In this document: in pieces, positions 1-64,000 of the stretch | How the letters are laid out: each line of letters starts with the position of its first letter | Position numbering within the stretch: the stretch's first letter is position 1 | Assembly (NCBI RefSeq): GCF_022761035.1 | Contig: NZ_JAKWJP010000001.1 | Location: forward strand, 682,001 to 746,000 | Origin: Microbacterium sp. SS28 | GTDB taxonomy: Bacteria; Actinomycetota; Actinomycetes; Actinomycetales; Microbacteriaceae | DNA: 64,000 bases | Reading direction: 5' to 3' | Translations under genes and position numbers: made by a program | Notes under the pieces: generated by a model | Seen by the model: the letters and a program-made list of their open reading frames with translations, nothing else | What the model was told of the DNA's origin: nothing | Database searches by the model: none

Positions 1-28
1 GGAGTCGCTCGTCTTCGTGAGCGACTCC
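1..28 (-). terminator. Hairpin downstream of the solute-binding protein gene
   Basis: A 10-bp perfect inverted repeat (GGAGTCGCTC at 1-10, GAGCGACTCC at 19-28) with an 8-nt loop lies 20 bases past the stop of the minus-strand gene ending at 49. It is either a terminator or an intercistronic hairpin that lowers expression of transporter genes beyond the window edge. Confidence 0.7.
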
Positions 29-48
29 GCTGATCTCCGTTGCCTGCC

Positions 49-1389
49 TCAGTCCTCGTAGCCGGCCTGGATGTCGCTCAGGACCTCTGTCGTGGCCTTG
101 CCGTCGATCCAGTCGACCATTCCCCGCCAGAACGACCCCGAGCCGACGACTGCCGGCATGAGGTCCGACGCGTCGAAGCGCACCGTGGTGTTCTCGTCCT
201 GCACGAGCTTCATGGCATCGGTCAGGAACTGGCTCGAGGCGAGCGATGCGTCGGCGTTCTTGTTGGCCGAGATCTTGCCTCCGAGCGCGATGCGCGCGTC
301 CGCCCACTCCGGCGTCGCGAGGTACGCGGCCACGGCCTGCGTCGCCGCGTCGTCGGAGAAGGTGGCGACGAACTCGCCGCCGGCTTCGACCGTCGGGGCG
401 GCACCAGCCTCGACACCCGGCATGACGAATGCGTAGACGTCACCGTCGGGTGCCACGACCGGCGCTGCGCCGTCTGCGGTCTGGACATCCTGGAAGTACG
501 CCGCCAGGAAGTCAGCCTGATGCGTCAGTGCGCACGTGCCGTTCGCGACCGGAGCCGCGACGTTGCCGAACGCCGTGGAGTTGATGCTCGCGACGTCGCC
601 GAACGCGGCGTTGACATAGTCCGGGTTCTGCAGGATCTCGCCGACCGCGTTGAACGCGTCCTCGATCTGGGGGTCCGTGAACTCCACTTCGTTCGCGACC
701 CACTGGTCGTAGACCTCAGGGCCCGCCTGGCGCAGCACGAGGCTCTCGATCCAGTCGGTGCCCGGCCAGCCCGATGCGTCTCCCGATTCGAAGCCGGCGC
801 ACCACGGCGGCTCGCCCGTCTTCTCCTGAATGGTCTTGGTCAGGGTGAGAAGCTCGTCCCACGTCGTAGGGATCTCGACGCCCCACTCCGCGAAGGACGC
901 CGGCGAGTACCAGACGTAGCCCTTGACGTTCGCCATGAGCGGCGCCGCGTAGAACACGTCGTCGAAGGTGCCGTACGCCTTCCAGTCGGCGGACCAGTTC
1001 GCATCGACGTTCGCCTCGGTCTCTTCGGACGCGGGCTGGACTTCACCCGTGTCGACGAGCGACTTGAGGAGACCGGGCTGGGGCACGATCGCGATGTCGG
1101 GGGCGTCGCCACCCGCGACCTTGGTCACGATGTTCTTCTCGAAGCTCTTGTCGCCCGAGTACTCGATCGTGATGCCCTCCTTCTCACCGAATTCGTCGAG
1201 GGTCTGCTGGAGCAGGTCCGCTTCGCTGCCCGTGATACCTCCGGAGATCCGAACCGTCTCACCCTCGACGGTGCCCTCGTCCGAGGAGTCGTCTCCGCCC
1301 TCCGCACAGCCGACCAGGGCGACGCCCATGATCGCGACCACACCGAGTCCTGCCGCCATTCGGCGACGCATTGCACGCCTGCTGTTCAT
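49..1389 (-). CDS. ABC transporter carbohydrate-binding lipoprotein
   Basis: Extracellular solute-binding protein of the carbohydrate ABC importer type (SBP family 1), 446 residues. The N-terminus has arginines, a hydrophobic stretch and a lipobox ending VGCA, so the mature protein should be lipid-anchored at Cys28. The body carries family features such as GDAPDIAIVPQPG near residue 95 and a W-rich ligand region. The ATG at 1389 is preceded by AAGGAGG at good spacing. It diverges from a LacI regulator at 1628, with three LacI-like palindromes between, which suggests repression of this gene by that regulator. No permease is visible next to it; these probably lie beyond position 1. The substrate cannot be told from sequence. 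Confidence 0.9.
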   Translation of the reverse strand: MNSRRAMRRRMAAGLGVVAIMGVALVGCAEGGDDSSDEGTVEGETVRISGGITGSEADLLQQTLDEFGEKEGITIEYSGDKSFEKNIVTKVAGGDAPDIAIVPQPGLLKSLVDTGEVQPASEETEANVDANWSADWKAYGTFDDVFYAAPLMANVKGYVWYSPASFAEWGVEIPTTWDELLTLTKTIQEKTGEPPWCAGFESGDASGWPGTDWIESLVLRQAGPEVYDQWVANEVEFTDPQIEDAFNAVGEILQNPDYVNAAFGDVASINSTAFGNVAAPVANGTCALTHQADFLAAYFQDVQTADGAAPVVAPDGDVYAFVMPGVEAGAAPTVEAGGEFVATFSDDAATQAVAAYLATPEWADARIALGGKISANKNADASLASSQFLTDAMKLVQDENTTVRFDASDLMPAVVGSGSFWRGMVDWIDGKATTEVLSDIQAGYED

Positions 1390-1450
1390 AACTGCCTCCT
1401 TGTTGAGCTTTGCTCTCTCCGGGTGCCATCAGTCACACGAAAGTCATCGG

Positions 1451-1583
1451 GAACCGATTCCAGACTCACGGTAGTGATCGGCACCCGGGTGCACAACGGC
1501 ACCCGATCACAAGTCGGTAACCGATGCGATCAGCACTGGCGAGCGGGCGCGCCCACGCGCAATGATGTGCCGGAACCGGTTCC
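1451..1583. promoter_or_regulatory. Three LacI-type operator candidates in a divergent promoter region
   Basis: The region between the two divergent genes holds GGAACCGATTCC (1451-1462, near-palindrome), TCGGTAACCGA (1514-1524, 5-bp arms around a central A) and GGAACCGGTTCC (1572-1583, perfect palindrome). LacI-family proteins bind such even palindromes centred on CG. The spacing (about 60 bp between neighbours) would allow looping. Assignment to the adjacent regulator is inference from position. Confidence 0.65.
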
Positions 1584-1627
1584 AGTGCTGCGCTCGCTCG
1601 AGGGCACTCCAGAGGAGGAGGGCGACG

Positions 1628-2662
1628 ATGGCGGGTATCGCCGATGTCGCTCGCGCCGCGAGCGTCTCGAAGGCGACCGCGAGCCGGGCGCTGACCGGAT
1701 CGGGCTACGTGTCGGAGCAGACGCGCGCGCGCGTGGTCGAAGCAGCGGCATCCCTCGGCTACGTCGCCTCCACGGCGGCCGTGAGCCTCGCGACCGGCCG
1801 GACGCGCAACATCGGCGTCGTCATGCCCTACGTCAGCCGGTGGTTCTTCGCCGAGGTGCTCGAGGGCATCCAGGACGCTCTTCTGCGGCACGGCTACGAC
1901 CTCACGCTCTACGACGCGCGGCCGGGCACTGAGGGGCGCACGAGGGTGTTCGACGACTTCCTCGCCCGCAAGAGGTTCGACGGCCTCATCGCCGTCGGAC
2001 TCGAGCCGAGCGACAACGAGCTCGGGCGGCTCGTCTCGATCGGCCGCCCCGTCGTGAGCGTCGTCGGTCCGCCGAGCGAGGCGGGCGTCGTCGCGCTCGA
2101 CGATCTGCACGCGGCGCGGCGCGCGACCGAGCATCTGCTGGGGCTGGGACACACCCGGATCGCGTTCCTCGGCGGCGGGGGCGAGCACCAGGCGTTCGTC
2201 GATGCGACGCGGCTGCGCGGGTATGCCGTCACCATGGAGGCCGCGGGCGTCGAGCCGCATCACGTGCCCTCGGCCGTCTCGCTGCCGGGCGGCTACGCTG
2301 CTGCCGTCGACCTGCTCGGCGACACGCGAGAACGCCCGACCGCGATCGTCGGCACGTGCGACGAAGTGGCGATCGGCGCGATCATCGCCGCGCGGCGGCT
2401 CGGCATCCCGGTTCCCAGCTCGCTCAGCGTCGTCGGCATCGACAACCACGAGTACGCAGAGATGTTCTCGCTCACGACACTCGAGCAGTCACCGCAGGCG
2501 CAGGGCGCGCGGGCTGCGGAGATGCTGCTGCAGCGGCTGCGCGAGCCGGACGTGCCGATGGCCGAGGTGCGACTGCAGGCGACGCTCATCCTGCGCAGCT
2601 CGACCGCTCCCCCACCCGGCGTGCCGTCGGTCGCCGTCGGCTCGGCGCCCGCCCCGCGCTGA
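1628..2662 (+). CDS. LacI family transcriptional regulator
   Basis: 344 residues. The N-terminal LacI helix-turn-helix reads IADVARAASVSKATASRAL (residues 3-21) and is followed by a hinge and a periplasmic-binding-protein-like effector domain that contains the family strand GIDNHEYAEMFSLTT. I chose ATG 1628 rather than the in-frame ATG 1562: GAGGAGGAG lies just upstream of 1628, and 1562 would place the perfect operator at 1572 inside the coding region. The gene diverges from the solute-binding protein at 1389 and probably controls it and itself through the palindromes between them. Its stop is only 12 bases from the stop of the convergent oxidoreductase gene, so there is no room for a separate terminator. 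Confidence 0.9.
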   Translation: MAGIADVARAASVSKATASRALTGSGYVSEQTRARVVEAAASLGYVASTAAVSLATGRTRNIGVVMPYVSRWFFAEVLEGIQDALLRHGYDLTLYDARPGTEGRTRVFDDFLARKRFDGLIAVGLEPSDNELGRLVSIGRPVVSVVGPPSEAGVVALDDLHAARRATEHLLGLGHTRIAFLGGGGEHQAFVDATRLRGYAVTMEAAGVEPHHVPSAVSLPGGYAAAVDLLGDTRERPTAIVGTCDEVAIGAIIAARRLGIPVPSSLSVVGIDNHEYAEMFSLTTLEQSPQAQGARAAEMLLQRLREPDVPMAEVRLQATLILRSSTAPPPGVPSVAVGSAPAPR

Positions 2663-2674
2663 CCGTCGCTGCCG

Positions 2675-3805
2675 TCACGCGCGCTCGCCCACCCATGGCG
2701 GTCGGACCGCGGTGTGACCGCCGCCCCACGCAACCTGCTCGGCCCACTGCTCGACGCCCTCGACGACGCGGAACGTCTCGCGGTCCCGCGAGAGCGTTGT
2801 CACATGACCCCGCGGAACGGCGGCGGGCCGCGGCGCGGCGACGACATCCTCGAGAACCCGGGTGAACGCTCCCGTCCGGGCCAGCGGCACGGCGACGGGA
2901 GATCCCGATCTCGCGTGGGCAACGATGTCGTCGAGCAGCGGCGTCCGCGCGAATCCGTACGTGCGGGGCAGCGGCGAGGCATCCGTCGACACCGTGAGCA
3001 GGTCGAGCGTGTAGTGGTACACCGCGTGCCCGCGGGTGCCGCGCACCAGGACATAGGGCTCGCTGCGGCGGGGAGCCGTCACAGCGAGCGCCGCCGCGAT
3101 CGTCGCGCCCGAGCGCAGACTGATCACGAGCGACGAGGTGTCGTCGACCTCGATGTCGTTCGCGGCGTGCAGGTCGAGGTCGACGGCGGCGACGTCTTCG
3201 GGTTCCGCGGCGCCCGCGACGGCGAGCGCGGTCGCGACGGCGTGCGCGAGGGGGTTGGTGATGACGCCGTCGGCGACGAGCCGGCCGTCGATGCTCTTGC
3301 GGCCCGCCCACGGAGTGCGGCGCCAGTACTCCTCCGAGCGGCACCACAGGCCCACCGCACCGTAATGCCGAACGTCGCCGATGATTCCGGATGCCGCGAC
3401 ATCGGCCGTCGCCTCGATACCGGCGCTGGCGAGGGACTGGAAGCCGACCTGGACGCCGCGCCGAGTGCGCGTCGCCGCCGCGAGGACTCGCTCGTGCGCC
3501 GCGATCGAGGGCACGGGAGGCTTCTCGAGGAGCACGTGGGCGCCGCGCTCGAGCGCGTGGAGGGTGAGCGGCTCGTGTGTCGGGATGGGCGTGCTCAGGA
3601 TGACGATGTCGAGGGCCGCGGCATCCATCATCACCGCCGCGTCCGCGAAGCGGAGCGTCCCGGAGGGGAGCTCGCCGCCGGGCCTCGGGTCTGCCACGGC
3701 GGCGAGCTCGATCTCGCCGGACGCCGCGCGCCGCAGCGCGGCGTCGACGTGGGTGCGTCCGTGTCCGTGTATGCCTGCGACGCCGACGCGCAGCGCGCCG
3801 CTCAC
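2675..3805 (-). CDS. Gfo/Idh/MocA family NAD(P)-dependent oxidoreductase
   Basis: About 376 residues. The N-terminal Rossmann region (RVGVAGIHGHGRTH, residues 6-19) and the EKPP segment (94-97), where families of this type place the substrate-site lysine, mark it as a Gfo/Idh/MocA dehydrogenase. Such enzymes oxidise sugars or sugar derivatives. The frame is open further upstream, but the GTG at 3805 is the likely start: it overlaps the stop of the LacI-DUF6807 gene as GTGA (3802-3805), the mark of translational coupling, and it puts the Rossmann strand at the expected place. It is the last gene of the minus-strand transport operon starting near 9138. DUF6807 proteins and Gfo/Idh enzymes are, to my knowledge, often neighbours. 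The substrate is unknown. Confidence 0.85.
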   Translation of the reverse strand: MSGALRVGVAGIHGHGRTHVDAALRRAASGEIELAAVADPRPGGELPSGTLRFADAAVMMDAAALDIVILSTPIPTHEPLTLHALERGAHVLLEKPPVPSIAAHERVLAAATRTRRGVQVGFQSLASAGIEATADVAASGIIGDVRHYGAVGLWCRSEEYWRRTPWAGRKSIDGRLVADGVITNPLAHAVATALAVAGAAEPEDVAAVDLDLHAANDIEVDDTSSLVISLRSGATIAAALAVTAPRRSEPYVLVRGTRGHAVYHYTLDLLTVSTDASPLPRTYGFARTPLLDDIVAHARSGSPVAVPLARTGAFTRVLEDVVAAPRPAAVPRGHVTTLSRDRETFRVVEGVEQWAEQVAWGGGHTAVRPPWVGERA

Positions 3806-5655
3806 AGTCCCGTCTGCCGTCTGAGCGCAGGAAGAAGCCGCTCGACGGCGGAGGCGTCGAGGACCTCGTCGACGATGAACGCGGTCAGCTCGAGCGAGAG
3901 CTCGCCCCCTTCCGGGATGGCTCGCGGGCTGTCCCACGCGACGGACGGGCCTGCGCCGAGATACTCCGCGACGCGGACGAACCACGGCAGCTCTTCGGCG
4001 CCCTGGACGAGAACTGTCGTCGTTCCGCGATCGGGGAACGCGAACGCGAGCCACGGGGTCACGGCGCCGTGGATGTCGGACTCCGACTCGCCCGCGGGAC
4101 TGAAGCCGCGCGCGAAATCGGGCGGAAAGCGCCAGAAGATGCCGCCATAGCCCGCGCCGACGCGCCCGTTCGTCGCGGGCGAGCCGAGCGTTATCGCGTC
4201 GAGCGTCGCCTTGAGCCGGCTGCGCCAGCGGATCGCCCAGCCGTTCTCGAATTCGGCGGAGGTCAGCTCGCGCTCCTCGATGAGCTGCGTGATGCCGCGC
4301 TCGTCGACCCAGCTGAGCCGCTCGCGAAGGGCGTGGCCGTCGATCTTCAGCTCATCGCGACGCTGGCGACCCTGATTGGGGACCATGATCGAGCCCTCGT
4401 CGCGGACGAAGGTGCGCCCGCCCCAGTACGAGGTCCCGTTGACATCGGCGATCGCGAGACTCACGCCGAGGTGGTGCGGGTGGTCTGTCGGCTGCGTGAC
4501 TGACAGCGGCGTGCCCGTGCGCGAGATGACGTGGTTGAGGAACGGTCGCGGCGAGAGCACCGAGTCGATCGCCGCGCCGTCCTCGTACTGCGCGACCACG
4601 GTGGAGCCCAGTCGCAGGACGGGCCGTGCCGGACCCAGCCACCCGCTCGCGTGCGAGGCCGGTCCCGAGCTGTCGCGCGCGACGAGGGCCGGACGGTAGA
4701 AGAGGGTGTGGTCGCTCGTCTCGCCCTCGAGCTCGTGACGCAGCCGCTCCCATGCCTGACGGCCGATCTCGATGCGCGGCACCGACATCGTCGTGAGCGG
4801 CGGGGCCGCGAACCTCGCGAGCGGGATGTCGTCCAGGCCGACGATGGACAGCTGCGTCGGAACCTCGACCCCGACCTCGCGCAGCCGCGACAGCAGCCCG
4901 AGCGCCACGAGGTCGTTGAAGGCGATCGCGGCCGTCGCGCCCGTGTCGAGCACTTCGTCGGCGGCGATGTAGCCGTCCTGCATGCTCGACCCGGCCGCCA
5001 CCGTGACGATCTCGAGGTCGCGGTGCTCCCGCGCGACATCGCTCAGTCCCTGGGCACGCTGCTCGTTGGCGTAGCTGAGGGGCGGCCCGGACACGTACGC
5101 GATGCGTGTGTGACCGAATCCGATCAGATGCGTCGCGAGCTCCTTGACGGCCGACTCGTAGTCGACGGCGAGCTGCGCCGCGGGCGAGCCGTCGACGCGT
5201 CGGTTGACCACGACGACCGGGGCCGTGCGCTGGATGAGCTCGCGCAGCTGCGCATCGGGCATGCGGGGCGAGACGAGCACGAGAGCGTCGCACTTCGTGC
5301 GCGCCTCGAGCGCGACCTCGGCTTCGATCCCGACCGTCTCTGCACTGTCCGCGACGAGCACTCGGTAGCCGTCGCGCATGGCCGCGAGCGTCAGTCCCTT
5401 GAGCACGCCCTGGAACATCGGGTTCTCGAGATCGGGCACGAGCAGCGCGATCGTGTGCGTGCGCCCGCGGACGAGGCTGCGGGCCGCTTCGCTCGGAGAG
5501 TAGTTCAGCGCCGCCACGGCTCGATTCACCCGGGCGACGATCGCAGGATCGACCGTCGAGACGCCGTTGAGCACGCGCGACACCGAGGCCGGCGAGACTC
5601 CGGCGTACTGGGCTACCTGCGCCATCGTGATGGCTCGCGGTACGGCGTCGACCAC
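3802..5655 (-). CDS. LacI regulator fused to a DUF6807 (PmoA-like) domain
   Basis: 617 residues, almost twice the usual LacI length. Residues 8-28 form the LacI helix-turn-helix (ITMAQVAQYAGVSPASVSRVL), residues about 65-330 the effector-binding domain (SIVGLDDIPLARF), and residues about 345-610 match the DUF6807 family, formerly named PmoA, with its hallmark DHPHH (391-395) followed by DVNG and W. The frame is continuous and both halves look intact, so this is a genuine fusion rather than an artefact. The GTG start has AGGAG five bases upstream. It lies 211 bases after the solute-binding gene and overlaps the oxidoreductase start by four bases. An operon regulator carrying its own probable sugar-processing or sugar-sensing domain is the simplest reading; the catalytic role of DUF6807 is not established. 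Confidence 0.85.
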   Translation of the reverse strand: MVDAVPRAITMAQVAQYAGVSPASVSRVLNGVSTVDPAIVARVNRAVAALNYSPSEAARSLVRGRTHTIALLVPDLENPMFQGVLKGLTLAAMRDGYRVLVADSAETVGIEAEVALEARTKCDALVLVSPRMPDAQLRELIQRTAPVVVVNRRVDGSPAAQLAVDYESAVKELATHLIGFGHTRIAYVSGPPLSYANEQRAQGLSDVAREHRDLEIVTVAAGSSMQDGYIAADEVLDTGATAAIAFNDLVALGLLSRLREVGVEVPTQLSIVGLDDIPLARFAAPPLTTMSVPRIEIGRQAWERLRHELEGETSDHTLFYRPALVARDSSGPASHASGWLGPARPVLRLGSTVVAQYEDGAAIDSVLSPRPFLNHVISRTGTPLSVTQPTDHPHHLGVSLAIADVNGTSYWGGRTFVRDEGSIMVPNQGRQRRDELKIDGHALRERLSWVDERGITQLIEERELTSAEFENGWAIRWRSRLKATLDAITLGSPATNGRVGAGYGGIFWRFPPDFARGFSPAGESESDIHGAVTPWLAFAFPDRGTTTVLVQGAEELPWFVRVAEYLGAGPSVAWDSPRAIPEGGELSLELTAFIVDEVLDASAVERLLPALRRQTGL

Positions 5656-5830
5656 GCGATCTCCTCGTTCCTGGTGTCTCTATCGTCGGTCATCCGGGCG
5701 GGTGACGGCATGGCCGCCGTCGAGCGATCGCGCCGGCGCGGCTCGGGGGCCGCCGCACCGGCGCGGCGCAGGGGTGCCCGGGGGCCGGACCCCTCATCAC
5801 TTCGATCCGGCCCCGTGCGGGTGGAGGTGC

Positions 5831-5858
5831 GCGGGGTGCACACGGACAGGCACCCCGC
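5831..5858 (-). terminator. Hairpin after the solute-binding protein gene
   Basis: A perfect 9-bp stem (GCGGGGTGC at 5831-5839, GCACCCCGC at 5850-5858) with a 10-nt loop sits 9 bases beyond the stop at 5867. There is no clear U-run. In importer operons a hairpin after the binding-protein gene commonly lowers expression of the downstream genes, here the LacI-DUF6807 fusion. The remaining 175 bases up to 5655 show no gene. Confidence 0.6.
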
Positions 5859-5866
5859 ACACCGGT

Positions 5867-7204
5867 CTATACGGCTGCGTCGTCGAGGGCCTGCTGCAGC
5901 TCGGCGATGAAGCTCGCCGCGGCATCCTCGGGGGTCAGCTCTCCGAACAGCACACGCTGGGTGTGCTGATCGATGATCGTCTCGATCGCACCGCCGCCCG
6001 GAGGGGTTGCGGGCGGGGCGTCCCCCACGCGGGGCGCGATCGCGTCGAGGAAGTCGACGACCTCCTGGTTGGTCGCATCGAGCTTCGGTGTGATGTACTC
6101 GCGGATCTTCTCATTGGCGGGTACGCCGCGCTCTGCCAGCAGCAGATCTGCCGCGTCCTCGCTGTTGGCGAGGAAGTCGAGGAACAGGGCGACCTCGCCC
6201 GGGTGCTCCGTCTCGGCCGACGCCGACCAGAACATCGACGGCTTGTAGTACGCGGCCTTGCCCTCGCCCTCGTCGGGCGTCGGGACCATCAGGGGCTCGA
6301 GGTTCTCGCCGCTCGCGTCGCGGAGCGCCGCGACCTGGTTCGACCACCACGGACCGAATGCCGATTGGTTGGTCGCCGTGAACGACTCCGCCAGACCGGC
6401 CGACTCGCGCTCGATCGTCGCGGACGGGTCGGGCGTGCCGCCCGCCTCCGTGACATCGAGCAGCAGCTGCCACCATTCCGCGAGCGTGTCCTCGGAGGCC
6501 GCGACCTCGGGCGACCCGTCCTCGGCGTAGAGGGACTCGCCGTGCTGGCGGAGCCAGTTGTTCAGGCCGCCGTCCTCGAAGCCCCACGACTGGGAGCCGA
6601 TGACGGCGCCGCCGCTGGCCGTCGTGATCTCCTCCGTCAGCTCGGCGAAGTCGTCCCACGACCACGTCTCATCGTCGGGCACGTCGATGCCGAGGGCCTC
6701 GAGCTGGTCGAGGTTGGCCATGTAGGTGTACGAGTTGATGCCGACCGGAATGCCGTACTGCGTCCCGTCCAGGGCGCCCGTGCCGAGCACCGCCTCGGGG
6801 AAGTCCTCCGTCGGCAGCGACTCGCCGAGCGTGCCGAGGTCGAGCAGCACGCCGTTCGCGGCATACGTCGAGAGCTGCTTCTCGTCCATCTGGATGATGT
6901 CGGGCGCGTCGCCCGCCGCCACCGTCGTGGCCAGCTTGTCCCAGTAACCGGCCCAGTCGGTGTACTGCGGCTCGATCGTGATGTTCTCGTGCTCGGCCTC
7001 GAAGGCCGCGATGAGCTCTTCCGTGATGCCGTGGCGGACGTCGTTGCCCCACCACGTGAAGCTCAGCGTCACGGGCTCATCGGAGAGGGTCGGGGCTGTC
7101 GCGGGCGTCTCAGCGGCTCCGCCGCACGCCGTCAGCGTCAGCATCGTCGCTGCGCCGGCGGATGTCAGCAGCAGCCAGCGCGGTGCGGTGGTGGTGCGTC
7201 GCAT
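5867..7204 (-). CDS. ABC transporter carbohydrate-binding lipoprotein
   Basis: About 445 residues, SBP family 1. A signal peptide ends in the lipobox LTAC, so the protein is probably lipid-anchored. Residues further in show the sugar-binder pattern TLSFTWWGND and GDAPDIIQMD. Two in-frame ATGs occur at 7213 and 7204. The GAAAGGA Shine-Dalgarno runs straight into the first but stands eight bases before the second, so I chose 7204. It is the third gene of an operon after two permeases (9138-7302) and before the LacI-DUF6807 fusion. It shares only general family features with the binding protein at 49-1389, so the two systems probably take different ligands. Confidence 0.9.
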   Translation of the reverse strand: MRRTTTAPRWLLLTSAGAATMLTLTACGGAAETPATAPTLSDEPVTLSFTWWGNDVRHGITEELIAAFEAEHENITIEPQYTDWAGYWDKLATTVAAGDAPDIIQMDEKQLSTYAANGVLLDLGTLGESLPTEDFPEAVLGTGALDGTQYGIPVGINSYTYMANLDQLEALGIDVPDDETWSWDDFAELTEEITTASGGAVIGSQSWGFEDGGLNNWLRQHGESLYAEDGSPEVAASEDTLAEWWQLLLDVTEAGGTPDPSATIERESAGLAESFTATNQSAFGPWWSNQVAALRDASGENLEPLMVPTPDEGEGKAAYYKPSMFWSASAETEHPGEVALFLDFLANSEDAADLLLAERGVPANEKIREYITPKLDATNQEVVDFLDAIAPRVGDAPPATPPGGGAIETIIDQHTQRVLFGELTPEDAAASFIAELQQALDDAAV

Positions 7205-7301
7205 GTCTTGCATCCTTTCGACCGAAGTCGGGTGTGGGGGGTGGTGCGTGTGATGAGGGTGGACCGGGGGGCGGTCCGCGAAGCAGAGCGTGACGCGAGC
7301 G

Positions 7302-8225
7302 TCACTTGATCCCGGTCGTCGCGATCCCCTTGATGAGGAACTTCTGGCCGAACAGGAAGATCAGGAAGATCGGGAGGAGCGACACGACGCTCATCGCGAA
7401 CATCTGGGCGTAGTTGGTGCTGCTCTGCGCGTCCTCGAAAGAACGCAGCGCGAGCGGCACGGTGTACAGCTCCGGCTTGGTGAGGAAGATGAGCTGCGAG
7501 AAGAAGTCGTTCCACGTCCAGATGAAGGTGAAGATCGCCGTCGTCGCGAGCGCCGGGACCATCAGCGGGAGGATGATCTGCAGGAAGATGCGCGGGTGAC
7601 CGGCACCGTCGATGCGCGCCGCCTCGTCGAGCTCCTTCGGGATGCCCCGGATGAACTGCACCATCAGGAAGATGAAGAACGCGTCGGTCGCCAGCAGCTT
7701 CGGCACGATGAGCGGCAGGAAGGTGTTCACCCAGCCGAGCTCCGAGAACAGCACGTACTGCGGGACGATGATGACGTGGATCGGGAGCATGATGCTCAGG
7801 AGCATCACCGCGAACCAGGCTCTCTTCCCGCTGAAGTGCAGGCGTGCGAAGGCGTAGGCCGCCATCGAGCACGACGTGAGGTTGCCGACGATGCAGCCTG
7901 CGACGATCAGCGCCGAGTTCCACATGTAGACGTTGAACGGGTACGCGAGCGCGTTCCAGCCGTCGACGTAGTTGGCGACCTCGAAGCTGTCCGGGATGAT
8001 GCTCGGGTCGCGGAAGATCTCGTCGTTGGGCCGCAGCGAACTGACGACCATCCAGATCACGGGGTAGAGCATCGCGAGTGCGAGCGCGATGAGCAGCGCA
8101 TGACGCACGACGCTCGTGAGGGGCTTGCGGAACGGGCTGCGCCGTCGCACACGGGGAGGGCGGCCGGTGACGATCGTCTCGGTCGCGAGCGGTGCCGTCA
8201 CGGCGGCGTCGTCAATCTTGGTCAT
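7302..8225 (-). CDS. Carbohydrate ABC transporter permease (MalG type)
   Basis: 307 residues with about six membrane helices and the inner-membrane permease signature EAARIDGAGHPRIFLQIILP (EAA loop), which docks the ATPase. It forms the heterodimeric channel with the preceding permease. The start overlaps the end of that gene by 14 bases, so the two are co-translated. No ATPase gene is present in the operon. That is common for actinobacterial sugar importers, which share an MsiK-type ATPase encoded elsewhere. Confidence 0.92.
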   Translation of the reverse strand: MTKIDDAAVTAPLATETIVTGRPPRVRRRSPFRKPLTSVVRHALLIALALAMLYPVIWMVVSSLRPNDEIFRDPSIIPDSFEVANYVDGWNALAYPFNVYMWNSALIVAGCIVGNLTSCSMAAYAFARLHFSGKRAWFAVMLLSIMLPIHVIIVPQYVLFSELGWVNTFLPLIVPKLLATDAFFIFLMVQFIRGIPKELDEAARIDGAGHPRIFLQIILPLMVPALATTAIFTFIWTWNDFFSQLIFLTKPELYTVPLALRSFEDAQSSTNYAQMFAMSVVSLLPIFLIFLFGQKFLIKGIATTGIK

Positions 8226-9138
8226 CGTAGAAAACCCAGAATCTCGAGGTCCAGAACATCAGGACGGTCAGAATGCCGATGATCACGAGCAGGAGCCACG
8301 CCATCGCCGAGGCGTAGCCCATGTTGTAGTTCGTGAAGCCCTGCTGGTACAGGTACAGCGTGTAGAAGAGGGTCGAGTCCACCGGCCCACCGGTGCCGCC
8401 CGAGACGATGTACGCCTGCGTGAAGGACTGGAACGTCCCGATGAGCTGCAGCACGGCGTTGAAGAAGATGATCGGCGTCAGGAGGGGCACCGTGATGCGC
8501 AGCAGCTGCTGCCGGCGGCTCGCACCGTCGACGTCCGCGGCCTCGTAGTACATCGTCGGGATCTGCCGCAGGCCGGCGAGGAAGATGACCATCGGCGAGC
8601 CGAAGGTCCATACGTTGAGGATCATGAGCGTCCCGAGAGCCGTGTCGGGGTTGGAGATCCACCCCTGCCCCTCGATGCCGAATGTCGCGAGCACCTGGTT
8701 CACCAGGCCGTCGACGCCGAAGATCTGCCGCCAGAGGATCGCGATCGCGACGCTCGCGCCGAGGAGCGAGGGCAGGTAGAACGCCGACCGGTAGAAGGCA
8801 AGCCCGCGCAGTCCGCGATCCAGGACGATCGCGAGCAGCAGCGCCACCGCGAGCTGTGCAGGGAGCGAGACGAACACATAGGTGAACGTGACCTGCAGCG
8901 CGCTGTGCAGGCGCTCGTCCTCCCACATGCGGGCATAGTTCTGCAGGCCGATCCACTTCGGCGGGCTCAGCAGGTTGTATCGCGTGAAGGACAGCCCGAA
9001 CGATGCGATCATCGGGCCGATCGTGATCAGGACCAGTCCCACGAACCAGGGGGCCAGGAAGAGATAGGCGGCCTTGTTCTGCTTCTTGCCGTCCGCCTTG
9101 GCGGACTTGAGCTTGCCGAGCTCGCCGATGGCGCTCAT
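8212..9138 (-). CDS. Sugar ABC transporter permease (MalF/UgpA type)
   Basis: 308 residues with six predicted membrane helices and an EAA loop (YEAADVDGASRRQQLLRITV). It is the first gene of the minus-strand operon, followed by the second permease, the binding protein, the LacI-DUF6807 fusion and the Gfo/Idh enzyme. A GGAG stands eight bases before the ATG at 9138. The upstream 290 bases carry LacI-like half-palindromes (9227-9339), so the operon is probably repressed by a LacI protein, possibly the fusion it encodes. Confidence 0.92.
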   Translation of the reverse strand: MSAIGELGKLKSAKADGKKQNKAAYLFLAPWFVGLVLITIGPMIASFGLSFTRYNLLSPPKWIGLQNYARMWEDERLHSALQVTFTYVFVSLPAQLAVALLLAIVLDRGLRGLAFYRSAFYLPSLLGASVAIAILWRQIFGVDGLVNQVLATFGIEGQGWISNPDTALGTLMILNVWTFGSPMVIFLAGLRQIPTMYYEAADVDGASRRQQLLRITVPLLTPIIFFNAVLQLIGTFQSFTQAYIVSGGTGGPVDSTLFYTLYLYQQGFTNYNMGYASAMAWLLLVIIGILTVLMFWTSRFWVFYDDQD

Positions 9139-9226
9139 GCCAGTGCTCCGCTGGCACGGCGAAGGGGCCGTGTTCTCGGGCGGCGCGTCGTCGTCACCGT
9201 GTCCTCCGGTCTCGTCTTCGAGGTGA

Positions 9227-9339
9227 GATTGCGCTTTCTGGAATGCGCTTTCTCATTCTTGTCAAATCGACCGGTGAAGCGCAAGTACTTCGTGAAATCA
9301 GGGTTGAGTAAGTTGAGGATGCCGAGAAAGGGCATTCTC
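9227..9339. promoter_or_regulatory. Operator-like repeats upstream of the sugar transport operon
   Basis: Two tandem near-palindromes, GATTGCGCTTTC (9227-9238) and GAATGCGCTTTC (9241-9252), and an inverted relative, GAGAAAGGGCATTCTC (9324-9339), lie upstream of the permease start. They share the GAANGCGCNTTC pattern expected for a LacI-family operator. The block of about 130 bases is more AT-rich than its surroundings and should hold the operon promoter; I could not pick a confident -35/-10 pair. Confidence 0.5.
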
Positions 9340-9386
9340 ATTTGGCGGGGTTTGCCGCTCATCGCTCGCTTCCCCGAGAAACGACG

Positions 9387-9416
9387 AAGGCCCCGGATGC
9401 GAGCATCCGGGGCCTT
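9387..9416 (-). terminator. Terminator of the rplJ-rplL operon
   Basis: An inverted repeat with 14-base arms (AAGGCCCCGGATGC at 9387-9400 with its complement at 9403-9416) begins 16 bases after the rplL stop. On the minus strand it is followed by the T-rich TTCGTCGTTT, as expected for an intrinsic terminator. Confidence 0.85.
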
Positions 9417-9431
9417 CGGGGTACAGCGAGA

Positions 9432-9815
9432 TTACTTGAGGGTAACCGTCGCGCCTGCCTCCTGGAGAGCAGCCTGAGCCTTCTCGGCGGCTTCCTTCGA
9501 CGCGCCCTCGAGGACGGCCTTGGGGGCACCGTCGACGACGGCCTTGGCCTCGCCGAGGCCGAGCGAGGTGAGCTCGCGGACGACCTTGATGACCTGGATC
9601 TTCTTGTCGCCGGCGGCCTCGAGGATGACGTCGAACGCCGTCTGCTCCTCGACCTCTTCGGCGGCTGCGGCGGGGGCGCCGGCAGCGGCGACCGCGACGG
9701 GCGCGGCGGCGGTGACGTCGAAGGTCTCCTCGAACGCCTTGACGAACTCGCTGAGCTCGATGAGCGTGAGCTCCTTGAACGCCTCGAGCAGCTCCTCAGT
9801 GCTGAGCTTTGCCAT
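9432..9815 (-). CDS. rplL: 50S ribosomal protein L7/L12
   Basis: 127 residues, the usual length. The N-terminal dimerisation helices ([20 protein letters not shown]), the Ala-rich hinge (about residues 38-55) and the C-terminal factor-binding domain ([20 protein letters not shown]) are all present. It forms the ribosomal stalk on L10 and recruits translation GTPases. It lies 42 bases after rplJ in the same operon and ends at a strong terminator. Confidence 0.98.
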
Positions 9816-9857
9816 GATGATTCTCCTTATTGGGGGTTCTTACGCCGAGACCTGAGA

Positions 9858-10373
9858 TCAGGCCGCGGACTCCTGCTTCTCACGCAGCGCGTCGACCGTG
9901 CGAACGGCCTTCGACGGAAGCGCGTTGAAGACGTATGCCGCCTTGGTCAGCGAGGCCTTCATCGCACCGGCGAGCTTCGCCAGCAGGACTTCACGGCTCT
10001 CGAGATCGGCGAGCTTGTTGACCTCTTCCGCGGTCAGGGCGTTTCCGTCGAAGAAACCGCCCTTGATCACGAGAAGAGGGTGTGCCTTGGCGAAGGCGCG
10101 CAGACCCTTCGCGACGGCGACCGGGTCACCGTGCACGAAAGCGATGGCCGACGGACCCTTGAGGTCGTCGTCCAGAGCCGAGATACCCGCCTTGTTGGCG
10201 GCGATCTTGGTCAGCGTGTTCTTCACCACGGCGTATTCCGCGTCCTGACGGATGCTTGTGCGCAGCTCCTTGAGCTGGGCAACCGTCAGACCGCGGTACT
10301 CGGTCAGCAGAACGGCGGTCGAGTCCTCGAAATTCTTCGTGAGCTCGGCGACCGATGCATCCTTCTGCGCCAT
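9858..10373 (-). CDS. rplJ: 50S ribosomal protein L10
   Basis: 171 residues; starts [15 protein letters not shown] and continues with the L10 signature [17 protein letters not shown]. It is the stalk base that binds L7/L12 dimers through its C-terminal helix. Two in-frame starts exist: GTG 10379 and ATG 10373. AAGGAG is immediately in front of the GTG but five bases ahead of the ATG, so ATG 10373 is chosen. The operon is probably autoregulated through the long leader (10374-10615). Confidence 0.97.
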
Positions 10374-10650
10374 GGCCACTCCTTGATCGCCTCACGGGAC
10401 GGATCCCGCGAGGTGTGTGAAAGAGACGTCCCGCGATGGCGGGGCGTCGGCCGAGGCATCCGGTCGCCTGAAAATGAAAGAAGCTCCGGCGCAAGCGCAC
10501 GGAGCTCGTGATCCCGATTCGGGAGGAGGTTTCGCACACCTGCGCGGGCCCCTGCATTCGCAGAGCTTCGATCTCGGTGCGCAAGCGCACGTCGATGACC
10601 GGCGGTCTTCGGCTTACGTCGAGTCTACGCGACGTCGCGCCCTCCCCCAA
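10374..10650 (-). promoter_or_regulatory. rplJ promoter and structured leader
   Basis: On the minus strand a promoter TTGGGG (10650-10645)-17 bp-TAGACT (10627-10622) fits a housekeeping sigma site and predicts a leader of about 240 nt. Within it are a hairpin (AGCTCCG at 10482-10488 with CGGAGCT at 10500-10506) followed on the transcript by CTTTCATTTTC, terminator-like, and the 12-mer GCGCAAGCGCAC twice (10489-10500 and 10579-10590). L10 leaders bound by the L10-L12 complex are known in bacteria. That this one works as an attenuator is inference. Confidence 0.6.
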
Positions 10651-10727
10651 ATCGGCGAGGGGCCGGCCTGAGCGAGCCCGCCGGTTCGGGCGTGGCACAG
10701 CAGCCAGCGCCGGAAGGACGACGTACG

Positions 10728-11399
10728 GTGGAGGGCGTGACACCCGAACTCGCCGCCCGCATCGTCGCGGATTCCCGCGACCGGGTCGCCTGGGTGCGCG
10801 CGCGGTCGCGCGGGATCACGGCGACGGATGTCGCGACCCTCACCTCCACGAACGCGATCGCCCGCGCCGCCGACGCGAAGCTGCTGGGCTCGGGCTTCTC
10901 GGGCAACGCCTACACGGCGCACGGCCGGCTGCGCGAGCCCGAGATCGCGTCGTGGGTCGCCGCGACGCACGGCATCCAGCCTTCGTCGGCCCTCTTCCAC
11001 GCCGTCGTCGAGAAGCGGCACCTCGCGACGCCGGACGGTGTCGTCGTGGATGCCGCGGGCCGCGTCGTGCTCGCCGAGATCAAGACGACGAACAAGGCGT
11101 GGCGCAGCATCCCGCGCTCCTACATGCGTCAGGTGTGGTGGCAGCAGCACGTCCTGGGCGCCGAGCGGACGCTCGTCGCGTGGGAGCAGCACCGCGACTT
11201 CATCCCCGTCGGCGACGAGCCCCGCTGCGCGTGGGTCGAGCGCGACGACGCCGAGATCGCGAAGCTCGTGCGCCTGGCGACGGCCCTCATCGACGAGCTG
11301 CACCGCCGGCATGTGGCCGGGCGGGCGAGGACGGGCGAACGGATGCCTCAGCCGGAGGCTCCGCGGCAGCCGTTCCGCGCCCTCGCACTCGCCGACTGA
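10728..11399 (+). CDS. YqaJ-like (lambda-exonuclease fold) nuclease
   Basis: About 223 residues. The order GITATD (29-34), a Glu-rich helix (REPEI, 69-73), DGVVVD (103-108), EIK (117-119) and a downstream Gln (Q135) matches the YqaJ/lambda exonuclease branch of PD-(D/E)XK nucleases, which resect DNA ends, usually in phage recombination modules. Here it stands alone among housekeeping genes with no annealing protein or phage gene nearby. Several GTG starts are in frame. I chose 10728 because AAGGA stands nine bases before it; 10692 would add 12 residues that are not family-like. It diverges from rplJ. Confidence 0.75.
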   Translation: MEGVTPELAARIVADSRDRVAWVRARSRGITATDVATLTSTNAIARAADAKLLGSGFSGNAYTAHGRLREPEIASWVAATHGIQPSSALFHAVVEKRHLATPDGVVVDAAGRVVLAEIKTTNKAWRSIPRSYMRQVWWQQHVLGAERTLVAWEQHRDFIPVGDEPRCAWVERDDAEIAKLVRLATALIDELHRRHVAGRARTGERMPQPEAPRQPFRALALAD

Positions 11400-11426
11400 A
11401 CCCGCCCACCGACCGAGCCCGCCCGC

Positions 11427-11930
11427 TCAGCCGAGCGTCGTGATCGTGCGCGCCTCGGCGTCCCAGACGCGCAGGCCCACCGCCTCCCCCACGACGTTCG
11501 CGGCACGGATGGTGCGCAGCGCCGTGGCGAGGCGCATGGCGGTGAGTCCCCTCGCGAGCGTGACGTGCGGCGTCCACCGGTCGGGTCCCGTGTTGGAGTA
11601 TCGAGGTTCGGGGCGACCCGCCAGGTCGGCCACTGCGCGGTGGAGATCGAGCAGCGCGGCGCTGACGACGACGTGCCGCGCGAGGACGTAGCGCTCGCGA
11701 TGGCCGAGCAGCAGCGCGCCGCCGAGCTCGAGCCGGATCGGCAGGAGAGCCGCGACGCGCGTGAACGCGACGGCGTCGAGGCGGTCGCGCACCGCGACGG
11801 TGATGTGGGGCCGATTGCTCGGCGAAGGGTTGCGCCCCGAGCTGGGGAGGTCCGCCGCGAGGAGGCGATCCCAGTCGTCGCGCACCGAGGCCTCGGTCTC
11901 GGCATCGAGCGTGAGCTCAACGCTGAACAT
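11427..11930 (-). CDS. 2'-5' RNA ligase-like 2H phosphoesterase
   Basis: 167 residues with two HxT motifs, HIT (42-44) and HVT (122-124), about 80 residues apart as in the 2H superfamily (LigT/CPDase/ThpR). Such enzymes act on 2',5' or cyclic phosphodiester bonds in RNA or nucleotides. The ATG at 11930 places the first beta-strand (FSVELTLD) right at the N-terminus as in relatives; the frame is open upstream but looks non-coding. It diverges from the MFS exporter gene and is convergent with the YqaJ-like gene. The true substrate is not predictable. Confidence 0.75.
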   Translation of the reverse strand: MFSVELTLDAETEASVRDDWDRLLAADLPSSGRNPSPSNRPHITVAVRDRLDAVAFTRVAALLPIRLELGGALLLGHRERYVLARHVVVSAALLDLHRAVADLAGRPEPRYSNTGPDRWTPHVTLARGLTAMRLATALRTIRAANVVGEAVGLRVWDAEARTITTLG

Positions 11931-12007
11931 GTCCCCATCCTCCCGCGGTCCCGGCCTATCTCGATCAAGCCGGACTCGCCGGCGTCGACGGCTGATTCCA
12001 GAGAATA

Positions 12008-12068
12008 GTTGACATCGGTCAACGATGCGCATATAGTTGACACTTCTCAACTGTTGATCTGAATCAAC
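12008..12068 (+). promoter_or_regulatory. Promoter with three GTTGA-N6-TCAAC operators
   Basis: Three 16-bp palindromes of the form GTTGA-N6-TCAAC lie at 12008-12023, 12036-12051 and 12053-12068. A near-consensus promoter, TTGACA (12009-12014)-17 bp-TATAGT (12032-12037), overlaps the first with its -35 and the second with its -10. The exporter ATG is at 12124. MarR repressors bind such palindromes; the likely owner is the MarR gene at 13857, encoded right behind the exporter. Confidence 0.85.
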
Positions 12069-12123
12069 CATCTTTGCGCCATCGTCGCCGCGCCCCCGCA
12101 ATCACTCGATCCGAAGGATCTGC

Positions 12124-13857
12124 ATGTCTGCTGTCTCCTCCACCGCGCCGGTCGCGGTCGAAAGCGCTCCGCGCCCCGCGCGTGAAGTGCTGCCCGCTCT
12201 GTCGGGCCTCCTCCTCGGCATGTTCGTCTCGATGCTCGCCTCGACTGTCGTCTCGACGTCGCTGCCCGTCATCATCCACGACCTCGAAGGCAACCAGGCC
12301 GCCTTCACCTGGGTCGTCACCTCGACCCTCCTCACGACGGCGATCTCGACCCCGATCTGGGGCAAGCTCGCCGACCTCTTCAACCGCAAGCTGCTGATCC
12401 AGCTCGCGATCGCGATCTTCGTCCTCGCCACCGCGGCGGCCGGCTTCTCGCAGAGCCCCGAGATGCTCATCGCGTTCCGTGCCGTCCAGGGCATCGGCGC
12501 GGGCGGCCTCGCAGCGCTCAGCCAGGTCATCATGGCCGACATCATCAGCCCGCGTGAGCGCGGCCGCTACATGGGCCTGTTCGGCGCCGTCATGGCCGTC
12601 GCCACGATCGGCGGCCCGCTGCTCGGCGGCGTCATCACGGACTCGCTCGGCTGGCGCTGGAACTTCTTCGTCGCACTCCCCTTCGCCGTGCTCGCGCTCG
12701 TCATCCTGCAGCGCACGCTGCACCTGCCGGCGCGACCCAAGCAGAAGGCGCGCATCGACTACCTCGGCATCGTGCTGCTCTCGGTCGCCGTCTCGCTCCT
12801 CCTCATCTGGGTCACGCTCGCCGGCGACTCGTTCGACTGGTGGAGCACCGAAACGGCCCTCATGGTGGGCGGCGCGCTCCTCGCGACGGCGCTCTTCATC
12901 GTCGTCGAGCTGCGCTCGGACGAGCCCCTCATCCCGCTCTCGCTGTTCCGCAACCGCACCTTCACGCTCGCCGTCATCGCGTCGATCGCGACCGGCATCG
13001 CGATGTTCGGAGCATCCGTCTTCCTCAGCCAGTACATGCAGCTCGCACGCGGTGCCACCCCCACCGAGGCCGGCATCATGACGATCCCGATGATCGCGGG
13101 CCTGCTGCTCGCATCGATCGGCGTCGGCGCGATGATCACGCGATTCGGCCGCTGGAAGGCGTTCCTCGTCGTCGGCTCGGTTCTGCTCATCGCGGGCTCG
13201 TACCTGCTGTCGACGATCCACTACGACACGAACTTCGCCCTCGTCTCGCTCTACATGTTCCTGCTCGGCGCGGGCGTCGGCATGACCATGCAGAACCTCG
13301 TGCTCGTGGTGCAGAACACCTCCAAGCCGACCGAGATCGGCGTCGCGAGCTCGGGTGTCACCTTCTTCCGCAGCCTCGGCGGCACGATCGGCGTCTCGGT
13401 CATGGGCGCAGCCCTCGCCGCGAGCGTCACCGACCTCATGGCCGGTGCGAAGGACGACCTCACGGCCGCGATCATGAGCCTGGGAGACAAGGGCGCCGCT
13501 GTCGCGGAGCAGCTGCAGAGCGGCGTGCTCCCGCAGGTCTCGACGATGCCCGAGGCTGTCCGCGTGATCTTCGAGGACATCTACGCGCAGGGCATCTCGC
13601 ATTCGTTCCTCATCGCGGTCCCCTTCGCGATCCTGAGCCTCATCGCGATCGTGTTCCTGCCGAACAAGCCGCTCACCAAGATGACCACGAGCGAGCGCAT
13701 CAGCGCGAGCGAGGCCGACCTCGCGACAGTCTCGGTCCCCGAGGGCATGGACGTCCTGACAGCGACGGCTGACGCCGAGTCGACGGATGCCGCACCGGCC
13801 GATGCACAGCGCGTCGAGCCGACGGATGCCGCGGCCGAGCGACCCGCCCGCCGCTAA
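12124..13857 (+). CDS. MFS multidrug exporter, DHA2 (14-helix) family
   Basis: 577 residues with about 14 membrane helices. Helix 1 (LSGLLLGMFVSMLASTVVST) and the loop GKLADLFNRKLL are typical of the EmrB/QacA-type proton antiporters that expel toxic compounds. AAGGA stands six bases before the ATG. The gene is driven by the operator-laden promoter at 12008-12068 and its TAA stop shares one base with the MarR start (TAATG), giving an exporter-repressor operon that should be induced by the repressor's ligand. The C-terminal tail (about 530-577) is acidic and Ala-rich. Confidence 0.93.
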   Translation: MSAVSSTAPVAVESAPRPAREVLPALSGLLLGMFVSMLASTVVSTSLPVIIHDLEGNQAAFTWVVTSTLLTTAISTPIWGKLADLFNRKLLIQLAIAIFVLATAAAGFSQSPEMLIAFRAVQGIGAGGLAALSQVIMADIISPRERGRYMGLFGAVMAVATIGGPLLGGVITDSLGWRWNFFVALPFAVLALVILQRTLHLPARPKQKARIDYLGIVLLSVAVSLLLIWVTLAGDSFDWWSTETALMVGGALLATALFIVVELRSDEPLIPLSLFRNRTFTLAVIASIATGIAMFGASVFLSQYMQLARGATPTEAGIMTIPMIAGLLLASIGVGAMITRFGRWKAFLVVGSVLLIAGSYLLSTIHYDTNFALVSLYMFLLGAGVGMTMQNLVLVVQNTSKPTEIGVASSGVTFFRSLGGTIGVSVMGAALAASVTDLMAGAKDDLTAAIMSLGDKGAAVAEQLQSGVLPQVSTMPEAVRVIFEDIYAQGISHSFLIAVPFAILSLIAIVFLPNKPLTKMTTSERISASEADLATVSVPEGMDVLTATADAESTDAAPADAQRVEPTDAAAERPARR

Positions 13858-14327
13858 TGTCGATCACGATGACCGGACTCGAGCCCTCGGAGGCCCGCAC
13901 CCACGCGGTGCGGGCCCTCGAGGCCGAGTTCGGCGAACTCATCACGCAGTTCCGGCGCGTGCTCGCCGAGAACGCGGACCGCGTGAGCCCCGGCCTGCTG
14001 CCGGGCGCGTACAAGGTCTTCACGACGATCGTGCGCCTCGAGCGCACGACGATCTCGGGCCTCGCCGAGTCGCTCATGGCCGACAAGGGCCAGATCAGTC
14101 GCACGGTCCGCGAGCTCGAGACCCTCGGCCTCGTGAGCCGGGTGCCCGACCCCGCGGACGGGCGCTCCGTGCTGCTCTCCCCCACCCCCGAGGGCCTCGA
14201 GCGGCTGTCCGCCGCACGGCACCCGCGCGAGGACGGATTGATCGACGCGCTCGACCGATGGGAGATCGCCGACATCGAGCGCCTCACTGTCCTGCTGCAC
14301 GCGCTCTCACATGGCACGGCCCCCTGA
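13857..14327 (+). CDS. MarR family transcriptional repressor
   Basis: 156 residues with a MarR winged helix: TISGLAESLMADKGQISRTVRELETLG spans the recognition helix region and VPDPADGRSVLLSPTPEG is the wing with the family DxR. The start overlaps the exporter stop (TAATG at 13855-13859), so production is coupled to the pump. It is the obvious candidate to bind the three GTTGA-N6-TCAAC sites upstream of the exporter, giving autoregulation. Confidence 0.92.
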   Translation: MSITMTGLEPSEARTHAVRALEAEFGELITQFRRVLAENADRVSPGLLPGAYKVFTTIVRLERTTISGLAESLMADKGQISRTVRELETLGLVSRVPDPADGRSVLLSPTPEGLERLSAARHPREDGLIDALDRWEIADIERLTVLLHALSHGTAP

Positions 14328-14356
14328 CGAAGGAACACTTTTTCGACCCGGTAGCA

Positions 14357-14371
14357 CCCGTGTAACACGGG
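14357..14371 (+). terminator. Small hairpin after the MarR gene
   Basis: CCCGTG-TAA-CACGGG, a 6-bp stem 30 bases after the MarR stop. There is no U-run after it, so a terminator role is uncertain. Confidence 0.35.
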
Positions 14372-14454
14372 CGAGACAATCGCGGGGTTGACTGTCAGCA
14401 CGAGACGGCACCAGTGCTGCCAACGTCGACATGCACGGGGAAGGGGAGCGTCCG

Positions 14455-15486
14455 ATGCGATTCCGGCCGCTGCGACAGACATCGCCCTACGGTGGCGAGC
14501 CCATCACGATGCCCGATCCGCCCGATCTGATGCGTGCGATCGTGGTCGACGGCGCGGGCCCGGCTTCGTCGCTGCGCGAAGCATCCGTCCCCGTTCCCCG
14601 TCCCGTGCTGAGCGAGCTGCTCGTGCGCGTCGTGGCCGCGGGGATCAACCCGATCGACGCCAAGACGCGCGGCGGAGCCGGCGTCTCGTCGTCGATCCCT
14701 GCCTACCCCGCCGTGCTCGGCTACGACTTCAGCGGCGTCGTCGTGAAGTCGCCGTACGAGGCGCACGCCTTCCCGCCCGGGACGGAGGTGTTCGGGATGC
14801 TGTCGTTCCCGCGGTCTCCGGGCTCCTACGCCGAATACGCCGTGGCGCCGACCCTCTCGGTCGCCCGCAAGCCCTCGTCGCTCTCGCACGTCGAGGCGGC
14901 AGGCGTTCCGCTCGCCGCCCTCACGGCGTGGGGGCTCGTCGTCGAGACGGCGCACGCGCATGAGGGGCAGCGCATCCTGATCCACGCCGCGAGCGGCGGA
15001 GTCGGGCACTTCGCCGTGCAGTTCGCCGCGTACTTCGGTGCACGCGTGACCGCGACGGGATCCGCGCGCAACGCCTCCTGGCTGCGCGAACTGGGCGCCT
15101 CGACCGTCATCGACTACACCTCGAGCCGATTCGAAGAGGTCGCGGGCGAGTTCGACGTCGTGATCGACCTCGTCGGCAACGTCCACGCCGAGACGGGCAC
15201 GCGGTCGCTGCGCGCCCTGCGTCCGGGCGGCCTCTACGTGCTCGTGCCGACGGGCTCGTTCCCCGGGTACGCCGAGGCGGCCGCTGCCGCGGGTGTGCGG
15301 GCCACGAGCTACAAGGTGATCCCCGACGGCGGCGCGCTCGCGACTGTCGGCCGGCTGCTCGACTCGGGCGCCGTGCAGGTCTACATCGACCGCGTCTTCG
15401 ATCTCGGAGAGGCGGCAGCCGCCCACACGGAGCTCGAAGAGGGCCACACACGCGGCAAGATCGTCCTGCGCGTGAGCGACGACTGA
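14455..15486 (+). CDS. Quinone oxidoreductase-like NADPH-dependent reductase
   Basis: About 343 residues, zinc-independent medium-chain dehydrogenase/reductase of the QOR type. VVAAGINPIDAKTRGG is the catalytic-domain strand, GYDFSGVV follows, and ILIHAASGGVGHFAVQFA is the NADPH-binding Rossmann segment. No structural zinc Cys cluster is seen. The ATG at 14455 has GGGGAG six bases upstream; an in-frame ATG at 14431 lacks one. It stands alone between the MarR gene and the convergent lysG. Likely reduces enones or quinones. Confidence 0.85.
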   Translation: MRFRPLRQTSPYGGEPITMPDPPDLMRAIVVDGAGPASSLREASVPVPRPVLSELLVRVVAAGINPIDAKTRGGAGVSSSIPAYPAVLGYDFSGVVVKSPYEAHAFPPGTEVFGMLSFPRSPGSYAEYAVAPTLSVARKPSSLSHVEAAGVPLAALTAWGLVVETAHAHEGQRILIHAASGGVGHFAVQFAAYFGARVTATGSARNASWLRELGASTVIDYTSSRFEEVAGEFDVVIDLVGNVHAETGTRSLRALRPGGLYVLVPTGSFPGYAEAAAAAGVRATSYKVIPDGGALATVGRLLDSGAVQVYIDRVFDLGEAAAAHTELEEGHTRGKIVLRVSDD

Positions 15487-16380
15487 TCACACAGCGAGCA
15501 CGCGCCGGCCCTCCGAGACGATCTCGTCGGCTATCGCGTCGAGCAGGGGCGACCGCAGGTTCCACTGCTGCCAGTACAGCGGCACCTCGATCGGCGGACC
15601 GCCGAGCGCGATGAGCCGGCCGTCGGCGAGCTCTGCGTCGGATTGGAACCCCGGCAGCAGCCCCCAGCCCAGCCCGAGCTTGATCGCGGTCGCGAAGTCG
15701 TTCGAGGCGGGCACGTAGCTGCGCGGCGGCGCCGCGGGATCGACGCCCTGCGCGGCGAGCCACTGCGACTGCAGGTCGTCACGTCGGTCGAAGTCGACGA
15801 GCGGAGCCACGGCGAGCGCCTCGCGCGTCACACCGCCTGCGAGCAGGCGCGCGGCGTAGTCCGGCGTCGCGACGGCTGCGTACCGCATCGTGCCGAGCGG
15901 GCTCACGCGGCACCCGGCGACGGGTTCGGCGCGCGAGGTCACGGCACCCATCGCGGTGCCCGATTCGAGCAGGCCCGCCGTGAAGTCCTGGTCGTCGCGA
16001 TGCAGTTCGAAGACGACGGGATGCCGCACAGCGAGCCGCGCGAGCGGCTCGAGGAACCACGTCGCGAGCGAGTCGGCGTTGACGGCGAGCGGAACCGAGA
16101 CGACGGCATCCTCGCCCTCCCCCGCTCCGAGCGAGGCGAGGGCGTCGTGCTCGAGCAGCGCGAGCTGCCGCGCAAGGCGGACGATCGCGGCACCCGCCTC
16201 CGTCGCGCGTGCGGGCTTGGACCGCACCAGGACGACGCGGCCGAGCTGCTCCTCGAGCGCTTTGACGCGCTGGCTCACGGCGGACGGGGTGACGTGCAAG
16301 CGGCGGGCCGCGGCATCCAGAGTCCCCTCGTCGATGACGGCGGCGAGGGTTTCGGCGAGCTCGATCGGGATGCGCATCAT
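15487..16380 (-). CDS. lysG: LysR-family ArgP/LysG regulator of amino acid export
   Basis: 297 residues. The LysR helix-turn-helix (TLDAAARRLHVTPSAVSQRVKALE) is followed by a substrate-binding domain, as in LysG/ArgP (IciA). It diverges from a LysE exporter gene, the arrangement in which LysG activates lysE in response to basic amino acids. Two adjacent ATGs (16380, 16377) precede PIELAETLAAV, and no Shine-Dalgarno is visible. A TAGCCT box lies five bases before the first ATG, so translation may be leaderless. Confidence 0.88.
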   Translation of the reverse strand: MMRIPIELAETLAAVIDEGTLDAAARRLHVTPSAVSQRVKALEEQLGRVVLVRSKPARATEAGAAIVRLARQLALLEHDALASLGAGEGEDAVVSVPLAVNADSLATWFLEPLARLAVRHPVVFELHRDDQDFTAGLLESGTAMGAVTSRAEPVAGCRVSPLGTMRYAAVATPDYAARLLAGGVTREALAVAPLVDFDRRDDLQSQWLAAQGVDPAAPPRSYVPASNDFATAIKLGLGWGLLPGFQSDAELADGRLIALGGPPIEVPLYWQQWNLRSPLLDAIADEIVSEGRRVLAV

Positions 16381-16413
16381 GAATCAGGCTAATGCACCTG
16401 AAGAATCATGAGC

Positions 16414-16442
16414 TGGACTGATGCAGACAGGGCCCGTAGCGT
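16414..16442 (+). promoter_or_regulatory. lysE promoter, leaderless
   Basis: TGGACT (16414-16419)-17 bp-TAGCGT (16437-16442) is followed after seven bases by GTG 16450, which places transcription and translation starts together. The intergenic region towards lysG is where LysG should bind, though I could not define its site. Confidence 0.6.
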
Positions 16443-16449
16443 CGTCCTC

Positions 16450-17124
16450 GTGCTCTCACCCGTTCTCGCCGGTCTCGGACTCGGCTTCTCGCTCATCGTC
16501 GCCATCGGCGCGCAGAACCTCTTCGTGCTGCGCCAGGGCATCCGCCGCGAGCACGTGCTCGTCGTGGCGGCGATCTGCGCCCTCTCGGACGCCCTCCTCA
16601 TCGCCCTGGGCGTGTCGGGCGTCGGGTTCGTTCTCGCGGCTGTGCCGTGGCTCGTCGAGGTCGTGCGCTGGGCGGGTGCGGCGTTCCTCGTCGGCTACGG
16701 ACTGCTCGCGGCGCGCCGCGCCTGGCGTCCGAGCGGAGAGACCCTGCGTGTCACGGGGACGGATGCCGCGGCATCCGCTTCGCCCGCACCGGCGGACGGC
16801 GGGGCCGACGGTGCGACCGTCGTCGCGACGCGCTCGCGCCTGCTCACCGTCGTGCTGACGTGCCTCGCACTCACCTGGCTCAATCCCCACGTCTATCTCG
16901 ACACCGTCTTCCTGCTCGGCACCGTCGCGAACACACACGGCGAGGACCGCTGGCTCTTCGCCGCCGGCGCCATGGCCGCGAGCATCGCGTGGTTCTTCGG
17001 GCTCGCGTTCGGGGCCCGCTACCTCGGCCGGTGGCTCGCGACGCCGCGTGCGTGGCGCATCCTCGACGCGATCATCGCCGTCGTCATGATCGGGCTGGGT
17101 GTGGGACTCGTCCTCCCCCACTGA
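16450..17124 (+). CDS. lysE: LysE/ArgO family basic amino acid exporter
   Basis: About 224 residues with six hydrophobic helices and the family start LAGLGLGFSLIVAIGAQNLFVLRQG, plus LTWLNPHVYLDTVFLLG near residue 140. It exports lysine/arginine and protects against intracellular excess. An in-frame ATG exists at 16408, but that would put the -35 and -10 boxes inside the coding region. GTG 16450 gives MLSPVLAGLGLGFS, closely like known family N-termini. A Thr/Ala-rich loop at about 100-130 separates helices 3 and 4. Confidence 0.92.
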   Translation: MLSPVLAGLGLGFSLIVAIGAQNLFVLRQGIRREHVLVVAAICALSDALLIALGVSGVGFVLAAVPWLVEVVRWAGAAFLVGYGLLAARRAWRPSGETLRVTGTDAAASASPAPADGGADGATVVATRSRLLTVVLTCLALTWLNPHVYLDTVFLLGTVANTHGEDRWLFAAGAMAASIAWFFGLAFGARYLGRWLATPRAWRILDAIIAVVMIGLGVGLVLPH

Positions 17125-17135
17125 ACGACGACCCG

Positions 17136-17170
17136 GAAGGGCGCCCGGGAACAGTTCCCGGGCGCCCTTC
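17136..17170. terminator. Bidirectional terminator between lysE and the epimerase gene
   Basis: A 17-bp perfect inverted repeat (arms 17136-17152 and 17154-17170) sits between the stops of two convergent genes and should serve both. Confidence 0.85.
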
Positions 17171-17178
17171 GGACCGAT

Positions 17179-18039
17179 TCAGGAGACGGATGCCGGCAGT
17201 GCGAGCTCCGCGAGGACGCCCGTGTGCTCGGGCGTCCAGCCGAGCGCTCGGGCCTTCGCGCCCGACGCCCGCTGGTCGAGCAGCAGCGCGTCGCCGAACG
17301 CCGAGCCGAACCGGTCCCGCGCGGCATCCGCCGTCCCCGCGACGACGCCGTCCGCGCCGGCGGCAGACTCCGCGATCTCGCGCACGGTCGGCGACGAGCC
17401 GTCCGACGCGATGACGCGGCCGAGGCCCTGCGGGCTCTCCAGCGCGATCTCGTAGAGCCGGGCGAGGTCGTCGACGTGCACCCAGGTCCAACGCTGCTCA
17501 CCGTCCCCGATGAGCTGCAGCGCACCGTCCTGGGTGCGCGGAGCGTCGACGATGAGATCGACGAGGCCCTGACCGCGTCCGTAGACGACGCCCGGGGCGA
17601 TGACCGTGGCTTCGACGTCGGACGCGAGCAGCCGGTCCTCGATCGCGACGCGCCACGCGACGAGCGCGGGAGCGGCAGCAGGTGTGGATTCGTCGATGTC
17701 GGCGCCCGCACCCCAGAGCCAGATGCCGCTCGTCAGGACGAAGTGCTTGCCGGTCCCCGCGAAGGTGGCGATCGCGGAGTCGACGACGCTCGCGTTGAAC
17801 GCCTCGGCACCCTCGGAGGGAGCCGCCGCGTGCACTGCCGCGTCGGCCTGCGACAGCTGCTCGCCGAACCAGACGGCATCCGTCACGTCGCCCTGCACGG
17901 CGCGGGCGCCCTGCGCCTCGACGGCCTCGGCGGCCCGCGCCGAGCGCACGGGAGCGATGACGTCGTGACCCGCGGCGACGAGACGTTCGAGTACGGCGGA
18001 GCCGATGTAGCCGGTGGAACCGGTCAGTAGAATCTTCAT
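17179..18039 (-). CDS. NAD(P)-dependent epimerase/dehydratase-like SDR
   Basis: 286 residues of the extended/atypical short-chain dehydrogenase type. MKILLTGSTGYIGSAVLERL carries the TGXXGXXG nucleotide-binding loop and VIAPGVVYGRGQG the usual substrate-domain strand. The canonical YxxxK is not evident, so an atypical NAD(P)-binding oxidoreductase is also possible. The ATG at 18039 has TACCGT six bases upstream (leaderless). It diverges from an HxlR regulator that probably controls it. Confidence 0.8.
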   Translation of the reverse strand: MKILLTGSTGYIGSAVLERLVAAGHDVIAPVRSARAAEAVEAQGARAVQGDVTDAVWFGEQLSQADAAVHAAAPSEGAEAFNASVVDSAIATFAGTGKHFVLTSGIWLWGAGADIDESTPAAAPALVAWRVAIEDRLLASDVEATVIAPGVVYGRGQGLVDLIVDAPRTQDGALQLIGDGEQRWTWVHVDDLARLYEIALESPQGLGRVIASDGSSPTVREIAESAAGADGVVAGTADAARDRFGSAFGDALLLDQRASGAKARALGWTPEHTGVLAELALPASVS

Positions 18040-18045
18040 ACTCCA

Positions 18046-18097
18046 ACGGTATGGATCAGAAACCGGTTACTTCAACGGAACGACCCTCAAGGTAACC
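18046..18097. promoter_or_regulatory. Divergent control region of the epimerase and HxlR genes
   Basis: The minus strand has a TACCGT -10 box (18051-18046) six bases before the epimerase ATG. GGTTAC (18065-18070) and GTAACC (18092-18097) form an inverted repeat with 21 bases between them, a candidate HxlR operator overlapping the epimerase promoter. Confidence 0.5.
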
Positions 18098-18127
18098 AAG
18101 CACGACGACGACCTTTGCGAGGAGACC

Positions 18128-18517
18128 ATGAGCCCCGAAACCGCCCCCCGCGTCGCTCCGCCGATGGATGTCCTCGATCCCGACTGCCCCAGCCGCATCG
18201 TGTTCGCACGCATCGGCGAGCGCTGGACGATGTTCGTCATCCTCGCTCTCGCGGGCGACACGCCCCTGCGCTTCACCGAGCTCAAGGCGCGCGTCGGGGT
18301 CGTGACGGCGAAGGTGCTCACCGAGACCCTCCGCGCGCTCGAGACCGACGGGCTCATCTCGCGGGAGGCCTTCCGCGAGTCGCCGCCGCGCGTCGAGTAC
18401 ACCCTGACACCGCTCGGCCGATCGCTGCTCGAGGCGATCCAGACGATGCGCGACTGGGCGCAGCAGCACGTGCCCGAACTCGTGGCGGCTCGCCGGCGCG
18501 CGGCACTCGCCGACTGA
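18128..18517 (+). CDS. HxlR family transcriptional regulator
   Basis: 129 residues. The DPDCPSR segment before the winged helix is the position of the conserved Cys of HxlR proteins, and IGERWTMFVILALAGDTPLRFTEL is the family signature. These regulators often sense quinones, aldehydes or redox stress through that Cys. The ATG at 18128 has GAGGAG four bases upstream; longer in-frame starts would run through the operator region. Divergent from the epimerase-like gene. Confidence 0.88.
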   Translation: MSPETAPRVAPPMDVLDPDCPSRIVFARIGERWTMFVILALAGDTPLRFTELKARVGVVTAKVLTETLRALETDGLISREAFRESPPRVEYTLTPLGRSLLEAIQTMRDWAQQHVPELVAARRRAALAD

Positions 18518-18541
18518 GGCAGGTCGACGGCCGGATCCGGC

Positions 18542-18886
18542 TCAGCCTTCGATCTGCGCCTTGCGCGCGGCGACGAGGGCGCGCACCAGATCGTCCCGCA
18601 GCGGCGCCTCCGGCTGGAACCGGAGAGTCCCTTTCGCGACGTCTGCCGGCGGCAGCTCGTCCGCGACGACCGAGACGGCGTCGGGGCTGAACGGGTACAG
18701 GCCGATGTGCTTCTTGGCGCGCATGACCGAGAGCAGCGGCTTCCCGCGGTACACGAGGGCCGGCATCCCGTATCCCACGCCCTGCTCCGCCTCGGGCACG
18801 AGCTCGCGCGCGAGGTCGTAGACGTGCGAGATCGCGGCGCGGTCGGCGGGCTCGAGGCTTGCGAGGTAGTCGTCGACGGTTCCCAT
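18542..18886 (-). CDS. DUF1801 (YdhG-like) protein
   Basis: 114 residues. The pattern of a helical YLASLEPADRAAISHVYDL, then GVGYGMPALVYRGKPLLSV and GLYPFSPDAV matches the DUF1801/YdhG family, whose fold resembles frataxin-like iron chaperones. The function is unproven. The start lies 72 bases from the divergent acylphosphatase gene. Confidence 0.75.
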   Translation of the reverse strand: MGTVDDYLASLEPADRAAISHVYDLARELVPEAEQGVGYGMPALVYRGKPLLSVMRAKKHIGLYPFSPDAVSVVADELPPADVAKGTLRFQPEAPLRDDLVRALVAARKAQIEG

Positions 18887-18958
18887 GACGGCATCCTGTC
18901 ATCCCCTCGCCCGGCGGCGACAGCCCGCGTTCCGCGGTTCGTGCGGCACGATGGAGAC

Positions 18959-19234
18959 ATGCGCCGCGTGCGGGTGATCGTCTCGGGCGACGTCCAGGGC
19001 GTCGGCTACCGCTACACGATGCGCATTGTCGCGCGCGAGGCCGGTGTCGCGGGCTGGGTGCGCAATCGCCGCGACGGCACCGTCGAGGCCGAGGTCGAAG
19101 GCACTCCCGAGCAGGTCGACGAGGTGCTGGCGTGGATGGCCGAGGGGCCGCCGGGATCGCACGTCGGCAGCGCTTCGGTGACGGATGCCGCGCCCGCCGG
19201 TGAGACCGGCTTCGAGGTGCGACCGACCGTCTGA
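18959..19234 (+). CDS. acyP: Acylphosphatase
   Basis: 91 residues, the family length. VSGDVQGVGYRYTMRIVARE contains the phosphate-binding loop with the catalytic Arg and GWVRNRRDGTVEAEVEG contains the catalytic Asn. It hydrolyses acyl phosphates. GGAG stands just ahead of the ATG at 18959; the frame is open further upstream, but only this start gives the normal N-terminus. Confidence 0.95.
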   Translation: MRRVRVIVSGDVQGVGYRYTMRIVAREAGVAGWVRNRRDGTVEAEVEGTPEQVDEVLAWMAEGPPGSHVGSASVTDAAPAGETGFEVRPTV

Positions 19235-19247
19235 GGCGTGCGACGCC

Positions 19248-20294
19248 TTACGCCGGCAGTCCCGCCGCGAGCTCTGCGAAGACGTCGGCCGCGTCCTCGC
19301 GCACGGCGAGCGCCGCTGCCTGCCCCGCCCAGAGCGACAGCAGCTCGCCGTCGCCCGTCGCGGCCGCGGCGGCGCGGAACACGGCGGTCAGCCAGTTCTG
19401 CGCCGGGAACGGCGCGATGACGCCCGACGTCTCGATCGTGAGCATGGCGCGATTCGGGATGCCGCGGGCCAGCCGCCCGCTCATCGCTCGCGTCAGCACC
19501 GTGTCGGTGTCGGCGGCCGCCGCGATCGCACGCCGGTGCACGTCGGTCGCGGCCGACTGCCGCGTGCGCAGGAACGCCGTCCCGACCTGGACTCCCGAGG
19601 CTCCGAGGGCGAACGCGGCCGCGACGCCGCGGCGGTCCGCGACGCCGCCCGCAGCGATGACGGGCACGCCGACCGCGTCGACGACCTGCGGCACGAGGGC
19701 GAAGGTGCCGACGAGCGAGTCCTCCGCGGGACGGAGGAATGACACCCGGTGCCCCGCGGCTTCGGCCCCCGTCGCGACGATCGCGTCGACGCCTGCCGCT
19801 TCGAGCGCCCGGGCTTCCGCGACGCTCGTCGCAGTGCCGAGGATGCGGATGCCCCGCGCGTGCGCCGCGGCGACGAGCGCGGCATCCGGAACCCCGAAGA
19901 CGACGCTGAGGACAGCGGGTGCTGCATCGAGGACCGCCTCGAGCTGTTCGTCGATGGCGGGGAGGAAAGCTGCGGGAGTGCTCGGCGGCGCGACGCCCGC
20001 CGCCTCGTACAGCGGGGCGAGCGCCGCGAGCGAGGGCGCGAGGTCGACGTCCGCGGGCACGACCTCGTCGCCCGTCGGCAGCCAGAGATTGACGGCGATC
20101 GGCTTCGCGGTCGCGGCGCGCAGCTGCGCGATCGTGTCGCGGATTCGCTCGGCGCTGTAGCCGTACAGCCCGTAGGAGCCGAGCCCGCCGAGCTCGCTGA
20201 CAGCGAAGGTCAGGGCGATCGAGGAGAGGCCGCCGAAGGGCCCCAGCACGATCGGCGCGTCGATGCCGAGCAGGTCCGTCAGGTCGTGTGTCAC
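19248..20294 (-). CDS. Nitronate monooxygenase (2-nitropropane dioxygenase-like)
   Basis: 348 residues, FMN-dependent TIM barrel. LLGIDAPIVLGPFGGLSSI is the N-terminal strand, VPVIAAGGVADRRGVAAAFALGASGVQVGTAFL holds the phosphate-binding loop for FMN, and VATGAEAAGHR occupies the position of the catalytic region. Family members oxidise nitronates or reduce enones. The GTG at 20294 has TAGCGT (20307-20302) seven bases upstream, a leaderless start. It stands alone, convergent with the acylphosphatase gene. Confidence 0.85.
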   Translation of the reverse strand: MTHDLTDLLGIDAPIVLGPFGGLSSIALTFAVSELGGLGSYGLYGYSAERIRDTIAQLRAATAKPIAVNLWLPTGDEVVPADVDLAPSLAALAPLYEAAGVAPPSTPAAFLPAIDEQLEAVLDAAPAVLSVVFGVPDAALVAAAHARGIRILGTATSVAEARALEAAGVDAIVATGAEAAGHRVSFLRPAEDSLVGTFALVPQVVDAVGVPVIAAGGVADRRGVAAAFALGASGVQVGTAFLRTRQSAATDVHRRAIAAAADTDTVLTRAMSGRLARGIPNRAMLTIETSGVIAPFPAQNWLTAVFRAAAAATGDGELLSLWAGQAAALAVREDAADVFAELAAGLPA

Positions 20295-20301
20295 CCCACC
20301 G

Positions 20302-20307
20302 ACGCTA
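20302..20307 (-). promoter_or_regulatory. -10 box of the nitronate monooxygenase gene
   Basis: TAGCGT on the minus strand, seven bases before the GTG at 20294; leaderless arrangement. Confidence 0.5.
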
Positions 20308-20368
20308 CCCCGGGCCCTTCGCGCACGGCCCGATGTGTCCGCGCCGCGCGCATCGCCGGGGAACGAAG

Positions 20369-20398
20369 AAGGGGCCCCACCCGCAGGTGGAGCCCCTT
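20369..20398 (-). terminator. Terminator of the secE-nusG-rplKA transcript
   Basis: Stem AAGGGGC...GCCCCTT (20369-20375/20392-20398) continued inward by CCACC/GGTGG after one C-A mismatch, with a 4-nt loop. It lies 48 bases past the rplA stop and is followed on the minus strand by TTCGTTCCCC. Confidence 0.8.
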
Positions 20399-20445
20399 CC
20401 GGATCTCGCTACGCGGCTGCGCCGCTAGCCGATCACCGAATGTCG

Positions 20446-21135
20446 TCAGAGAGCGTTGACGTCCAGCGGGATGCCGGGGCCGAACGTGGTCGACACAGCG
20501 CCCTTCTGGATGTAACGGCCCTTCGAGCTCGACGGCTTGAGGCGGACGATCTCCTCGAGCGCGGCGTGCAGGTTCTCGTCGAGCTGCTCGGCCGAGAACG
20601 ACGCCTTGCCCACGACGAAGTGCACGTTGGCGTGCTTGTCGACGCGGAACTCGATCTTGCCGCCCTTGATCTCCTCGACGGCCTTGGCCGCGTTGGGGGT
20701 CACGGTGCCGGTCTTGGGGTTCGGCATGAGGCCGCGGGGGCCGAGCACCTTGCCCAGTCGACCGACCTGGCCCATGAGCTCGGGCGTCGAGACTGCCGCG
20801 TCGAACGCGGTCCAGCCGGCGGCGACCTTCTCGATGAGCTCGGCGCCGCCGACCTCGTCAGCACCCGCGGCGATCGCGGCCTCAGCCGCAGGACCGGTCG
20901 CGAACACGATGACGCGGGCGGTCTTGCCCGTGCCGTGCGGGAGGATGACGGTGCCGCGCACCATCTGGTCGGCCTTGCGGGGGTCGACCGAGAGCTTGAG
21001 CGCGACCTCGACGGTCGAGTCGAACTTCGCCGAACCGGTGACCTTCGCGAGCGCGACGGCCTCGGTGGGCGTGTAGAACTTGTCAGCCGCGATCTTCGCG
21101 GCGGCGGCCTGATAGGCCTTGGACTTCGTAGCCAT
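20446..21135 (-). CDS. rplA: 50S ribosomal protein L1
   Basis: 229 residues, typical length, with the L1 core [28 protein letters not shown] and [16 protein letters not shown] (near residue 130). It binds 23S rRNA at the E-site stalk and, in many bacteria, its own mRNA. It lies 14 bases after rplK. Confidence 0.98.
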
Positions 21136-21149
21136 TTCGGTTATCCCCC

Positions 21150-21581
21150 TCAGCCTTCGACCGTGATGCCCATGGAACGGGCGGTGCCGGCGATGATCAG
21201 CGAGGCAGCCTCGATGTCGTTCGCGTTCAGGTCGGGCATCTTCGTCTCGGCGATCTGTCGCACCTGCTCCTTGGTGAGCTTCGCGACCTTGACCGTGTGG
21301 GGGGTCTTCGAACCCTTGGCGACGCCTGCGGCCTTCTTGATGAGTTCAGCGGCCGGCGGGGTCTTCAGGATGAACGTGAAGCTGCGGTCCTCGTAGACGG
21401 TGATCTCCACGGGGATGACGTTGCCGCGCTGCGACTCGGTCGCGGCGTTGTACGCCTTGCAGAACTCCATGATGTTCACGCCGTGCTGACCGAGCGCGGG
21501 CCCGATCGGCGGCGCCGGGTTGGCGGCGCCGGCGTTGATCTGGAGCTTGATCAGGCCGGTCACCTTCTTCTTGGGTGCCAT
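21150..21581 (-). CDS. rplK: 50S ribosomal protein L11
   Basis: 143 residues. The N-terminal domain ([30 protein letters not shown], positions 5-34) and C-terminal RNA-binding domain ([22 protein letters not shown]) are intact. It forms the GTPase-associated centre with L10 and is the thiopeptide target region. The ATG at 21581 follows GAAAGGAAAAGCA. The frame stays open upstream through nusG but that part is out-of-frame noise. Confidence 0.98.
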
Positions 21582-21685
21582 TGCTTTTCCTTTCGTTCGA
21601 ACCGGATGCTGACCGCATCCTGTTCTCCCGCGCGCCCGGCATCTCCGGACCGCGGTTCTCCCGGGGTCATGCCCCGGGAAGTCTC

Positions 21686-22720
21686 TTATTGCTTCGTGAC
21701 CTGGTCGAACGAGAGCTCGACCGGGGTCTCGCGCTCGAAGAGCGAGACGAGGACCGTGAGCTTGCCGCTCTCGGGCTTGATCTCGCTGATCGAGCCGGGA
21801 AGACCCGCGAACGAGCCTTCCTTGATCGTGATCGTCTCGCCGACCTCGAAGTCGACCTCCGTGATGATGCTGCGCGCCTGCGTGGCGGAGCCCTTCGCGG
21901 AGCCCGCCTTGGCGGGCGTCGTCTCCTTGACCTCGACGAGGCTCTTCAGCATGTTGAAGGCCTCTTCGAAGCGAAGGGGAGTCGGGTTGTGGGCGTTGCC
22001 GACGAAGCCCGTGACGCCCGGCGTGTGGCGGACGACGGACCAGGTGTCTTCGTTGAGCTCCATGCGCACGAGCACGTAGCCGGGGATCCGGACGCGCGTG
22101 ACCATCTTGCGCTGACCGTTCTTGATCTCGACGACGTCCTCCATGGGGACCTCGATCTGGTAGATCTCTTCCTCGACCTCGAGCGTCGACTTGCGCTGCT
22201 CGATGTTGGCCTTCACCTTGCGCTCGAAGCCGGCGTAGGAGTGGATGACGTACCACTTGCCCTCGAGCGAGCGGAGCTCGGCGCGGAAGGCCTCGTAGGG
22301 GTCTTCGTCATCGTCGTCGCCGACGAGCGCCTCGTCGAGCACGGGCTCGTCGGGGTCGCCGTTCACATCGGGGCCGTCGTAGGGCGCGACATCGTCGGCC
22401 GCAGCGGCGGCGAGATCGGCGACCTCTTCGGCGATGGAGTCGTTGAGCACCTCGGCGGCGGCCTCGGACTCGGCAGCCTCATCAAGGTTGAGTGCGTCGT
22501 TCACGATCGCGTCGGCCTCCGGGTCGTCGATGTCGATGTCGTCCAGGTCTTCGAGATCCTGCTCTTCGGACTCGTCGACCACGTGCAGGGCCACGTGCTC
22601 AGCTGCTTCGACCGAGTGCTCCTCGGCTGCGAGCACGTTGCCCTCCTGGGCCTCGTCGTCCTCGGAGGACTGCTCAGCGGCCGTCGCCCAATCGGCGTCG
22701 TCGACATATCTTTCAGACAC
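21686..22720 (-). CDS. nusG: Transcription termination/antitermination factor NusG
   Basis: About 344 residues. The C-terminal 200 residues are standard NusG: NGN domain from [22 protein letters not shown], then the KOW segment [21 protein letters not shown]. The N-terminal 130-150 residues are an acidic extension rich in Asp, Glu and Ala (for example [13 protein letters not shown]). Such extensions occur in other actinobacterial NusG proteins. Several starts are possible (22753, 22729, 22720). GTG 22720 is chosen because GGAAG stands nine bases before it. It sits 64 bases after secE, the conserved order. Confidence 0.95.
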
Positions 22721-22784
22721 TTCGTTCACTTCCGTTTCGTGGGTCCGGCTCACGCCGGCGCCCGCGTCGCGACACAGGTGGGTG

Positions 22785-23063
22785 CTACGCGCCCGCCGGG
22801 ACGCCGAAGACGAGGGTCGTCAGCCAGACGAACAGCAGGTCGAGTCCGTAGACGAGCGCCATCATCACGACGACGAAGCCGAGCACGACCCCCGTGAACT
22901 TCACGAGCTCCTGGCGCGTCGGGGTGACGACCTTGCGGAGTTCTGCGAAGACCTGACGGATGAAGAGCGCGATGCGCGCGAAGAAGCCGGGCTTCTTCTC
23001 ACGGGGCGCCGTGACGCCGCTCTTGGCGACGACTTCGCCGCCCTTCGGCTCGTCTTGAACCAT
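22785..23063 (-). CDS. secE: Preprotein translocase subunit SecE
   Basis: 92 residues: a cytoplasmic amphipathic part ([27 protein letters not shown]) and one membrane helix ([20 protein letters not shown]), the short actinobacterial form. The ATG at 23063 has AGGTGG upstream; a GTG nine bases earlier is the alternative. It is the first protein gene after tRNA-Trp, followed by nusG, rplK and rplA. Confidence 0.96.
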
Positions 23064-23108
23064 CGAACCCACCTGATTACCTTCCGTGTGTCAGCTTCCG
23101 CTGACGCG

Positions 23109-23181
<73 letters not shown>

Positions 23182-23217
23182 AGAGACCGTATGGCCCCGG
23201 GATCGCCCGCACACTCT

Positions 23218-23299
23218 CGCCGTGCCTGTCTTTCAGAGGCTTTGCCCGGGACCCGGGCACGGCGAAGGTTTGCAGACTTCAACTGCATCACCCAGTCTA
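23218..23299 (-). promoter_or_regulatory. Leader and putative promoter of tRNA-Trp-secE
   Basis: On the minus strand TAGACT (23299-23294) is a good -10 box, with only a weak -35. Between it and the tRNA lies a hairpin (CGCCGTGCC at 23218-23226 with GGCACGGCG at 23256-23264) that competes with an inner GCCCGGG-A-CCCGGGC. It may be a processing stem or a small attenuator. Confidence 0.45.
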
Positions 23300-23341
23300 C
23301 GGCATGGCTCTGCGCGCCGCGAACCGAGACCGCATCGCGGG

Positions 23342-23779
23342 TCAGTAGTCGGCGATGCCATAGCGCTCGGGCTCGGCGCCCCGCCGGAATGCGCGTCCGC
23401 TGAGACTCGTGGGCTCGATGCGGACGTAGTTGTACTTGAGGGTCGGCAGCCATGGCCGGAGCTCGAGCTGATCGGCCTCCGCGACTTCCTCCGACGTGTC
23501 GAGCCGGTGCGCGTGCCCGCGGACGACGACGCTCCAGGCATCGGCATCCGTGTGCTCGTCGACCTCGAAGAGGACCTCGTCGTTCACCGTGAGCTCGAAG
23601 AGCTTGCTGCCCTCGCCCGTGCGGAAGACGATCGTCCCCCGATCGACGACGTAGTTGACGGGGAAGATGTCGAGCACATCGCCGACGTGCGTCACGAGGC
23701 GACCGAGATCGTCGCTCGTGATCCGGGTCCAGCACTCCTCGTCCGACAGCACTTTCAGGGGGGTCTCGTTCTCGTCCAC
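23342..23779 (-). CDS. Pyridoxamine 5'-phosphate oxidase-like flavin-binding protein
   Basis: 145 residues. The split beta-barrel pattern (GRLVTHVGDVLDIFPVNYVV then IVFRTGEGSKLFEL and SVVVRGHAHRLD) fits the PNPOx/NimA-like family that binds FMN, F420 or haem. The true reaction is unknown; a role as a small reductase is likely. The GTG at 23779 has AGGA seven bases upstream. It starts 31 bases from a terminator hairpin. Confidence 0.8.
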   Translation of the reverse strand: MDENETPLKVLSDEECWTRITSDDLGRLVTHVGDVLDIFPVNYVVDRGTIVFRTGEGSKLFELTVNDEVLFEVDEHTDADAWSVVVRGHAHRLDTSEEVAEADQLELRPWLPTLKYNYVRIEPTSLSGRAFRRGAEPERYGIADY

Positions 23780-23809
23780 ATCTCCATCCTGTCTCGCGCC
23801 GCGGACATG

Positions 23810-23860
23810 CGACAGAGCCCCCGCGGGCCGACGCGAAGTCGGATCGAAGGGGCTCTGTCG
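23810..23860 (-). terminator. Terminator of the putrescine/GABA operon
   Basis: Stem CGACAGAGCCCC (23810-23821) with GGGGCTCTGTCG (23849-23860), 12 bp perfect with a 27-nt loop, lies 19 bases beyond the aldehyde dehydrogenase stop. Confidence 0.8.
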
Positions 23861-23878
23861 GAACGGCGCGAGCCGCGC

Positions 23879-25237
23879 TCAGGCGATGCGGATGAGCTTC
23901 TTGTTGACGAACTCGTCGGCCGCGAGCAGGCCCATCTCGCGCGACGTGCCGGAGCGCTTGACGCCGCCGAAGGGAAGCCCGGGCTCGTCGGCCAGCACGA
24001 CGTTGACGTAGACCATGCCGGCGTCGATGCGGTCGGCCACGCGCGCCGCCTGGGCCTCATCGGTCGTGAAGACGTAGGAGCCGAGGCCGAACGGCGTGTC
24101 GTTGGCGACCTTGATCGCCTCCTCCTCGTCCGCGACGCGGTAGACGACGCCGACAGGGCCGAAGAACTCCTCGCGATACGCGTCCATGTCGCTCGTGACG
24201 TCCGTCAGGACGGTCGGAGCGAAGAAGGCGCCGTCGCGGGTTCCTCCCGCGGCGAGCGTCGCACCCTGCGCGACGGCGTTGTCGACCTGCGCCTGCAGCC
24301 GCTCGGCGGCCGTGAGCGACGAGAGCGGGCCGATGACGGTGTCCTCGTCCGTCGGGTCCCCCGGCGTCGTCGCGGTCATGGCGGCCGTGAACTTCTCGAC
24401 GAAGGCGTCGTAGAGGCCGTCCGCGACGATGAAGCGCTTGGCCGCGTTGCACGACTGCCCGGTGTTGTCGAGGCGCGCGTCGACGGCGGCCTGCACGGCA
24501 CCGTCGAGGTCGTCGGTCGACAGCAGGATGAACGGGTCCGAGCCGCCGAGCTCAAGCGCGACCTTCTTGAGGTTGCGGCCCGCGAGCTCCGCGACGGCGG
24601 AGCCGGCGCGCTCGGAGCCGGTCACCGAGACGCCCTGGACGCGACGGTCGGCGATGAGGGTGGCCGCCTGGTCGTTCGTCGCGTAGACGTTCGTGTAGAC
24701 GCCCTCCATGCCTGCCTCGCGGTAGATGTCCTCGATCGCGGCGGCCGACTCGGGGCACTGCGGTGCGTGCTTGAGGAGGATCGTGTTGCCCACGACGATG
24801 TTCGGCGCCGCGAAGCGCGCGACCTGGTAGTACGGGAAGTTCCACGGCATGATCCCGAGCAGCACGCCGAGCGGCGAACGGCGGATGACCGCGGTGCCCT
24901 CGCCCTGGATCTCGATCGGCGCATCGCCCGTGATCGCCTCGGCCTTGTCGGCGTAGTACTCCGTGATGTCGGCGGCGAAGTCGACCTCGCCGAGCGCCGC
25001 GGCGAGGGGCTTGCCCACTTCGCGGACGATGATCGCGGCGAGCTCGTCGCGCCGCTCGCGGTGCAGCTCGGCGGCCCGGCGGATGCGCGCCGCACGCTCG
25101 GCGACGGGGGTGTCCCGCCACGTGCGGTAGGCCGCGTCCGCTGCGGCTACGGCGCTCTCGAGCGCCTCGTCCGTGATCGCGTCGTACGTCGCGAGGGTCT
25201 CGCCGGTGGCCGGGTTGACGACGGTGTATTCACTCAT
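23879..25237 (-). CDS. NAD(P)-dependent aldehyde (succinate-semialdehyde) dehydrogenase
   Basis: 452 residues. MPWNFPYYQVAR, the catalytic Glu in ELGGSDPF (E229) and the catalytic Cys in NTGQSCNAAKRF (C263) are present. Operon neighbours (GABA aminotransferase, amine oxidase, permease) suggest oxidation of 4-aminobutanal or succinate semialdehyde. The ATG at 25237 has GGAG ten bases upstream; the frame is open earlier but overlaps the end of the permease gene. It is the last gene of the operon. Confidence 0.9.
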   Translation of the reverse strand: MSEYTVVNPATGETLATYDAITDEALESAVAAADAAYRTWRDTPVAERAARIRRAAELHRERRDELAAIIVREVGKPLAAALGEVDFAADITEYYADKAEAITGDAPIEIQGEGTAVIRRSPLGVLLGIMPWNFPYYQVARFAAPNIVVGNTILLKHAPQCPESAAAIEDIYREAGMEGVYTNVYATNDQAATLIADRRVQGVSVTGSERAGSAVAELAGRNLKKVALELGGSDPFILLSTDDLDGAVQAAVDARLDNTGQSCNAAKRFIVADGLYDAFVEKFTAAMTATTPGDPTDEDTVIGPLSSLTAAERLQAQVDNAVAQGATLAAGGTRDGAFFAPTVLTDVTSDMDAYREEFFGPVGVVYRVADEEEAIKVANDTPFGLGSYVFTTDEAQAARVADRIDAGMVYVNVVLADEPGLPFGGVKRSGTSREMGLLAADEFVNKKLIRIA

Positions 25238-25256
25238 GCTGGGGGTTCTCCGATCG

Positions 25257-26840
25257 TTAGTTCGAGACGTTCTGGCCTGCGGCGCGCGCCGCGCGGGCGC
25301 TCGGCGGAGCATCCATCGACAGCGTCTGACCACGGAAGAATGCGGGACGCTTGATCGCCTGCCACACCATGATGACGATGCCCAGGACGATGATCAGCAT
25401 GCCCAGGATGAACACGATCCCGATGCCGCCGATCTGCGAGCCGCTGCCGTAGGCGGGGTCCATCGAGTCGATGAGCGTCGTGAAGAACAGCACAGCGAGG
25501 ATGATGCCGCCCACGAGTGGGAAGAGGAACGTGAAGAAGACGTTCCTCGTCGAGTCGAACCACTGCTTGCGGAAGTACCAGACACACGCGAACGCCGTGA
25601 TCCCGTAGTAGAAGCAGATCATCATGCCGAGCGTGAGGATCGTGTCCCACAGGGTGTCCTCGCTCACGACGCGCATGACCGCGTAGAAGACGGACGCGAC
25701 GACGGCCGACACGATCGTGGCATAGCCGGGCGTGAAGAAGCGCGGGCTGACCTTCGCGTACGACGGCGGGAGCGCGCCGTAGTGGCCCATCGCGAGGAGC
25801 GTGCGCGCGGGGCCGACGAAGGTCGACTGCAGCGACGACGCCGAGCTCGTGAGCACGGCGAGCGACACCAGGAACGCGAGGGGTCCGAGGATGGGTCCGC
25901 TGAGGTGGAAGAAGACGTTCTCCTGGATGTCCTCGTTGCCGAGGCCCAGTCCCTCGGTGCCGACGCCCGCGTACATGATCATCGCGACGGCGAGCAGAAG
26001 GTACAGCGAGACGATCGTGAGGACCGTGATGGTCGCGGCGCGGCCCGGGGTCTTCTCGGGGTCCTTCGTCTCCTCGTTCATCGTGAGGGTGACGTCCCAG
26101 CCCCAGAAGATGAAGATCGACAGCGACAGGCCCGCTGCGAAGGCGCTGAACGAGCCGACCGCGAACGGGTTGAACCACGACAGGTCGAATGGCATGAAGT
26201 CGAAGCCGTTGCCGCTGACGGCCTGGATGATCGCGGCACCCGCGAAGAAGAGCAGCACCACGACCTGGAACGTGACGAGCACGTACTGCAGCTTCTGCGT
26301 CGTCTGCATGTCGCGGTACGACACGAACGTCGCGCCGAGCATGAACAGGAGACACACCGCGATGTTGATCCAGGTCACCGACGCGAGATCGGCGAGCGAC
26401 TCGTTTCCGGTGATCTGCGCGAGCAGCAGGAAGAGGAAGTCGACGGCGACTCCCGCGAGATTGGAGAGCACGAGGATCGTCGCGGCGACGAGGCCCCAGC
26501 CGGCGAGCCAGCCCACCCATGGGCCGAAGGCGCGCGCGGCCCACGTGAACGAGGTGCCCGAGTCGGGCATGCTGCGGTTGAGCTCGCGATAGCCGAATGC
26601 GACCAGGAGCATCGGGATGAAGCCCACGAGGATGATCGCGGGGATCTGGGCGCCGACGACCGAAGCCGTCGGGCCGACGGCGGCCGTGAACGTGTAGGCG
26701 GGGGCGATGCACGAGATGCCGATGACGACGGCGCCGATGAGCCCCACCGTTCCGGCGCTCAGGCCCTTCTTCGAGATGCCGCCGGCTTCTTCGCCGGACG
26801 TGGGCGCGAGCGGCGTTGCGGCGCCTTCGGGAGCGTTCAT
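25257..26840 (-). CDS. APC superfamily amino acid/polyamine permease
   Basis: 527 residues with about 12-14 membrane helices. The N-terminal helix GLIGAVVIGISCIAPAYTFT and the following PTASVVGAQIPAI segment are typical of the APC family. Context suggests uptake of putrescine, GABA or a related amine. The ATG overlaps the stop of the UspA gene (ATGA at 26837-26840), so the two are translationally coupled. Confidence 0.9.
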   Translation of the reverse strand: MNAPEGAATPLAPTSGEEAGGISKKGLSAGTVGLIGAVVIGISCIAPAYTFTAAVGPTASVVGAQIPAIILVGFIPMLLVAFGYRELNRSMPDSGTSFTWAARAFGPWVGWLAGWGLVAATILVLSNLAGVAVDFLFLLLAQITGNESLADLASVTWINIAVCLLFMLGATFVSYRDMQTTQKLQYVLVTFQVVVLLFFAGAAIIQAVSGNGFDFMPFDLSWFNPFAVGSFSAFAAGLSLSIFIFWGWDVTLTMNEETKDPEKTPGRAATITVLTIVSLYLLLAVAMIMYAGVGTEGLGLGNEDIQENVFFHLSGPILGPLAFLVSLAVLTSSASSLQSTFVGPARTLLAMGHYGALPPSYAKVSPRFFTPGYATIVSAVVASVFYAVMRVVSEDTLWDTILTLGMMICFYYGITAFACVWYFRKQWFDSTRNVFFTFLFPLVGGIILAVLFFTTLIDSMDPAYGSGSQIGGIGIVFILGMLIIVLGIVIMVWQAIKRPAFFRGQTLSMDAPPSARAARAAGQNVSN

Positions 26841-27724
26841 CGCTGCTCTCCTTCCTGGTGCTGGGTGGTCCTCGGGACGACGACCATCGGGACGGGGAGT
26901 TCGTGCAGGATCTTGGCGGCCGTCGAGCCGAGGAAGAGCCGGCGCGGCTGCGCGAGGCGGCTCGAGCCGACGATCGCGAGCTCGCCGGGCTCCCAGCTGA
27001 GGGTCCGGACGGCGTCCTCGATGCTCTCACCGCGGGCGACGACGACGTCGGCGTCGGTCTCGGTGAGAGCGGCGCGCACCTGCGCGAGCACCGCGTCGGC
27101 GTGGGCGGCTCCCGCGACGCGGATGACGCCCGTGTCGACGGATGCCGGCAGGTCGACCGAGACGAGCGAGAGCAGCCTCAGCTCGGCGCCCGTCGTGGCG
27201 CTCAGGCTCGTGGCCTCCCGCAGCAGCGACTCTGTGCCGGGGCGCGTGCCGACGGCCGCCGTCACGCGCGTGATGCCCGTCGTGGGGTCGATCTTGCGGG
27301 AACCCTCGGGGGCGAGCACGACGGGGACGTCGGACGAGTGCAGCAGCTCGCTCGCGACCGTGCCGAGGCGGTGCCGTCCGCGCACGCCGCCGTTGGCGGC
27401 GCCCACGACGATGTGCGAGGCGTCGAACTCTCGCGCCGCCGCCACGAGGCCTTCCGCGAACGACTCCGCGAAGCGCACGTGTGCGACGTGGGTGACGGCA
27501 TCCGGGATCTTCTCGGATGCCGCGGCGAGCCACGTCTCAGCCTGCTGCTGCAGGTACCGGTCGTACCCCGCGTCGGGCGGCGTGATGACGCTGCGGCCGT
27601 CGGAGGGGAGCACGACGACGATGTCGAGGTCGGAACCCGACGCAAGGGCGAGCCTCGAGCCGAGGACGACGGCGTCGTCGCCGGCCTCGGTCGCGGTGTA
27701 GCCCACGACGATGCGTCCGCTCAT
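26837..27724 (-). CDS. Tandem universal stress protein
   Basis: 295 residues made of two UspA domains: the first starts RIVVGYTATEAGDDAV and has GAANGGVRGRHRLGTVASELL, the second ends GSSRLAQPRRLFLGSTAAKILHELPVPMVVVP. Both carry the G-x2-G-x9-GS/T type ATP-binding loop. The gene is locked between the amine oxidase and the permease with 4-base overlaps on both sides (27721-27724, 26837-26840). Coupling a nucleotide-binding stress protein to an amine permease suggests a regulatory role for the transporter; that is inference. Confidence 0.88.
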   Translation of the reverse strand: MSGRIVVGYTATEAGDDAVVLGSRLALASGSDLDIVVVLPSDGRSVITPPDAGYDRYLQQQAETWLAAASEKIPDAVTHVAHVRFAESFAEGLVAAAREFDASHIVVGAANGGVRGRHRLGTVASELLHSSDVPVVLAPEGSRKIDPTTGITRVTAAVGTRPGTESLLREATSLSATTGAELRLLSLVSVDLPASVDTGVIRVAGAAHADAVLAQVRAALTETDADVVVARGESIEDAVRTLSWEPGELAIVGSSRLAQPRRLFLGSTAAKILHELPVPMVVVPRTTQHQEGEQR

Positions 27725-29079
27725 GCGCGGGTCTCCTCGAGGATGTTCGCCGCGACGAGGCGGCCCATGCGGATCGCGCCGTCGACGTGCTGGTAGCCGG
27801 CTCCCGCCATGTCGCTGCAGGCGAAGTGGATCGGGCCGACCGCCGTGCGCAGGTCCGCGCCGTAGCGGTGCAGACCGCCGAGGTCGAAGCTCGCGGCGTA
27901 GGCGCCGCGCGTCCACTCCTCGCTCCCCCAGTCGCTCTCGTAGTAGACGACGGGGTTCTTGGCCTCTTCGCCGTAGTAGTGAGACAGCGACTCGAGGATG
28001 CGCTCCTTGCGCTCCTCGGCGCTCAGCGTGAAGACGTCATCGGCGTGACGGTCCGACACGAAGCCCACGAGGGTTCCGCGCTCGTCGCCGTGGTTGGTGT
28101 TGTCGTACGCCTCGTGCGAGAGCTCGTACGGGCTGAAGGCCGTGCCCGACAGACCCTGCTCGCGCCAGAACGGGCGGTCGTAGACGGCGTGCACCTTGAT
28201 GACGAAGCCCATCGAGAGGTGCTGGTGCAGCTGGTGCTGCCGGCGGGGCAGGGCGGGGACGAACTGGATGCGGCTGTAGAGCACGGGCGCGTGGGCGAGG
28301 ATCGCGTAGCGGGCGCGCACCGTCTGGGTCTCGGTCGTCGCGGTGACGCCCTCGTCGGACCACTCCAGCGAACGGACCGGCTGGCCGAGGAAGACGTCGT
28401 CGCCGATGCGCTCCGCGAGCAGGATCGGGACCTGCTGAAGCCCGCCGACGACGCGCTTGTCGAGGATGAAGTCGGCGTCCACGAGGTGCGAGTAGCTGCC
28501 GGCCGAGGCGGCCATGAGCAGCGACTGCAGGAGCGAGAAGGCGTGGATCGGCTTCGTGAGCATCGCGGAGCCGGTCGGGAACGCGAGGTTGAGGACGGCT
28601 TCGTCGTCGTCGGTCTTCGCGCGCAGCCACGCCTCCCACGAGACGGAGTCCCACTCGGCGGCCTTGGGGTGCGCCCACGGACGATCCGGGTCGATCTCGG
28701 CGACCATCGCGTCGAGCTCGGCAGTGATCTCGGCGATGACCCGCTCGGTCTCGGCCGAGACGGGGAAGACGTCGCCCGTGAAGCGGCTGAGCGTGCCGTC
28801 GGGGCCGACGTACACCGAGTCGCCCTCGCGGTAGCGGTCGTACGTCTCGAGGCCGAGTTCGTCGATCGTCTCGATGAGCGCGTGCTGGTCGGGCGAGACC
28901 CACTGTCCGCCGATCTCGAGCATCGCGCCGTCGATGACGTCGGTCCACAGCCGGCCGCCGACGCGATCGCGCGCCTCGAGCACGGCGACCGACAGACCCG
29001 CCTTCCTCAGCTCGTTCGCGGCGGTGAGGCCCGCGGCCCCCGCGCCGATGATCACGACGTCTCGGGTCAGCTCCGACAT
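27721..29079 (-). CDS. FAD-dependent amine oxidase (putrescine oxidase-like)
   Basis: 452 residues. The N-terminus VVIIGAGAAGLTAANELRKAG is the FAD dinucleotide-binding motif, VLEARDRVGGRLWTD follows, and the C-terminus GAGYQHVDGAIRMGRLVAANIL is the FAD-contacting strand of the monoamine/putrescine oxidase family. It oxidises an amine to an aldehyde with release of H2O2. With the adjacent GABA aminotransferase, aldehyde dehydrogenase and permease it forms a putrescine-to-succinate route. The start lies 79 bases after gabT with a hairpin in between. Confidence 0.9.
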   Translation of the reverse strand: MSELTRDVVIIGAGAAGLTAANELRKAGLSVAVLEARDRVGGRLWTDVIDGAMLEIGGQWVSPDQHALIETIDELGLETYDRYREGDSVYVGPDGTLSRFTGDVFPVSAETERVIAEITAELDAMVAEIDPDRPWAHPKAAEWDSVSWEAWLRAKTDDDEAVLNLAFPTGSAMLTKPIHAFSLLQSLLMAASAGSYSHLVDADFILDKRVVGGLQQVPILLAERIGDDVFLGQPVRSLEWSDEGVTATTETQTVRARYAILAHAPVLYSRIQFVPALPRRQHQLHQHLSMGFVIKVHAVYDRPFWREQGLSGTAFSPYELSHEAYDNTNHGDERGTLVGFVSDRHADDVFTLSAEERKERILESLSHYYGEEAKNPVVYYESDWGSEEWTRGAYAASFDLGGLHRYGADLRTAVGPIHFACSDMAGAGYQHVDGAIRMGRLVAANILEETRA

Positions 29080-29112
29080 TGTTGCTCCTTTGCTCGAGTG
29101 GGGGTGCAGTCA

Positions 29113-29155
29113 TGGGGAACGGGCCCGGCTCCCCCAGCCGGACCCGCATTCCCCA
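29113..29155 (-). terminator. Intercistronic hairpin between gabT and the amine oxidase
   Basis: TGGGGAA (29113-29119) pairs with TTCCCCA (29149-29155) and is extended by a 10-position GC-rich inner stem (29120-29129 with 29137-29146, one C-A mismatch) after a 2-nt bulge. No U-run follows, so it may act as an mRNA-stability element or a partial terminator. Confidence 0.5.
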
Positions 29156-29158
29156 CGT

Positions 29159-30517
29159 TCAGGCTGCGGCCAGCGCAGCCGCGACGACGTCGATGCCCTC
29201 GTGGAGCAGTGCGTCGGGGATCGTGAGCGGCGGAAGGAAGCGGATGACGTTCCCATAGGTGCCGCAGGTGAGGACGATGACGCCCTGGGCGATGCACGCC
29301 TTCGCGACAGCGCTGGTGAGCGCGGCATCCGGCTCGCCGGTCGTGGAGTCGACGAACTCGGCCGCGATCATGGCGCCGTGCCCCCGGACGTCGCCGATCC
29401 GCGGGTCCTGCGCCTGCAGGTCGCGTAGGCGTCCGACGAGGATCTCGCCGACCTCGTTCGCGCGCTCGATGAGCCCTTCGGTCTCGAACGCCTCGATCGC
29501 CGCGAGAGCTGCGGCGCACGCGATGGGGTTGCCGCCGTAGGTGCCGCCGAGGCCGCCGGTGTGCGCGGCATCCATGATCTCGGCACGACCCGTCACGGCG
29601 GCGAGGGGCAGCCCGCCCGCGATGCCCTTGGCCGTCGTGATGAGGTCGGGCACGATGCCGAAGCGGTCGCTCGCGAACATCGCGCCGGTGCGGGCGAAGC
29701 CGGTCTGGATCTCGTCGGCGATGAAGACGACGTCGTTCGCGCGACACCAGTCGACGATCGCGTTCAGGAACCCGTCGGCCGGGACGATGAAGCCGCCCTC
29801 GCCCTGGATGGGTTCGATGATGACGGCGGCGAGGTTGTCGGCGCCGACCTGCTTCTCGATGATCGAGATGGCCTTCTTCGCCGCCTCGGGGCCCGTCAGG
29901 CCGTCGCGGTACGGGTACGACAGGGGCGCGCGGTAGATCTCGGAGGCGAACGGGCCGAAACCGCTCTTGTACGGCATCGCCTTGGCCGTGAGGGCCATCG
30001 TGAGGTTCGTGCGGCCGTGGTAGCCGTGGTCGAAGGCGACGACGGCCTGCTTCTTGGTGTGCTTGCGGGCGATCTTGATCGCGTTCTCGACGGCTTCGGC
30101 GCCCGAGTTGAACAGGGCGCTCTTCTTGACGTGGTCGCCTGGCGTGATGCGGTTGAGCGCCTCGGCGACGGCGACGTACGACTCGTACGGCGAGACCATG
30201 AAGCACGTGTGGGTGAACTGCGCGACCTGCGCCTGCACGGCCTCGACGACCTTGGGGTGCGCGTTGCCGAGGCTCGTCACGGCGATGCCGGAGCCGAGGT
30301 CGATGAGCGAGTTGCCGTCGGCGTCGACGATGACTCCCCCGCCCGCGGCGACGGCCTCGATGGGCGCCGTGTGACCGACGCCGGCCGCGACGGCCGCCGC
30401 CTTGCGTGCGAGCAGCTCGTGCGATCGCGGTCCGGGGATGGACGTGACGAGGCGGCGCTCCTGCGGCAGGGACGGTCCGCCGAGCGGCGTTGCGGTGACG
30501 GTTTCGATCGCGGTCAT
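29159..30517 (-). CDS. gabT: 4-aminobutyrate aminotransferase
   Basis: 452 residues, class III PLP aminotransferase. FNSGAEAVENAIKIARKHTK, HGYHGRT, the cofactor Asp in FIADEIQTGFARTG (near 268) and the PLP Lys in TTAKGIAGGLPL (K297) are all intact. It converts GABA and 2-oxoglutarate to succinate semialdehyde and glutamate. The ATG at 30517 has no Shine-Dalgarno but TACGCT seven bases upstream, a leaderless start. It heads the operon and diverges from the PucR regulator. Confidence 0.93.
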   Translation of the reverse strand: MTAIETVTATPLGGPSLPQERRLVTSIPGPRSHELLARKAAAVAAGVGHTAPIEAVAAGGGVIVDADGNSLIDLGSGIAVTSLGNAHPKVVEAVQAQVAQFTHTCFMVSPYESYVAVAEALNRITPGDHVKKSALFNSGAEAVENAIKIARKHTKKQAVVAFDHGYHGRTNLTMALTAKAMPYKSGFGPFASEIYRAPLSYPYRDGLTGPEAAKKAISIIEKQVGADNLAAVIIEPIQGEGGFIVPADGFLNAIVDWCRANDVVFIADEIQTGFARTGAMFASDRFGIVPDLITTAKGIAGGLPLAAVTGRAEIMDAAHTGGLGGTYGGNPIACAAALAAIEAFETEGLIERANEVGEILVGRLRDLQAQDPRIGDVRGHGAMIAAEFVDSTTGEPDAALTSAVAKACIAQGVIVLTCGTYGNVIRFLPPLTIPDALLHEGIDVVAAALAAA

Positions 30518-30524
30518 GCTGGGG

Positions 30525-30601
30525 AGCGTACGGAGACGGATGCCGCACCCGCACTCTCCGCGGTGTACATTCTGTTGCGCCCGATGTACGCCCGGTACAT
30601 G
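30525..30601. promoter_or_regulatory. gabT -10 box and GTACAT operator repeats
   Basis: TACGCT (30530-30525, minus) is the gabT -10. Further upstream GTACAT (30565-30570), ATGTAC (30584-30589) and GTACAT (30595-30600) alternate in orientation, so ATGTAC-N5-GTACAT makes an inverted repeat with a third half-site 13 bases away. They are likely the binding site of the divergent PucR regulator. Confidence 0.55.
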
Positions 30602-30620
30602 CTGGGCCGACGGAGGTGGC

Positions 30621-32156
30621 ATGGAGCCCGCGACGGAGGTGCCGACGCTGCGCGCCCTGCTGCGCCGCGGAGAGCTGAAGCTTCGCCTCGAAGGCGACGA
30701 GGACGACCTCGCGCCCGGCGCGCTCGACCAGCCGCTTCGGTGGGTGCACAACTCGGATCTCGCCGACCCGACGCCCTTCCTGTCGGAGGGCTTGGCCCTG
30801 CTGACGACGGGCACGCAGTTCCTCGGCGCGGGCGACGAGTCCGACGTCTTCCACGCGTACGTGCAGCGCCTGTCCGCGCGCGGGGTCGTGGGGCTCGGCT
30901 TCGGCACCGAGGTCGTGCGCGACGGCATCCCTCCCGCTCTCGCGGACGCCTGCCGGGCCGAGCGCATGCCGCTGTTCGAGGTGCCCTACCGCACGCCCTT
31001 CATCGCCGTCGCCCGCGCCAATGCCGAGGCGATCGCGGCGCAGGCATACGCGCGGCGCAGCTGGGCGCTCGCCGCGCAGCGGGCGATCGCCTTGGCCGCG
31101 CTGCGCCCCGACGGGCTCGGCGCGACCCTCGCCGAGCTCTCGCGACAGCTCGACACGTGGGTGGGGCTCTTCGACGCCGCGGGCGGCCTGAGCCGCGAGC
31201 ATCCGTCCCGCGCGCTCTCCGACGACATGCTCGCCGAGCTGTCCGGCGAGGTCGGCGCGGTCCTGCGCCGGGGCGCCCGCGCAGGGTCTTCCCTGCGCAT
31301 CGGCGACGCGCCCTTCACGATGCAGACCCTCGGCCGCGGCGGACACCTGCGCGGCGTCATCGCCATCGCGGCGAGCGAGCTCGACCAGGAGGGCCGCGCC
31401 GTCGTGACCTCGGTCGTCGCGATGGCGGGCCTCGCCCTCGAGCAGCAGCAGAGCCTCGCGCGCGCCCACGGACTGCTGCGCGGCGGCCTCGTGCAGTCTC
31501 TCCTGACGGGCGACCCCGCGCTCGCCCGGCGCATCGCGCGCGACCTGTGGAGCGGATTCCCCGCGGCTCCTGTCCTGATCGCGGTGACGGATGCAGCGAC
31601 GGCGCGCTCCGACGCCGTCGCGGAATGGCTCGCGCTCCGCGCATCCGAGACGCGGGGCGGGGTGTTCCACGGCCGCGCCGAAGACGCCCTCGTCGTCGTG
31701 AGCCACGAGGACGAGGTGCTCGCGGAGCTCGTGGAGCGGTTCGGCGCGCACCTGGGCGTGTCGGAGCCCGTGCCGTACGCCGAGTTCCGCGACGGCCACG
31801 CGCAGGCCGTCACGGCCCTGCGCCGCGGCACGGAGCCCCTCACGCGGTTCCGCGAGGTCGCGGCATCCGGAGTCCTCTCGGCCCTCGACTCGGACGCCGC
31901 GCGCGCTCTCGCTGCGGCGCGTCTCGCCCCGCTGCGCGAGCACGACGGGCGCGAGGGCACGGCGCTCGTCGAGACGGTGCGCGCGTGGCTCGAGCAGGAC
32001 GCCCGCATCGACGCGGCCGCCACGACTCTCGGGGTGCACCGGCACACTGTGCGCGCCCGCATCGGACTCGCCCAGCGGCTGCTCGGCACCGACCTCGCCT
32101 CGTTCGCGGCCCGCGCCGATCTGTGGGCCGCGCTCCAGGTCGCGGGCGCGGACTGA
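30621..32156 (+). CDS. PucR/CdaR family transcriptional regulator
   Basis: 511 residues. The N-terminal part (about 10-130) resembles the PucR sensory domain, a GGDEF-like middle follows, and the C-terminus DAAATTLGVHRHTVRARIGLAQRLLG is the PucR-type helix-turn-helix. Such proteins often activate GABA, purine or amine catabolism genes. GGAGG stands ahead of the ATG at 30621. It diverges from gabT and is the likely activator of the putrescine/GABA operon. No duplicate regulator is nearby. Confidence 0.88.
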   Translation: MEPATEVPTLRALLRRGELKLRLEGDEDDLAPGALDQPLRWVHNSDLADPTPFLSEGLALLTTGTQFLGAGDESDVFHAYVQRLSARGVVGLGFGTEVVRDGIPPALADACRAERMPLFEVPYRTPFIAVARANAEAIAAQAYARRSWALAAQRAIALAALRPDGLGATLAELSRQLDTWVGLFDAAGGLSREHPSRALSDDMLAELSGEVGAVLRRGARAGSSLRIGDAPFTMQTLGRGGHLRGVIAIAASELDQEGRAVVTSVVAMAGLALEQQQSLARAHGLLRGGLVQSLLTGDPALARRIARDLWSGFPAAPVLIAVTDAATARSDAVAEWLALRASETRGGVFHGRAEDALVVVSHEDEVLAELVERFGAHLGVSEPVPYAEFRDGHAQAVTALRRGTEPLTRFREVAASGVLSALDSDAARALAAARLAPLREHDGREGTALVETVRAWLEQDARIDAAATTLGVHRHTVRARIGLAQRLLGTDLASFAARADLWAALQVAGAD

Positions 32157-32168
32157 GGCCCCGTCACC

Positions 32169-32239
32169 GGATCAGGTGATGTCGCTGGCACAGGCCGATT
32201 CCGGGCCGATCGTCCTACCCCGATGAGATCACCTGATCC
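32169..32239. terminator. Widely spaced inverted repeat between pucR-type gene and ramB
   Basis: GGATCAGGTGAT (32169-32180) and ATCACCTGATCC (32228-32239) are perfect 12-bp complements 47 bases apart in the gap between two convergent genes. It may serve as a bidirectional terminator, although the loop is long. Confidence 0.45.
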
Positions 32240-32274
32240 CGTCACCGCGGCAAGGGGTCGAGCCCGCGCCGGGG

Positions 32275-33753
32275 TCAGCGCGGGGCGTGCGCTTCGAGGA
32301 ACTCGTACACGTCGGTCGTGTCGACGCCCGGGAACGAGCCCGTCGGGAGGGTCGCTAGCAGCGTGCGCGGCGTGCGGACATTGGGCCACGAGTTCTCGCG
32401 CCACGCGGCCTCGAGATCCGCGGGCGCCCGGCGGCAGCACACCTCGACGGAGTGCTTCGAGACCCCGCGGTTGGGGGTGTCCCGGCCGAGGAACCACCTC
32501 GTGTCGTCGAACCTGACCCCGACCGAGACCGAGTGCGCGCCCTCGCTCGAGGCCTCGACCCGCGCCGTGCACCAGTAGGTGCCGTTGCCCGTGTCGGTGT
32601 ACTGGTAGTACGGGTTGAAGTGGTCGTCGACCTCGAAGACGGCACGGCTCGTCCACCGCCGGCAGCACAGCTGCCCCTCGATCGAGCCGAGACGATCGGT
32701 CGGGAAGTTGACGTCGTCGTTCTCATACGCCTTCGTGATGGTGCCGGACTCGTGCACCTTGAGGAAGTGCACGGGTATGCCGAGGTGCACTGTCGCGAGG
32801 TTCGTGAACCGGTGCGCCGCCGTCTCGTACGAGACCGAGTAGGCGTCGCGGAGGTCCTCGATCGAGATCGCGCGGTCGTTCTTGGCGTCCTGGAGGAACG
32901 GCACGGCGTGCGCCTCGGGGATCAGAAGCGCTCCCGTCAGGTAGTTCGTCTCGACGCGCTGGCGCAGGAATCCGGCGTAGCTCGTCGGCTCGCTGTGCCC
33001 CAGGATGCGGCTCGAAAGGGCCTGGAGCACCGCCGTGCGGGGATCGCCCTTCGCCGTCAGGCGGCTCGAGAGGTACAGGCGCCCGTTCTTGATGTCGGCG
33101 ACCGACCGCGTCGTCTGCGGCAGGTCGGGCACGTAGTGCAGCGTGAAGCCCAGGTGCGCCGCGATGTCGGAGGCCGTCCGCTGCGTCAGCGGCCCGCCCG
33201 GGTGGTCGACGGCGTCGAGGATCCGTCGTGCCTGCTCCTCGAGGTCGGCGAAGTAGTTGTTCTGCGTGCGCATGAGCCGGCGCAGCGCGACATTCGCGCG
33301 CCGCGCCTCCTCGGGCGTCGCGGCCCGCTCGTCGCGCAGCCGCTCGATCTCGCCCTGCAGCGCGAGCATCGCCTTGAGCACCTCGTCGGGGATGGTCTTG
33401 CCGACGCGGAACGCCGGGATGCCGAGCGCTTGGAAGGTCTGGCCCTTCATCGCCCGCTCGAGCGCGATCTCGAGCGTCGCGCGCTCGTCGAGCGGCTCTG
33501 ATTCGAGCAGCGCGTCGAGCGTCACCCCGAGCGCGCGGGCGATCGTGCGCAGGAGGGTGAGCTTGGGCTCGCGCCGGCCGTTCTCGATCATCGAGAGCTG
33601 GCTGGGCGCTCGGTCGACAGCGCTCGCGAGCGCATCGAGCGTCATTCCGCGCTCGGTCCGCAGCTGACGGATGCGGCGGCCGATGGTGAGTGAATCCACC
33701 TCTTCATCGTCGGCGAGTTCCTGCGCGATGCCCGTGGTCGGCGACGTCGTCAT
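32275..33753 (-). CDS. ramB: RamB-type regulator of acetate/glyoxylate metabolism
   Basis: 492 residues. An N-terminal XRE helix-turn-helix (IRQLRTERGMTLDALASAVDRAPSQLSMIENGRR) is followed by a linker, an ImmA/IrrE-like region (about 180-320, but with no HExxH zinc motif visible) and the Cys-containing C-terminal region (GQLCCRRW, EVCCRRAPADLE) typical of the short-chain fatty acyl transcriptional regulator family. RamB of Corynebacterium represses aceA and aceB. Here it is directly divergent from aceB-aceA, which supports the assignment. Start ATG 33753 has no clear Shine-Dalgarno. Confidence 0.88.
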   Translation of the reverse strand: MTTSPTTGIAQELADDEEVDSLTIGRRIRQLRTERGMTLDALASAVDRAPSQLSMIENGRREPKLTLLRTIARALGVTLDALLESEPLDERATLEIALERAMKGQTFQALGIPAFRVGKTIPDEVLKAMLALQGEIERLRDERAATPEEARRANVALRRLMRTQNNYFADLEEQARRILDAVDHPGGPLTQRTASDIAAHLGFTLHYVPDLPQTTRSVADIKNGRLYLSSRLTAKGDPRTAVLQALSSRILGHSEPTSYAGFLRQRVETNYLTGALLIPEAHAVPFLQDAKNDRAISIEDLRDAYSVSYETAAHRFTNLATVHLGIPVHFLKVHESGTITKAYENDDVNFPTDRLGSIEGQLCCRRWTSRAVFEVDDHFNPYYQYTDTGNGTYWCTARVEASSEGAHSVSVGVRFDDTRWFLGRDTPNRGVSKHSVEVCCRRAPADLEAAWRENSWPNVRTPRTLLATLPTGSFPGVDTTDVYEFLEAHAPR

Positions 33754-33773
33754 ACCGGGATTCTCTCACGAAA

Positions 33774-33828
33774 GCAGAATTTCGATGAAAGTTCACACGC
33801 TGATCGGTCGTCCCGACTGCCGAATTTC
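33774..33828. promoter_or_regulatory. Direct repeats in the ramB-aceB control region
   Basis: GC[A/C]GAATTTC occurs at 33774-33783 and 33819-33828, 45 bases apart, between ramB and aceB in an otherwise GC-rich stretch. Candidate RamB sites; the sequence is not identical to the corynebacterial motif as I recall it. Confidence 0.4.
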
Positions 33829-33879
33829 TCTCAGAGTGGTCCCACGACCTCCCGCAGATCGGCGCAGAACGCGGATCAC

Positions 33880-33921
33880 GGGATGCCGCGACCCGGTGCA
33901 CACTCCGGGTCGCGGCATCCC
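33880..33921 (+). promoter_or_regulatory. Long hairpin in the aceB upstream region
   Basis: A perfect 17-bp inverted repeat (arms 33880-33896 and 33905-33921, loop of 8) ends 39 bases before the aceB ATG. No gene ends here, so it is not an ordinary terminator. It should fold in the leader or the promoter region and may act as an attenuator. Confidence 0.6.
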
Positions 33922-33960
33922 GAACACCATCAGCACACTCGTTCACAGGAAGACAGGCAC

Positions 33961-35625
33961 ATGACTCCTGCAACCGCCACCCCGATGCGCACGCGCACCG
34001 GCCCCATCCCCACACAGACCCGCGAGCCGGCGATCGAGATCGCCGGGCGCCTCGGTCCCCGCTACGACGAGATCCTGACGCCGGAGGCTCTCGCATTCCT
34101 GACGGCACTCCACGATCGCTTCGGCGCACGCCGTCACGACCGGCTCGCCGACCGCATGCGGCGCCGCTTCGAGATCGGCAACGGGCACGATCCGCAGTTC
34201 CGCGACGACACCCGCCACATCCGCGAGGACGCGGAATGGAAGGTCGCCGGCGCCGGACCCGGCCTCGAAGACCGCCGCGTCGAGATCACGGGCCCGACCG
34301 ACCCGAAGATGACGATCAACGCGTTGAACTCGGGCGCGAAGGTGTGGCTCGCCGACCAGGAGGACGCGACCAGCCCGACCTGGCGCAACGTCATCGAGGG
34401 CCAGCTCAGCCTGCGCGACGCCATACGCGGTGAGCTGGAGTTCACGAGCCCCGAGGGCAAGCGCTACGAAGTCACCGCGACGGAGACCCCGACGATCGTG
34501 ATGCGCCCGCGCGGCTGGCACCTGCCCGAGCAGCACGTCCGCTTCACGGACCGCAGCGGCCGCACGATGGCCGCATCGGGCTCGTTCGTGGACTTCGGGC
34601 TGTACTTCTTCCACAACGCCGCGGCCCTCATCGACGCGGGTCGCGGCCCCTACTTCTACATCGCGAAGCTCGAGTCGAGCGAAGAGGCGAAGCTGTGGGA
34701 CGACGTCTTCAGCTTCAGCGAGTCCTACATCGGCATCCCGCACGGCACGATCCGCGCGACGGTGCTCATCGAGACGCTGCCGGCGGCGTTCGAGATGGAG
34801 GAGATCCTCTTCGAGCTGCGCGACCACTGCGCGGGCCTGAATGCGGGCCGCTGGGACTACATCTTCTCGATCATCAAGAACTACCGCGGCCGCGGGGCGC
34901 GCTTCGTGCTGCCCGACCGCAGCGAGGTCACGATGACGGTCCCCTTCATGCGCTCCTACACGGAGCTGCTCGTGCAGACGTGCCACAAGCGCGGCGCCTT
35001 CGCAATCGGCGGCATGAGCGCCTTCATCCCCAACCGCCGCGACCCCGAAGTGACGCAGCGCGCGTTCGAGAAGGTCGCCGCCGACAAGAAGCGCGAGGCG
35101 GGCGACGGGTTCGACGGGACGTGGGTCGCGCACCCCGACCTCATCCCCGTGGCCCGCGCCGAGTTCGACGCGATCCTGGGCGACCGGCCCAACCAGCTCG
35201 ACCGGCAGCGGCCCGAAGTGCAGGTGAAGGCGTCCGACCTGATCGACGTGCACATCGGGCGGCCCATCACGGCGGCGGGCGTGCACGCGAACGTGTCGGT
35301 CGCGATCCGCTACCTCGAGGCATGGCTCCGGGGCCTGGGCGCCGTCGCGATCGACAACCTGATGGAGGATGCCGCGACCGCCGAGATCTCGCGCTCGCAG
35401 GTGTGGCAGTGGATCCACCAGGACCGCGCCACCGACGACGGAACCCCGATCACGCGCGACTACGTCGGGGGTCTCATCGCTCAGGTGCTCGGCGAGGTGG
35501 AGCGCCGCGACGGCGACCGCTTCGACGACGCGGCCGAGATCTTCCGCGAGGTCGCCCTCGGCGCCGAGTTCCCCGCGTTCCTGACACTGCCGGCGTACTC
35601 GAAGTTCCTCGTCGAGACCGATTGA
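33961..35625 (+). CDS. aceB: Malate synthase A
   Basis: 554 residues, close to the 530-550 of malate synthase A. The core LADQEDATSPTWRNVIEGQLSL, the active-site VMRPRGWHLPEQHV (Arg), FYIAKLESSEEAKLWDDVF and FVLPDRSEVTMTVPFMRSYTELLV segments are present. It condenses glyoxylate with acetyl-CoA to malate. The ATG at 33961 follows AGGAAGACAGG. aceA lies 132 bases downstream, with a long palindromic repeat in between. Expression is probably controlled by the divergent RamB. Confidence 0.96.
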   Translation: MTPATATPMRTRTGPIPTQTREPAIEIAGRLGPRYDEILTPEALAFLTALHDRFGARRHDRLADRMRRRFEIGNGHDPQFRDDTRHIREDAEWKVAGAGPGLEDRRVEITGPTDPKMTINALNSGAKVWLADQEDATSPTWRNVIEGQLSLRDAIRGELEFTSPEGKRYEVTATETPTIVMRPRGWHLPEQHVRFTDRSGRTMAASGSFVDFGLYFFHNAAALIDAGRGPYFYIAKLESSEEAKLWDDVFSFSESYIGIPHGTIRATVLIETLPAAFEMEEILFELRDHCAGLNAGRWDYIFSIIKNYRGRGARFVLPDRSEVTMTVPFMRSYTELLVQTCHKRGAFAIGGMSAFIPNRRDPEVTQRAFEKVAADKKREAGDGFDGTWVAHPDLIPVARAEFDAILGDRPNQLDRQRPEVQVKASDLIDVHIGRPITAAGVHANVSVAIRYLEAWLRGLGAVAIDNLMEDAATAEISRSQVWQWIHQDRATDDGTPITRDYVGGLIAQVLGEVERRDGDRFDDAAEIFREVALGAEFPAFLTLPAYSKFLVETD

Positions 35626-35630
35626 CCACC

Positions 35631-35715
35631 GGGCGTTTCGTCTCGTCGCTTCGCTCCTCGCTCAACGACCGGATCTATGCCGGTCGTTGAGCGAGCGAAG
35701 CGAGACGAAACGCCC
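35631..35715. repeat. Long imperfect palindrome between aceB and aceA
   Basis: The left arm (35631-35672) and right arm (35680-35715) are complementary over 36 positions, with two extra triplets (TCG, CTC) in the left arm and a short loop. The right arm contains GGTCGTTGAGCGAGCGAAGC. I recall closely similar intergenic palindromes in Microbacterium genomes. It would form a strong hairpin in the aceB-aceA mRNA. Confidence 0.8.
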
Positions 35716-35757
35716 TGACCACCACCAGCATCCGCACGACATTCCGAAGGACATGAC

Positions 35758-37353
35758 ATGACCGACTACCAAGACGACATCGAAGCCATCCGGGCGCTCA
35801 AACAGCAGCACGGCTCGAGCTGGGATGCCATCGACCCCGAGTCCGCCGCCCGCCTGCGAGCGCAGAACCGGTTCAGGACAGGGCTCGAGATCGCCCAGTA
35901 CACCGCCGACATCATGCGCCGTGACATGGCCGAGTACGACGCCGACTCGTCGGTCTACACCCAGTCGCTCGGCGTCTGGCACGGCTTCATCGGGCAGCAG
36001 AAGCTCATCTCGATCAAGAAGCACCTCAAGACCACGAACAAGCGCTACCTCTACCTGTCGGGGTGGATGATCGCCGCCCTGCGTTCGGAGTTCGGTCCGC
36101 TGCCCGACCAGTCGATGCACGAGAAGACCGCGGTGCCGGCGCTCATCGAGGAGCTCTACACGTTCCTCCGTCAGGCCGACGCCCGCGAGCTCGATCTGCT
36201 GTTCACGCAGCTCGACGAGGCACGCATCGCGGGCGACGAGACCGCGGTCGAGTTCATCCAGTCGCAGATCGACACCTACGAGACCCACGTCGTGCCGATC
36301 ATCGCCGACATCGACGCGGGCTTCGGCAACCCCGAGGCCACCTACCTCCTCGCCAAGAAGATGATCGAAGCGGGCGCGTGCGCCATCCAGATCGAGAACC
36401 AGGTGTCGGACGAGAAGCAGTGCGGCCACCAGGACGGCAAGGTCACCGTTCCGCACGAGGACTTCATCGCGAAGCTCAACGCGGTGCGGTACGCGTTCCT
36501 CGAGCTCGGCATCGACAACGGCGTCATCGTGGCCCGCACCGACTCGCTCGGCGCTGGCCTCACGCAGAAGCTCGCCGTCACGCACGAGCCCGGCGACCTC
36601 GGCGACCAGTACAACGCCTTCCTCGACGCCGAGGAGATCTCGGACGCGGACCTCGGCAACGGCGATGTCGTCATCAAGCGCGACGGCAGGCTGCTGCGCC
36701 CGAAGCGCCTCGCCAGCAACCTGTACCAGTTCCGCGAGGGGACCGGTGAGGAGCGCTGCGTGCTCGACTGCATCACGGCGCTGCGCAACGGCGCCGACCT
36801 GCTGTGGATCGAGACGGAGAAGCCGCACGTCGAGCAGATCGCGGGAATGGTCGACGCGATCCGCGAGGTGATCCCGAATGCGAAGCTCGTCTACAACAAC
36901 AGCCCGTCGTTCAACTGGACCCTCAACTTCCGTCGGCAGGCCTACGACCTGCTCGTGGAGCAGGGCGAGGATGTCACGGGCTACGACCGCGGCGACCTGA
37001 TGAGCGCCGAGTACGACGACACCGAACTCGCGCAGCTCGCCGACGAGAAGATCCGCACGTTCCAACGCGACGGCTCTGCCCGCGCCGGGATCTTCCACCA
37101 CCTCATCACCCTCCCGACCTACCACACGGCCGCTCTCTCGACCGACGATCTCGCCAAGGGCTACTTCGGCGACGAAGGCATGCTCGCCTACGTCAAGGGG
37201 GTCCAGCGCCGCGAGATCCGCGAGGGCATCGCGACCGTCAAGCACCAGAACATGGCGGGCAGCGACATCGGCGACAACCACAAGGAGTACTTCGCCGGCG
37301 ATGCAGCTCTCAAGGCCGGTGGCCAGCACAACACGATGAACCAGTTCGGCTGA
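35758..37353 (+). CDS. aceA: Isocitrate lyase
   Basis: 531 residues, the longer bacterial type. The catalytic loop motif KQCGH is at 220-224, the Mg-binding region IIADIDAGFGNPEA at 181-194, and WIETEKPHVEQIAGMVDAIR and NNSPSFNWTLNF (near 380) further on. It cleaves isocitrate to succinate and glyoxylate. It is the second gene of the glyoxylate shunt operon after aceB and ends at a textbook terminator (37366-37417). Confidence 0.97.
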   Translation: MTDYQDDIEAIRALKQQHGSSWDAIDPESAARLRAQNRFRTGLEIAQYTADIMRRDMAEYDADSSVYTQSLGVWHGFIGQQKLISIKKHLKTTNKRYLYLSGWMIAALRSEFGPLPDQSMHEKTAVPALIEELYTFLRQADARELDLLFTQLDEARIAGDETAVEFIQSQIDTYETHVVPIIADIDAGFGNPEATYLLAKKMIEAGACAIQIENQVSDEKQCGHQDGKVTVPHEDFIAKLNAVRYAFLELGIDNGVIVARTDSLGAGLTQKLAVTHEPGDLGDQYNAFLDAEEISDADLGNGDVVIKRDGRLLRPKRLASNLYQFREGTGEERCVLDCITALRNGADLLWIETEKPHVEQIAGMVDAIREVIPNAKLVYNNSPSFNWTLNFRRQAYDLLVEQGEDVTGYDRGDLMSAEYDDTELAQLADEKIRTFQRDGSARAGIFHHLITLPTYHTAALSTDDLAKGYFGDEGMLAYVKGVQRREIREGIATVKHQNMAGSDIGDNHKEYFAGDAALKAGGQHNTMNQFG

Positions 37354-37365
37354 CAACGCCTGAGA

Positions 37366-37417
37366 AGAGAGTCCGGATGCCGCGCCCACGGAGGCCGCGG
37401 CATCCGGAATCTCTTTT
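37366..37417 (+). terminator. Intrinsic terminator of aceBA
   Basis: Stem TCCGGATGCCGCG (37372-37384) with CGCGGCATCCGGA (37396-37408), extended outward by AGAGA/TCTCT after one mismatch, and followed by TTT. It lies 13 bases past the aceA stop. Confidence 0.9.
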
Positions 37418-37495
37418 CTGTGCGCGTTTCGTCGACATGGTCGCTCGCCGTTCGACGCACGGGCGTAACGTCGCTCGAACGGAAAGGACAGTGCG

Positions 37496-37837
37496 ATGAA
37501 ATACCTCATGCTCGTCAAGGTCGACCCCTCCCTCGAGGAGGCCGAGAAGGACGACGAGATCATCTCGATCGAGGAATGGGTCGGCGAGACTTACGGCGGC
37601 GGCAAGGCGACCGACGGCGATCGCCTGCGCCCGCCCGAGGAGGCCAAGACTGTCCGTCGGCGGGGCGGCAAGGTCATCGTCACGGACGGGCCGTTCGCCG
37701 AGACGCACGAGTGGATCGCGGGCTACGACATCCTCGAGTGCGAGTCGCTCGAAGAGGCGATCGAGATCGCGTCGCGGCATCCGATGGCCTCGGGCGGGAT
37801 CATCGAGCTGCGCGCAGCCTGGCCGCTCGACCTCTGA
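37496..37837 (+). CDS. YciI family (DGPF domain) protein
   Basis: 113 residues with the family signature MKYLMLVK at the start and VTDGPFAETHEWIAGYDILE near 61. These small ferredoxin-fold proteins are often encoded with ECF sigma factors, but none is adjacent here. GGAAAGGAC precedes the ATG. The function is unknown. Confidence 0.85.
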   Translation: MKYLMLVKVDPSLEEAEKDDEIISIEEWVGETYGGGKATDGDRLRPPEEAKTVRRRGGKVIVTDGPFAETHEWIAGYDILECESLEEAIEIASRHPMASGGIIELRAAWPLDL

Positions 37838-37898
37838 CGCGGTCGCCGCGCCGTCCGGGTCACGGGCGGCGCGGCGCGCAGTGCGAGGGGCGGAGGAT

Positions 37899-38249
37899 TC
37901 AGACGCGCGAGGCGACGCGGGCCGTGGTCGCGGCCTCAGCCGCGGCGGACGCATGTTCGCGCGCGAGCCGCTGCGCGCGGATGCCGCTTGCGAGCACCCA
38001 GCCCAGCAGCCACGCGGCAGTCACGAGCGTGAGCACGAAGGACATCCTCAGGGCGAGCTCTTGATCGGCCATCACGAGCAGCGGGACGAGCGAGATGATG
38101 CCGCCGACGACGGTGCCGACGGCACCTGTGAGCGAGAGGCTGCATCCGCCCCACAGCCACCAGACGAGCCCGCCGGCCGCGATGAGCACGACGGAAGACA
38201 GCACCGCTCCCCACATCAACCCGTCCACGGGCCTCAGGGTACTCCTCAA
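37899..38249 (-). CDS. Small three-helix membrane protein
   Basis: About 116 residues with three hydrophobic helices (GAVLSSVVLIAAGGLVWWLW, GAVGTVVGGIISLVPLLVM, SFVLTLVTAAWLLGWVLASG) and a basic, Ala-rich C-terminal tail. I do not recognise a family. The longest start is TTG 38249, overlapping the response regulator stop as TTGA; GTG 38228 is an alternative. The overlap suggests it belongs to the two-component operon. Confidence 0.6.
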   Translation of the reverse strand: MRSTLRPVDGLMWGAVLSSVVLIAAGGLVWWLWGGCSLSLTGAVGTVVGGIISLVPLLVMADQELALRMSFVLTLVTAAWLLGWVLASGIRAQRLAREHASAAAEAATTARVASRV

Positions 38250-38878
38250 TCCAGCAGACCGCGCTCCCTCGCGATCGTGACGGCGTGTGTGCGGTCGGCG
38301 ACGCCGAGCTTGTCGAACGCCTTGAGCAGGTGCGTCTTGACGGTCGCCTCGCCGATCGCGAGCGCCGCCGCGACCTGCTTGTTGCTGTGTCCCGTCGCCA
38401 CGAGGCGCAGGACGTCCCTCTCGCGCGCTGTGAGCACCGACTCGGGCTCGGGGCGTCGCATCCGCTCGACGAGCCGAACGGCGACCTGCGGCGAGAGCGC
38501 CGACTGGCCCGCCGCGACCGAGCGGATGCCCGCGACGATCTCGGCCTGCGGCGCGGCTTTGAGGAGGTAGCCGGCGGCGCCGGCCTCGATCGCGGCGAGG
38601 ATCTGGTCGTCCGTCTCGTACGTCGTGAGGATGAGCACGCGGGGCGCGGGCTCCCCCGCCTCGCCCGCGACGATGCGCGCCGTCGCCGTGACACCGTCGG
38701 TGCGCGGCATGCGCAGGTCCATGAGCACGACATCGGGATGCGTCGCCGCGGCGAGGCGCACGGCGTCGTCGCCGTCGGCTGCCTCGCCGACGACCTCGAA
38801 CCCAGGCTCGTCCGAGAGCAGCCCCACGAGCCCCGTGCGCACGACGGGGTGGTCGTCGGCGATCACGAGGCGGATCAT
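38246..38878 (-). CDS. NarL/LuxR-type response regulator
   Basis: 210 residues. The receiver domain has the acidic pair D8/D9, phospho-acceptor D54 (VVLMDLRMP) and the Lys near 107 (GYLLKAAP); the C-terminal LuxR helix-turn-helix is LTARERDVLRLVATGHSNKQVAAAL. The start overlaps the sensor kinase stop (ATGA at 38875-38878). It probably regulates the ABC transporter genes upstream in the same operon or nearby. Confidence 0.95.
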   Translation of the reverse strand: MIRLVIADDHPVVRTGLVGLLSDEPGFEVVGEAADGDDAVRLAAATHPDVVLMDLRMPRTDGVTATARIVAGEAGEPAPRVLILTTYETDDQILAAIEAGAAGYLLKAAPQAEIVAGIRSVAAGQSALSPQVAVRLVERMRRPEPESVLTARERDVLRLVATGHSNKQVAAALAIGEATVKTHLLKAFDKLGVADRTHAVTIARERGLLD

Positions 38879-40062
38879 CGGGCCTCCTCCGCGGTGACCG
38901 CCGCCTGCGGGAGGCGCACGCGCAGGCTCGTGCCGCCGCCTTCGCGGGAGATCACCTCGAACGTGCCGCCGGCGAGCGCCACGCGGTCGCGCATGCCGTC
39001 GAGCCCGAAGCCCGAGCGGGCGGCCTCCACGTCGAACCCCCGGCCGTCGTCGCGCACCTCCACGAGCGTCGCACCTTCGGTCGACTGCACGCGCACCGTG
39101 ACGCGCTTCGCATCCGCGTGCCGGCGCACATTGGAGAGCGCCTCCTGGAGGCAGCGCAGCAGCACGACCTGCGCTTCGCGGTCGAGGGGCGCGGAGTCGT
39201 CGAGGTCGAGCTCGACCACGATCGCGAGCCCCGCCTCGGCGCGGAACCGCTCCGCCAGCCGGTCGAGCGCCGCCGCGAAGACGAGGTCGGAAGGCACTGC
39301 GGCCGTGCGGGCGACGAGCGCGCGCGATTCGGCGAGCGCTTCGCGCGCGACCGCCTCTACCGTCGCGATCGTCGCGGCCGCGGCATCCGTGCTCCCCTCT
39401 CGCGACTGCCGTCCGGCGCGCTCGGCGAGGATCACGAGTCCCGCGAGCGTCTGCGCGAGCGTGTCGTGGATGTCGCGGGCGAGGCGCTCGCGCTCCTGTG
39501 TCGCGCCCCGGTCGAGGCTCAGTGCCTCGACCTGCGCCTGCGCCTGCGTGAGCTCTGCGACCAGCAGCCCGCGCTCCTCGCCGTACTCCGCGATGCTCGT
39601 GATCCACAGCCCGAGCGCGATCGCGAACGCGACCGAGAACCCCGCCGTCGTGAGTGCCGAGATGAGCGACTCGACGGTGAGTCCCGTGCCGATGAGGTAG
39701 CCCACGAACACGGCGCAGGCGATCCCGACCGACGCGATGATCGCCTGGCGACGGTTCGCCGTGATGACCCACGCGAGCGGGTAGGCCACGACCTGGAGCA
39801 TCGAGAGGAAGGGCCCCGCCGCCACCCCGATCACGATCGAGACGAACGCGATGGCGAGGAAGACGGGCACGCGCCACGTGGGCGGCGCGGGGCCGATCTC
39901 GGGGCGGGCGAAGACGGCGTAGCCGATGACGAACAGGCCGAGGGCCGCGAGGACGACGAGGCGCGCAGCCTGTTCGGCGGGGCCGAAGCCGAGGAACGAG
40001 AACACGGCGATCGCGAGGATCGCGCCGATGACCGCGACATCCCACCAGCGGCGGTTGAGCAT
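38875..40062 (-). CDS. Sensor histidine kinase (HisKA_3 type)
   Basis: 395 residues. About six membrane helices fill residues 8-155, then a coiled coil, then the dimerisation/phosphoacceptor segment RERLARDIHDTLAQTLAGL with H199, and an HATPase domain with NVRRHADAK and DDGRGFD. It phosphorylates the overlapping response regulator. The ATG at 40062 has GAGGAAG upstream; an ATG at 40083 would start before that site. It follows the ABC-2 permease gene by 31 bases, and such kinase-regulator pairs often control the drug-efflux transporter encoded beside them. Confidence 0.92.
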   Translation of the reverse strand: MLNRRWWDVAVIGAILAIAVFSFLGFGPAEQAARLVVLAALGLFVIGYAVFARPEIGPAPPTWRVPVFLAIAFVSIVIGVAAGPFLSMLQVVAYPLAWVITANRRQAIIASVGIACAVFVGYLIGTGLTVESLISALTTAGFSVAFAIALGLWITSIAEYGEERGLLVAELTQAQAQVEALSLDRGATQERERLARDIHDTLAQTLAGLVILAERAGRQSREGSTDAAAATIATVEAVAREALAESRALVARTAAVPSDLVFAAALDRLAERFRAEAGLAIVVELDLDDSAPLDREAQVVLLRCLQEALSNVRRHADAKRVTVRVQSTEGATLVEVRDDGRGFDVEAARSGFGLDGMRDRVALAGGTFEVISREGGGTSLRVRLPQAAVTAEEAR

Positions 40063-40093
40063 CCCGCTTCCTCTTCCCTGCATGCCTCGAACG

Positions 40094-40939
40094 CTACGCG
40101 TCGCGGCGGATCCAGCGGAAGGTCAGCCGCGAGAGGACGAGTCCGACGACGAGCCACACGAGCAGCGCGATCGCGACGCCCGCGAGGTTCCACTCGCCGT
40201 TCTGCTCGAGCGCCGCGTAGTCGTCCGGGAGGAAGACGTACCGCATCCCCTGAGCCATCCACTTGAGCGGGAAGAGGCTCGCGAAGTCCTGGAGCCATTC
40301 CGGCAGCTGGTAGAAGAACAGGTAGACGCCCGAGATGAACTGCAGCACGAGGGCGATCGGCACGACGACGGCCGTGGCGCTCTTGGCGGTGCGCGGCACC
40401 GACGACAGCGCGACGCCGAGCAGCGCGGAGCCCGTGATGCCCAGCAGGAACACCCACGCGAACACCGCCCACTTGGCGGGGTCGGACGGCAGTTCCGCGC
40501 CGAGCGCGACGACGGCGAAGACGAGCAGCAGCGCCGCCTGCAGCGACCCCGTCACGGCGACCTGCCCGATCTTGCCGAGGAAGTACGAGACGGGCGACAG
40601 CGGCGTGCCGCCGAGCCGCTTGAGCGTGCCCTCCGACCGCTCGACGGCGATGTCCATCGCGAGGTTCTGGAAGCCCGAGAGCAGCAGGCCCGCGGCGAGC
40701 ATCCCCGGCAGGTAGAGCTCGGCGACCGAGATGGGCGGGACGCCGGGCGTCGGCTGGAAGTCGCCGTCCGAGCCGAAGACGACGCTGAACAGGCCCAGCA
40801 TCGCGATCGGGAAGAGGAACGTGAAGAACAGCGTGTCGCCCGAGCGCGCGTACTGCACGAGCTCGAAGCGCGTGCGCCACCAGCCGAGCGCGATGGGGTT
40901 CTTGACGGCGCGGCGGCCGCGCTCGATCGTGACGCTCAT
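40094..40939 (-). CDS. ABC-2 type transporter permease
   Basis: 281 residues with about six membrane helices. The N-terminus FELVQYARSGDTLFFTFLFP is the ABC-2 amphipathic entry, and ERSEGTLKRLGGTPLSPVSY is the conserved loop before helix 3. Start overlaps the ATPase stop (ATGA at 40936-40939). With the ATPase it forms an exporter of the DrrAB/antibiotic-resistance type. The substrate is unknown. Confidence 0.9.
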   Translation of the reverse strand: MSVTIERGRRAVKNPIALGWWRTRFELVQYARSGDTLFFTFLFPIAMLGLFSVVFGSDGDFQPTPGVPPISVAELYLPGMLAAGLLLSGFQNLAMDIAVERSEGTLKRLGGTPLSPVSYFLGKIGQVAVTGSLQAALLLVFAVVALGAELPSDPAKWAVFAWVFLLGITGSALLGVALSSVPRTAKSATAVVVPIALVLQFISGVYLFFYQLPEWLQDFASLFPLKWMAQGMRYVFLPDDYAALEQNGEWNLAGVAIALLVWLVVGLVLSRLTFRWIRRDA

Positions 40940-41847
40940 CGGGCCGGCTCCGGGGCGACGTCCTCGTCCGCTTCGAGCTGCGGTTCGGTGACGGATGCCG
41001 CGGAGTGGGCCTCCTCGACGAGCTCGAGGTACACGTCCTCGAGGCTGGGCCGCACGATCTCGAGGCCCGCGGGAGCGCCCCCGAGACGGGCGGCGAGCGC
41101 CGTCGCATAGTCGAACGGATCGCGCGAGCGCGCCTCCCGGACGACCCCGTCTTCGGTCCACCGCACGATCGGGATGCGGGCCTCGTCGCCGCCGATCTCA
41201 TCGACGGCGCCGATCGCCTGCAGCCTGCCGTTCGCGATGACGGCGACCCGGTCGGCGAGCTGCGCCGCCTCGTCGAGATAGTGCGTCGTGAGCAGGATCG
41301 TCGTGCCCTCCTCCTGGAGGCGGCGGATGAGCTCCCAGAACTCGCGCCGCGCGTGCGGGTCGAAGCCCGTCGTCGGCTCGTCGAGGAAGAGCAGTTCGGG
41401 CCCGCCGATGATGCCGAGCGCGACATCCACTCGACGCTGCTGGCCGCCCGAGAGCCGTGAGATGCGCGTCTTCGCCTGCTGCTCGAGGCCGACGGCAGCG
41501 ATGACCTCGTCGACGTCGCGGGGGCGCGGGTAGAAGCCGGCGAACTGGCGAAGCTGCTCGCGCACCGTCACGAGCCCGCCCTGTCCGGTCGACTGGAGCA
41601 CGATGCCGATCCGCGCCTTCCAGTCCAGGCCCGCCGCGCCGGGGTCCTCACCGAGGACGACGACCTCGCCTCCCGTGCGGCGGCGATACCCCTCGAGGAT
41701 CTCGACGGTCGTGGACTTCCCCGCGCCGTTCGGGCCGAGCAGCGCGAAGGTCTCGCCCCGCGCGATGTCGAACGAGACGCCGTCCACGACCGAGCGGGGG
41801 CCGTAGGTCTTGCGCAGGTTCCGCACCCGCACGGCATTGGTTTGCAT
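40936..41847 (-). CDS. ABC transporter ATP-binding protein (DrrA type)
   Basis: 303 residues. Walker [10 protein letters not shown] (38-46), the signature LSGGQQRR, Walker [14 protein letters not shown] and the H-loop TTHYLDEA are all intact, followed by a C-terminal DrrA-like extension of about 80 residues. The ATG at 41847 has GGTGGAAG upstream. First gene of a four- or five-gene minus-strand operon (ATPase, permease, kinase, regulator, small membrane protein). Diverges from the aspartate aminotransferase gene. Confidence 0.93.
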
Positions 41848-41956
41848 GCTTCCACCCTGCCGTGGGCGGCGCGGGGGCACAGCATCCGTCCGTCGTACCG
41901 GCCATCCGCCATTCGGTGGACCCCGCAACGACCATGGAAGGCACAGCCCGCACCGG

Positions 41957-41962
41957 TACGCT
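41957..41962 (+). promoter_or_regulatory. -10 box of the aspartate aminotransferase gene
   Basis: TACGCT seven bases before GTG 41970; leaderless arrangement. The -35 is not clear. Confidence 0.5.
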
Positions 41963-41969
41963 CGAAACC

Positions 41970-43172
41970 GTGACCGAACGCGCTCCCCTGTCCCGCAAGC
42001 TGTCCGCCATCGCCGAGTCCGCGACCCTCAAGGTCGATGCCAAGGCCAAGGCGCTCCAGGCCGCAGGTCGTCCCGTCATCAGCTACGCCGCCGGCGAGCC
42101 CGACTTCTCGACTCCGCAGTTCATCGTGGATGCCGCGATCGAGGCCCTCCACGACCCCGCGAACTACCGCTACACGCCCGCCGTGGGCCTCCCCGTGCTG
42201 CGCGAGGCGATCGCCGCCAAGACGCTGCACGACTCGGGCCTCGAGGTCTCGCCGTCGCAGGTCGTCGTCACGAACGGCGGCAAGCAGGCCGTCTACCAGG
42301 CCTTCCAGGCGGTCGTGAACCCCGGTGACGAGGTTCTGCTGCCCGCCCCGTACTGGACGACGTACCCCGAAGCGATCGCGCTCGCCGACGGCATCCCGGT
42401 CGAGGTGTTCGCGGGCGCCGACCAGGACTACAAGGTGACCGTCGAGCAGCTCGAAGCCGCGCGCACCCCGCGCACGACGGCGCTCGTCTTCGTGTCGCCC
42501 TCCAACCCGACCGGCTCGGTGTACTCGCCCGAAGAGACGAAGGCGGTCGGCGAGTGGGCCGTCGAGCACGGCATCTGGATCATCTCGGACGAGATCTACC
42601 AGAACCTCGTCTACGAAGGCACGCGCGCCGTCTCGATCGTCGAGGCGGTCCCGGATGCCGCATCCCAGACGATCCTCGTCAACGGCGTCGCCAAGACCTA
42701 CGCCATGACGGGTTGGCGCCTGGGCTGGATGGTCGGCCCCGCCGACGCCATCAAGCTCGCAGCCAACCTGCAGTCTCACCTCAGCTCGAACGTCAACAAC
42801 GTCGCGCAGCGCGCAGCGCTCGCCGCGCTGACCGGCCCGCAGACGGAGGCCGAGGAGTTCCGCCTCGCGTTCGACCGGCGCCGCAAGCTCATCGTGTCGG
42901 AGCTCGGCAAGATCGAGGGCGTGACCGTGCCCAACCCGCTCGGGGCGTTCTACGCGTACCCCGACGTGCGCGGCCTGCTCGGTCGCGAGTGGCGCGGCAA
43001 GCGCATCGAGACGTCGCTCGAGCTCGCCGACCTCATCCTCGAAGAGGCCGAGGTCGCGGTCGTGCCGGGCGAGGCCTTCGGCCCCTCCGGCTATCTGCGT
43101 CTCTCGTACGCCCTCGGCGACGAGGCACTCCTCGAGGGCGTGCAGCGCATGCAGGAGCTCTTCGCGTCCTGA
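41970..43172 (+). CDS. aspC: Aspartate aminotransferase (class I/II PLP)
   Basis: 400 residues. [33 protein letters not shown] and the PLP Lys in [17 protein letters not shown] (near 245) mark a subgroup Ib aspartate/prephenate aminotransferase. It exchanges amino groups between aspartate and 2-oxoglutarate, supplying amino acid synthesis. The frame is open upstream to 41862, but the leaderless GTG gives the family N-terminus [21 protein letters not shown] repeat array starts nine bases after its stop. Confidence 0.93.
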
Positions 43173-43180
43173 CGCGGCCC

Positions 43181-43320
43181 GCGCCGATTCTGGCCACTCG
43201 CCATAAAGTGCGACCTCAACCCGCGCATTTCGGCGACTCGCCGGAACTCGCTGGGCTGCGCATTCTGGCGAGTCGCCACGAAGAGCTGCCTGCACCTGCG
43301 CATTTCGGCGACTCGCCGGA
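43181..43320. repeat. Upstream array of palindrome-bearing ~41-bp repeats
   Basis: Four diverged units start at 43181, 43223, 43258 and 43298. Each begins GCGC[C/A] followed by TTCTGG or TTTCGG and carries a palindrome around GGCGACTCGCC (variants GGCGAGTCGCC, GGCCACTCGCC). Units two and four are identical over 23 bases. The same family recurs at 44391-44706, on the other side of the DUF559 gene. Confidence 0.8.
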
Positions 43321-43436
43321 ATGCGCCGGGCTTGGGAGCGGCATCCGGTCCTCCACAACAGGGCTGGCCGGAACGGTGTCCACGAGTCCCGTCGGCAGGC
43401 ATATGCGCGCTCGGATCCGCATGAGACTCGACGGTC

Positions 43437-44891
43437 ATGCGAGCCTCAGATATTCCGACGGAGCTTCTGCCCGCCTTCGTCGTCGCCCAGGCGCTCGAGG
43501 CCGGTGTTCCGGCCGCCCGGCTTCGTAATGCCGATCTCACTTCTCCTTTCCACGGCACTCGCGCGATGCAGCCGCTCACCCCTGTCGAGCGCCTGAACGT
43601 CCTGATGAGAAGGGTCCCCGATCACGCCTTCGTCTGCGGGCCCACTGCCGGGCGGCGATTCGGGATGCCGCTGCCTCGACAGATGGAACGTGACGCGTAC
43701 ATCACTCCCATGTTGGGCGTGCCGCTGCCGCACAATCGCATCCGTCGGGCGGGGACCCGCGGTCGCGCGCTCCGAATCGCGGACGGCGACGTGATCGAAC
43801 GACAGGGCCTGCGGACGACCAGCGTCGAACGCACGTGGCGGGATCTCTCTGCCGAGCTGACGCTCAGCGCACTCGTCGCCGTCACGGACCATGTCATCTC
43901 ACGACGCCGGAAGCTCACGACGATCGAGTCGCTGAGACGGCACCATGCGGACGCAGGGCACACCCCAGGACGGTCGCTTCGCGGGCAGGCACTCGAGTTG
44001 TGCACACCGCACTCCGAGTCCCCACGAGAGTCGGAGTTGCGCGTCCTGCTCGTCCTCGCCGGTCTGCCCACGCCCGCGTGCAACGTGAGAATCTACGACG
44101 GGAGTCGTTTCGTCGCGCGCGTGGACATGATCTACGCGAGCGCGAGGCTCGTGATCGAGTATTACGGCGACTATCACCGCGACGCGGACCAGTGGAGCAG
44201 AGACGAATCTCGACGAGCCGAGCTCGAATCGCTCGGCTACCGCGTGACAGTCGTCACGCGCCGCGACTTCGATGATCCCGCGGCGTTCGCGGCCCGCATC
44301 CGTCGCCTTCTCGAAGCCTCACGGCGCCCCGGGCGGCAGCCCGCCAGTGAGGCCGTTGCGAGTGCGCCGACTCTCACGGCAATCCTTGGCGCGCCGATTC
44401 TGGCGACTCGCCACGAACCGTCGCCCACACCCGCACTTCCTGGCGACTCGCCAGAATCCGCGACCCGAACCCGCATATCTTGGGGACTCGGCGCGAATGG
44501 GCCCGTCCTACCGTGCGCCGATTCTGGCGACTCGCCACGAACCGTCGCCCACACCCGCACTTCCTGGCGACTCGCCAGAATCCGCGACCCGAACCCGCAT
44601 ATCTTGGGGACTCGGCGCGAATGGGCCCGTCCTACCGTGCGCCGATTCTGGCGACTCGCCACGAACCGTCGCCCACACCCGCACTTCCTGGCGACTCGCC
44701 AGAATCGACAAAGGCCAACGCCAGACGAGAGCGAGCGCGATCCTGCGGCGAGAGGCGGCGACGCGACGAGACGAACGCCCGGACGCGGCGATCGCAGGGG
44801 TTCGAGCGGCTCGACTAGAGCTCGACGCCGACGAGCACGGGCTCGGGCTGCAGCAGCAGGCCGAACTCGGACTGCACGCGGCCCTGGATGA
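43437..44891 (+). CDS. DUF559 endonuclease-like protein, C-terminus extended through repeats
   Basis: 484 residues as read, of which about the first 300 look like a real protein. Residues 1-190 resemble the N-terminal part of actinobacterial proteins often annotated AbiEi-like/DUF559, with a helix-rich VERTWRDLSAELTLSALVAVTDHVI. Residues 195-295 carry a Vsr-like PD-(D/E)XK fold: E198/E200, D230 (ARVDMIY), E241 (VIEYYGDYHRD) and a trailing VTVVTRRDF. From residue about 319 the frame runs through 124-bp tandem repeats and beyond, overlapping the murB end by 77 bases. The native stop therefore seems lost or displaced by the repeats. The start ATG 43437 lacks a clear Shine-Dalgarno. DNA cleavage activity is inferred from fold only. 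Confidence 0.7.
   Translation: MRASDIPTELLPAFVVAQALEAGVPAARLRNADLTSPFHGTRAMQPLTPVERLNVLMRRVPDHAFVCGPTAGRRFGMPLPRQMERDAYITPMLGVPLPHNRIRRAGTRGRALRIADGDVIERQGLRTTSVERTWRDLSAELTLSALVAVTDHVISRRRKLTTIESLRRHHADAGHTPGRSLRGQALELCTPHSESPRESELRVLLVLAGLPTPACNVRIYDGSRFVARVDMIYASARLVIEYYGDYHRDADQWSRDESRRAELESLGYRVTVVTRRDFDDPAAFAARIRRLLEASRRPGRQPASEAVASAPTLTAILGAPILATRHEPSPTPALPGDSPESATRTRISWGLGANGPVLPCADSGDSPRTVAHTRTSWRLARIRDPNPHILGTRREWARPTVRRFWRLATNRRPHPHFLATRQNRQRPTPDESERDPAARGGDATRRTPGRGDRRGSSGSTRARRRRARARAAAAGRTRTARGPG
44391..44706. repeat. 124-bp tandem repeat (2.5 copies) built from ~41-bp palindromic units
   Basis: Copies start at 44391, 44515 and 44639 (the last partial). The first two look identical by eye. 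Each 124-bp copy is itself three diverged units of 41, 40 and 43 bases, whose cores read TGGCGACTCGCCA, TGGCGACTCGCCA and a degenerate TGGGGACTCGGCG. Because 124 is not a multiple of three, each copy is read in a different frame, yet all stay open. Same family as 43181-43320. Confidence 0.9.
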
Positions 44892-45951
44892 AGCGGGCGA
44901 GCTCGGCGAGCTCGGCGGCACGGGCTCCGCCGCGGTTCGTCAGCGCGAGCGCGTGCTTGCTCGACAGGGCGGCGCGCGAGCGCGGCAGCTTGAAGCCCTT
45001 GCGCACGCCCGCCTGCTCGATGAGCCACGCGGCGCTCACCTTGACGTCGGCGCGCTCCGAAGGCGCGGGCGGCACGTAGCCGTCGAACTGCGCGAGCGGG
45101 ATGACCAGGACGGGATCGAGATCGGGCGCGACGGGCCAGCGCGGGCACTCATCCGGGAGAGTCAGAGCGAAGGATGCCGACACCACGGCGTTCTGGAAGA
45201 ACGAGCCGGCGCTGTACGTGTCGGGGTCGGCGTCGTCGAGCACCATGCCCTTGCGGCGGCGCGTGTCGAGGACGTGATCGCGGATCCAGGCGACCGTCAC
45301 GGCCTGATCCCCCGTGAGCCCGAGGGCCGAGCGCAGCTGGGCGCCCGCGATGGGGCGCTCGGCGTGCCCCACCTCCGCGAGCTCGAGCGTGACCGACAGG
45401 ATGACGGCGGAGCGCAGCGGCACCGACCCGTAGTGGTGCTTGAGGACGGAGGTGCGGAAGCCGAGCCCCAGGTCGGCGGCCGCCACCGTGACGGGTGCGG
45501 AGGCGCCTTCGTCGAGCAGGTCGACCTCGACGAGGGTCTGCACGATCTCCTGGCCGTACGCGCCGATGTTCTGCACGGGCGCGGCGCCGATCGTCCCAGG
45601 GATCCCCGACATCGCCTCGATGCCCGCGAGGCCCTCGGCGACGGCGTAGGCGACGACCTCGTCCCAGTCATGGCCCGCCTGCACGCGCAGGCGTGCGAAG
45701 CCCGGCCGGGGTGACGGCATCCGTTCGATCCCGCGCGTGAGGATGCGCACGACCGTGCCGTCGAACGGCTCGTCGCCCGCGAAGAGATTGGACCCGCCGC
45801 CGAGCACGAGCCACTCGTCGCCGTCGCCCCATACATCGGTGAGGGCGTGGATGAGCTCGTCAGCGGTGTGCGCGTCGATCATGCGCGCGGGGATGCCGCC
45901 CGTGCGCAGCGTCGTGAGCTGTGCGAGCGGAAGGGGCTCGACGTCGGGCAT
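44815..45951 (-). CDS. murB: UDP-N-acetylenolpyruvoylglucosamine reductase
   Basis: 378 residues, FAD enzyme of peptidoglycan precursor synthesis. LTTLRTGGIPARM, LVLGGGSNLFAGDE (FAD binding), GIEAMSGIPGTIGAAPVQNIGAYGQEI and the catalytic Ser in YSAGSFFQNAVV are intact. The start lies three bases after the hadB-like stop, so it is co-transcribed with the two dehydratase genes. The C-terminus reaches into the repeat-extended frame of the convergent gene. Confidence 0.97.
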   Translation of the reverse strand: MPDVEPLPLAQLTTLRTGGIPARMIDAHTADELIHALTDVWGDGDEWLVLGGGSNLFAGDEPFDGTVVRILTRGIERMPSPRPGFARLRVQAGHDWDEVVAYAVAEGLAGIEAMSGIPGTIGAAPVQNIGAYGQEIVQTLVEVDLLDEGASAPVTVAAADLGLGFRTSVLKHHYGSVPLRSAVILSVTLELAEVGHAERPIAGAQLRSALGLTGDQAVTVAWIRDHVLDTRRRKGMVLDDADPDTYSAGSFFQNAVVSASFALTLPDECPRWPVAPDLDPVLVIPLAQFDGYVPPAPSERADVKVSAAWLIEQAGVRKGFKLPRSRAALSSKHALALTNRGGARAAELAELARFIQGRVQSEFGLLLQPEPVLVGVEL

Positions 45952-45954
45952 CGG

Positions 45955-46359
45955 CTATGCGCGGCGGACGCGGACCTGCGCCTTGACGAGCACCGACGTG
46001 CCGTCGTGCGTCACAGTGAGGTCGATGCGGACCGTCTCGTCGTCGACGGCGCCGACCTTCGCGACGATCGTGAGATCGGCTCCGGCCTCGGGGTCGACGA
46101 TGACGGGACGCGTGAACCGCACGCCGTAGTCGACGATGCGGCCGGAGTCGCCGACCCACGGCACGATCGTCTCGACCGCGAGGCCCATCGTGAGCATGCC
46201 GTGCGCGAGGACGCCCGGCAGGCCGACCGAAGCCGCGACGTCGTCGCGATAGTGGATCGGGTTGAAGTCGCCCGAGGCGCCCGCGTAGCGGACGAGCGAC
46301 TCCCGGGTCAGGTGGACGGTGCGCTCGGCGACGACGTCGCCGACGGTCAGCTCGCTCAT
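45955..46359 (-). CDS. MaoC-like dehydratase, HadB type
   Basis: 134 residues, hot-dog fold. YAGASGDFNPIHYRDDVAASVGLPGVLAHGM holds the hydratase-2 motif with the catalytic Asp and His. In mycobacteria HadB pairs with HadA for the dehydration step of fatty acid elongation. The start overlaps the HadA-like stop (ATGA at 46356-46359). The HadA-HadB-MurB order is common in actinobacteria. A substrate beyond acyl thioesters cannot be stated. Confidence 0.88.
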   Translation of the reverse strand: MSELTVGDVVAERTVHLTRESLVRYAGASGDFNPIHYRDDVAASVGLPGVLAHGMLTMGLAVETIVPWVGDSGRIVDYGVRFTRPVIVDPEAGADLTIVAKVGAVDDETVRIDLTVTHDGTSVLVKAQVRVRRA

Positions 46360-46805
46360 GCGGGTCCCTCCCCGACGACGAGGACGGATGTCGCGGTCAC
46401 GACGTGCGCGCCTGCGGCATCCGTGATCGTCGCATCGCTCGTGACCATCGCGTTGCCGCCGAGCATGCGGATGCCGGTCACCGCGAGCGTCGCCGTGAGC
46501 TCGTCGCCCGCGACGATGGGCCGCGTGTAGGCGAAGCGCTGCTCGGCGTGCAGGACGTTCTGGAGCACGATGCCCGAGTCGGGCTCGGCGAGCAGCTGCT
46601 GCAGCGTGAGGTCCTGTACGACCATCGCAAAGGTCGGCGGCGCGACGACGTCGGCGTAGCCGAGCGCCTGCGCGGCGGCGGGGTCGGTGTGCTGGGCGTC
46701 GTCCGCGAAGACGGCGCGCGCGAACTCGCGCACCTTCTCGCGCCCGACGAGGTAGGGGGGCGTCGGAGGGAAGACGCGCCCGATGAGCTCGGGGTTCACT
46801 GGCAC
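46356..46805 (-). CDS. MaoC-like dehydratase N-terminal domain protein, HadA type
   Basis: 149 residues, hot-dog fold lacking the D-x4-H catalytic pair seen in the partner, as in HadA/HadC. It starts PVNPELIGRVFPPTPPYLVGREKVREFARAV, the UPF0336 signature. It should form the heterodimer with the next gene. GTG 46805 has TAGGAT six bases upstream (46817-46812), a leaderless start. Confidence 0.88.
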   Translation of the reverse strand: MPVNPELIGRVFPPTPPYLVGREKVREFARAVFADDAQHTDPAAAQALGYADVVAPPTFAMVVQDLTLQQLLAEPDSGIVLQNVLHAEQRFAYTRPIVAGDELTATLAVTGIRMLGGNAMVTSDATITDAAGAHVVTATSVLVVGEGPA

Positions 46806-46811
46806 CGTGCC

Positions 46812-46817
46812 ATCCTA
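46812..46817 (-). promoter_or_regulatory. -10 box of the hadA-hadB-murB operon
   Basis: TAGGAT on the minus strand, six bases before GTG 46805; leaderless arrangement. Confidence 0.55.
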
Positions 46818-46852
46818 TCGAGCGGCCGCGACGGCCCCCGCCGGGAGAAAGG

Positions 46853-47650
46853 TCAGCGCTTCCGCTCGCGGATCGCCTTGTAGGCCATCTGGCCGGCGAT
46901 GAAGGTCAGGAAGATCGCGAACAGGATGTTGGCGGTCAGCGGGTCGACGAGGGTCGCGATCCAGGCGCCGAGGGCCGTCGTCGTGCAGGCCGCGCCGCCG
47001 ATGAACGCGGCGGCGACGAGGTCGACGTTGCCGCGGCGCAGGTTGCCGACGGTGCCCGAGATCGCCGTCGGGATCATCATGAGCAGCGACGTGCCCTTCG
47101 CGACGAGGTCGCTCGTGCCGAACAGCAGCATGAGCGCCGGAACGACGATGATGCCGCCGCCGACGCCGATGAGTCCCGCGATCGTGCCCGTCGCGACGCC
47201 GAGCACGAGCAGTCCGACGATCGTCAGCGGATTGAGCGGGAACTCCGCGTCACGCGACGGGATCACGACGAAGAGCATGACGATGACGAACGCGAGGAAC
47301 GCGACGAAACCCCAGCGGAGCGCTGTGACCGAGACGCGGGGCAGGAGCCACGTGCCCAGCTGCGCTCCGCCGACGGCGCCCGCCGCGAGGATGAGCGCGG
47401 GGATCCACGCGACGGACCCGTGCACGGCATAGGAGATGACGCCGACCGTCGCGGTCGGCACGATCGCCGCGAGCGACGTGCCCGCCGCGAGGCGCTGGTC
47501 GTACTTCAGCGTGAGCACGAGCAGCGGCACGATCACGGTGCCGCCGCCGACGCCGAAGAGGCCCGACAGCAGTCCCGCGAGCAGGCCGATCGCGATGCAC
47601 GCGATGAAGAACACGGGGCGGCGCGCGACGCGCGGTGCGGCATCCGTCAT
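46853..47650 (-). CDS. TauE/SafE (TSUP) family membrane transporter
   Basis: 265 residues with about eight helices and two inverted halves, each with the TSUP motif: GLLAGLLSGLFGVGGGTVIVPLL and GTIAGLIGVGGGIIVVPAL. The family exports sulfite, sulfoacetate or related anions. ATG 47650 lies one base after the stop of the DUF2510 gene, so it is the second gene of that transcript. Confidence 0.9.
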   Translation of the reverse strand: MTDAAPRVARRPVFFIACIAIGLLAGLLSGLFGVGGGTVIVPLLVLTLKYDQRLAAGTSLAAIVPTATVGVISYAVHGSVAWIPALILAAGAVGGAQLGTWLLPRVSVTALRWGFVAFLAFVIVMLFVVIPSRDAEFPLNPLTIVGLLVLGVATGTIAGLIGVGGGIIVVPALMLLFGTSDLVAKGTSLLMMIPTAISGTVGNLRRGNVDLVAAAFIGGAACTTTALGAWIATLVDPLTANILFAIFLTFIAGQMAYKAIRERKR

Positions 47651-47651
47651 C

Positions 47652-48323
47652 TCACTCACCACCCACGTCGTCGATGACCCACGCATCGCCGGAGGAGATG
47701 AGGTAGTACTCCCAGCGGTCCTCGCCCGGTGCGGGCTCGTCGAGCGGCTCGCCGTCGTCGTCGACGCTGCTCATGAACGTCTCGGTCGTGAAGACGGTGA
47801 TGACATCGCCGTCGGTCGAGGTTCCGGTGACCTCGACGACGTAGTCGGACGTCGAATCCACGAAGTACTGGGCGGAATCGACGAAGGCCGCGCAGTCGGG
47901 CAGCTCCAGCTCGTCGCGGAACTCCTCGGTCGTGACGGCCAGGAAGAGGTCGCAGTCGACCTGCTGCCAGGCCTGGTCGTATTGCCGCACCGTCTCGACC
48001 GCGGCGGCCTCGTCGGGCGTGCTCGGTTCGACTCCCCCGCCGTCGCCGCCGCTCGCGCCCATGAGCCCTGCGAGCGCCATGGGGATGAGCACGATCGCGG
48101 CGATGACGGCGCCGAGGGCGACGACACCGAGCACGGTCCACACGATCCACAGCCGCGACTTCTTCGCGGGCGTCACGGGCGGGTAGCCGGGGCCGGCCGG
48201 CGGTCCGGGGGTCGCGAGGGAGGCCGGCGCGGCGGACTCGACGTGCTCGGTCCACCCGACGCCGTTCCACCAGCGCCGGGCGCCGTGACCGTCGTCGTAC
48301 CAGCCGGGAGGGGTCGAACTCAT
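47652..48323 (-). CDS. DUF2510 membrane protein
   Basis: 223 residues. The N-terminus PPGWYDDGHGARRWWNGVGWTEHV is the DUF2510 motif, followed by a Pro-rich linker, one membrane helix (about 58-85) and an extracytoplasmic domain with two Cys (CDLFL, DCAAF) that may form a disulfide. Role unknown. ATG 48323 has TAGGGT six bases upstream (48335-48330), a leaderless start. Co-transcribed with the TSUP transporter. Confidence 0.85.
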   Translation of the reverse strand: MSSTPPGWYDDGHGARRWWNGVGWTEHVESAAPASLATPGPPAGPGYPPVTPAKKSRLWIVWTVLGVVALGAVIAAIVLIPMALAGLMGASGGDGGGVEPSTPDEAAAVETVRQYDQAWQQVDCDLFLAVTTEEFRDELELPDCAAFVDSAQYFVDSTSDYVVEVTGTSTDGDVITVFTTETFMSSVDDDGEPLDEPAPGEDRWEYYLISSGDAWVIDDVGGE

Positions 48324-48329
48324 GCGGCA

Positions 48330-48335
48330 ACCCTA
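48330..48335 (-). promoter_or_regulatory. -10 box of the DUF2510-TSUP operon
   Basis: TAGGGT on the minus strand, six bases before ATG 48323. Confidence 0.5.
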
Positions 48336-48366
48336 CCGGCGGGCCAGCCGCCTCCCGCGCCGCCCG

Positions 48367-49272
48367 TCACCCTCTGCGCAGGCCGCCGAGGAGGCTCGGA
48401 TTCGGGTCGTGCCACTTCTGCATCGACTGCAGCAGCCAGAACGCGAGGAACAGGCCGAGCGCGATGAACTCGCACACGAAGATGGGCGGGACGGCGGCAT
48501 CCGGAATCCCTCCCCCGACCACGATCGCGGTCAGCACGATGATGTCGAGGACGAGCCCCACCGCGATGGCGATGTTGGCGATCGCCATCGCCCGCGAGGG
48601 CTGCGCCCACGACGGATCGCCCGAGTGCGGGAAGGCGTTCCACACCGCGACGGCCGCGATCACGAGGAAGAACGCGCTCGTCGCGACGTAGTGCGCGGTG
48701 TCGAGGAACGCAGCGCGCGCGAACGTCCACGTCGACCACACGACAGCGAGCACGACGACGGCGAGGACGACGGATGCCGCGATCTGGCGCCACTCGAGCG
48801 ACTGTCGGCGCCGGATGACGAGTGCGACGACGACCGCGACGAGCCCCACGACGAGATACGTCGCGATGTCGTTGTCGACGCCCGCGCGGTACTCGACGGG
48901 TACGCACGGCACGCCGCCGGCGCACGTCGCGACGACGCCGGGGATGCCACCGGGGAAGATCGGCGTCGGCACGAGGGCGATGAGCGGCCCGATGAGGGCC
49001 GCGGCATCGAGGAGGTTGCGCTCGACGCCGCGCCCCGAGAGCGCGAACAGGCCGAACGAGGCCGCGATCAGAGCGCCCACGAAGGCGTTGCGCGCGGGCG
49101 AGTAGTAGTAGGCGCTGATCGAGTCGAGCAGCCCCACCTCGGCGAACGCGAAGCCGACGGCGGCGGCGATCACGACGACGGTTCCCGCGATGCCGAGGCG
49201 CACGTACCGGTATGTGCGGAGGAGGGATGTCTCGTCCGCGACGATCGCCGTCGCCCGCGTCGCTGCGCTCAC
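48367..49272 (-). CDS. Polytopic membrane protein of unknown function
   Basis: About 301 residues with roughly eight hydrophobic helices. The segment SISAYYYSPARNAFVGALIA after helix 1 is distinctive, and a Cys pair (TCAGGVPC) lies in an outside loop near 120. I do not recognise a functional family. GTG 49272 is preferred over GTG 49281 because TACCGT (49285-49280) stands seven bases upstream of it. It stands alone. Confidence 0.8.
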   Translation of the reverse strand: MSAATRATAIVADETSLLRTYRYVRLGIAGTVVVIAAAVGFAFAEVGLLDSISAYYYSPARNAFVGALIAASFGLFALSGRGVERNLLDAAALIGPLIALVPTPIFPGGIPGVVATCAGGVPCVPVEYRAGVDNDIATYLVVGLVAVVVALVIRRRQSLEWRQIAASVVLAVVVLAVVWSTWTFARAAFLDTAHYVATSAFFLVIAAVAVWNAFPHSGDPSWAQPSRAMAIANIAIAVGLVLDIIVLTAIVVGGGIPDAAVPPIFVCEFIALGLFLAFWLLQSMQKWHDPNPSLLGGLRRG

Positions 49273-49279
49273 GCGGGCC

Positions 49280-49285
49280 ACGGTA
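49280..49285 (-). promoter_or_regulatory. -10 box of the membrane protein gene
   Basis: TACCGT on the minus strand, seven bases before GTG 49272; this decides the start. Confidence 0.5.
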
Positions 49286-49483
49286 TCCGAGTCTCCCGAC
49301 GCCGGGCCGCGCGCCGCGGCGGAACGGGGATGTTACAGGTCTGCGAAGTCCTTTCGCATCGGCGGCCCGAAGCCCGCGGGCGCGCCTATCGTTGCGATCA
49401 GACCCGTCGTCGTGTCACCTCGGACCTCGTCCGATGTCCGTCGATCCGGCCGGGTCCGATCGTCGAGTGCGGCAGCGGGTCGA

Positions 49484-49530
49484 GGTCCTCCTCGGGAGCT
49501 GACGCCGGAACGCTTCTCCCGGGGAGGACC
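49484..49530 (-). terminator. Terminator downstream of the DUF1206 gene
   Basis: A 15-bp stem (49484-49498 with 49516-49530, one T-G wobble) and a 17-nt loop lies 45 bases past the DUF1206 stop. The remainder of 49286-49483 shows no coding signal in either direction. Confidence 0.7.
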
Positions 49531-49574
49531 GCCCAGCCCGGCTCCGACCCGCTCGGAACACGGGACGGGCGCGA

Positions 49575-50375
49575 TCACATCCGCGCGTAGCGGGCGCGGG
49601 CGATGCAGAAGAGACCGTAGATCCCGAGCCCCGCGCCGACGACCCACAGGATGACGGTGCCGAACGGCAGCTGAGCGAGCGAGTGCAGAGCCGTGTCGAG
49701 TCCTCCGGCGTTCTCGGGGTCGTGCGCGACCGCCGCGACGACGAAGAGGATCCCGACGATCGCGACGGCGATGCCCTTCGCGATGTAGCCGACGACTCCG
49801 AAGGTCACGATCCCCTTGCGCGCCACCTCGTTCGGGCGCCGCAGGTTCTTCTCGAACCTGCGCGTGACGCCGCGCACGACGAACGCGACGCCGATCGCCG
49901 CGATCCCGACTCCGACGAGGCCGATGACGAAGACGCCCGCGGGGGCCGCCATCAGCTGGGCGCTGAAGGTCTGAGCGGTCTCCGACGAATCGGAGCGCCC
50001 GCCGAGCGCATAGACGATCGCCGTCCCGGCGATCGCGAGGTAGACGATCGCCGTGCCGACGAGCTTGGCGCGCTTGCCCCACTTCTTCGCGGTCTCGGGA
50101 TCGCGCTCCAGGATCGCCTCGATGATCTGCCACGCGGCGAGAGCGACGAGGCCGAGCGCCGTGACCCAGAGCAGGACGACGCCAGCGGGCACGGCGCGGA
50201 TCTGCTCCATCGCACCGCTCTGATCGGCCACTCCCACACCTCCCGTCGCGATGGAGATCGCGATGCCCCCGATGACGAGGTGGATGATGCCGAGGACGAT
50301 GTAGCCGATCCTCGCAGCGATGCGGAAACCGGTCGAATCCTCGGCCGCTCGGGCGGCGGCCTTGGGTGTTGTCAT
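49575..50375 (-). CDS. DUF1206 membrane protein
   Basis: 266 residues with three repeats of a two-helix unit, each beginning with an (A/V)-R-(I/F/K)-G-Y-(I/V)-like helix (IAARIGYIVLGIIHLVIGG; GKRAKLVGTAIVYLAIAGTA; VARKGIVTFGVVGYIAKGIA), the DUF1206 pattern. Function unknown. ATG 50375 has TAATCT six bases upstream (50387-50382). Confidence 0.85.
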   Translation of the reverse strand: MTTPKAAARAAEDSTGFRIAARIGYIVLGIIHLVIGGIAISIATGGVGVADQSGAMEQIRAVPAGVVLLWVTALGLVALAAWQIIEAILERDPETAKKWGKRAKLVGTAIVYLAIAGTAIVYALGGRSDSSETAQTFSAQLMAAPAGVFVIGLVGVGIAAIGVAFVVRGVTRRFEKNLRRPNEVARKGIVTFGVVGYIAKGIAVAIVGILFVVAAVAHDPENAGGLDTALHSLAQLPFGTVILWVVGAGLGIYGLFCIARARYARM

Positions 50376-50381
50376 ATGCGC

Positions 50382-50387
50382 AGATTA
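50382..50387 (-). promoter_or_regulatory. -10 box of the DUF1206 gene
   Basis: TAATCT on the minus strand, six bases before ATG 50375. Confidence 0.5.
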
Positions 50388-50502
50388 CCCACCCGGCACC
50401 GCGCGGGGAGGCGGCTTGACGAACGGCCGTCGCGGAGGCAGGAGGCGGGCCGAGACCGATGCCGCGCGGCCGCACGCGCGCGGCCGGGACTGCCCGCGCA
50501 TG

Positions 50503-50538
50503 CGAGAAGACCCCGCGCCGCAGCGCAGGGTCTTCTCG
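50503..50538 (-). terminator. Terminator downstream of the GlsB/YeaQ gene
   Basis: CGAGAAGACCC (50503-50513) pairs with GGGTCTTCTCG (50528-50538), with a further GCG/CGC after one mismatch; it lies 57 bases past the stop at 50596. Confidence 0.75.
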
Positions 50539-50595
50539 TGTGCGCCCGCGGGGCGCGCCGGGTGTGCGACCGGCGGCCGGCGGATCGTTGTCGGA

Positions 50596-50871
50596 TTACC
50601 GCGTGACGCGACGACGCGTGACGGCGACGTAGATGCCCAGGACGATGATCGCGCCGATGATCGACCCGATGATGCCCGACGGCTGGAGGAATCCGCCCGC
50701 GGGGTCGGCGCCGAAGATCAGGAAGCCGAGGAAGCCTCCGACGAACGAGCCGACGATGCCGAGGACGATCGTCATCAGGATTCCGATGTTCTGCTTGCCG
50801 GGGATGATCAGGCGCGCGAGGAGACCGGCGATCAGGCCGATGACGATGAGTCCGAGGATGGTCCAGAGCAT
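50596..50871 (-). CDS. GlsB/YeaQ/YmgE family stress membrane protein
   Basis: 91 residues with three helices and the glycine-rich family pattern ILGLIVIGLIAGLLARLIIPGKQNIGI and GIVGSFVGGFLGFLIFG. Related proteins are induced by stress. AGGAAA stands seven bases before the ATG. Confidence 0.9.
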   Translation of the reverse strand: MLWTILGLIVIGLIAGLLARLIIPGKQNIGILMTIVLGIVGSFVGGFLGFLIFGADPAGGFLQPSGIIGSIIGAIIVLGIYVAVTRRRVTR

Positions 50872-51064
50872 GATGAATTTCCTTCCTGATGGCACCAGGG
50901 GGGTGCTGTGCCCACGCTCGGGGACGTGGAGTGCATGCACGCTAGCAGGGGGGTCCTCGTGGCGATCGGAGGGCTGGACAGAAGGCGAACGGGGGCGTAT
51001 TATCCCGGCGCGCGGGCGTCGAAATCGCGGATGCCGCACGGCGCGTCGCCTGCGCCGCACTCTG

Positions 51065-51070
51065 TAGCCT
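51065..51070 (+). promoter_or_regulatory. -10 box of the LLM oxidoreductase gene
   Basis: TAGCCT six bases before ATG 51077; leaderless arrangement. Confidence 0.5.
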
Positions 51071-51076
51071 GAGCGG

Positions 51077-52063
51077 ATGCGATTCGGAACCTTCATTCCC
51101 CAGGGCTGGCGATTCGATCTCGTGGGCATCGACCCCGCAGAGCACTGGGCGGTGATGAACGGCCTCGCGCAGCGCGCCGACGAGGGCGCGTGGGAGTCGC
51201 TGTGGGTGTACGACCACTTCCACACGACGCCTGTGCACAGCGACGAGGCGACGCACGAGGCGTGGACGCTCATGGCCGCCTTCGCCGCCTCGACGAGCCG
51301 GATCCGGCTCGGGCAGATGTGCACGTGCATGGGGTACCGCAACCCCGCCTATCTCGCGAAGGTCGCCGCGACTGTCGACATCGTCTCGGGCGGACGCATC
51401 GAGATGGGCATCGGCGGGGGCTGGTACGAGCACGAGTGGAAGGCGTACGGCTACGGGTTCCCGCCGGTTCCCGAGCGCCTCCGGATGCTGCGCGAGGGCG
51501 TCGACATCATGCGGCAGGCCTGGACGACCGGGCGTGCGACCCTCGACGGCAAGCACTATCAGGTCGACGGCGCGATCGTCCGGCCGCTGCCGCTGCAGGA
51601 GGGCGGCATCCCGTTCTGGATCGCCGGCGGCGGCGAGAAGGTGACGCTCAAGATCGCGGCGACCTATGCGTCGTACACGAACTTCGCGGGGTCGCTCGAG
51701 GAGATCGACCACAAGAGCGCCGTGCTTCGCGGGCACTGCGACGCGATCGGCCGCGACTTCGCCGAGATCACGCGCTCGTCGAACTTCAACACGATCGTGG
51801 GCGCGACCGAGGCCGAGGCGAAGGAGCGGCTGGCCGCCGTCAAGGCGCGCCTGCTGCCGCACGTGGGGCAGGAGCGCGCCGACCACATCGAGCACGACTA
51901 CCTGACCTCGCCCGCCTTCGGATCGGTCGAGCAGGTCGCCGAGCGGCTCGCGGAGCGCGAGCGCCACGGCATCACCTACGCGATCCACTACTTCCCGGAG
52001 GCCGCCTACGACGTCTCGGGCGTCGAGCTGTTCGAGCGGGAGGTCATCCCCGCGCTCGCGTAG
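51077..52063 (+). CDS. LLM class F420-dependent oxidoreductase
   Basis: 328 residues, luciferase-like TIM barrel. RFGTFIPQGW at the start, GQMCTCMGYRNPAYLAKVAATVDIVSGGRIEMGIGGGWYEHEW in the middle and WIAGGGEKVTLKIAATYASYTNF near 178 are typical of F420-linked members. The substrate is unknown. Convergent with the tmsB gene, only nine bases apart. Confidence 0.88.
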   Translation: MRFGTFIPQGWRFDLVGIDPAEHWAVMNGLAQRADEGAWESLWVYDHFHTTPVHSDEATHEAWTLMAAFAASTSRIRLGQMCTCMGYRNPAYLAKVAATVDIVSGGRIEMGIGGGWYEHEWKAYGYGFPPVPERLRMLREGVDIMRQAWTTGRATLDGKHYQVDGAIVRPLPLQEGGIPFWIAGGGEKVTLKIAATYASYTNFAGSLEEIDHKSAVLRGHCDAIGRDFAEITRSSNFNTIVGATEAEAKERLAAVKARLLPHVGQERADHIEHDYLTSPAFGSVEQVAERLAERERHGITYAIHYFPEAAYDVSGVELFEREVIPALA

Positions 52064-52072
52064 CGGCCGACG

Positions 52073-53416
52073 CTAGGGCGTCCACCACGGGCGCATCGGC
52101 ACGTCGCCGATGTCGCCGCGCTCGTCGGGCTTGACGGCGAGCACGTGGTGCAGCTCGATCCCGCCGCTCTCGAACGCGAGGCGGGATCCGGCCATGTAGA
52201 GGCCCCACACCTTCGCGGCGGGCAGCCCGATCTCGGCGACCGCCTCGTCCCAGTGCTCCACGAGATTGGCGCACCAGTCGCGCAGCGTCAGCGCGTAGTG
52301 GCGGCGCAGATTCTCTTCGTGCAGCACCTCGAGGCCGGCGTCCTGGGCTTCCGTGATGATGCGGCCAGCACCCGTGAGCTCTCCGTCGGGGAAGACGTAG
52401 CGATCGATGAAGCCCGTCGCCGACGCCTTGCTGCGGTTGTCGGGCCGCGTGATGCAGTGGTTGAGGAGCATCCCGCCGGGGCGCAGCCGGGATCGCAGGA
52501 AGCGGAAGTACGACGCGTAGTTGTGCACGCCGATGTGCTCGAGCAGCCCGATCGACGACACCGCGTCGTAGCCGCTCTCGGCGATGTCGCGGTAGTCGCC
52601 GAAGCGCACTTCGGCGAGGTCGCCGAGCCCCTCGTCGGCGATCGCCTGCTGCGCCCAGGCGGTCTGCTCGCGCGAGAGCGTCACGCCCGTCGCCTTCACT
52701 CCGCGGCGGGCGGCGTAGCGCACCATGCCTCCCCAGCCGCACCCGACGTCGAGCAGCCGGTCGCCCGGCTTCAGTCGCAGCTTGTCGAAGACGAGGCGGT
52801 ACTTGTTCTCCTGCGCCTCCTCGAGCGACGCATCGGGCCGCGGGTAGCACGCGCACGTGTAGGTCATGGAGGGGCCGAGCACCCACTCGTAGAAGGTGTT
52901 CGAGACGTCGTAGTGGTGGTGGATGGCCTCGGCGTCGCGGTTCTTGCTGTGCCGCAGTCCCCCAGCGACACGCCGCCACCGCGGGGGCACCTCCTGCGGC
53001 GGCGGCGCGATGGGCTTGAGCCGCTCGAACCCGATCGAGCGCACGACCTGCGCCATGACCCGCGGCGACGGCCGCGTGAAGACGAGGGAGTCGGCGAGCG
53101 CCTTGAGCAGCTCGTACGGATCGCCGGGGTGCAGACCCTGGATGTCGAGGTCGCCCGCGATGTAGGCGCGCGCGAGCCCCAGGTCGCCGAAGCCCGTCGC
53201 GAGGTACGTCGTGCCCCGCGGCGTCTTGAGATCGAGCCCGTACGGCGCGTCGGGCGGCCCCGCCGAGCTGCCGTCGTACGCCGAGAACCGCAGTGGCAGC
53301 CGGCCGCCCGCGAAGATCTCGAGCACCTGCGCCAGCGTGAGCTTCGGCTCGGGCGCGCGGGTGTCGTCGGGCGGCGGCGCGTCGGCGTCCGTGCGGGGCT
53401 CTTCGAAGGTCGTCAT
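52073..53416 (-). CDS. tmsB: Cyclopropane-fatty-acid-synthase-like methyltransferase (TmsB/BfaB type)
   Basis: 447 residues. AIHHHYDVSNTFYEWVLGPSMTYTCACY and LLDVGCGWGGMVRYAA (SAM-binding motif I) place it among CFA synthases, with the usual HHYDVSN and the EHIG loop (GLLEHIGVHNY). Directly coupled (ATGA at 53413-53416) behind an FAD-binding oxidoreductase, it matches the TmsB/TmsA (BfaB/BfaA) pair that makes 10-methyl fatty acids such as tuberculostearate from unsaturated chains. Plain cyclopropanation is the alternative. Confidence 0.8.
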   Translation of the reverse strand: MTTFEEPRTDADAPPPDDTRAPEPKLTLAQVLEIFAGGRLPLRFSAYDGSSAGPPDAPYGLDLKTPRGTTYLATGFGDLGLARAYIAGDLDIQGLHPGDPYELLKALADSLVFTRPSPRVMAQVVRSIGFERLKPIAPPPQEVPPRWRRVAGGLRHSKNRDAEAIHHHYDVSNTFYEWVLGPSMTYTCACYPRPDASLEEAQENKYRLVFDKLRLKPGDRLLDVGCGWGGMVRYAARRGVKATGVTLSREQTAWAQQAIADEGLGDLAEVRFGDYRDIAESGYDAVSSIGLLEHIGVHNYASYFRFLRSRLRPGGMLLNHCITRPDNRSKASATGFIDRYVFPDGELTGAGRIITEAQDAGLEVLHEENLRRHYALTLRDWCANLVEHWDEAVAEIGLPAAKVWGLYMAGSRLAFESGGIELHHVLAVKPDERGDIGDVPMRPWWTP

Positions 53417-54792
53417 CGGCGTTGCACCGCTTTCGCGTAGAGGTCGAGCAGTCGGGAATCGGGGTCGTAGCGCTGTTTGAGTGCGCGGTACTCGTCGCCG
53501 CCGTAGAGCCTGTCGAACTCGTCGCGCGGGTAGAAGGCGTCCGAGTACAGCGACTTATGGCCGTCGAGTTCGCTCACCCTCTGCTCGATGAGCCGGTTCG
53601 TCGCCCCGTCGGTCGCGCCGACCGGCACGGTCGACCAGAAGCCGACGTTGACGTACGTCTCGCGGGGCGGGATCGGGTACAGCGGCCAGCCCGCATCGTC
53701 GCGCAGGCGCAGCGGGCACAGCCAGATCGGCTCGATCGGGACGGTCGCGAGGAACCACTCGAGAAACTCGGCGCTGCGGCCGATCGGCACCTCGATGTCC
53801 TGGATCACGCGCTCGCGCGGCGGCCGGCCGTGCAGCTTCTCGAGGCGGTCGCCGATGTCGAACCGGCGCTCGAGGCGCATGAGCGCCGCGTACGAGCTGC
53901 TGCGCCGGTGCCGGCGCGGCCAGAGACGACGGACGACCGGATGCTGCGCCCCGAACGCCTCGGAGCACCAGAACCAGTCGGCATCCCACCTCCACAGGTA
54001 GTCGTGGATCGTGAGCCGGTCGGTCTTCACGCCATCGTCATGCTGGATGGAGCGGTAGTAGATGCGCTGACGCGTGTAGTCGCTCACGGGGCCGGGCTCG
54101 GCCGTCTGCGCGCCGAGGCACAGGTAGCTCTCGTCGGCGCTGAACACGACGCCGTCGAGGTAGTCGACGCGAGCCCCGTCGAACCGGCCCGTCTCGACGA
54201 TGCGCTCCATGGCCGTGACGAGGTCCGCGAGCGCATGGAAGCGCACATGCCTCAGCTCGACGAACGGCGGGGCCGTCTCGAGCTCGATCCGCAGGCGGAC
54301 GGCGTAGCCGAGCGTCCCGTAAGAGTTGGGGAATCCCCGGTAGAAGCCGGGATGTCGCGTCGCCGACGCCGTGACGAGCTCTCCCCCGCCCGTGAGGATG
54401 TCGAGCTCGCGCACGGACTCGTGCGGCATCCCGCTGCGGAACGACGTCGACTCGATTCCGAGGCCCGTGACGGCTCCCCCGAGGGTGATCGTCTTGAGCT
54501 GCGGCACGACGAGGGGCGCGAGGCCGAAGGGCAGGGTCGCGGCGACGATGTCCTCGTAGGTGCACATCCCGGCGACATCCGCCGTGCGGGCGACGGGATC
54601 GACCTCGATGACGTCGGTCAGACCCGAAGTGTCCAGGCCAGGCGTGATCGTCTTCGCACGCGAGCGGAAGAGGTTCGAGGTCGGCTTGGCGAGCCGCACC
54701 GGCGCCCCCGCGGGGAGGGCCCGATAGCTCGCAAGAAGACGCTCGACGCCGTCGGCGTGGGCGGTCCGTGCATCGATCGCCGGAGCGGACAC
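53413..54792 (-). CDS. tmsA: FAD-binding oxidoreductase (TmsA/BfaA type)
   Basis: 459 residues. A PCMH-type FAD domain (DVIEVDPVARTADVAGMCTYEDIVAATLPFG and LGGAVTGLGIESTSFRSGMPHESV) and a C-terminal half of the 24-sterol-reductase-like type (PIPPRETYVNVGFWS). In the 10-methyl fatty acid pathway this partner reduces the 10-methylene intermediate made by TmsB. GTG 54792 has TAGCGT six bases upstream (54804-54799), a leaderless start. It diverges from the ECF sigma gene. Confidence 0.82.
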   Translation of the reverse strand: MSAPAIDARTAHADGVERLLASYRALPAGAPVRLAKPTSNLFRSRAKTITPGLDTSGLTDVIEVDPVARTADVAGMCTYEDIVAATLPFGLAPLVVPQLKTITLGGAVTGLGIESTSFRSGMPHESVRELDILTGGGELVTASATRHPGFYRGFPNSYGTLGYAVRLRIELETAPPFVELRHVRFHALADLVTAMERIVETGRFDGARVDYLDGVVFSADESYLCLGAQTAEPGPVSDYTRQRIYYRSIQHDDGVKTDRLTIHDYLWRWDADWFWCSEAFGAQHPVVRRLWPRRHRRSSSYAALMRLERRFDIGDRLEKLHGRPPRERVIQDIEVPIGRSAEFLEWFLATVPIEPIWLCPLRLRDDAGWPLYPIPPRETYVNVGFWSTVPVGATDGATNRLIEQRVSELDGHKSLYSDAFYPRDEFDRLYGGDEYRALKQRYDPDSRLLDLYAKAVQRR

Positions 54793-54798
54793 GCTTTC

Positions 54799-54804
54799 AC
54801 GCTA
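54799..54804 (-). promoter_or_regulatory. -10 box of the tmsA-tmsB operon
   Basis: TAGCGT on the minus strand, six bases before GTG 54792. Confidence 0.55.
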
Positions 54805-54861
54805 GTCCGGACTGTTCTGCGCCGCATCCGTTCTCTCGTTCGAGAGTCGCACGAGGGTATT

Positions 54862-54890
54862 GGAACCTTTCAGGGGTGCGCGGACACTAC
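54862..54890 (+). promoter_or_regulatory. ECF-type promoter upstream of the sigma factor gene
   Basis: GGAACC (54862-54867), the classic ECF -35 element, is followed after 16 bases by ACACTAC (54884-54890), five bases before ATG 54896. This suggests the sigma factor transcribes its own operon. Confidence 0.6.
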
Positions 54891-54895
54891 AAGGT

Positions 54896-55423
54896 ATGAG
54901 CGATGACGCCTCCGATTGGGAGCGTGTTCGCGCTGGGGATGCGGCCGCATTGGCCGCGCTGTTCGACCGGCACGAAGCACGCCTCTTTCGGCACGCGTGC
55001 CGTCTGCTCACGATGCGGGAGGACGCGAAGGATGCCGTCACGATCGCGTTCTTCGAACTGTGGCGAAAGCGCGCGACAGTTCGACTCGTGGACGGTTCGC
55101 CGCTGCCGTGGCTGCTGAACACCGTCTCGAACACGGCCCGCAACCTCGAGCGCTCGGGGCGCCGCTACCGCGCGCTCATCGCCCGCGCACCGCGTCCGGA
55201 GCCCGTGCCCGACCTGTCGGGGAGCGATGAGAGCGGAGTGCTCGCGGCATTGCGGCGGCTGCCCGCCCGCGAGCAGAGCGTCGTCATCCTGACCGTGCTG
55301 GAGGGGTATCCGGAGCGCGAGACTGCGCAGACGCTCGGGATCCCCGTCGGCACCGTGAAGTCCCGCCTCGCGCGAGCGCGGGCGAAGCTGCGCGACGAGA
55401 TGACAGTCCTGGAGGCATCGTGA
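54896..55423 (+). CDS. ECF-type RNA polymerase sigma factor
   Basis: 175 residues with region 2 (ALFDRHEARLFRHACRLLTMREDAKDAVTIAFFELWRKR) and region 4 (LRRLPAREQSVVILTVLEGYPERETAQTLGIPVGTVKSRLARARAKL). The ATG at 54896 is preferred; an upstream in-frame TTG would lie inside the GGAACC promoter element. The stop overlaps the first propeller gene (GTGA at 55420-55423). No anti-sigma factor with the HxxxCxxC zinc motif is visible in the operon, so control must come from another protein, perhaps the membrane-anchored propeller. Confidence 0.92.
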   Translation: MSDDASDWERVRAGDAAALAALFDRHEARLFRHACRLLTMREDAKDAVTIAFFELWRKRATVRLVDGSPLPWLLNTVSNTARNLERSGRRYRALIARAPRPEPVPDLSGSDESGVLAALRRLPAREQSVVILTVLEGYPERETAQTLGIPVGTVKSRLARARAKLRDEMTVLEAS

Positions 55424-56772
55424 GCACGTACGAGGGGCTGTCCCCGCGCGAGCACGACGAGATGCGCGACCTCGTGCTCGCCGGCACGCAGCGGATCCGC
55501 CCCGCCGGTGCTCACCGCATGCAGTTCGTGGCGCTCGGCCTCTCGCTCGCGCTCGTGGGCGGAGTCGTCGCCGGCGTCGTCACCGCGACGCTCCGCGACG
55601 ACAGCGCGCCGCTTCCCGTGGCGACCCCCGACCCCAGCCCCACAGAGCCGGCGATCCCGCGCGACGAGTGGATCGCCTACTCCTCCGGATTCTTCGAGGG
55701 CGACATCTACTTCGTGCGGCCCGGGTTGCCCCCGCAGCGCGTACTCGGAGCAGCCAGCGACGATCTCGACCAGGTATGCCCCGCATTCTCGCCGGACGGG
55801 ACACGCCTGGCCTCGGGCCAGGCCCGGGGCGAGAGCCAGGCGGGATGGCAGGACGCCGGCCTCGTGATCACCGATCTCACCGCGGACGGGAAGGCGTCGA
55901 CGTCGGTCGTGATCCCGCTGGACGGCTTGCCTCAGCCGCCGTGCCCCATCTGGTCGCCGGACGGCACGTGGGTCGCGTTCGGCAGCGGCCGCGGGATGAC
56001 GCAGGAAGGGACGAACGTCGCCGCGGAGGTCTGGCTGGTCGAACCCGAGACGGGCGACATCCGTCGACTGACCGGAGTGGCAGCCACCGACATCGAGTGG
56101 GCGCGCACCGGCTCGGAGCTCTACATCGCCGAGGATGACGGGGTTCTCGTCTACTCGACGTCCGACGACGAGACTCGCAGGGTCCCGGATACCGCGGGTG
56201 CGGTCGCCCTCGCGGCCTCGCCCGACGGCAGCACGCTCGCCGTCGAGCTGCGAGGGGACCGCGGTCCCCTCGAACTGTGGCTCATGAGCGTCGACGGCTC
56301 GGAGCGGCGACTCCTGACGGAAGGCTACTCACGCGCACGCGGGATCGGCCCGTTGTGGTCACCAGACGGCGCGCGCATCGTCTTCCAGCGCGATCGCGGG
56401 ACCCCCTCAGAAAGGACCGACGGCATCCCCATGCTCGGTGAGAACGAAGAGGTCGTCATCGTCTCGGTCGGCGACGACGATCCGCTGGGGCCCGTCGGGA
56501 CCGTGACAGCGCTGCCCCCGACGCGGACCGGCGAGAGCTTCGAGCCGCGACTCTGGCTGCCCGTCACGGTGAGCTGGGCACCGGACAGCGAGACACTGCT
56601 CTTCCTCGGGTGGGAGCAGTCGCCCTCCGGTGAGCCGGGCGACGGCTGGGGGCTGCTCACCGTTCCCGTCGTGGGCGGCGAGCCTCCGACGATCCTGTGG
56701 GAGACCCCCGAAGGCATCGGCAACCTGTCGCTCTTCCCGCAGAACGACTTCCAGAGTTGGAGCAGGAAATGA
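55420..56772 (+). CDS. Membrane-anchored TolB-like beta-propeller protein
   Basis: 450 residues. A cytoplasmic N-terminus of about 35 residues, one membrane helix (FVALGLSLALVGGVVAGVV), a Pro-rich linker and an outside propeller with repeated SPDG motifs (FSPDGTRLASG, WSPDGTWVAFG, ASPDGSTLAVE, WSPDGARIVFQ, WAPDSETLLFLG). Translationally coupled to the sigma gene, with the topology of an anti-sigma factor or signal sensor. It is a paralog of the next gene; both end FQSW. Function not established. Confidence 0.8.
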   Translation: MSTYEGLSPREHDEMRDLVLAGTQRIRPAGAHRMQFVALGLSLALVGGVVAGVVTATLRDDSAPLPVATPDPSPTEPAIPRDEWIAYSSGFFEGDIYFVRPGLPPQRVLGAASDDLDQVCPAFSPDGTRLASGQARGESQAGWQDAGLVITDLTADGKASTSVVIPLDGLPQPPCPIWSPDGTWVAFGSGRGMTQEGTNVAAEVWLVEPETGDIRRLTGVAATDIEWARTGSELYIAEDDGVLVYSTSDDETRRVPDTAGAVALAASPDGSTLAVELRGDRGPLELWLMSVDGSERRLLTEGYSRARGIGPLWSPDGARIVFQRDRGTPSERTDGIPMLGENEEVVIVSVGDDDPLGPVGTVTALPPTRTGESFEPRLWLPVTVSWAPDSETLLFLGWEQSPSGEPGDGWGLLTVPVVGGEPPTILWETPEGIGNLSLFPQNDFQSWSRK

Positions 56773-58046
56773 ACGGTCGTTCCCCTGCAGAGGCCACTCT
56801 CCGCCCCGGACGGCGTCGCACCCGGCTCGCCGCGCTGGCTGCCGTGCTGCTGATGACGACCGCGACGGGATGCGCTGCGGACGCGGCGCGAACCGACAGC
56901 ATCCCGAGTCCGTCGGGCGATGACGCCGCAACACCCCCGCCGACGGGGACTCAGGGAGGCTGGATCGCCTTCTCCGCCGATTGGAACGAAGACGACGTCA
57001 TGCTCGTCCGGCCTGGCGAAGAGGCGCACCGTGCCGTCGGGGCGGACGACGACGGGATGTCGCGCTCGTGTCCTGCCTTCGAGCCGCAGGGCGCGCGGCT
57101 CGCGTTCGGCACCGCGACGGGGAGCTGGGAGACCGGCTGGACGGATGTCGCGCTCTCGATCGCCGTCGTGACCGCCGCGGGAGAGGCAGCCGTCGTGAAG
57201 GAGATCCCTCTCGAGGGGTTCACCGAGCGGGCGTGTCCGATCTGGTCCGCGGACGGCCGCTGGATCGCCGTCGGCACGGCGCCCGCCGGGCCGACCCGGC
57301 GTGGAGTGATGACCGAGATCCTGATCATCGACCCCGAGTCCGGAGATATCGTCCGACTGCCCGAGACGACGGCCACCGACTTCGAATGGGCGCCCGACGG
57401 CGACGTGCTGTACATCGCGGATGAGCGCGGCGTCCTCGCCTATTCGCTCGCCGATGGCGGGACGCGGACGATCGACGACACCCCCGTCGCACAGGCGCTG
57501 AGCGTCTCACCGGACGGCCAGACCCTCGCGGTGGAGCGCCGGAAGTACAACGCCGCCGAACGCTACGACCTGGTCCTGATGGATTCCGACGGATCCGACC
57601 AGCGAGTGATCGCCGCCGACTATTCGCAGATGCACGGGCTCGGGCCGGTCTGGTCGCCGGACGGCGCGCACGTGGTCTTCCAGCGCAGTTGCGAGACGAT
57701 CACAGACGACTCGGGTGAGACGAGGCCCTGCCGCGAGGAGCATGACGTCGTCATCGCCGACGTCTCCGGCGCGGACCCGACGCAGGCTGTGGTCGAGCGC
57801 CCGACGGCGAGGAACGACGGCGCAGCGGCGCCCTGGTTCCCGTACAGCGTTACCTGGTCTCCGGACAGCTCGACACTCCTCTACCTCGGGTGGTCGTGTG
57901 ACGTGAACTGCGAATCGTATGTGGACGGCCTGATCGCGGTGCCGGTGGCCGATTCGACCCAGACCGTGGTCCTGTACGAGACGACCGATGCGATCGACGC
58001 GTATCCGGCGTCACCGATGAACAACTTCCAGAGCTGGGCGGGATGA
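56769..58046 (+). CDS. Beta-propeller lipoprotein, paralog of the preceding gene
   Basis: 425 residues. A signal peptide ends in the lipobox ATGC (TTATGCAAD), so this copy is lipid-anchored instead of helix-anchored. Propeller motifs match the previous protein one by one (FEPQGARLAFG, WSADGRWIAVG, WAPDGDVLYIA, VSPDGQTLAVE, WSPDGAHVVFQ, WSPDSSTLLYLG). ATG 56769 overlaps the previous stop (ATGA), with GCAGGA upstream. It also holds extra Cys pairs (SCET/PCRE, CDVNC). Confidence 0.8.
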   Translation: MNGRSPAEATLRPGRRRTRLAALAAVLLMTTATGCAADAARTDSIPSPSGDDAATPPPTGTQGGWIAFSADWNEDDVMLVRPGEEAHRAVGADDDGMSRSCPAFEPQGARLAFGTATGSWETGWTDVALSIAVVTAAGEAAVVKEIPLEGFTERACPIWSADGRWIAVGTAPAGPTRRGVMTEILIIDPESGDIVRLPETTATDFEWAPDGDVLYIADERGVLAYSLADGGTRTIDDTPVAQALSVSPDGQTLAVERRKYNAAERYDLVLMDSDGSDQRVIAADYSQMHGLGPVWSPDGAHVVFQRSCETITDDSGETRPCREEHDVVIADVSGADPTQAVVERPTARNDGAAAPWFPYSVTWSPDSSTLLYLGWSCDVNCESYVDGLIAVPVADSTQTVVLYETTDAIDAYPASPMNNFQSWAG

Positions 58047-58075
58047 GTCAGGGGATCACCGATGGAGGTGCACTG

Positions 58076-58903
58076 ATGAGAGGACGCGCGAGCGCTGAGG
58101 ATGTCGAGGGCGAGCTGCGCGAGCTGCGCCGACGCGCCTACGGACCGCATCCCGACATCGAGGACGACGCCATCGCGCTCGCACGGCTCATCGAACTCGA
58201 GTCTGCGCGCACGGACGGGCTGGATGAATACACGTCCCCGCCCATCGCCCCGGTCGAGCGGGCTGGTGCCGAGCCGCTCACCGCGCGCGAGCCGACTACC
58301 GTCGTCGCTTCCGTCGTCGCCTCTGCGGCCGACGCCCGGATGACCGACGCCGGCCCGGAGGCATCGTCGCGTGAGACGCCGGAATCCCCGACAGGCGACC
58401 CGAGACCGGCCGTGAAGTGGTGGTGGGCTCTCATCGCTCTGGCGGCCGGCGCGGTCGTCGGCGTCGCCGGGGTGGCCGCCTCGGCCATGCCGTCCTACGC
58501 GACGCCCGACGCCCGGCTGAACCCGACGGGAGCCGTTCCCGACGATGCGCTGCTCGCCCTGCTCCGTTCGGAGGGCGGCTCCACCACGCCCCGATACTCG
58601 TCCGAGATGGAGATCGATCTCTCCACGCTGCGCGGGTTCGGAACATACCTGGAATTCGACGTCTGGTCCGCCGACAACTCCGTCGGGTCCCAGTGCATGA
58701 CCGTCGTCCACCGACAGTCGGACGACGTCGTGGCACGCAAATGCGTGCCTGCCGGGGTCGACCTCTTCGTGGACGTTCCCTGGCGGGTGCGCCACGGCTC
58801 CGGCTCGGTACGCCATCTGTCCACCCCCGGTGCAGTTCTGCGGCTCGTCCTGCGGGAGGACGCGGTCGATGCCTACCTGCTGATGCCGAAGGAGGCCGCC
58901 TGA
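58076..58903 (+). CDS. Single-pass membrane protein with two-Cys outside domain
   Basis: About 275 residues. The cytoplasmic N-terminus ELRELRRRAYGPHPDIEDDAIALARLIELE is helical, a helix (WWWALIALAAGAVVGVAGVAA) spans the membrane, and the outside part has FGTYLEFDVWSADNSVGSQCMTVVHRQSDDVVARKCVPAG with two Cys. GGAGG stands seven bases before ATG 58076; ATG 58043, overlapping the previous stop, is the alternative. Paralogous to the next gene. No named family is recognised. Confidence 0.75.
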   Translation: MRGRASAEDVEGELRELRRRAYGPHPDIEDDAIALARLIELESARTDGLDEYTSPPIAPVERAGAEPLTAREPTTVVASVVASAADARMTDAGPEASSRETPESPTGDPRPAVKWWWALIALAAGAVVGVAGVAASAMPSYATPDARLNPTGAVPDDALLALLRSEGGSTTPRYSSEMEIDLSTLRGFGTYLEFDVWSADNSVGSQCMTVVHRQSDDVVARKCVPAGVDLFVDVPWRVRHGSGSVRHLSTPGAVLRLVLREDAVDAYLLMPKEAA

Positions 58904-59475
58904 TGGACGCCGTGCCCGCACGGGAACTCGAGCGGAATTCTGCTCCCGATTCCGCTTCCGCTCAGCCCGCGACGCCACCGGCGTCGGATGAGACCGAGAG
59001 CACGCCGCCGCGGCGGCGCTGGGCCTGGACGCGGTCCCCCGTCCTCTGGGTCGCGGCGGGGGTCGGTCTCGTGGCGGCGTACGGAGTCGCCTCGCTGTGG
59101 GGGCCGCATCCGGATGCCTCGCTGCAGGCGACGGCAGGAGAGTCCGACCCCGGGCTCGTCGCCCTAGCCGGCTACTTGAATCAGGAGGTCGATCCGGCGA
59201 CCCTCACGCCGTACGAGACCTTCCGCGGCGTCGAGCCCTGGTCAGGTGTCGACTACTACGGCAATCCGTGCCTCCTCGTCATCGAGCGGTCGTCGCAGTA
59301 CCTCGTGGGCGGTGCGTGCGCGCCGGCCGGGGCGGACGTCCTCGTCGACGTCGGAGCGTGGCGGGGATCCGAAGTCCACTTCGACGACGACCTCCCGATC
59401 GGGACCGTCATCCGGTTCCACCTCCGCGCCGACTCCGTCGACGTCTTCGTCTACCCGATACCGGTGCGGGACTGA
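58903..59475 (+). CDS. Single-pass membrane protein, paralog of the preceding gene
   Basis: 190 residues with a Pro-rich cytoplasmic part, a helix (SPVLWVAAGVGLVAAYGVA) and an outside domain whose order of motifs (TFRGVEPWSGVDYYGNPCLLVIERSSQYLVGGACAPAGADVLVDV) repeats that of the previous protein, including two Cys and the closing IGTVIRFHLRADSVDVFVYP. AAGGAGG precedes the ATG, which shares one base with the previous stop. Last gene of the sigma operon. Confidence 0.75.
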   Translation: MDAVPARELERNSAPDSASAQPATPPASDETESTPPRRRWAWTRSPVLWVAAGVGLVAAYGVASLWGPHPDASLQATAGESDPGLVALAGYLNQEVDPATLTPYETFRGVEPWSGVDYYGNPCLLVIERSSQYLVGGACAPAGADVLVDVGAWRGSEVHFDDDLPIGTVIRFHLRADSVDVFVYPIPVRD

Positions 59476-59507
59476 CAGGCGATGACACGCCCCCGGCATC
59501 CACTCCT

Positions 59508-62500
59508 CTACGGCACGTCCACCCGGTAGTCGCGGACGCCGAGCGTGATCGGTGCGTTGTTCGCCGACCCGGACAGATAGCTGTAGACGCCGACGGCCCC
59601 GGGCGACTGCAGTGCGGCGGTCGAGTCCGTCGCGGTCGTCCAGGTCGAGGGCTCTGCCGTGCCCTCTCGCCACACCCGCGCCTGCAGCGTCGTGGGTGCG
59701 GCTCCCGTCACCCGGAAGCGGACGTTCCACACATCGCCCGGGACGAACACGAGCCCCGGCTGTCCTTCTGCGACGAGCCCGGTCTCGGCCCCGTTGACGG
59801 TGCGGGCGAGCGTCAGCGAGGTTCCCGTCGCCGTGATCTGGAGCTTGACGCGATAGTCGGACGTCCCGATCCGCCGGGCGACGAACGACGTGTAGATCCC
59901 GCCGCCGCTGCCGGGCTTGTCGTAGGCGAAGCTGACGAGCGTCTCGGAGTCGCGCGCACTCACCCCCGAGAGGTACGCCGAAGGCCCGGAGGCCGCCGCC
60001 ATCCGGAGCGTTCCCGCGCCTGCCGTGACGGCGAAGTCGCTCGGGGCGCCGCTGAGCGCCCAGGCGCCGCCCGTGTCGGCCGAGCCCCAGCCGCCCGCGA
60101 CGGTCCGCTCGAAGGCGTCTGCCGCGATGACGGATGCCGCGGCCACCGTGACCGGCTGGGTCTCGGTGTCGGTGGCTCCGGCGTTGTCGGTCACCGTGAG
60201 GCTCACCGAGTATGTGCCCGCGGCGGCATACGTGCGACTCGCCGTCTGGCCCGTGCCGGTCGTGCCGTCGCCGAAGGTCCACGCGTAGGAGGCGATCGTG
60301 CCGTCCGGGTCGATCGACGTCGCGGCGTTGAAGGACGCCGTGAGCCCCCCGGTCGTCGAGGTGAAGTTCGCCTGCGGCGGCTGGTTCGGAGGCGGGCCCC
60401 CGCCGCCGTTGCGGGCCGCGTAGAGCGCCTGCACGTTGGCCAGAGAGAGCGCCGTCGGGTAGATCGCGACCTCGTCGACGCTCCCGATGAAGTTCTGCGT
60501 GCTCGGCGCGCTCGGCCATCCGATGAGGACGCTGCCCGTCAGTGCGTCGCCGCCGAGCCGCCAGTAGCCGAGGTATCTCTCCCCCTGCGTCGTGTCGGCG
60601 CGCTGCGCGACGAGCGCGCCGTCGACGTAGAGCATCATGCCCTGTCCGCTCAGCGTGGCGGTGACGAGGTGCCACTGGTTGTCGCGGTAGGTCCCGGGAG
60701 AGGTGACGGTGCGCGCGGCCCCGGTCTCGCTGCGGACGCCGAAGATCAGGCGTCCGGAGTTGTCCATGTAGAGGTGGCGGTCGTGGTGGTCCGAGACGCC
60801 GTTCTGGAGGTCGCCGAACCCGAGGATCCGGCCGCCCCTCGTGGTGTTCGTCCTGATCCACACCTGTGCCGTGAACGTGTCGGGTGCGGTCTCGGTGCTG
60901 AGACTGCACGACGCCGTCGAGGGGCAGTTGCCGGTGAAGATCCTGCTGAAGTCGTTGTCGCCGAGGGATGCCGCGGAGTCTCCCGTGATCGCGCCGGGCT
61001 GGTTCCACGTCACGCCGTTGTCGGCGCGTCCGTCGGTCACGCCGAGGTTCGGCGGGCTCGTCGCGGTCGCCGCGCGGTCGGTCGCGACGAGACCCGAGGT
61101 CTCGTTGAGCGGCCAGTAGATCCGCGCGCCGAGACTGCGCACGAGCGCGGCGTAGGCGGTCGCGGTCGGGAACGAGGTCGGCATCGTCACCGACGTCGGG
61201 GCGCCCCAGACCATGTTGCCGTCGGCATCGTTCACGATGACCTGATAGCTGTAGCTCTGTCCGGGCGCGAGCCCCGTGTCGATGAAGCCCTGCGCCGGCA
61301 GCGTCCACCAGTTCGAGTTGGCGGTCGATGTCGCGACCGTGGCCCCATTGCGGGTGATCCGGTAGCTGAGGGCGAAGTCGTCCCGGTCGAAGCCCGCGGG
61401 CCAGCTGACACGCAGCGCCGTCGTGGAGACGGGCACGAGCGTCGGGATGAGCGTGCCGCCCACGAAGCGCGGACCCTCGCGGCCGGGTGCGATCGGCTTG
61501 CGTGCGAAGCGCACGAGACCCTGCTGACCGACACCGTTGACGGTCGGGAACTCGCCTGCATAGACCGTGTAGTCGGCGTTGCCCTCGACGCTCCACGCGG
61601 CCTGGTACTGGCCCGTGTACGTGCCGAGCGTCATGTCCGGGTTCCAGTCGATGAGCGCGGGACCCTGCCGGCCGCGCCAGTTCGTGTAGTTGAGCGGATC
61701 GTTGAGGATGTCGCCGGTCTGCGTGTCGTTCCAGGCTGTCGCGTACTGGAACCGCCACTGCTCGAATTGCGGTGCTCCGTCGCCCATGTTGCCGCAGTAG
61801 TGCTGGTGGCCCGCCAGGTAGACGATGCCGCCGTTCACGAAGCTCGAGTAGGTGTCGCCGTGGCAGTCGACGACCCACTCGAGCGTGCCCGGATTCGCCG
61901 TCGACGCCTTGAAGATCCCCTCGAGGTTGCCGCCGTTGCCGAAGACCCAGCCCGTGCCGTAGACGGAGCCGCCCACGACCTTGAGGCTCGTCCACCCCGC
62001 GTTGTTCCCCGCGTTGCGCGGCGACGGCGGCTGCGTCACGCGGGCCAGCTGCCAGCCGGTGTCCAGTGCACCCGTCGCAGCGTCGATCTTCGCGAGACCG
62101 TACGCGGACTGGCCCCCGACGTTCTGGAACGAGCCGGCCGCGAACACCGCGCCCTGGTCGGCGCTGTAGGCGAGCGCCCAGACGGTGTAGTCGGCGCCCG
62201 GGTTCCACGGCAGCAGCGCCCCGTCGCTCGCGCGGAACGCGGCGAGGTTGCCGCGCGGCGTGCCGCCCGCCCCCTGGAATCCGCCGCCGACGTAGACGGC
62301 GGTGTCGGTGGCCACGACGGCGCGTGCGGACGACGTCACCCCGACGGGAGCGAAGCTGGTGATCAGCGCACCCGTCGCGGTGCTGTAGGCCGCGATCCGC
62401 TGACGGGACTGGCCGTTCGCGACGCTGAAGTCGCCCACGACGTAGATGCGCGAGCCGTCCGGCGAAGCGGCGACTCCGCGCACCTGGCCGTTGAGGGTGG

Positions 62501-62828
62501 GGGTGAAGCTCGTGTTCAGGTTGCCGGTCGTGATGTCGTATGACAGCAGGTTGGCCCGCGGGGTCTGATTCGTGCCGGGCGCCGCGCCGGCGGGCCTGGC
62601 CTGGCTGAACGAGCCGCCCGCGTACACGGTGTTGCCGACGACGGCCTGCGACCAGACGACGCCGTTGATCTGCACCGTCGGCAGCCGGTCGGCGGTGACC
62701 GCCGCGACCGGGCGCGGCTGGATGGGCGCAGGCGCAGCCTGGGCCATCTGCGCCGGGCCCAGCAGGGTCACGATCAGCGCTGCGACCGACACCGCGACGA
62801 GTCCGCGCAGAGTTCGGGATCTGGACAT
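59508..62828 (-). CDS. Large secreted protein with propeller, Fn3-like, LamG-like and PKD domains
   Basis: 1106 residues. A signal peptide (residues 1-31, cleaved near AQAAPAP) is followed by a propeller-like region (about 45-470, with repeated GGxF and Y-V-G-G-x-F motifs), a fibronectin-III-like part (about 480-590), a LamG/concanavalin-like domain (about 600-830, FTAQVWIRTN, NQWHLVTATLSGQGMMLYVDG), a PKD domain (PPQANFTSTTGG to YAWTFGDGTTGTG, about 840-925) and a further C-terminal sheet domain. No LPXTG or membrane anchor is visible, so it is probably released or cell-surface bound. It may bind glycans. Convergent with the sigma operon. A GGTGG precedes ATG 62828. Confidence 0.85.
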   Translation of the reverse strand: MSRSRTLRGLVAVSVAALIVTLLGPAQMAQAAPAPIQPRPVAAVTADRLPTVQINGVVWSQAVVGNTVYAGGSFSQARPAGAAPGTNQTPRANLLSYDITTGNLNTSFTPTLNGQVRGVAASPDGSRIYVVGDFSVANGQSRQRIAAYSTATGALITSFAPVGVTSSARAVVATDTAVYVGGGFQGAGGTPRGNLAAFRASDGALLPWNPGADYTVWALAYSADQGAVFAAGSFQNVGGQSAYGLAKIDAATGALDTGWQLARVTQPPSPRNAGNNAGWTSLKVVGGSVYGTGWVFGNGGNLEGIFKASTANPGTLEWVVDCHGDTYSSFVNGGIVYLAGHQHYCGNMGDGAPQFEQWRFQYATAWNDTQTGDILNDPLNYTNWRGRQGPALIDWNPDMTLGTYTGQYQAAWSVEGNADYTVYAGEFPTVNGVGQQGLVRFARKPIAPGREGPRFVGGTLIPTLVPVSTTALRVSWPAGFDRDDFALSYRITRNGATVATSTANSNWWTLPAQGFIDTGLAPGQSYSYQVIVNDADGNMVWGAPTSVTMPTSFPTATAYAALVRSLGARIYWPLNETSGLVATDRAATATSPPNLGVTDGRADNGVTWNQPGAITGDSAASLGDNDFSRIFTGNCPSTASCSLSTETAPDTFTAQVWIRTNTTRGGRILGFGDLQNGVSDHHDRHLYMDNSGRLIFGVRSETGAARTVTSPGTYRDNQWHLVTATLSGQGMMLYVDGALVAQRADTTQGERYLGYWRLGGDALTGSVLIGWPSAPSTQNFIGSVDEVAIYPTALSLANVQALYAARNGGGGPPPNQPPQANFTSTTGGLTASFNAATSIDPDGTIASYAWTFGDGTTGTGQTASRTYAAAGTYSVSLTVTDNAGATDTETQPVTVAAASVIAADAFERTVAGGWGSADTGGAWALSGAPSDFAVTAGAGTLRMAAASGPSAYLSGVSARDSETLVSFAYDKPGSGGGIYTSFVARRIGTSDYRVKLQITATGTSLTLARTVNGAETGLVAEGQPGLVFVPGDVWNVRFRVTGAAPTTLQARVWREGTAEPSTWTTATDSTAALQSPGAVGVYSYLSGSANNAPITLGVRDYRVDVP

Positions 62829-63051
62829 ACCGCACCACCTGTTCTCCGAACGGGCGGTGCTCCCCCAGGGTCGACGAGATGGACCTCGTCGGCAACATCG
62901 AACGTCGCGCCGAACGGCTCAGCTGGTCCCCGAGGTCGGGTCGACGGGGGGCCTGCACTCGCGGGACACGTTAGTCCAGGTCGTGTGCGGAAACCAGATG
63001 CCCGTCGGGCGGACCGGCCGAGCGATCGCGGCCGGTGGTCACGCCGCTCGC

Positions 63052-64000
63052 TCAGCCCGTCCGGGCGGCGGCCTGCTGCGCAAGCATGCACCCCTCGAAG
63101 AACGCGGCGAGCTCGCCCGTCGCGGTGAGCGGGACGACGGCCGAGACGTACTGATCGGGGCGGACCACGACGACCACGCCGTCGCGAGACACCTCGCGCT
63201 CGGTGAAGATGTCGACGCTCCTCCACCCGTCGGGGCCGGCCGCGTACACCTTCTCCCAGTCCGTCAGGCCGAGCGGCCCCGACTTCGGCAGGAAGGCCGC
63301 GGGCACGCGCGAGATGTCGACGCCCTCGAACGACTGCTGGTAGATCGCCTTGACGTCGAAGACGGCATCCACGTCGGCGCCATCGCGCGTGAAGCGCGCG
63401 AGCGGCGAGCCGGGCGAGGCGAGCCACTCCGCCCAGTCGGCGAGCGCCGAGGACTCGCCGGCGGCCGGCGCGTCGGCGAAGGCGTAGAGTCGCCAGCGCC
63501 CATCCGCCTTGGCGTGGTGGCCGAGGTGTATGACATTGCCGTCGCACACGCGCGTCACTTCGACGCTCTTGAACCGCTTGCCGAGCGGGAAGCCCGCGGC
63601 GAGCGCCTGGTGCGCGGCATCCGTCACGATCTCAGATGGCCCGTACTGCGTCATGAACCCGGACGGGAACTCGGCCGTGCCGAGGTAGAACGTCGCGAGC
63701 TCCTGCGGGTCGCTGATCTCTTCGGGCTTGCGCGCCATGAGCGACGACCACTCCCGGTCGAAGTCGATGAGCTGCTGGGCGACGGGCTGCCGCTCGGCCG
63801 AGTAGGTGTCGAGGAGGGATGCCGGGGCGAGCCCCGTCAGGACGTGCCCGAGCTTCCACCCGAGGTTGAAGCCGTCCTGCATCGAGACGTTCATGCCCTG
63901 GCCGGCCTTCGCGCTGTGCGTGTGGCACGCGTCGCCCGTCAGGAAGACGTGCGGCGAGCGGCCGTCGCCGGCGTCGTCGAAGCGGTCGGTCACGCGGTGC
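63052..64000 (-). CDS. FAD-dependent phenol 2-monooxygenase-like enzyme, C-terminal part (partial)
   Basis: About 315 residues up to the window edge; the N-terminal FAD-binding part lies beyond position 64000. The segment VFLTGDACHTHSAKAGQGMNVSMQDGFNLGWKL is the class A flavoprotein hydroxylase GD motif with the D-G-x-N-L-G-W-K continuation, and the C-terminal 170 residues form the thioredoxin-like domain of phenol hydroxylases (PDQYVSAVVPL near the end). It hydroxylates an aromatic ring using NADPH and O2. No ring-cleavage gene is in view. Confidence 0.88.
   Translation of the reverse strand, partial: HRVTDRFDDAGDGRSPHVFLTGDACHTHSAKAGQGMNVSMQDGFNLGWKLGHVLTGLAPASLLDTYSAERQPVAQQLIDFDREWSSLMARKPEEISDPQELATFYLGTAEFPSGFMTQYGPSEIVTDAAHQALAAGFPLGKRFKSVEVTRVCDGNVIHLGHHAKADGRWRLYAFADAPAAGESSALADWAEWLASPGSPLARFTRDGADVDAVFDVKAIYQQSFEGVDISRVPAAFLPKSGPLGLTDWEKVYAAGPDGWRSVDIFTEREVSRDGVVVVVRPDQYVSAVVPLTATGELAAFFEGCMLAQQAAARTG

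Follow-up and report, generated by a model that had tools for sequence, protein, structure and literature searches.

The window, a stretch of 64,000 nucleotides from Microbacterium sp. SS28, holds a DUF559 gene between an aspC-like aminotransferase gene and murB, with hairpins on both sides (Table 1). TGGCGA[C/G]TCGCCA palindromes or close variants lie at 43191, 43231, 43266 and 43306 upstream of the gene, and at 44401, 44441, 44525, 44565, 44649 and 44689 downstream, where two degenerate units near 44483 and 44607 come in addition to the six palindromes. An earlier note on this DNA had placed the gene between palindrome arrays of twelve units, four upstream and eight downstream; both the arrangement and the count (ten palindromes plus the two degenerate units) were confirmed. 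In place of its ~41-bp unit, the natural unit is a pair of palindromes with arms 40 bp apart, forming one hairpin of about 60–70 nt with a variable spacer.

Table 1. Features of the DUF559 locus (window coordinates)
Feature	Position	Strand	Remarks
aspC-like class I/II aminotransferase gene	41862..43172	+	From the ORF list, start taken as listed; Pfam Aminotran_1_2, E 4.4e-69; conserved left neighbour
First upstream hairpin	43182..43250		Arms 43191-43203 (TGGCCACTCGCCA) and 43231-43243, 40 bp apart
Second upstream hairpin	43258..43326		Arms 43266-43278 and 43306-43318, 40 bp apart; DNA fold -28.3 kcal/mol, z -6.4
DUF559/MTES_1575-type nuclease gene, AbiEi-like middle region	43437..~44319	+	Ortholog-conserved part, ~294 aa
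First downstream hairpin	44392..44462		Arms 44401-44413 and 44441-44453; DNA fold z -5.9
Degenerate palindrome unit (GGGGACTCGGC)	44473..44500		Between hairpins
Second downstream hairpin	44516..44586		Identical copy within 124-bp tandem repeat
Second degenerate palindrome unit (GGGGACTCGGC)	44597..44624
Third downstream hairpin	44640..44707
murB	44815..45951	-	Conserved right neighbour, convergent to DUF559 gene

Allowing up to two mismatches on both strands, the window contains 21 matches to the palindrome against 5.9 expected, a number reached by none of 100 shuffles, and three of the 21 fall outside the arrays. For the two hairpins that were folded as DNA (z −5.9 and −6.4), no equally stable sequence was found among 200 shuffles. 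Downstream, the array consists of 2.5 tandem copies of a 124-bp repeat, two of them identical. An Rfam scan of 42500–45500 gave a single match, at chance level. The DUF559 reading frame lacks a stop codon where its orthologs end (~residue 294, ~44319) and stays open through the downstream repeats to 44891, overlapping murB.

The window's protein passes the Pfam gathering cut-off for DUF559 (22.1 bits against 20.6) and lies below that for MTES_1575 (21.5 bits against 38.2); matches to these families in the window's genome number 5 to 9, depending on the query. Searches of NCBIfam with the protein and of the PDB with its single sequence gave no match, and a single-sequence AlphaFold model (mean pLDDT 41) was set aside. 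A family profile from 31 sequences matched 3hrl (1.3e-6) and the ‘mobile intron protein’ 3r3p (1.8e-4), which we take to be I-Bth0305I. These 31 belong to a set of 52 DUF559-family proteins, with broken-frame loci left out, across which E198, E241 and G244 never vary, while D230, H247, Q252 and D256 are kept in 46–50. The catalytic domain is Vsr-like, with conserved E, D, E, H and D. The PADLOC AbiEi model also matches the window's protein (E 1e-4), and AbiEi-type models match up to 16 of the 31 family members (best 5.7e-18), in the middle region.

The palindrome is dispersed in the window's genome (4.44 Mb), which contains 57 matches with at most one mismatch, compared with 12 for the reversed pattern; both strands were counted, so that most palindromes appear twice. 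Apart from the two flanks of the DUF559 gene, eight sites account for most of them, generally in pairs with a 40-bp spacing. A further eight matches stand singly and probably arose by chance; the two of these that were fetched lie inside called genes. Within the genus, the exact arm-pair pattern occurs in eight of 366 Microbacterium genomes, with 1 to 34 exact pairs each, and its reversed control in none. The 19-nt palindrome is found in nine; the ninth, G129, has a single copy, and a DUF559 match at E ≤ 1e-40, present in 61 genomes, is missing from it. In the hairpins, it is the arms and their spacing that are conserved, whereas the spacer varies. A doublet scan of 84,980 species found, in the 80 of 102 stretches listed, at least 24 from Microbacterium (among them jejuense, yannicii, kyungheense and sp. 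CPCC 204701), at least 53 from Opitutia/Puniceicoccaceae MAGs and at least three singletons. The eight additional sites in the window's genome, and the absence of the palindrome near its other DUF559 genes, initially led us to regard the gene as a bystander, a view that was reversed by the ortholog search and by reading of flanks.

All eight repeat-bearing genomes carry one DUF559 ortholog at the aspC–murB locus with palindromes on both sides (at most one mismatch), and the orthologs of the other seven are 58–60% identical to the window's protein. Bracketing is weakest in G248 (one palindrome upstream, three downstream), and in G028 and G136 the downstream copies lack the exact core. Orthologs at E ≤ 1e-79 are present in 47 of the 366 genomes. 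The earlier suggestion that repeats and gene were amplified together is unsupported, because the repeats occur alone and the gene has a single match per genome at E ≤ 1e-40.

No other DUF559 gene of the window's genome has the window palindrome nearby, and the palindrome was absent from all 22 paralog loci examined (19 distinct places). Most other DUF559 loci, including alleles of other genomes at aspC–murB, are also bracketed by hairpins, whose arms differ from the window's but match left and right of a given gene, e.g. GTCGACTCGCCA, GTGAGTCGCCA with TTGTCGC, or GTGAGGGGTCA with CTGTCGC. Among paralogs, ~30% identical, most are flanked on both sides by repeats of still other sequence. A further 22 loci were scanned for such repeats, and the flanks of 13 of them were read; exact-palindrome counting in L263–L284 missed hairpins that flank reading revealed. 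The hairpins are complete on both sides, and the gene does not interrupt its own target site. By the letter of the earlier note's refuting condition, the association of palindrome and DUF559 gene would fail, most copies of the window palindrome lying away from DUF559 genes and paralogs lacking it; most paralogs, however, have a palindrome of their own.

To quantify bracketing, we compared the 350 nt before each gene with the 350 nt after it. For 141 control genes, the 95th percentile was 33 and the maximum 41. Of 48 Microbacterium loci, 42 scored above the former and 36 above the latter, which one more locus equalled; duplicate places (L253, L258 and L259) and loci with < 200 nt of flank were left out. 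Twenty-one control genes of low coding score reached at most 39. Matched flanks also exceeded the 99th percentile (36; maximum 49) of 1824 cross-locus pairs, each joining the upstream flank of one DUF559 gene to the downstream flank of another < 40% identical to it, at 47 of 58 loci, many of which are orthologs, so that the counts are not independent. The 11 loci below this cut include the orthologs of G248 and G136 themselves and Nonomuraea. Five further genes of the window's genome, for which the flanks were 1.4 kb from the domain match and thus include part of the gene, scored 110, 52 and 69 (L048, L049 and L050) and at most 34 (L051 and L054).

The same rule was seen outside Microbacterium. 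Nine of ten DUF559-family genes in named records have similar flank repeats (three in Arthrobacter, four in Tsukamurella, one in Collinsella and one on a gut phage scaffold, the exception being Nonomuraea), and 14 annotated neighbour genes in these records scored at most 28; boundaries of the unannotated genes are approximate, and the flank repeats of Tsukamurella L354–L356 are not clean hairpins. The hairpins also occur away from their genes. That of Tsukamurella was found at 19 places in eight records of that species (about 10 copies, two home and ~8 solo), that of Collinsella at seven places in one record (5 to 7 copies) and that of Arthrobacter at 10 places in two records of one isolate (about five copies); places overcount copies because hairpins usually match the query on both strands. 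Solo copies outside Microbacterium are few, about eight in Tsukamurella and fewer elsewhere. Among 72,556 plasmid records, none of the three hairpins had a match in another genus. Five of the seven Collinsella places lie within the 25 kb examined, four at the gene and one solo, and two are unplaced. Six Tsukamurella copies (two home, four solo) are each 64 nt long, with near-identical 23-nt arms and 18-nt loops that all differ; L383, L426 and L427 are more degenerate copies.

Solo copies mostly stand just after genes in the lineages checked. In Tsukamurella, the seven that were fetched start 2–31 bp past an annotated gene end, five of them between convergent genes; one Collinsella copy is found 42 bp beyond the end of a gene, and one Arthrobacter copy is on the other replicon. 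In Microbacterium, 48 of 50 counted clusters are downstream of at least one called gene, the contexts being +− 19, ++ 16, −− 13 and −+ 2 against a background of 42, 91, 76 and 48 respectively. Gene calls came from an in-house GC-frame score, and the survey covered clusters of at least two units, for most genomes among the places listed. Excluded from the count were DUF559 home loci, both entries of a duplicated cluster (L176/L307), and clusters that fell within a called gene, had no neighbouring gene in the stretch or lay > 400 bp from each of their neighbours.

Collectively, most DUF559 genes examined are bracketed by a private repeat, typically a two-armed hairpin of ~57–65 bp. We consider it reasonably probable that gene and hairpins form one REP- or ‘REPtron’-like system, in which a Vsr-like (PD-(D/E)XK / EDxHD-type) nuclease, of a little-studied kind that is not known in this role, takes the place of RAYT. 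The resemblance to REP sequences and RAYT genes with another protein, raised in the earlier note, is well supported: bracketing is conserved on both sides in orthologs, the same rule applies to most paralogs and to other genera, solo copies exist, and the repeat type follows the DUF559 allele against species relationship, as described below.

Repeat sites were also compared between relatives. Seven of the eight own-genome sites away from the DUF559 gene were repeat-free at the corresponding gene ends in all three relatives compared (of the seven other repeat-bearing genomes); the lysR site rests on 51–53% matches, which may be paralogs, and hemA on 54–59% matches. The repeats at the galE 3′ end are kept in all three relatives, with no DUF559 gene called beside them, so the DUF559 flanks are not the sole conserved repeat site. 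Between G335 and G338 (93–96% DNA identity beside the sites), two arrays, of ~480 and ~258 bp, differ: each is carried by one genome and cleanly missing from the other, which could reflect precise losses. Each array ends 9–12 bp ahead of a stop codon that closes a minus-strand frame, for which a plausible C-terminus was read by eye rather than called by the gene caller.

A transposon in which hairpin, gene and hairpin move as one, the hairpins being its ends and solo hairpins the scars of gene loss by recombination, would fit the bracketing of the genes on both sides, the presence of different DUF559 families at the same locus in G335 and G338, and the related alleles L269 and L272, which have their own hairpins in stretches where no aspC or murB was found. 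We regard this arrangement as quite unlikely, given that up to 34 exact pairs per genome face one cognate gene, that many solo sites are tandem arrays, and that no obvious target duplication was seen, by eye, at the two filled/empty sites.

The main rival to a REP-like system is a purely regulatory one. Here, the hairpin would serve the AbiEi-like part as a DNA-binding site, autoregulatory and perhaps global in role; the protein would be a regulator or a nucleoid or terminator factor, its solo sites kept by selection, and nothing would be mobilized. AbiEi-like proteins are known repressors that bind inverted repeats; for AbiEi and Rv2827c, the sites are 23-bp inverted repeats, arranged in pairs within their own promoters (PMC7319586). 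The AbiEi-type matches in the family, the conserved arms and spacing around a free spacer, which have the look of a dimer-binding site, and the placement of clusters downstream of genes all speak for this alternative. Like AbiEi/Rv2827c, the antitoxin of the AbiE type IV toxin-antitoxin system, the DUF559 protein has AbiEi-like sequence. Unlike it, the protein carries a nuclease domain, its repeats are dispersed and stand on both sides of the gene, and the hairpin geometry differs from the paired 23-bp repeats with gaps of 3 or 13 bp reported there (PMC7319586). No AbiEii/DUF1814 nucleotidyltransferase toxin was found among the annotated neighbours of the window gene and of the genes in named records, some neighbours being labelled simply ‘hypothetical protein’. 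Repressor binding would explain upstream copies but not downstream or solo copies; the tandem arrays, the clean filled/empty sites and catalytic residues conserved in 46–52 of 52 proteins are likewise left unexplained, and we hold the purely regulatory alternative to be unlikely.

In two near relatives, G068 and G019, the window palindrome is absent and the locus carries another DUF559 allele with a different hairpin. The murB tree places G068 among seven repeat-bearers (0.984 for the clade without G000 and G019), although which of them is its sister lacks support, and G019 closer to these seven than G000 is (0.818). Consistent with this, the median protein identity of G068 (matches > 60% identity counted) is 87.5–88.9% against four repeat-bearers (11–31 proteins per genome) and 78.8% against the window's genome (32 proteins). 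The DUF559 tree instead unites the eight repeat-bearers in a clade (0.995), and G068 and G019 stand together elsewhere (0.985). G068 has its own hairpin type nine times in 800 kb, seven at the DUF559 locus and two elsewhere (reversed-arm control, 0), and no window-type doublet in the same 800 kb. As judged from these two swaps and single-gene trees, repeat type goes with the nuclease allele and not with the species.

This co-segregation bears on the view that the hairpins are ordinary bidirectional terminators or host REPs, with DUF559 genes settling in permissive intergenic sites. Placement at gene ends, strong hairpins and the conserved galE site would all agree with that view. However, terminator function needs no identical arm sequence, control genes lack matching upstream and downstream repeats, the repeats are gene-specific, and their type follows the DUF559 allele against species relationship; a bystander role for the gene is therefore very unlikely.

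A RAYT (Y1 transposase) or other transposase might instead spread the repeats, the DUF559 gene being incidental. Repeats with the same core and 40-bp spacing as in the window occur in marine Opitutia MAGs, and all seven genomes tested had Y1 matches; the shared spacing is not independent evidence, because it was fixed in the search pattern, and we do not claim a common origin. Moreover, in the Collinsella record, where such repeats occur too, an IS200/IS605 transposase gene stands ~10 kb away from the DUF559-type gene, and a Y1 enzyme may be involved there. In contrast, Y1_Tnp (PF01797), the only transposase family searched, was absent from all eight repeat-bearing Microbacterium genomes. Whereas 58 Opitutia doublets have GGAG-like outer flanks, outer and inner flanks were alike in the 69 Microbacterium doublets, with no GTAG/GGAG-type tetranucleotide. 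Spreading by a transposase is, in our estimation, extremely improbable, and membership of the RAYT/REPIN family was rejected for want of both Y1_Tnp and tag. We also discarded a phage origin: no viral contig contained the doublet, and no viral relative of the window's protein was found. A distant homolog of one paralog lies on the gut phage scaffold, which is unverified, and itself has similar flank repeats.

Returning to the REP-like system, we infer that the DUF559 nuclease recognizes its own hairpins, and it probably also spreads them. A protein dimer would recognize both arms of the hairpin; the free loop speaks for recognition of the arms only. The nuclease would cut or nick at the hairpin, and hairpins would be copied to new sites through repair. 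A cut solo hairpin might be repaired from the hairpin–gene–hairpin locus, in which case the gene would move as in homing, and recombination between the flanking hairpins could leave solo copies behind. The weakest point of this scheme is that no two of the Tsukamurella copies compared share a loop, contrary to what would be expected if whole hairpins were simply copied. More broadly, we lean towards regarding stand-alone AbiEi-like/DUF559 genes across the Actinomycetota as a second, RAYT-independent class of REP system, characterized by a private ~60-bp dimer-site hairpin, self-bracketing, spread to gene 3′ ends and joint swapping of gene and repeat.

REP elements are common bacterial repeats. 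In the REP literature cited here, the resident gene, where present, is a Y1 transposase, RAYT (PMC3733652). The DUF559 system shares with REP/REPIN-RAYT (PMC3733652, PMC2817692, PMC8266576) a single resident gene flanked by a palindromic repeat that is dispersed in the genome, an extragenic location of the repeats, for the most part where genes converge or follow one another in one direction, the presence of several families of gene and repeat in a genome, and paired palindromes at fixed spacing. It differs in its protein, a PD-(D/E)XK/Vsr-like nuclease with an AbiEi-like region, in having neither Y1 transposase (eight genomes) nor GTAG tag, and in the lower copy number and free spacer sequence of its hairpins. 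Because the defining features, enzyme and tag, fail, it stands outside the REPtron family proper, despite a REPtron-like way of working. CGTC-tagged REPs, for which PMC3733652 gives no known dedicated transposase, are likewise palindromic repeats without such an enzyme; the DUF559 hairpins differ from them in lacking a general CGTC tag and in having a candidate resident gene.

EDxHD homing endonucleases have a related catalytic domain by profile search (3r3p, 3hrl). One of them, I-Bth0305I, dimerizes on a target of nearly 60 bp, as stated in a review (PMC3943268), a length similar to the 57–65 bp of the DUF559 hairpins. Unlike homing endonuclease genes of this type, the DUF559 gene is not inside an intron or gene and sits between complete copies of its site instead of splitting one, and its sites are hairpins at gene ends. 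Cleavage and conversion of a gene-free allele is a feature of such enzymes, and no aspC–murB locus devoid of the DUF559 gene was among those retrieved. Text searches, with most subscription journals outside their coverage, found no published description of such a system.

If this reading is true, a nuclease of an unrelated superfamily would represent an independent solution to the REP life style, and DUF559/MTES_1575 genes would gain a function. The family would offer a large natural set of pairs of nuclease and 60-bp site, with specificities that could be read from the genome, and at least some bacterial REP families without a dedicated enzyme would acquire one.

In the window, the DUF559 frame lacks the stop codon that its orthologues have and continues across the downstream hairpins into the end of murB. 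Read in this way, the window DUF559 protein may carry a repeat-encoded tail of ∼190 amino acids. The downstream array is built of a 124-bp unit repeated in tandem; two of its copies are identical, probably the product of a very recent duplication.

Coordinates of the features discussed
Feature	Stretch	Position
DUF559 frame	the window	43437-44891
124-bp tandem repeat	the window	44391-44706
IS200/IS605 transposase gene	Collinsella aerofaciens, L425	22884-23342

A second conserved repeat site was found at the 3′ end of galE, where all three relatives tested carry repeats; no DUF559 gene was found beside it (stretches L042, L323, L325 and L326). In the repeat-bearing Microbacterium genome G028, an additional intergenic repeat family lies close to the hairpin clusters (L108, L111), recognizable in six-frame translation by recurring peptide strings, VVERARYERDE.

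In other genera, the hairpin copies of Tsukamurella tyrosinosolvens (L379-L382, L351) have near-identical 23-nt arms and an 18-nt loop distinct in each copy. The IS200/IS605 transposase gene of C. aerofaciens is located ∼10 kb away from the DUF559-type gene and repeats. REPIN-like doublets were also seen in marine Verrucomicrobiota (Opitutia/Puniceicoccaceae MAGs, among the 80 listed stretches L116-L195), with GGAG-like outer flanks, the GGCGASTCGCC core of Microbacterium and the same 40-bp spacing, the latter preset in the search pattern. Y1 transposase matches were present in all seven of these genomes tested (1-19 per genome). The agreement in core and spacing between Verrucomicrobiota and Microbacterium may reflect coincidence or a shared structural constraint.

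Finally, the close relatives G335 and G338 carry different DUF559 families at one chromosomal locus (L371 and L362 respectively), and the hairpins there differ along with the family, as if one DUF559 family had replaced the other.
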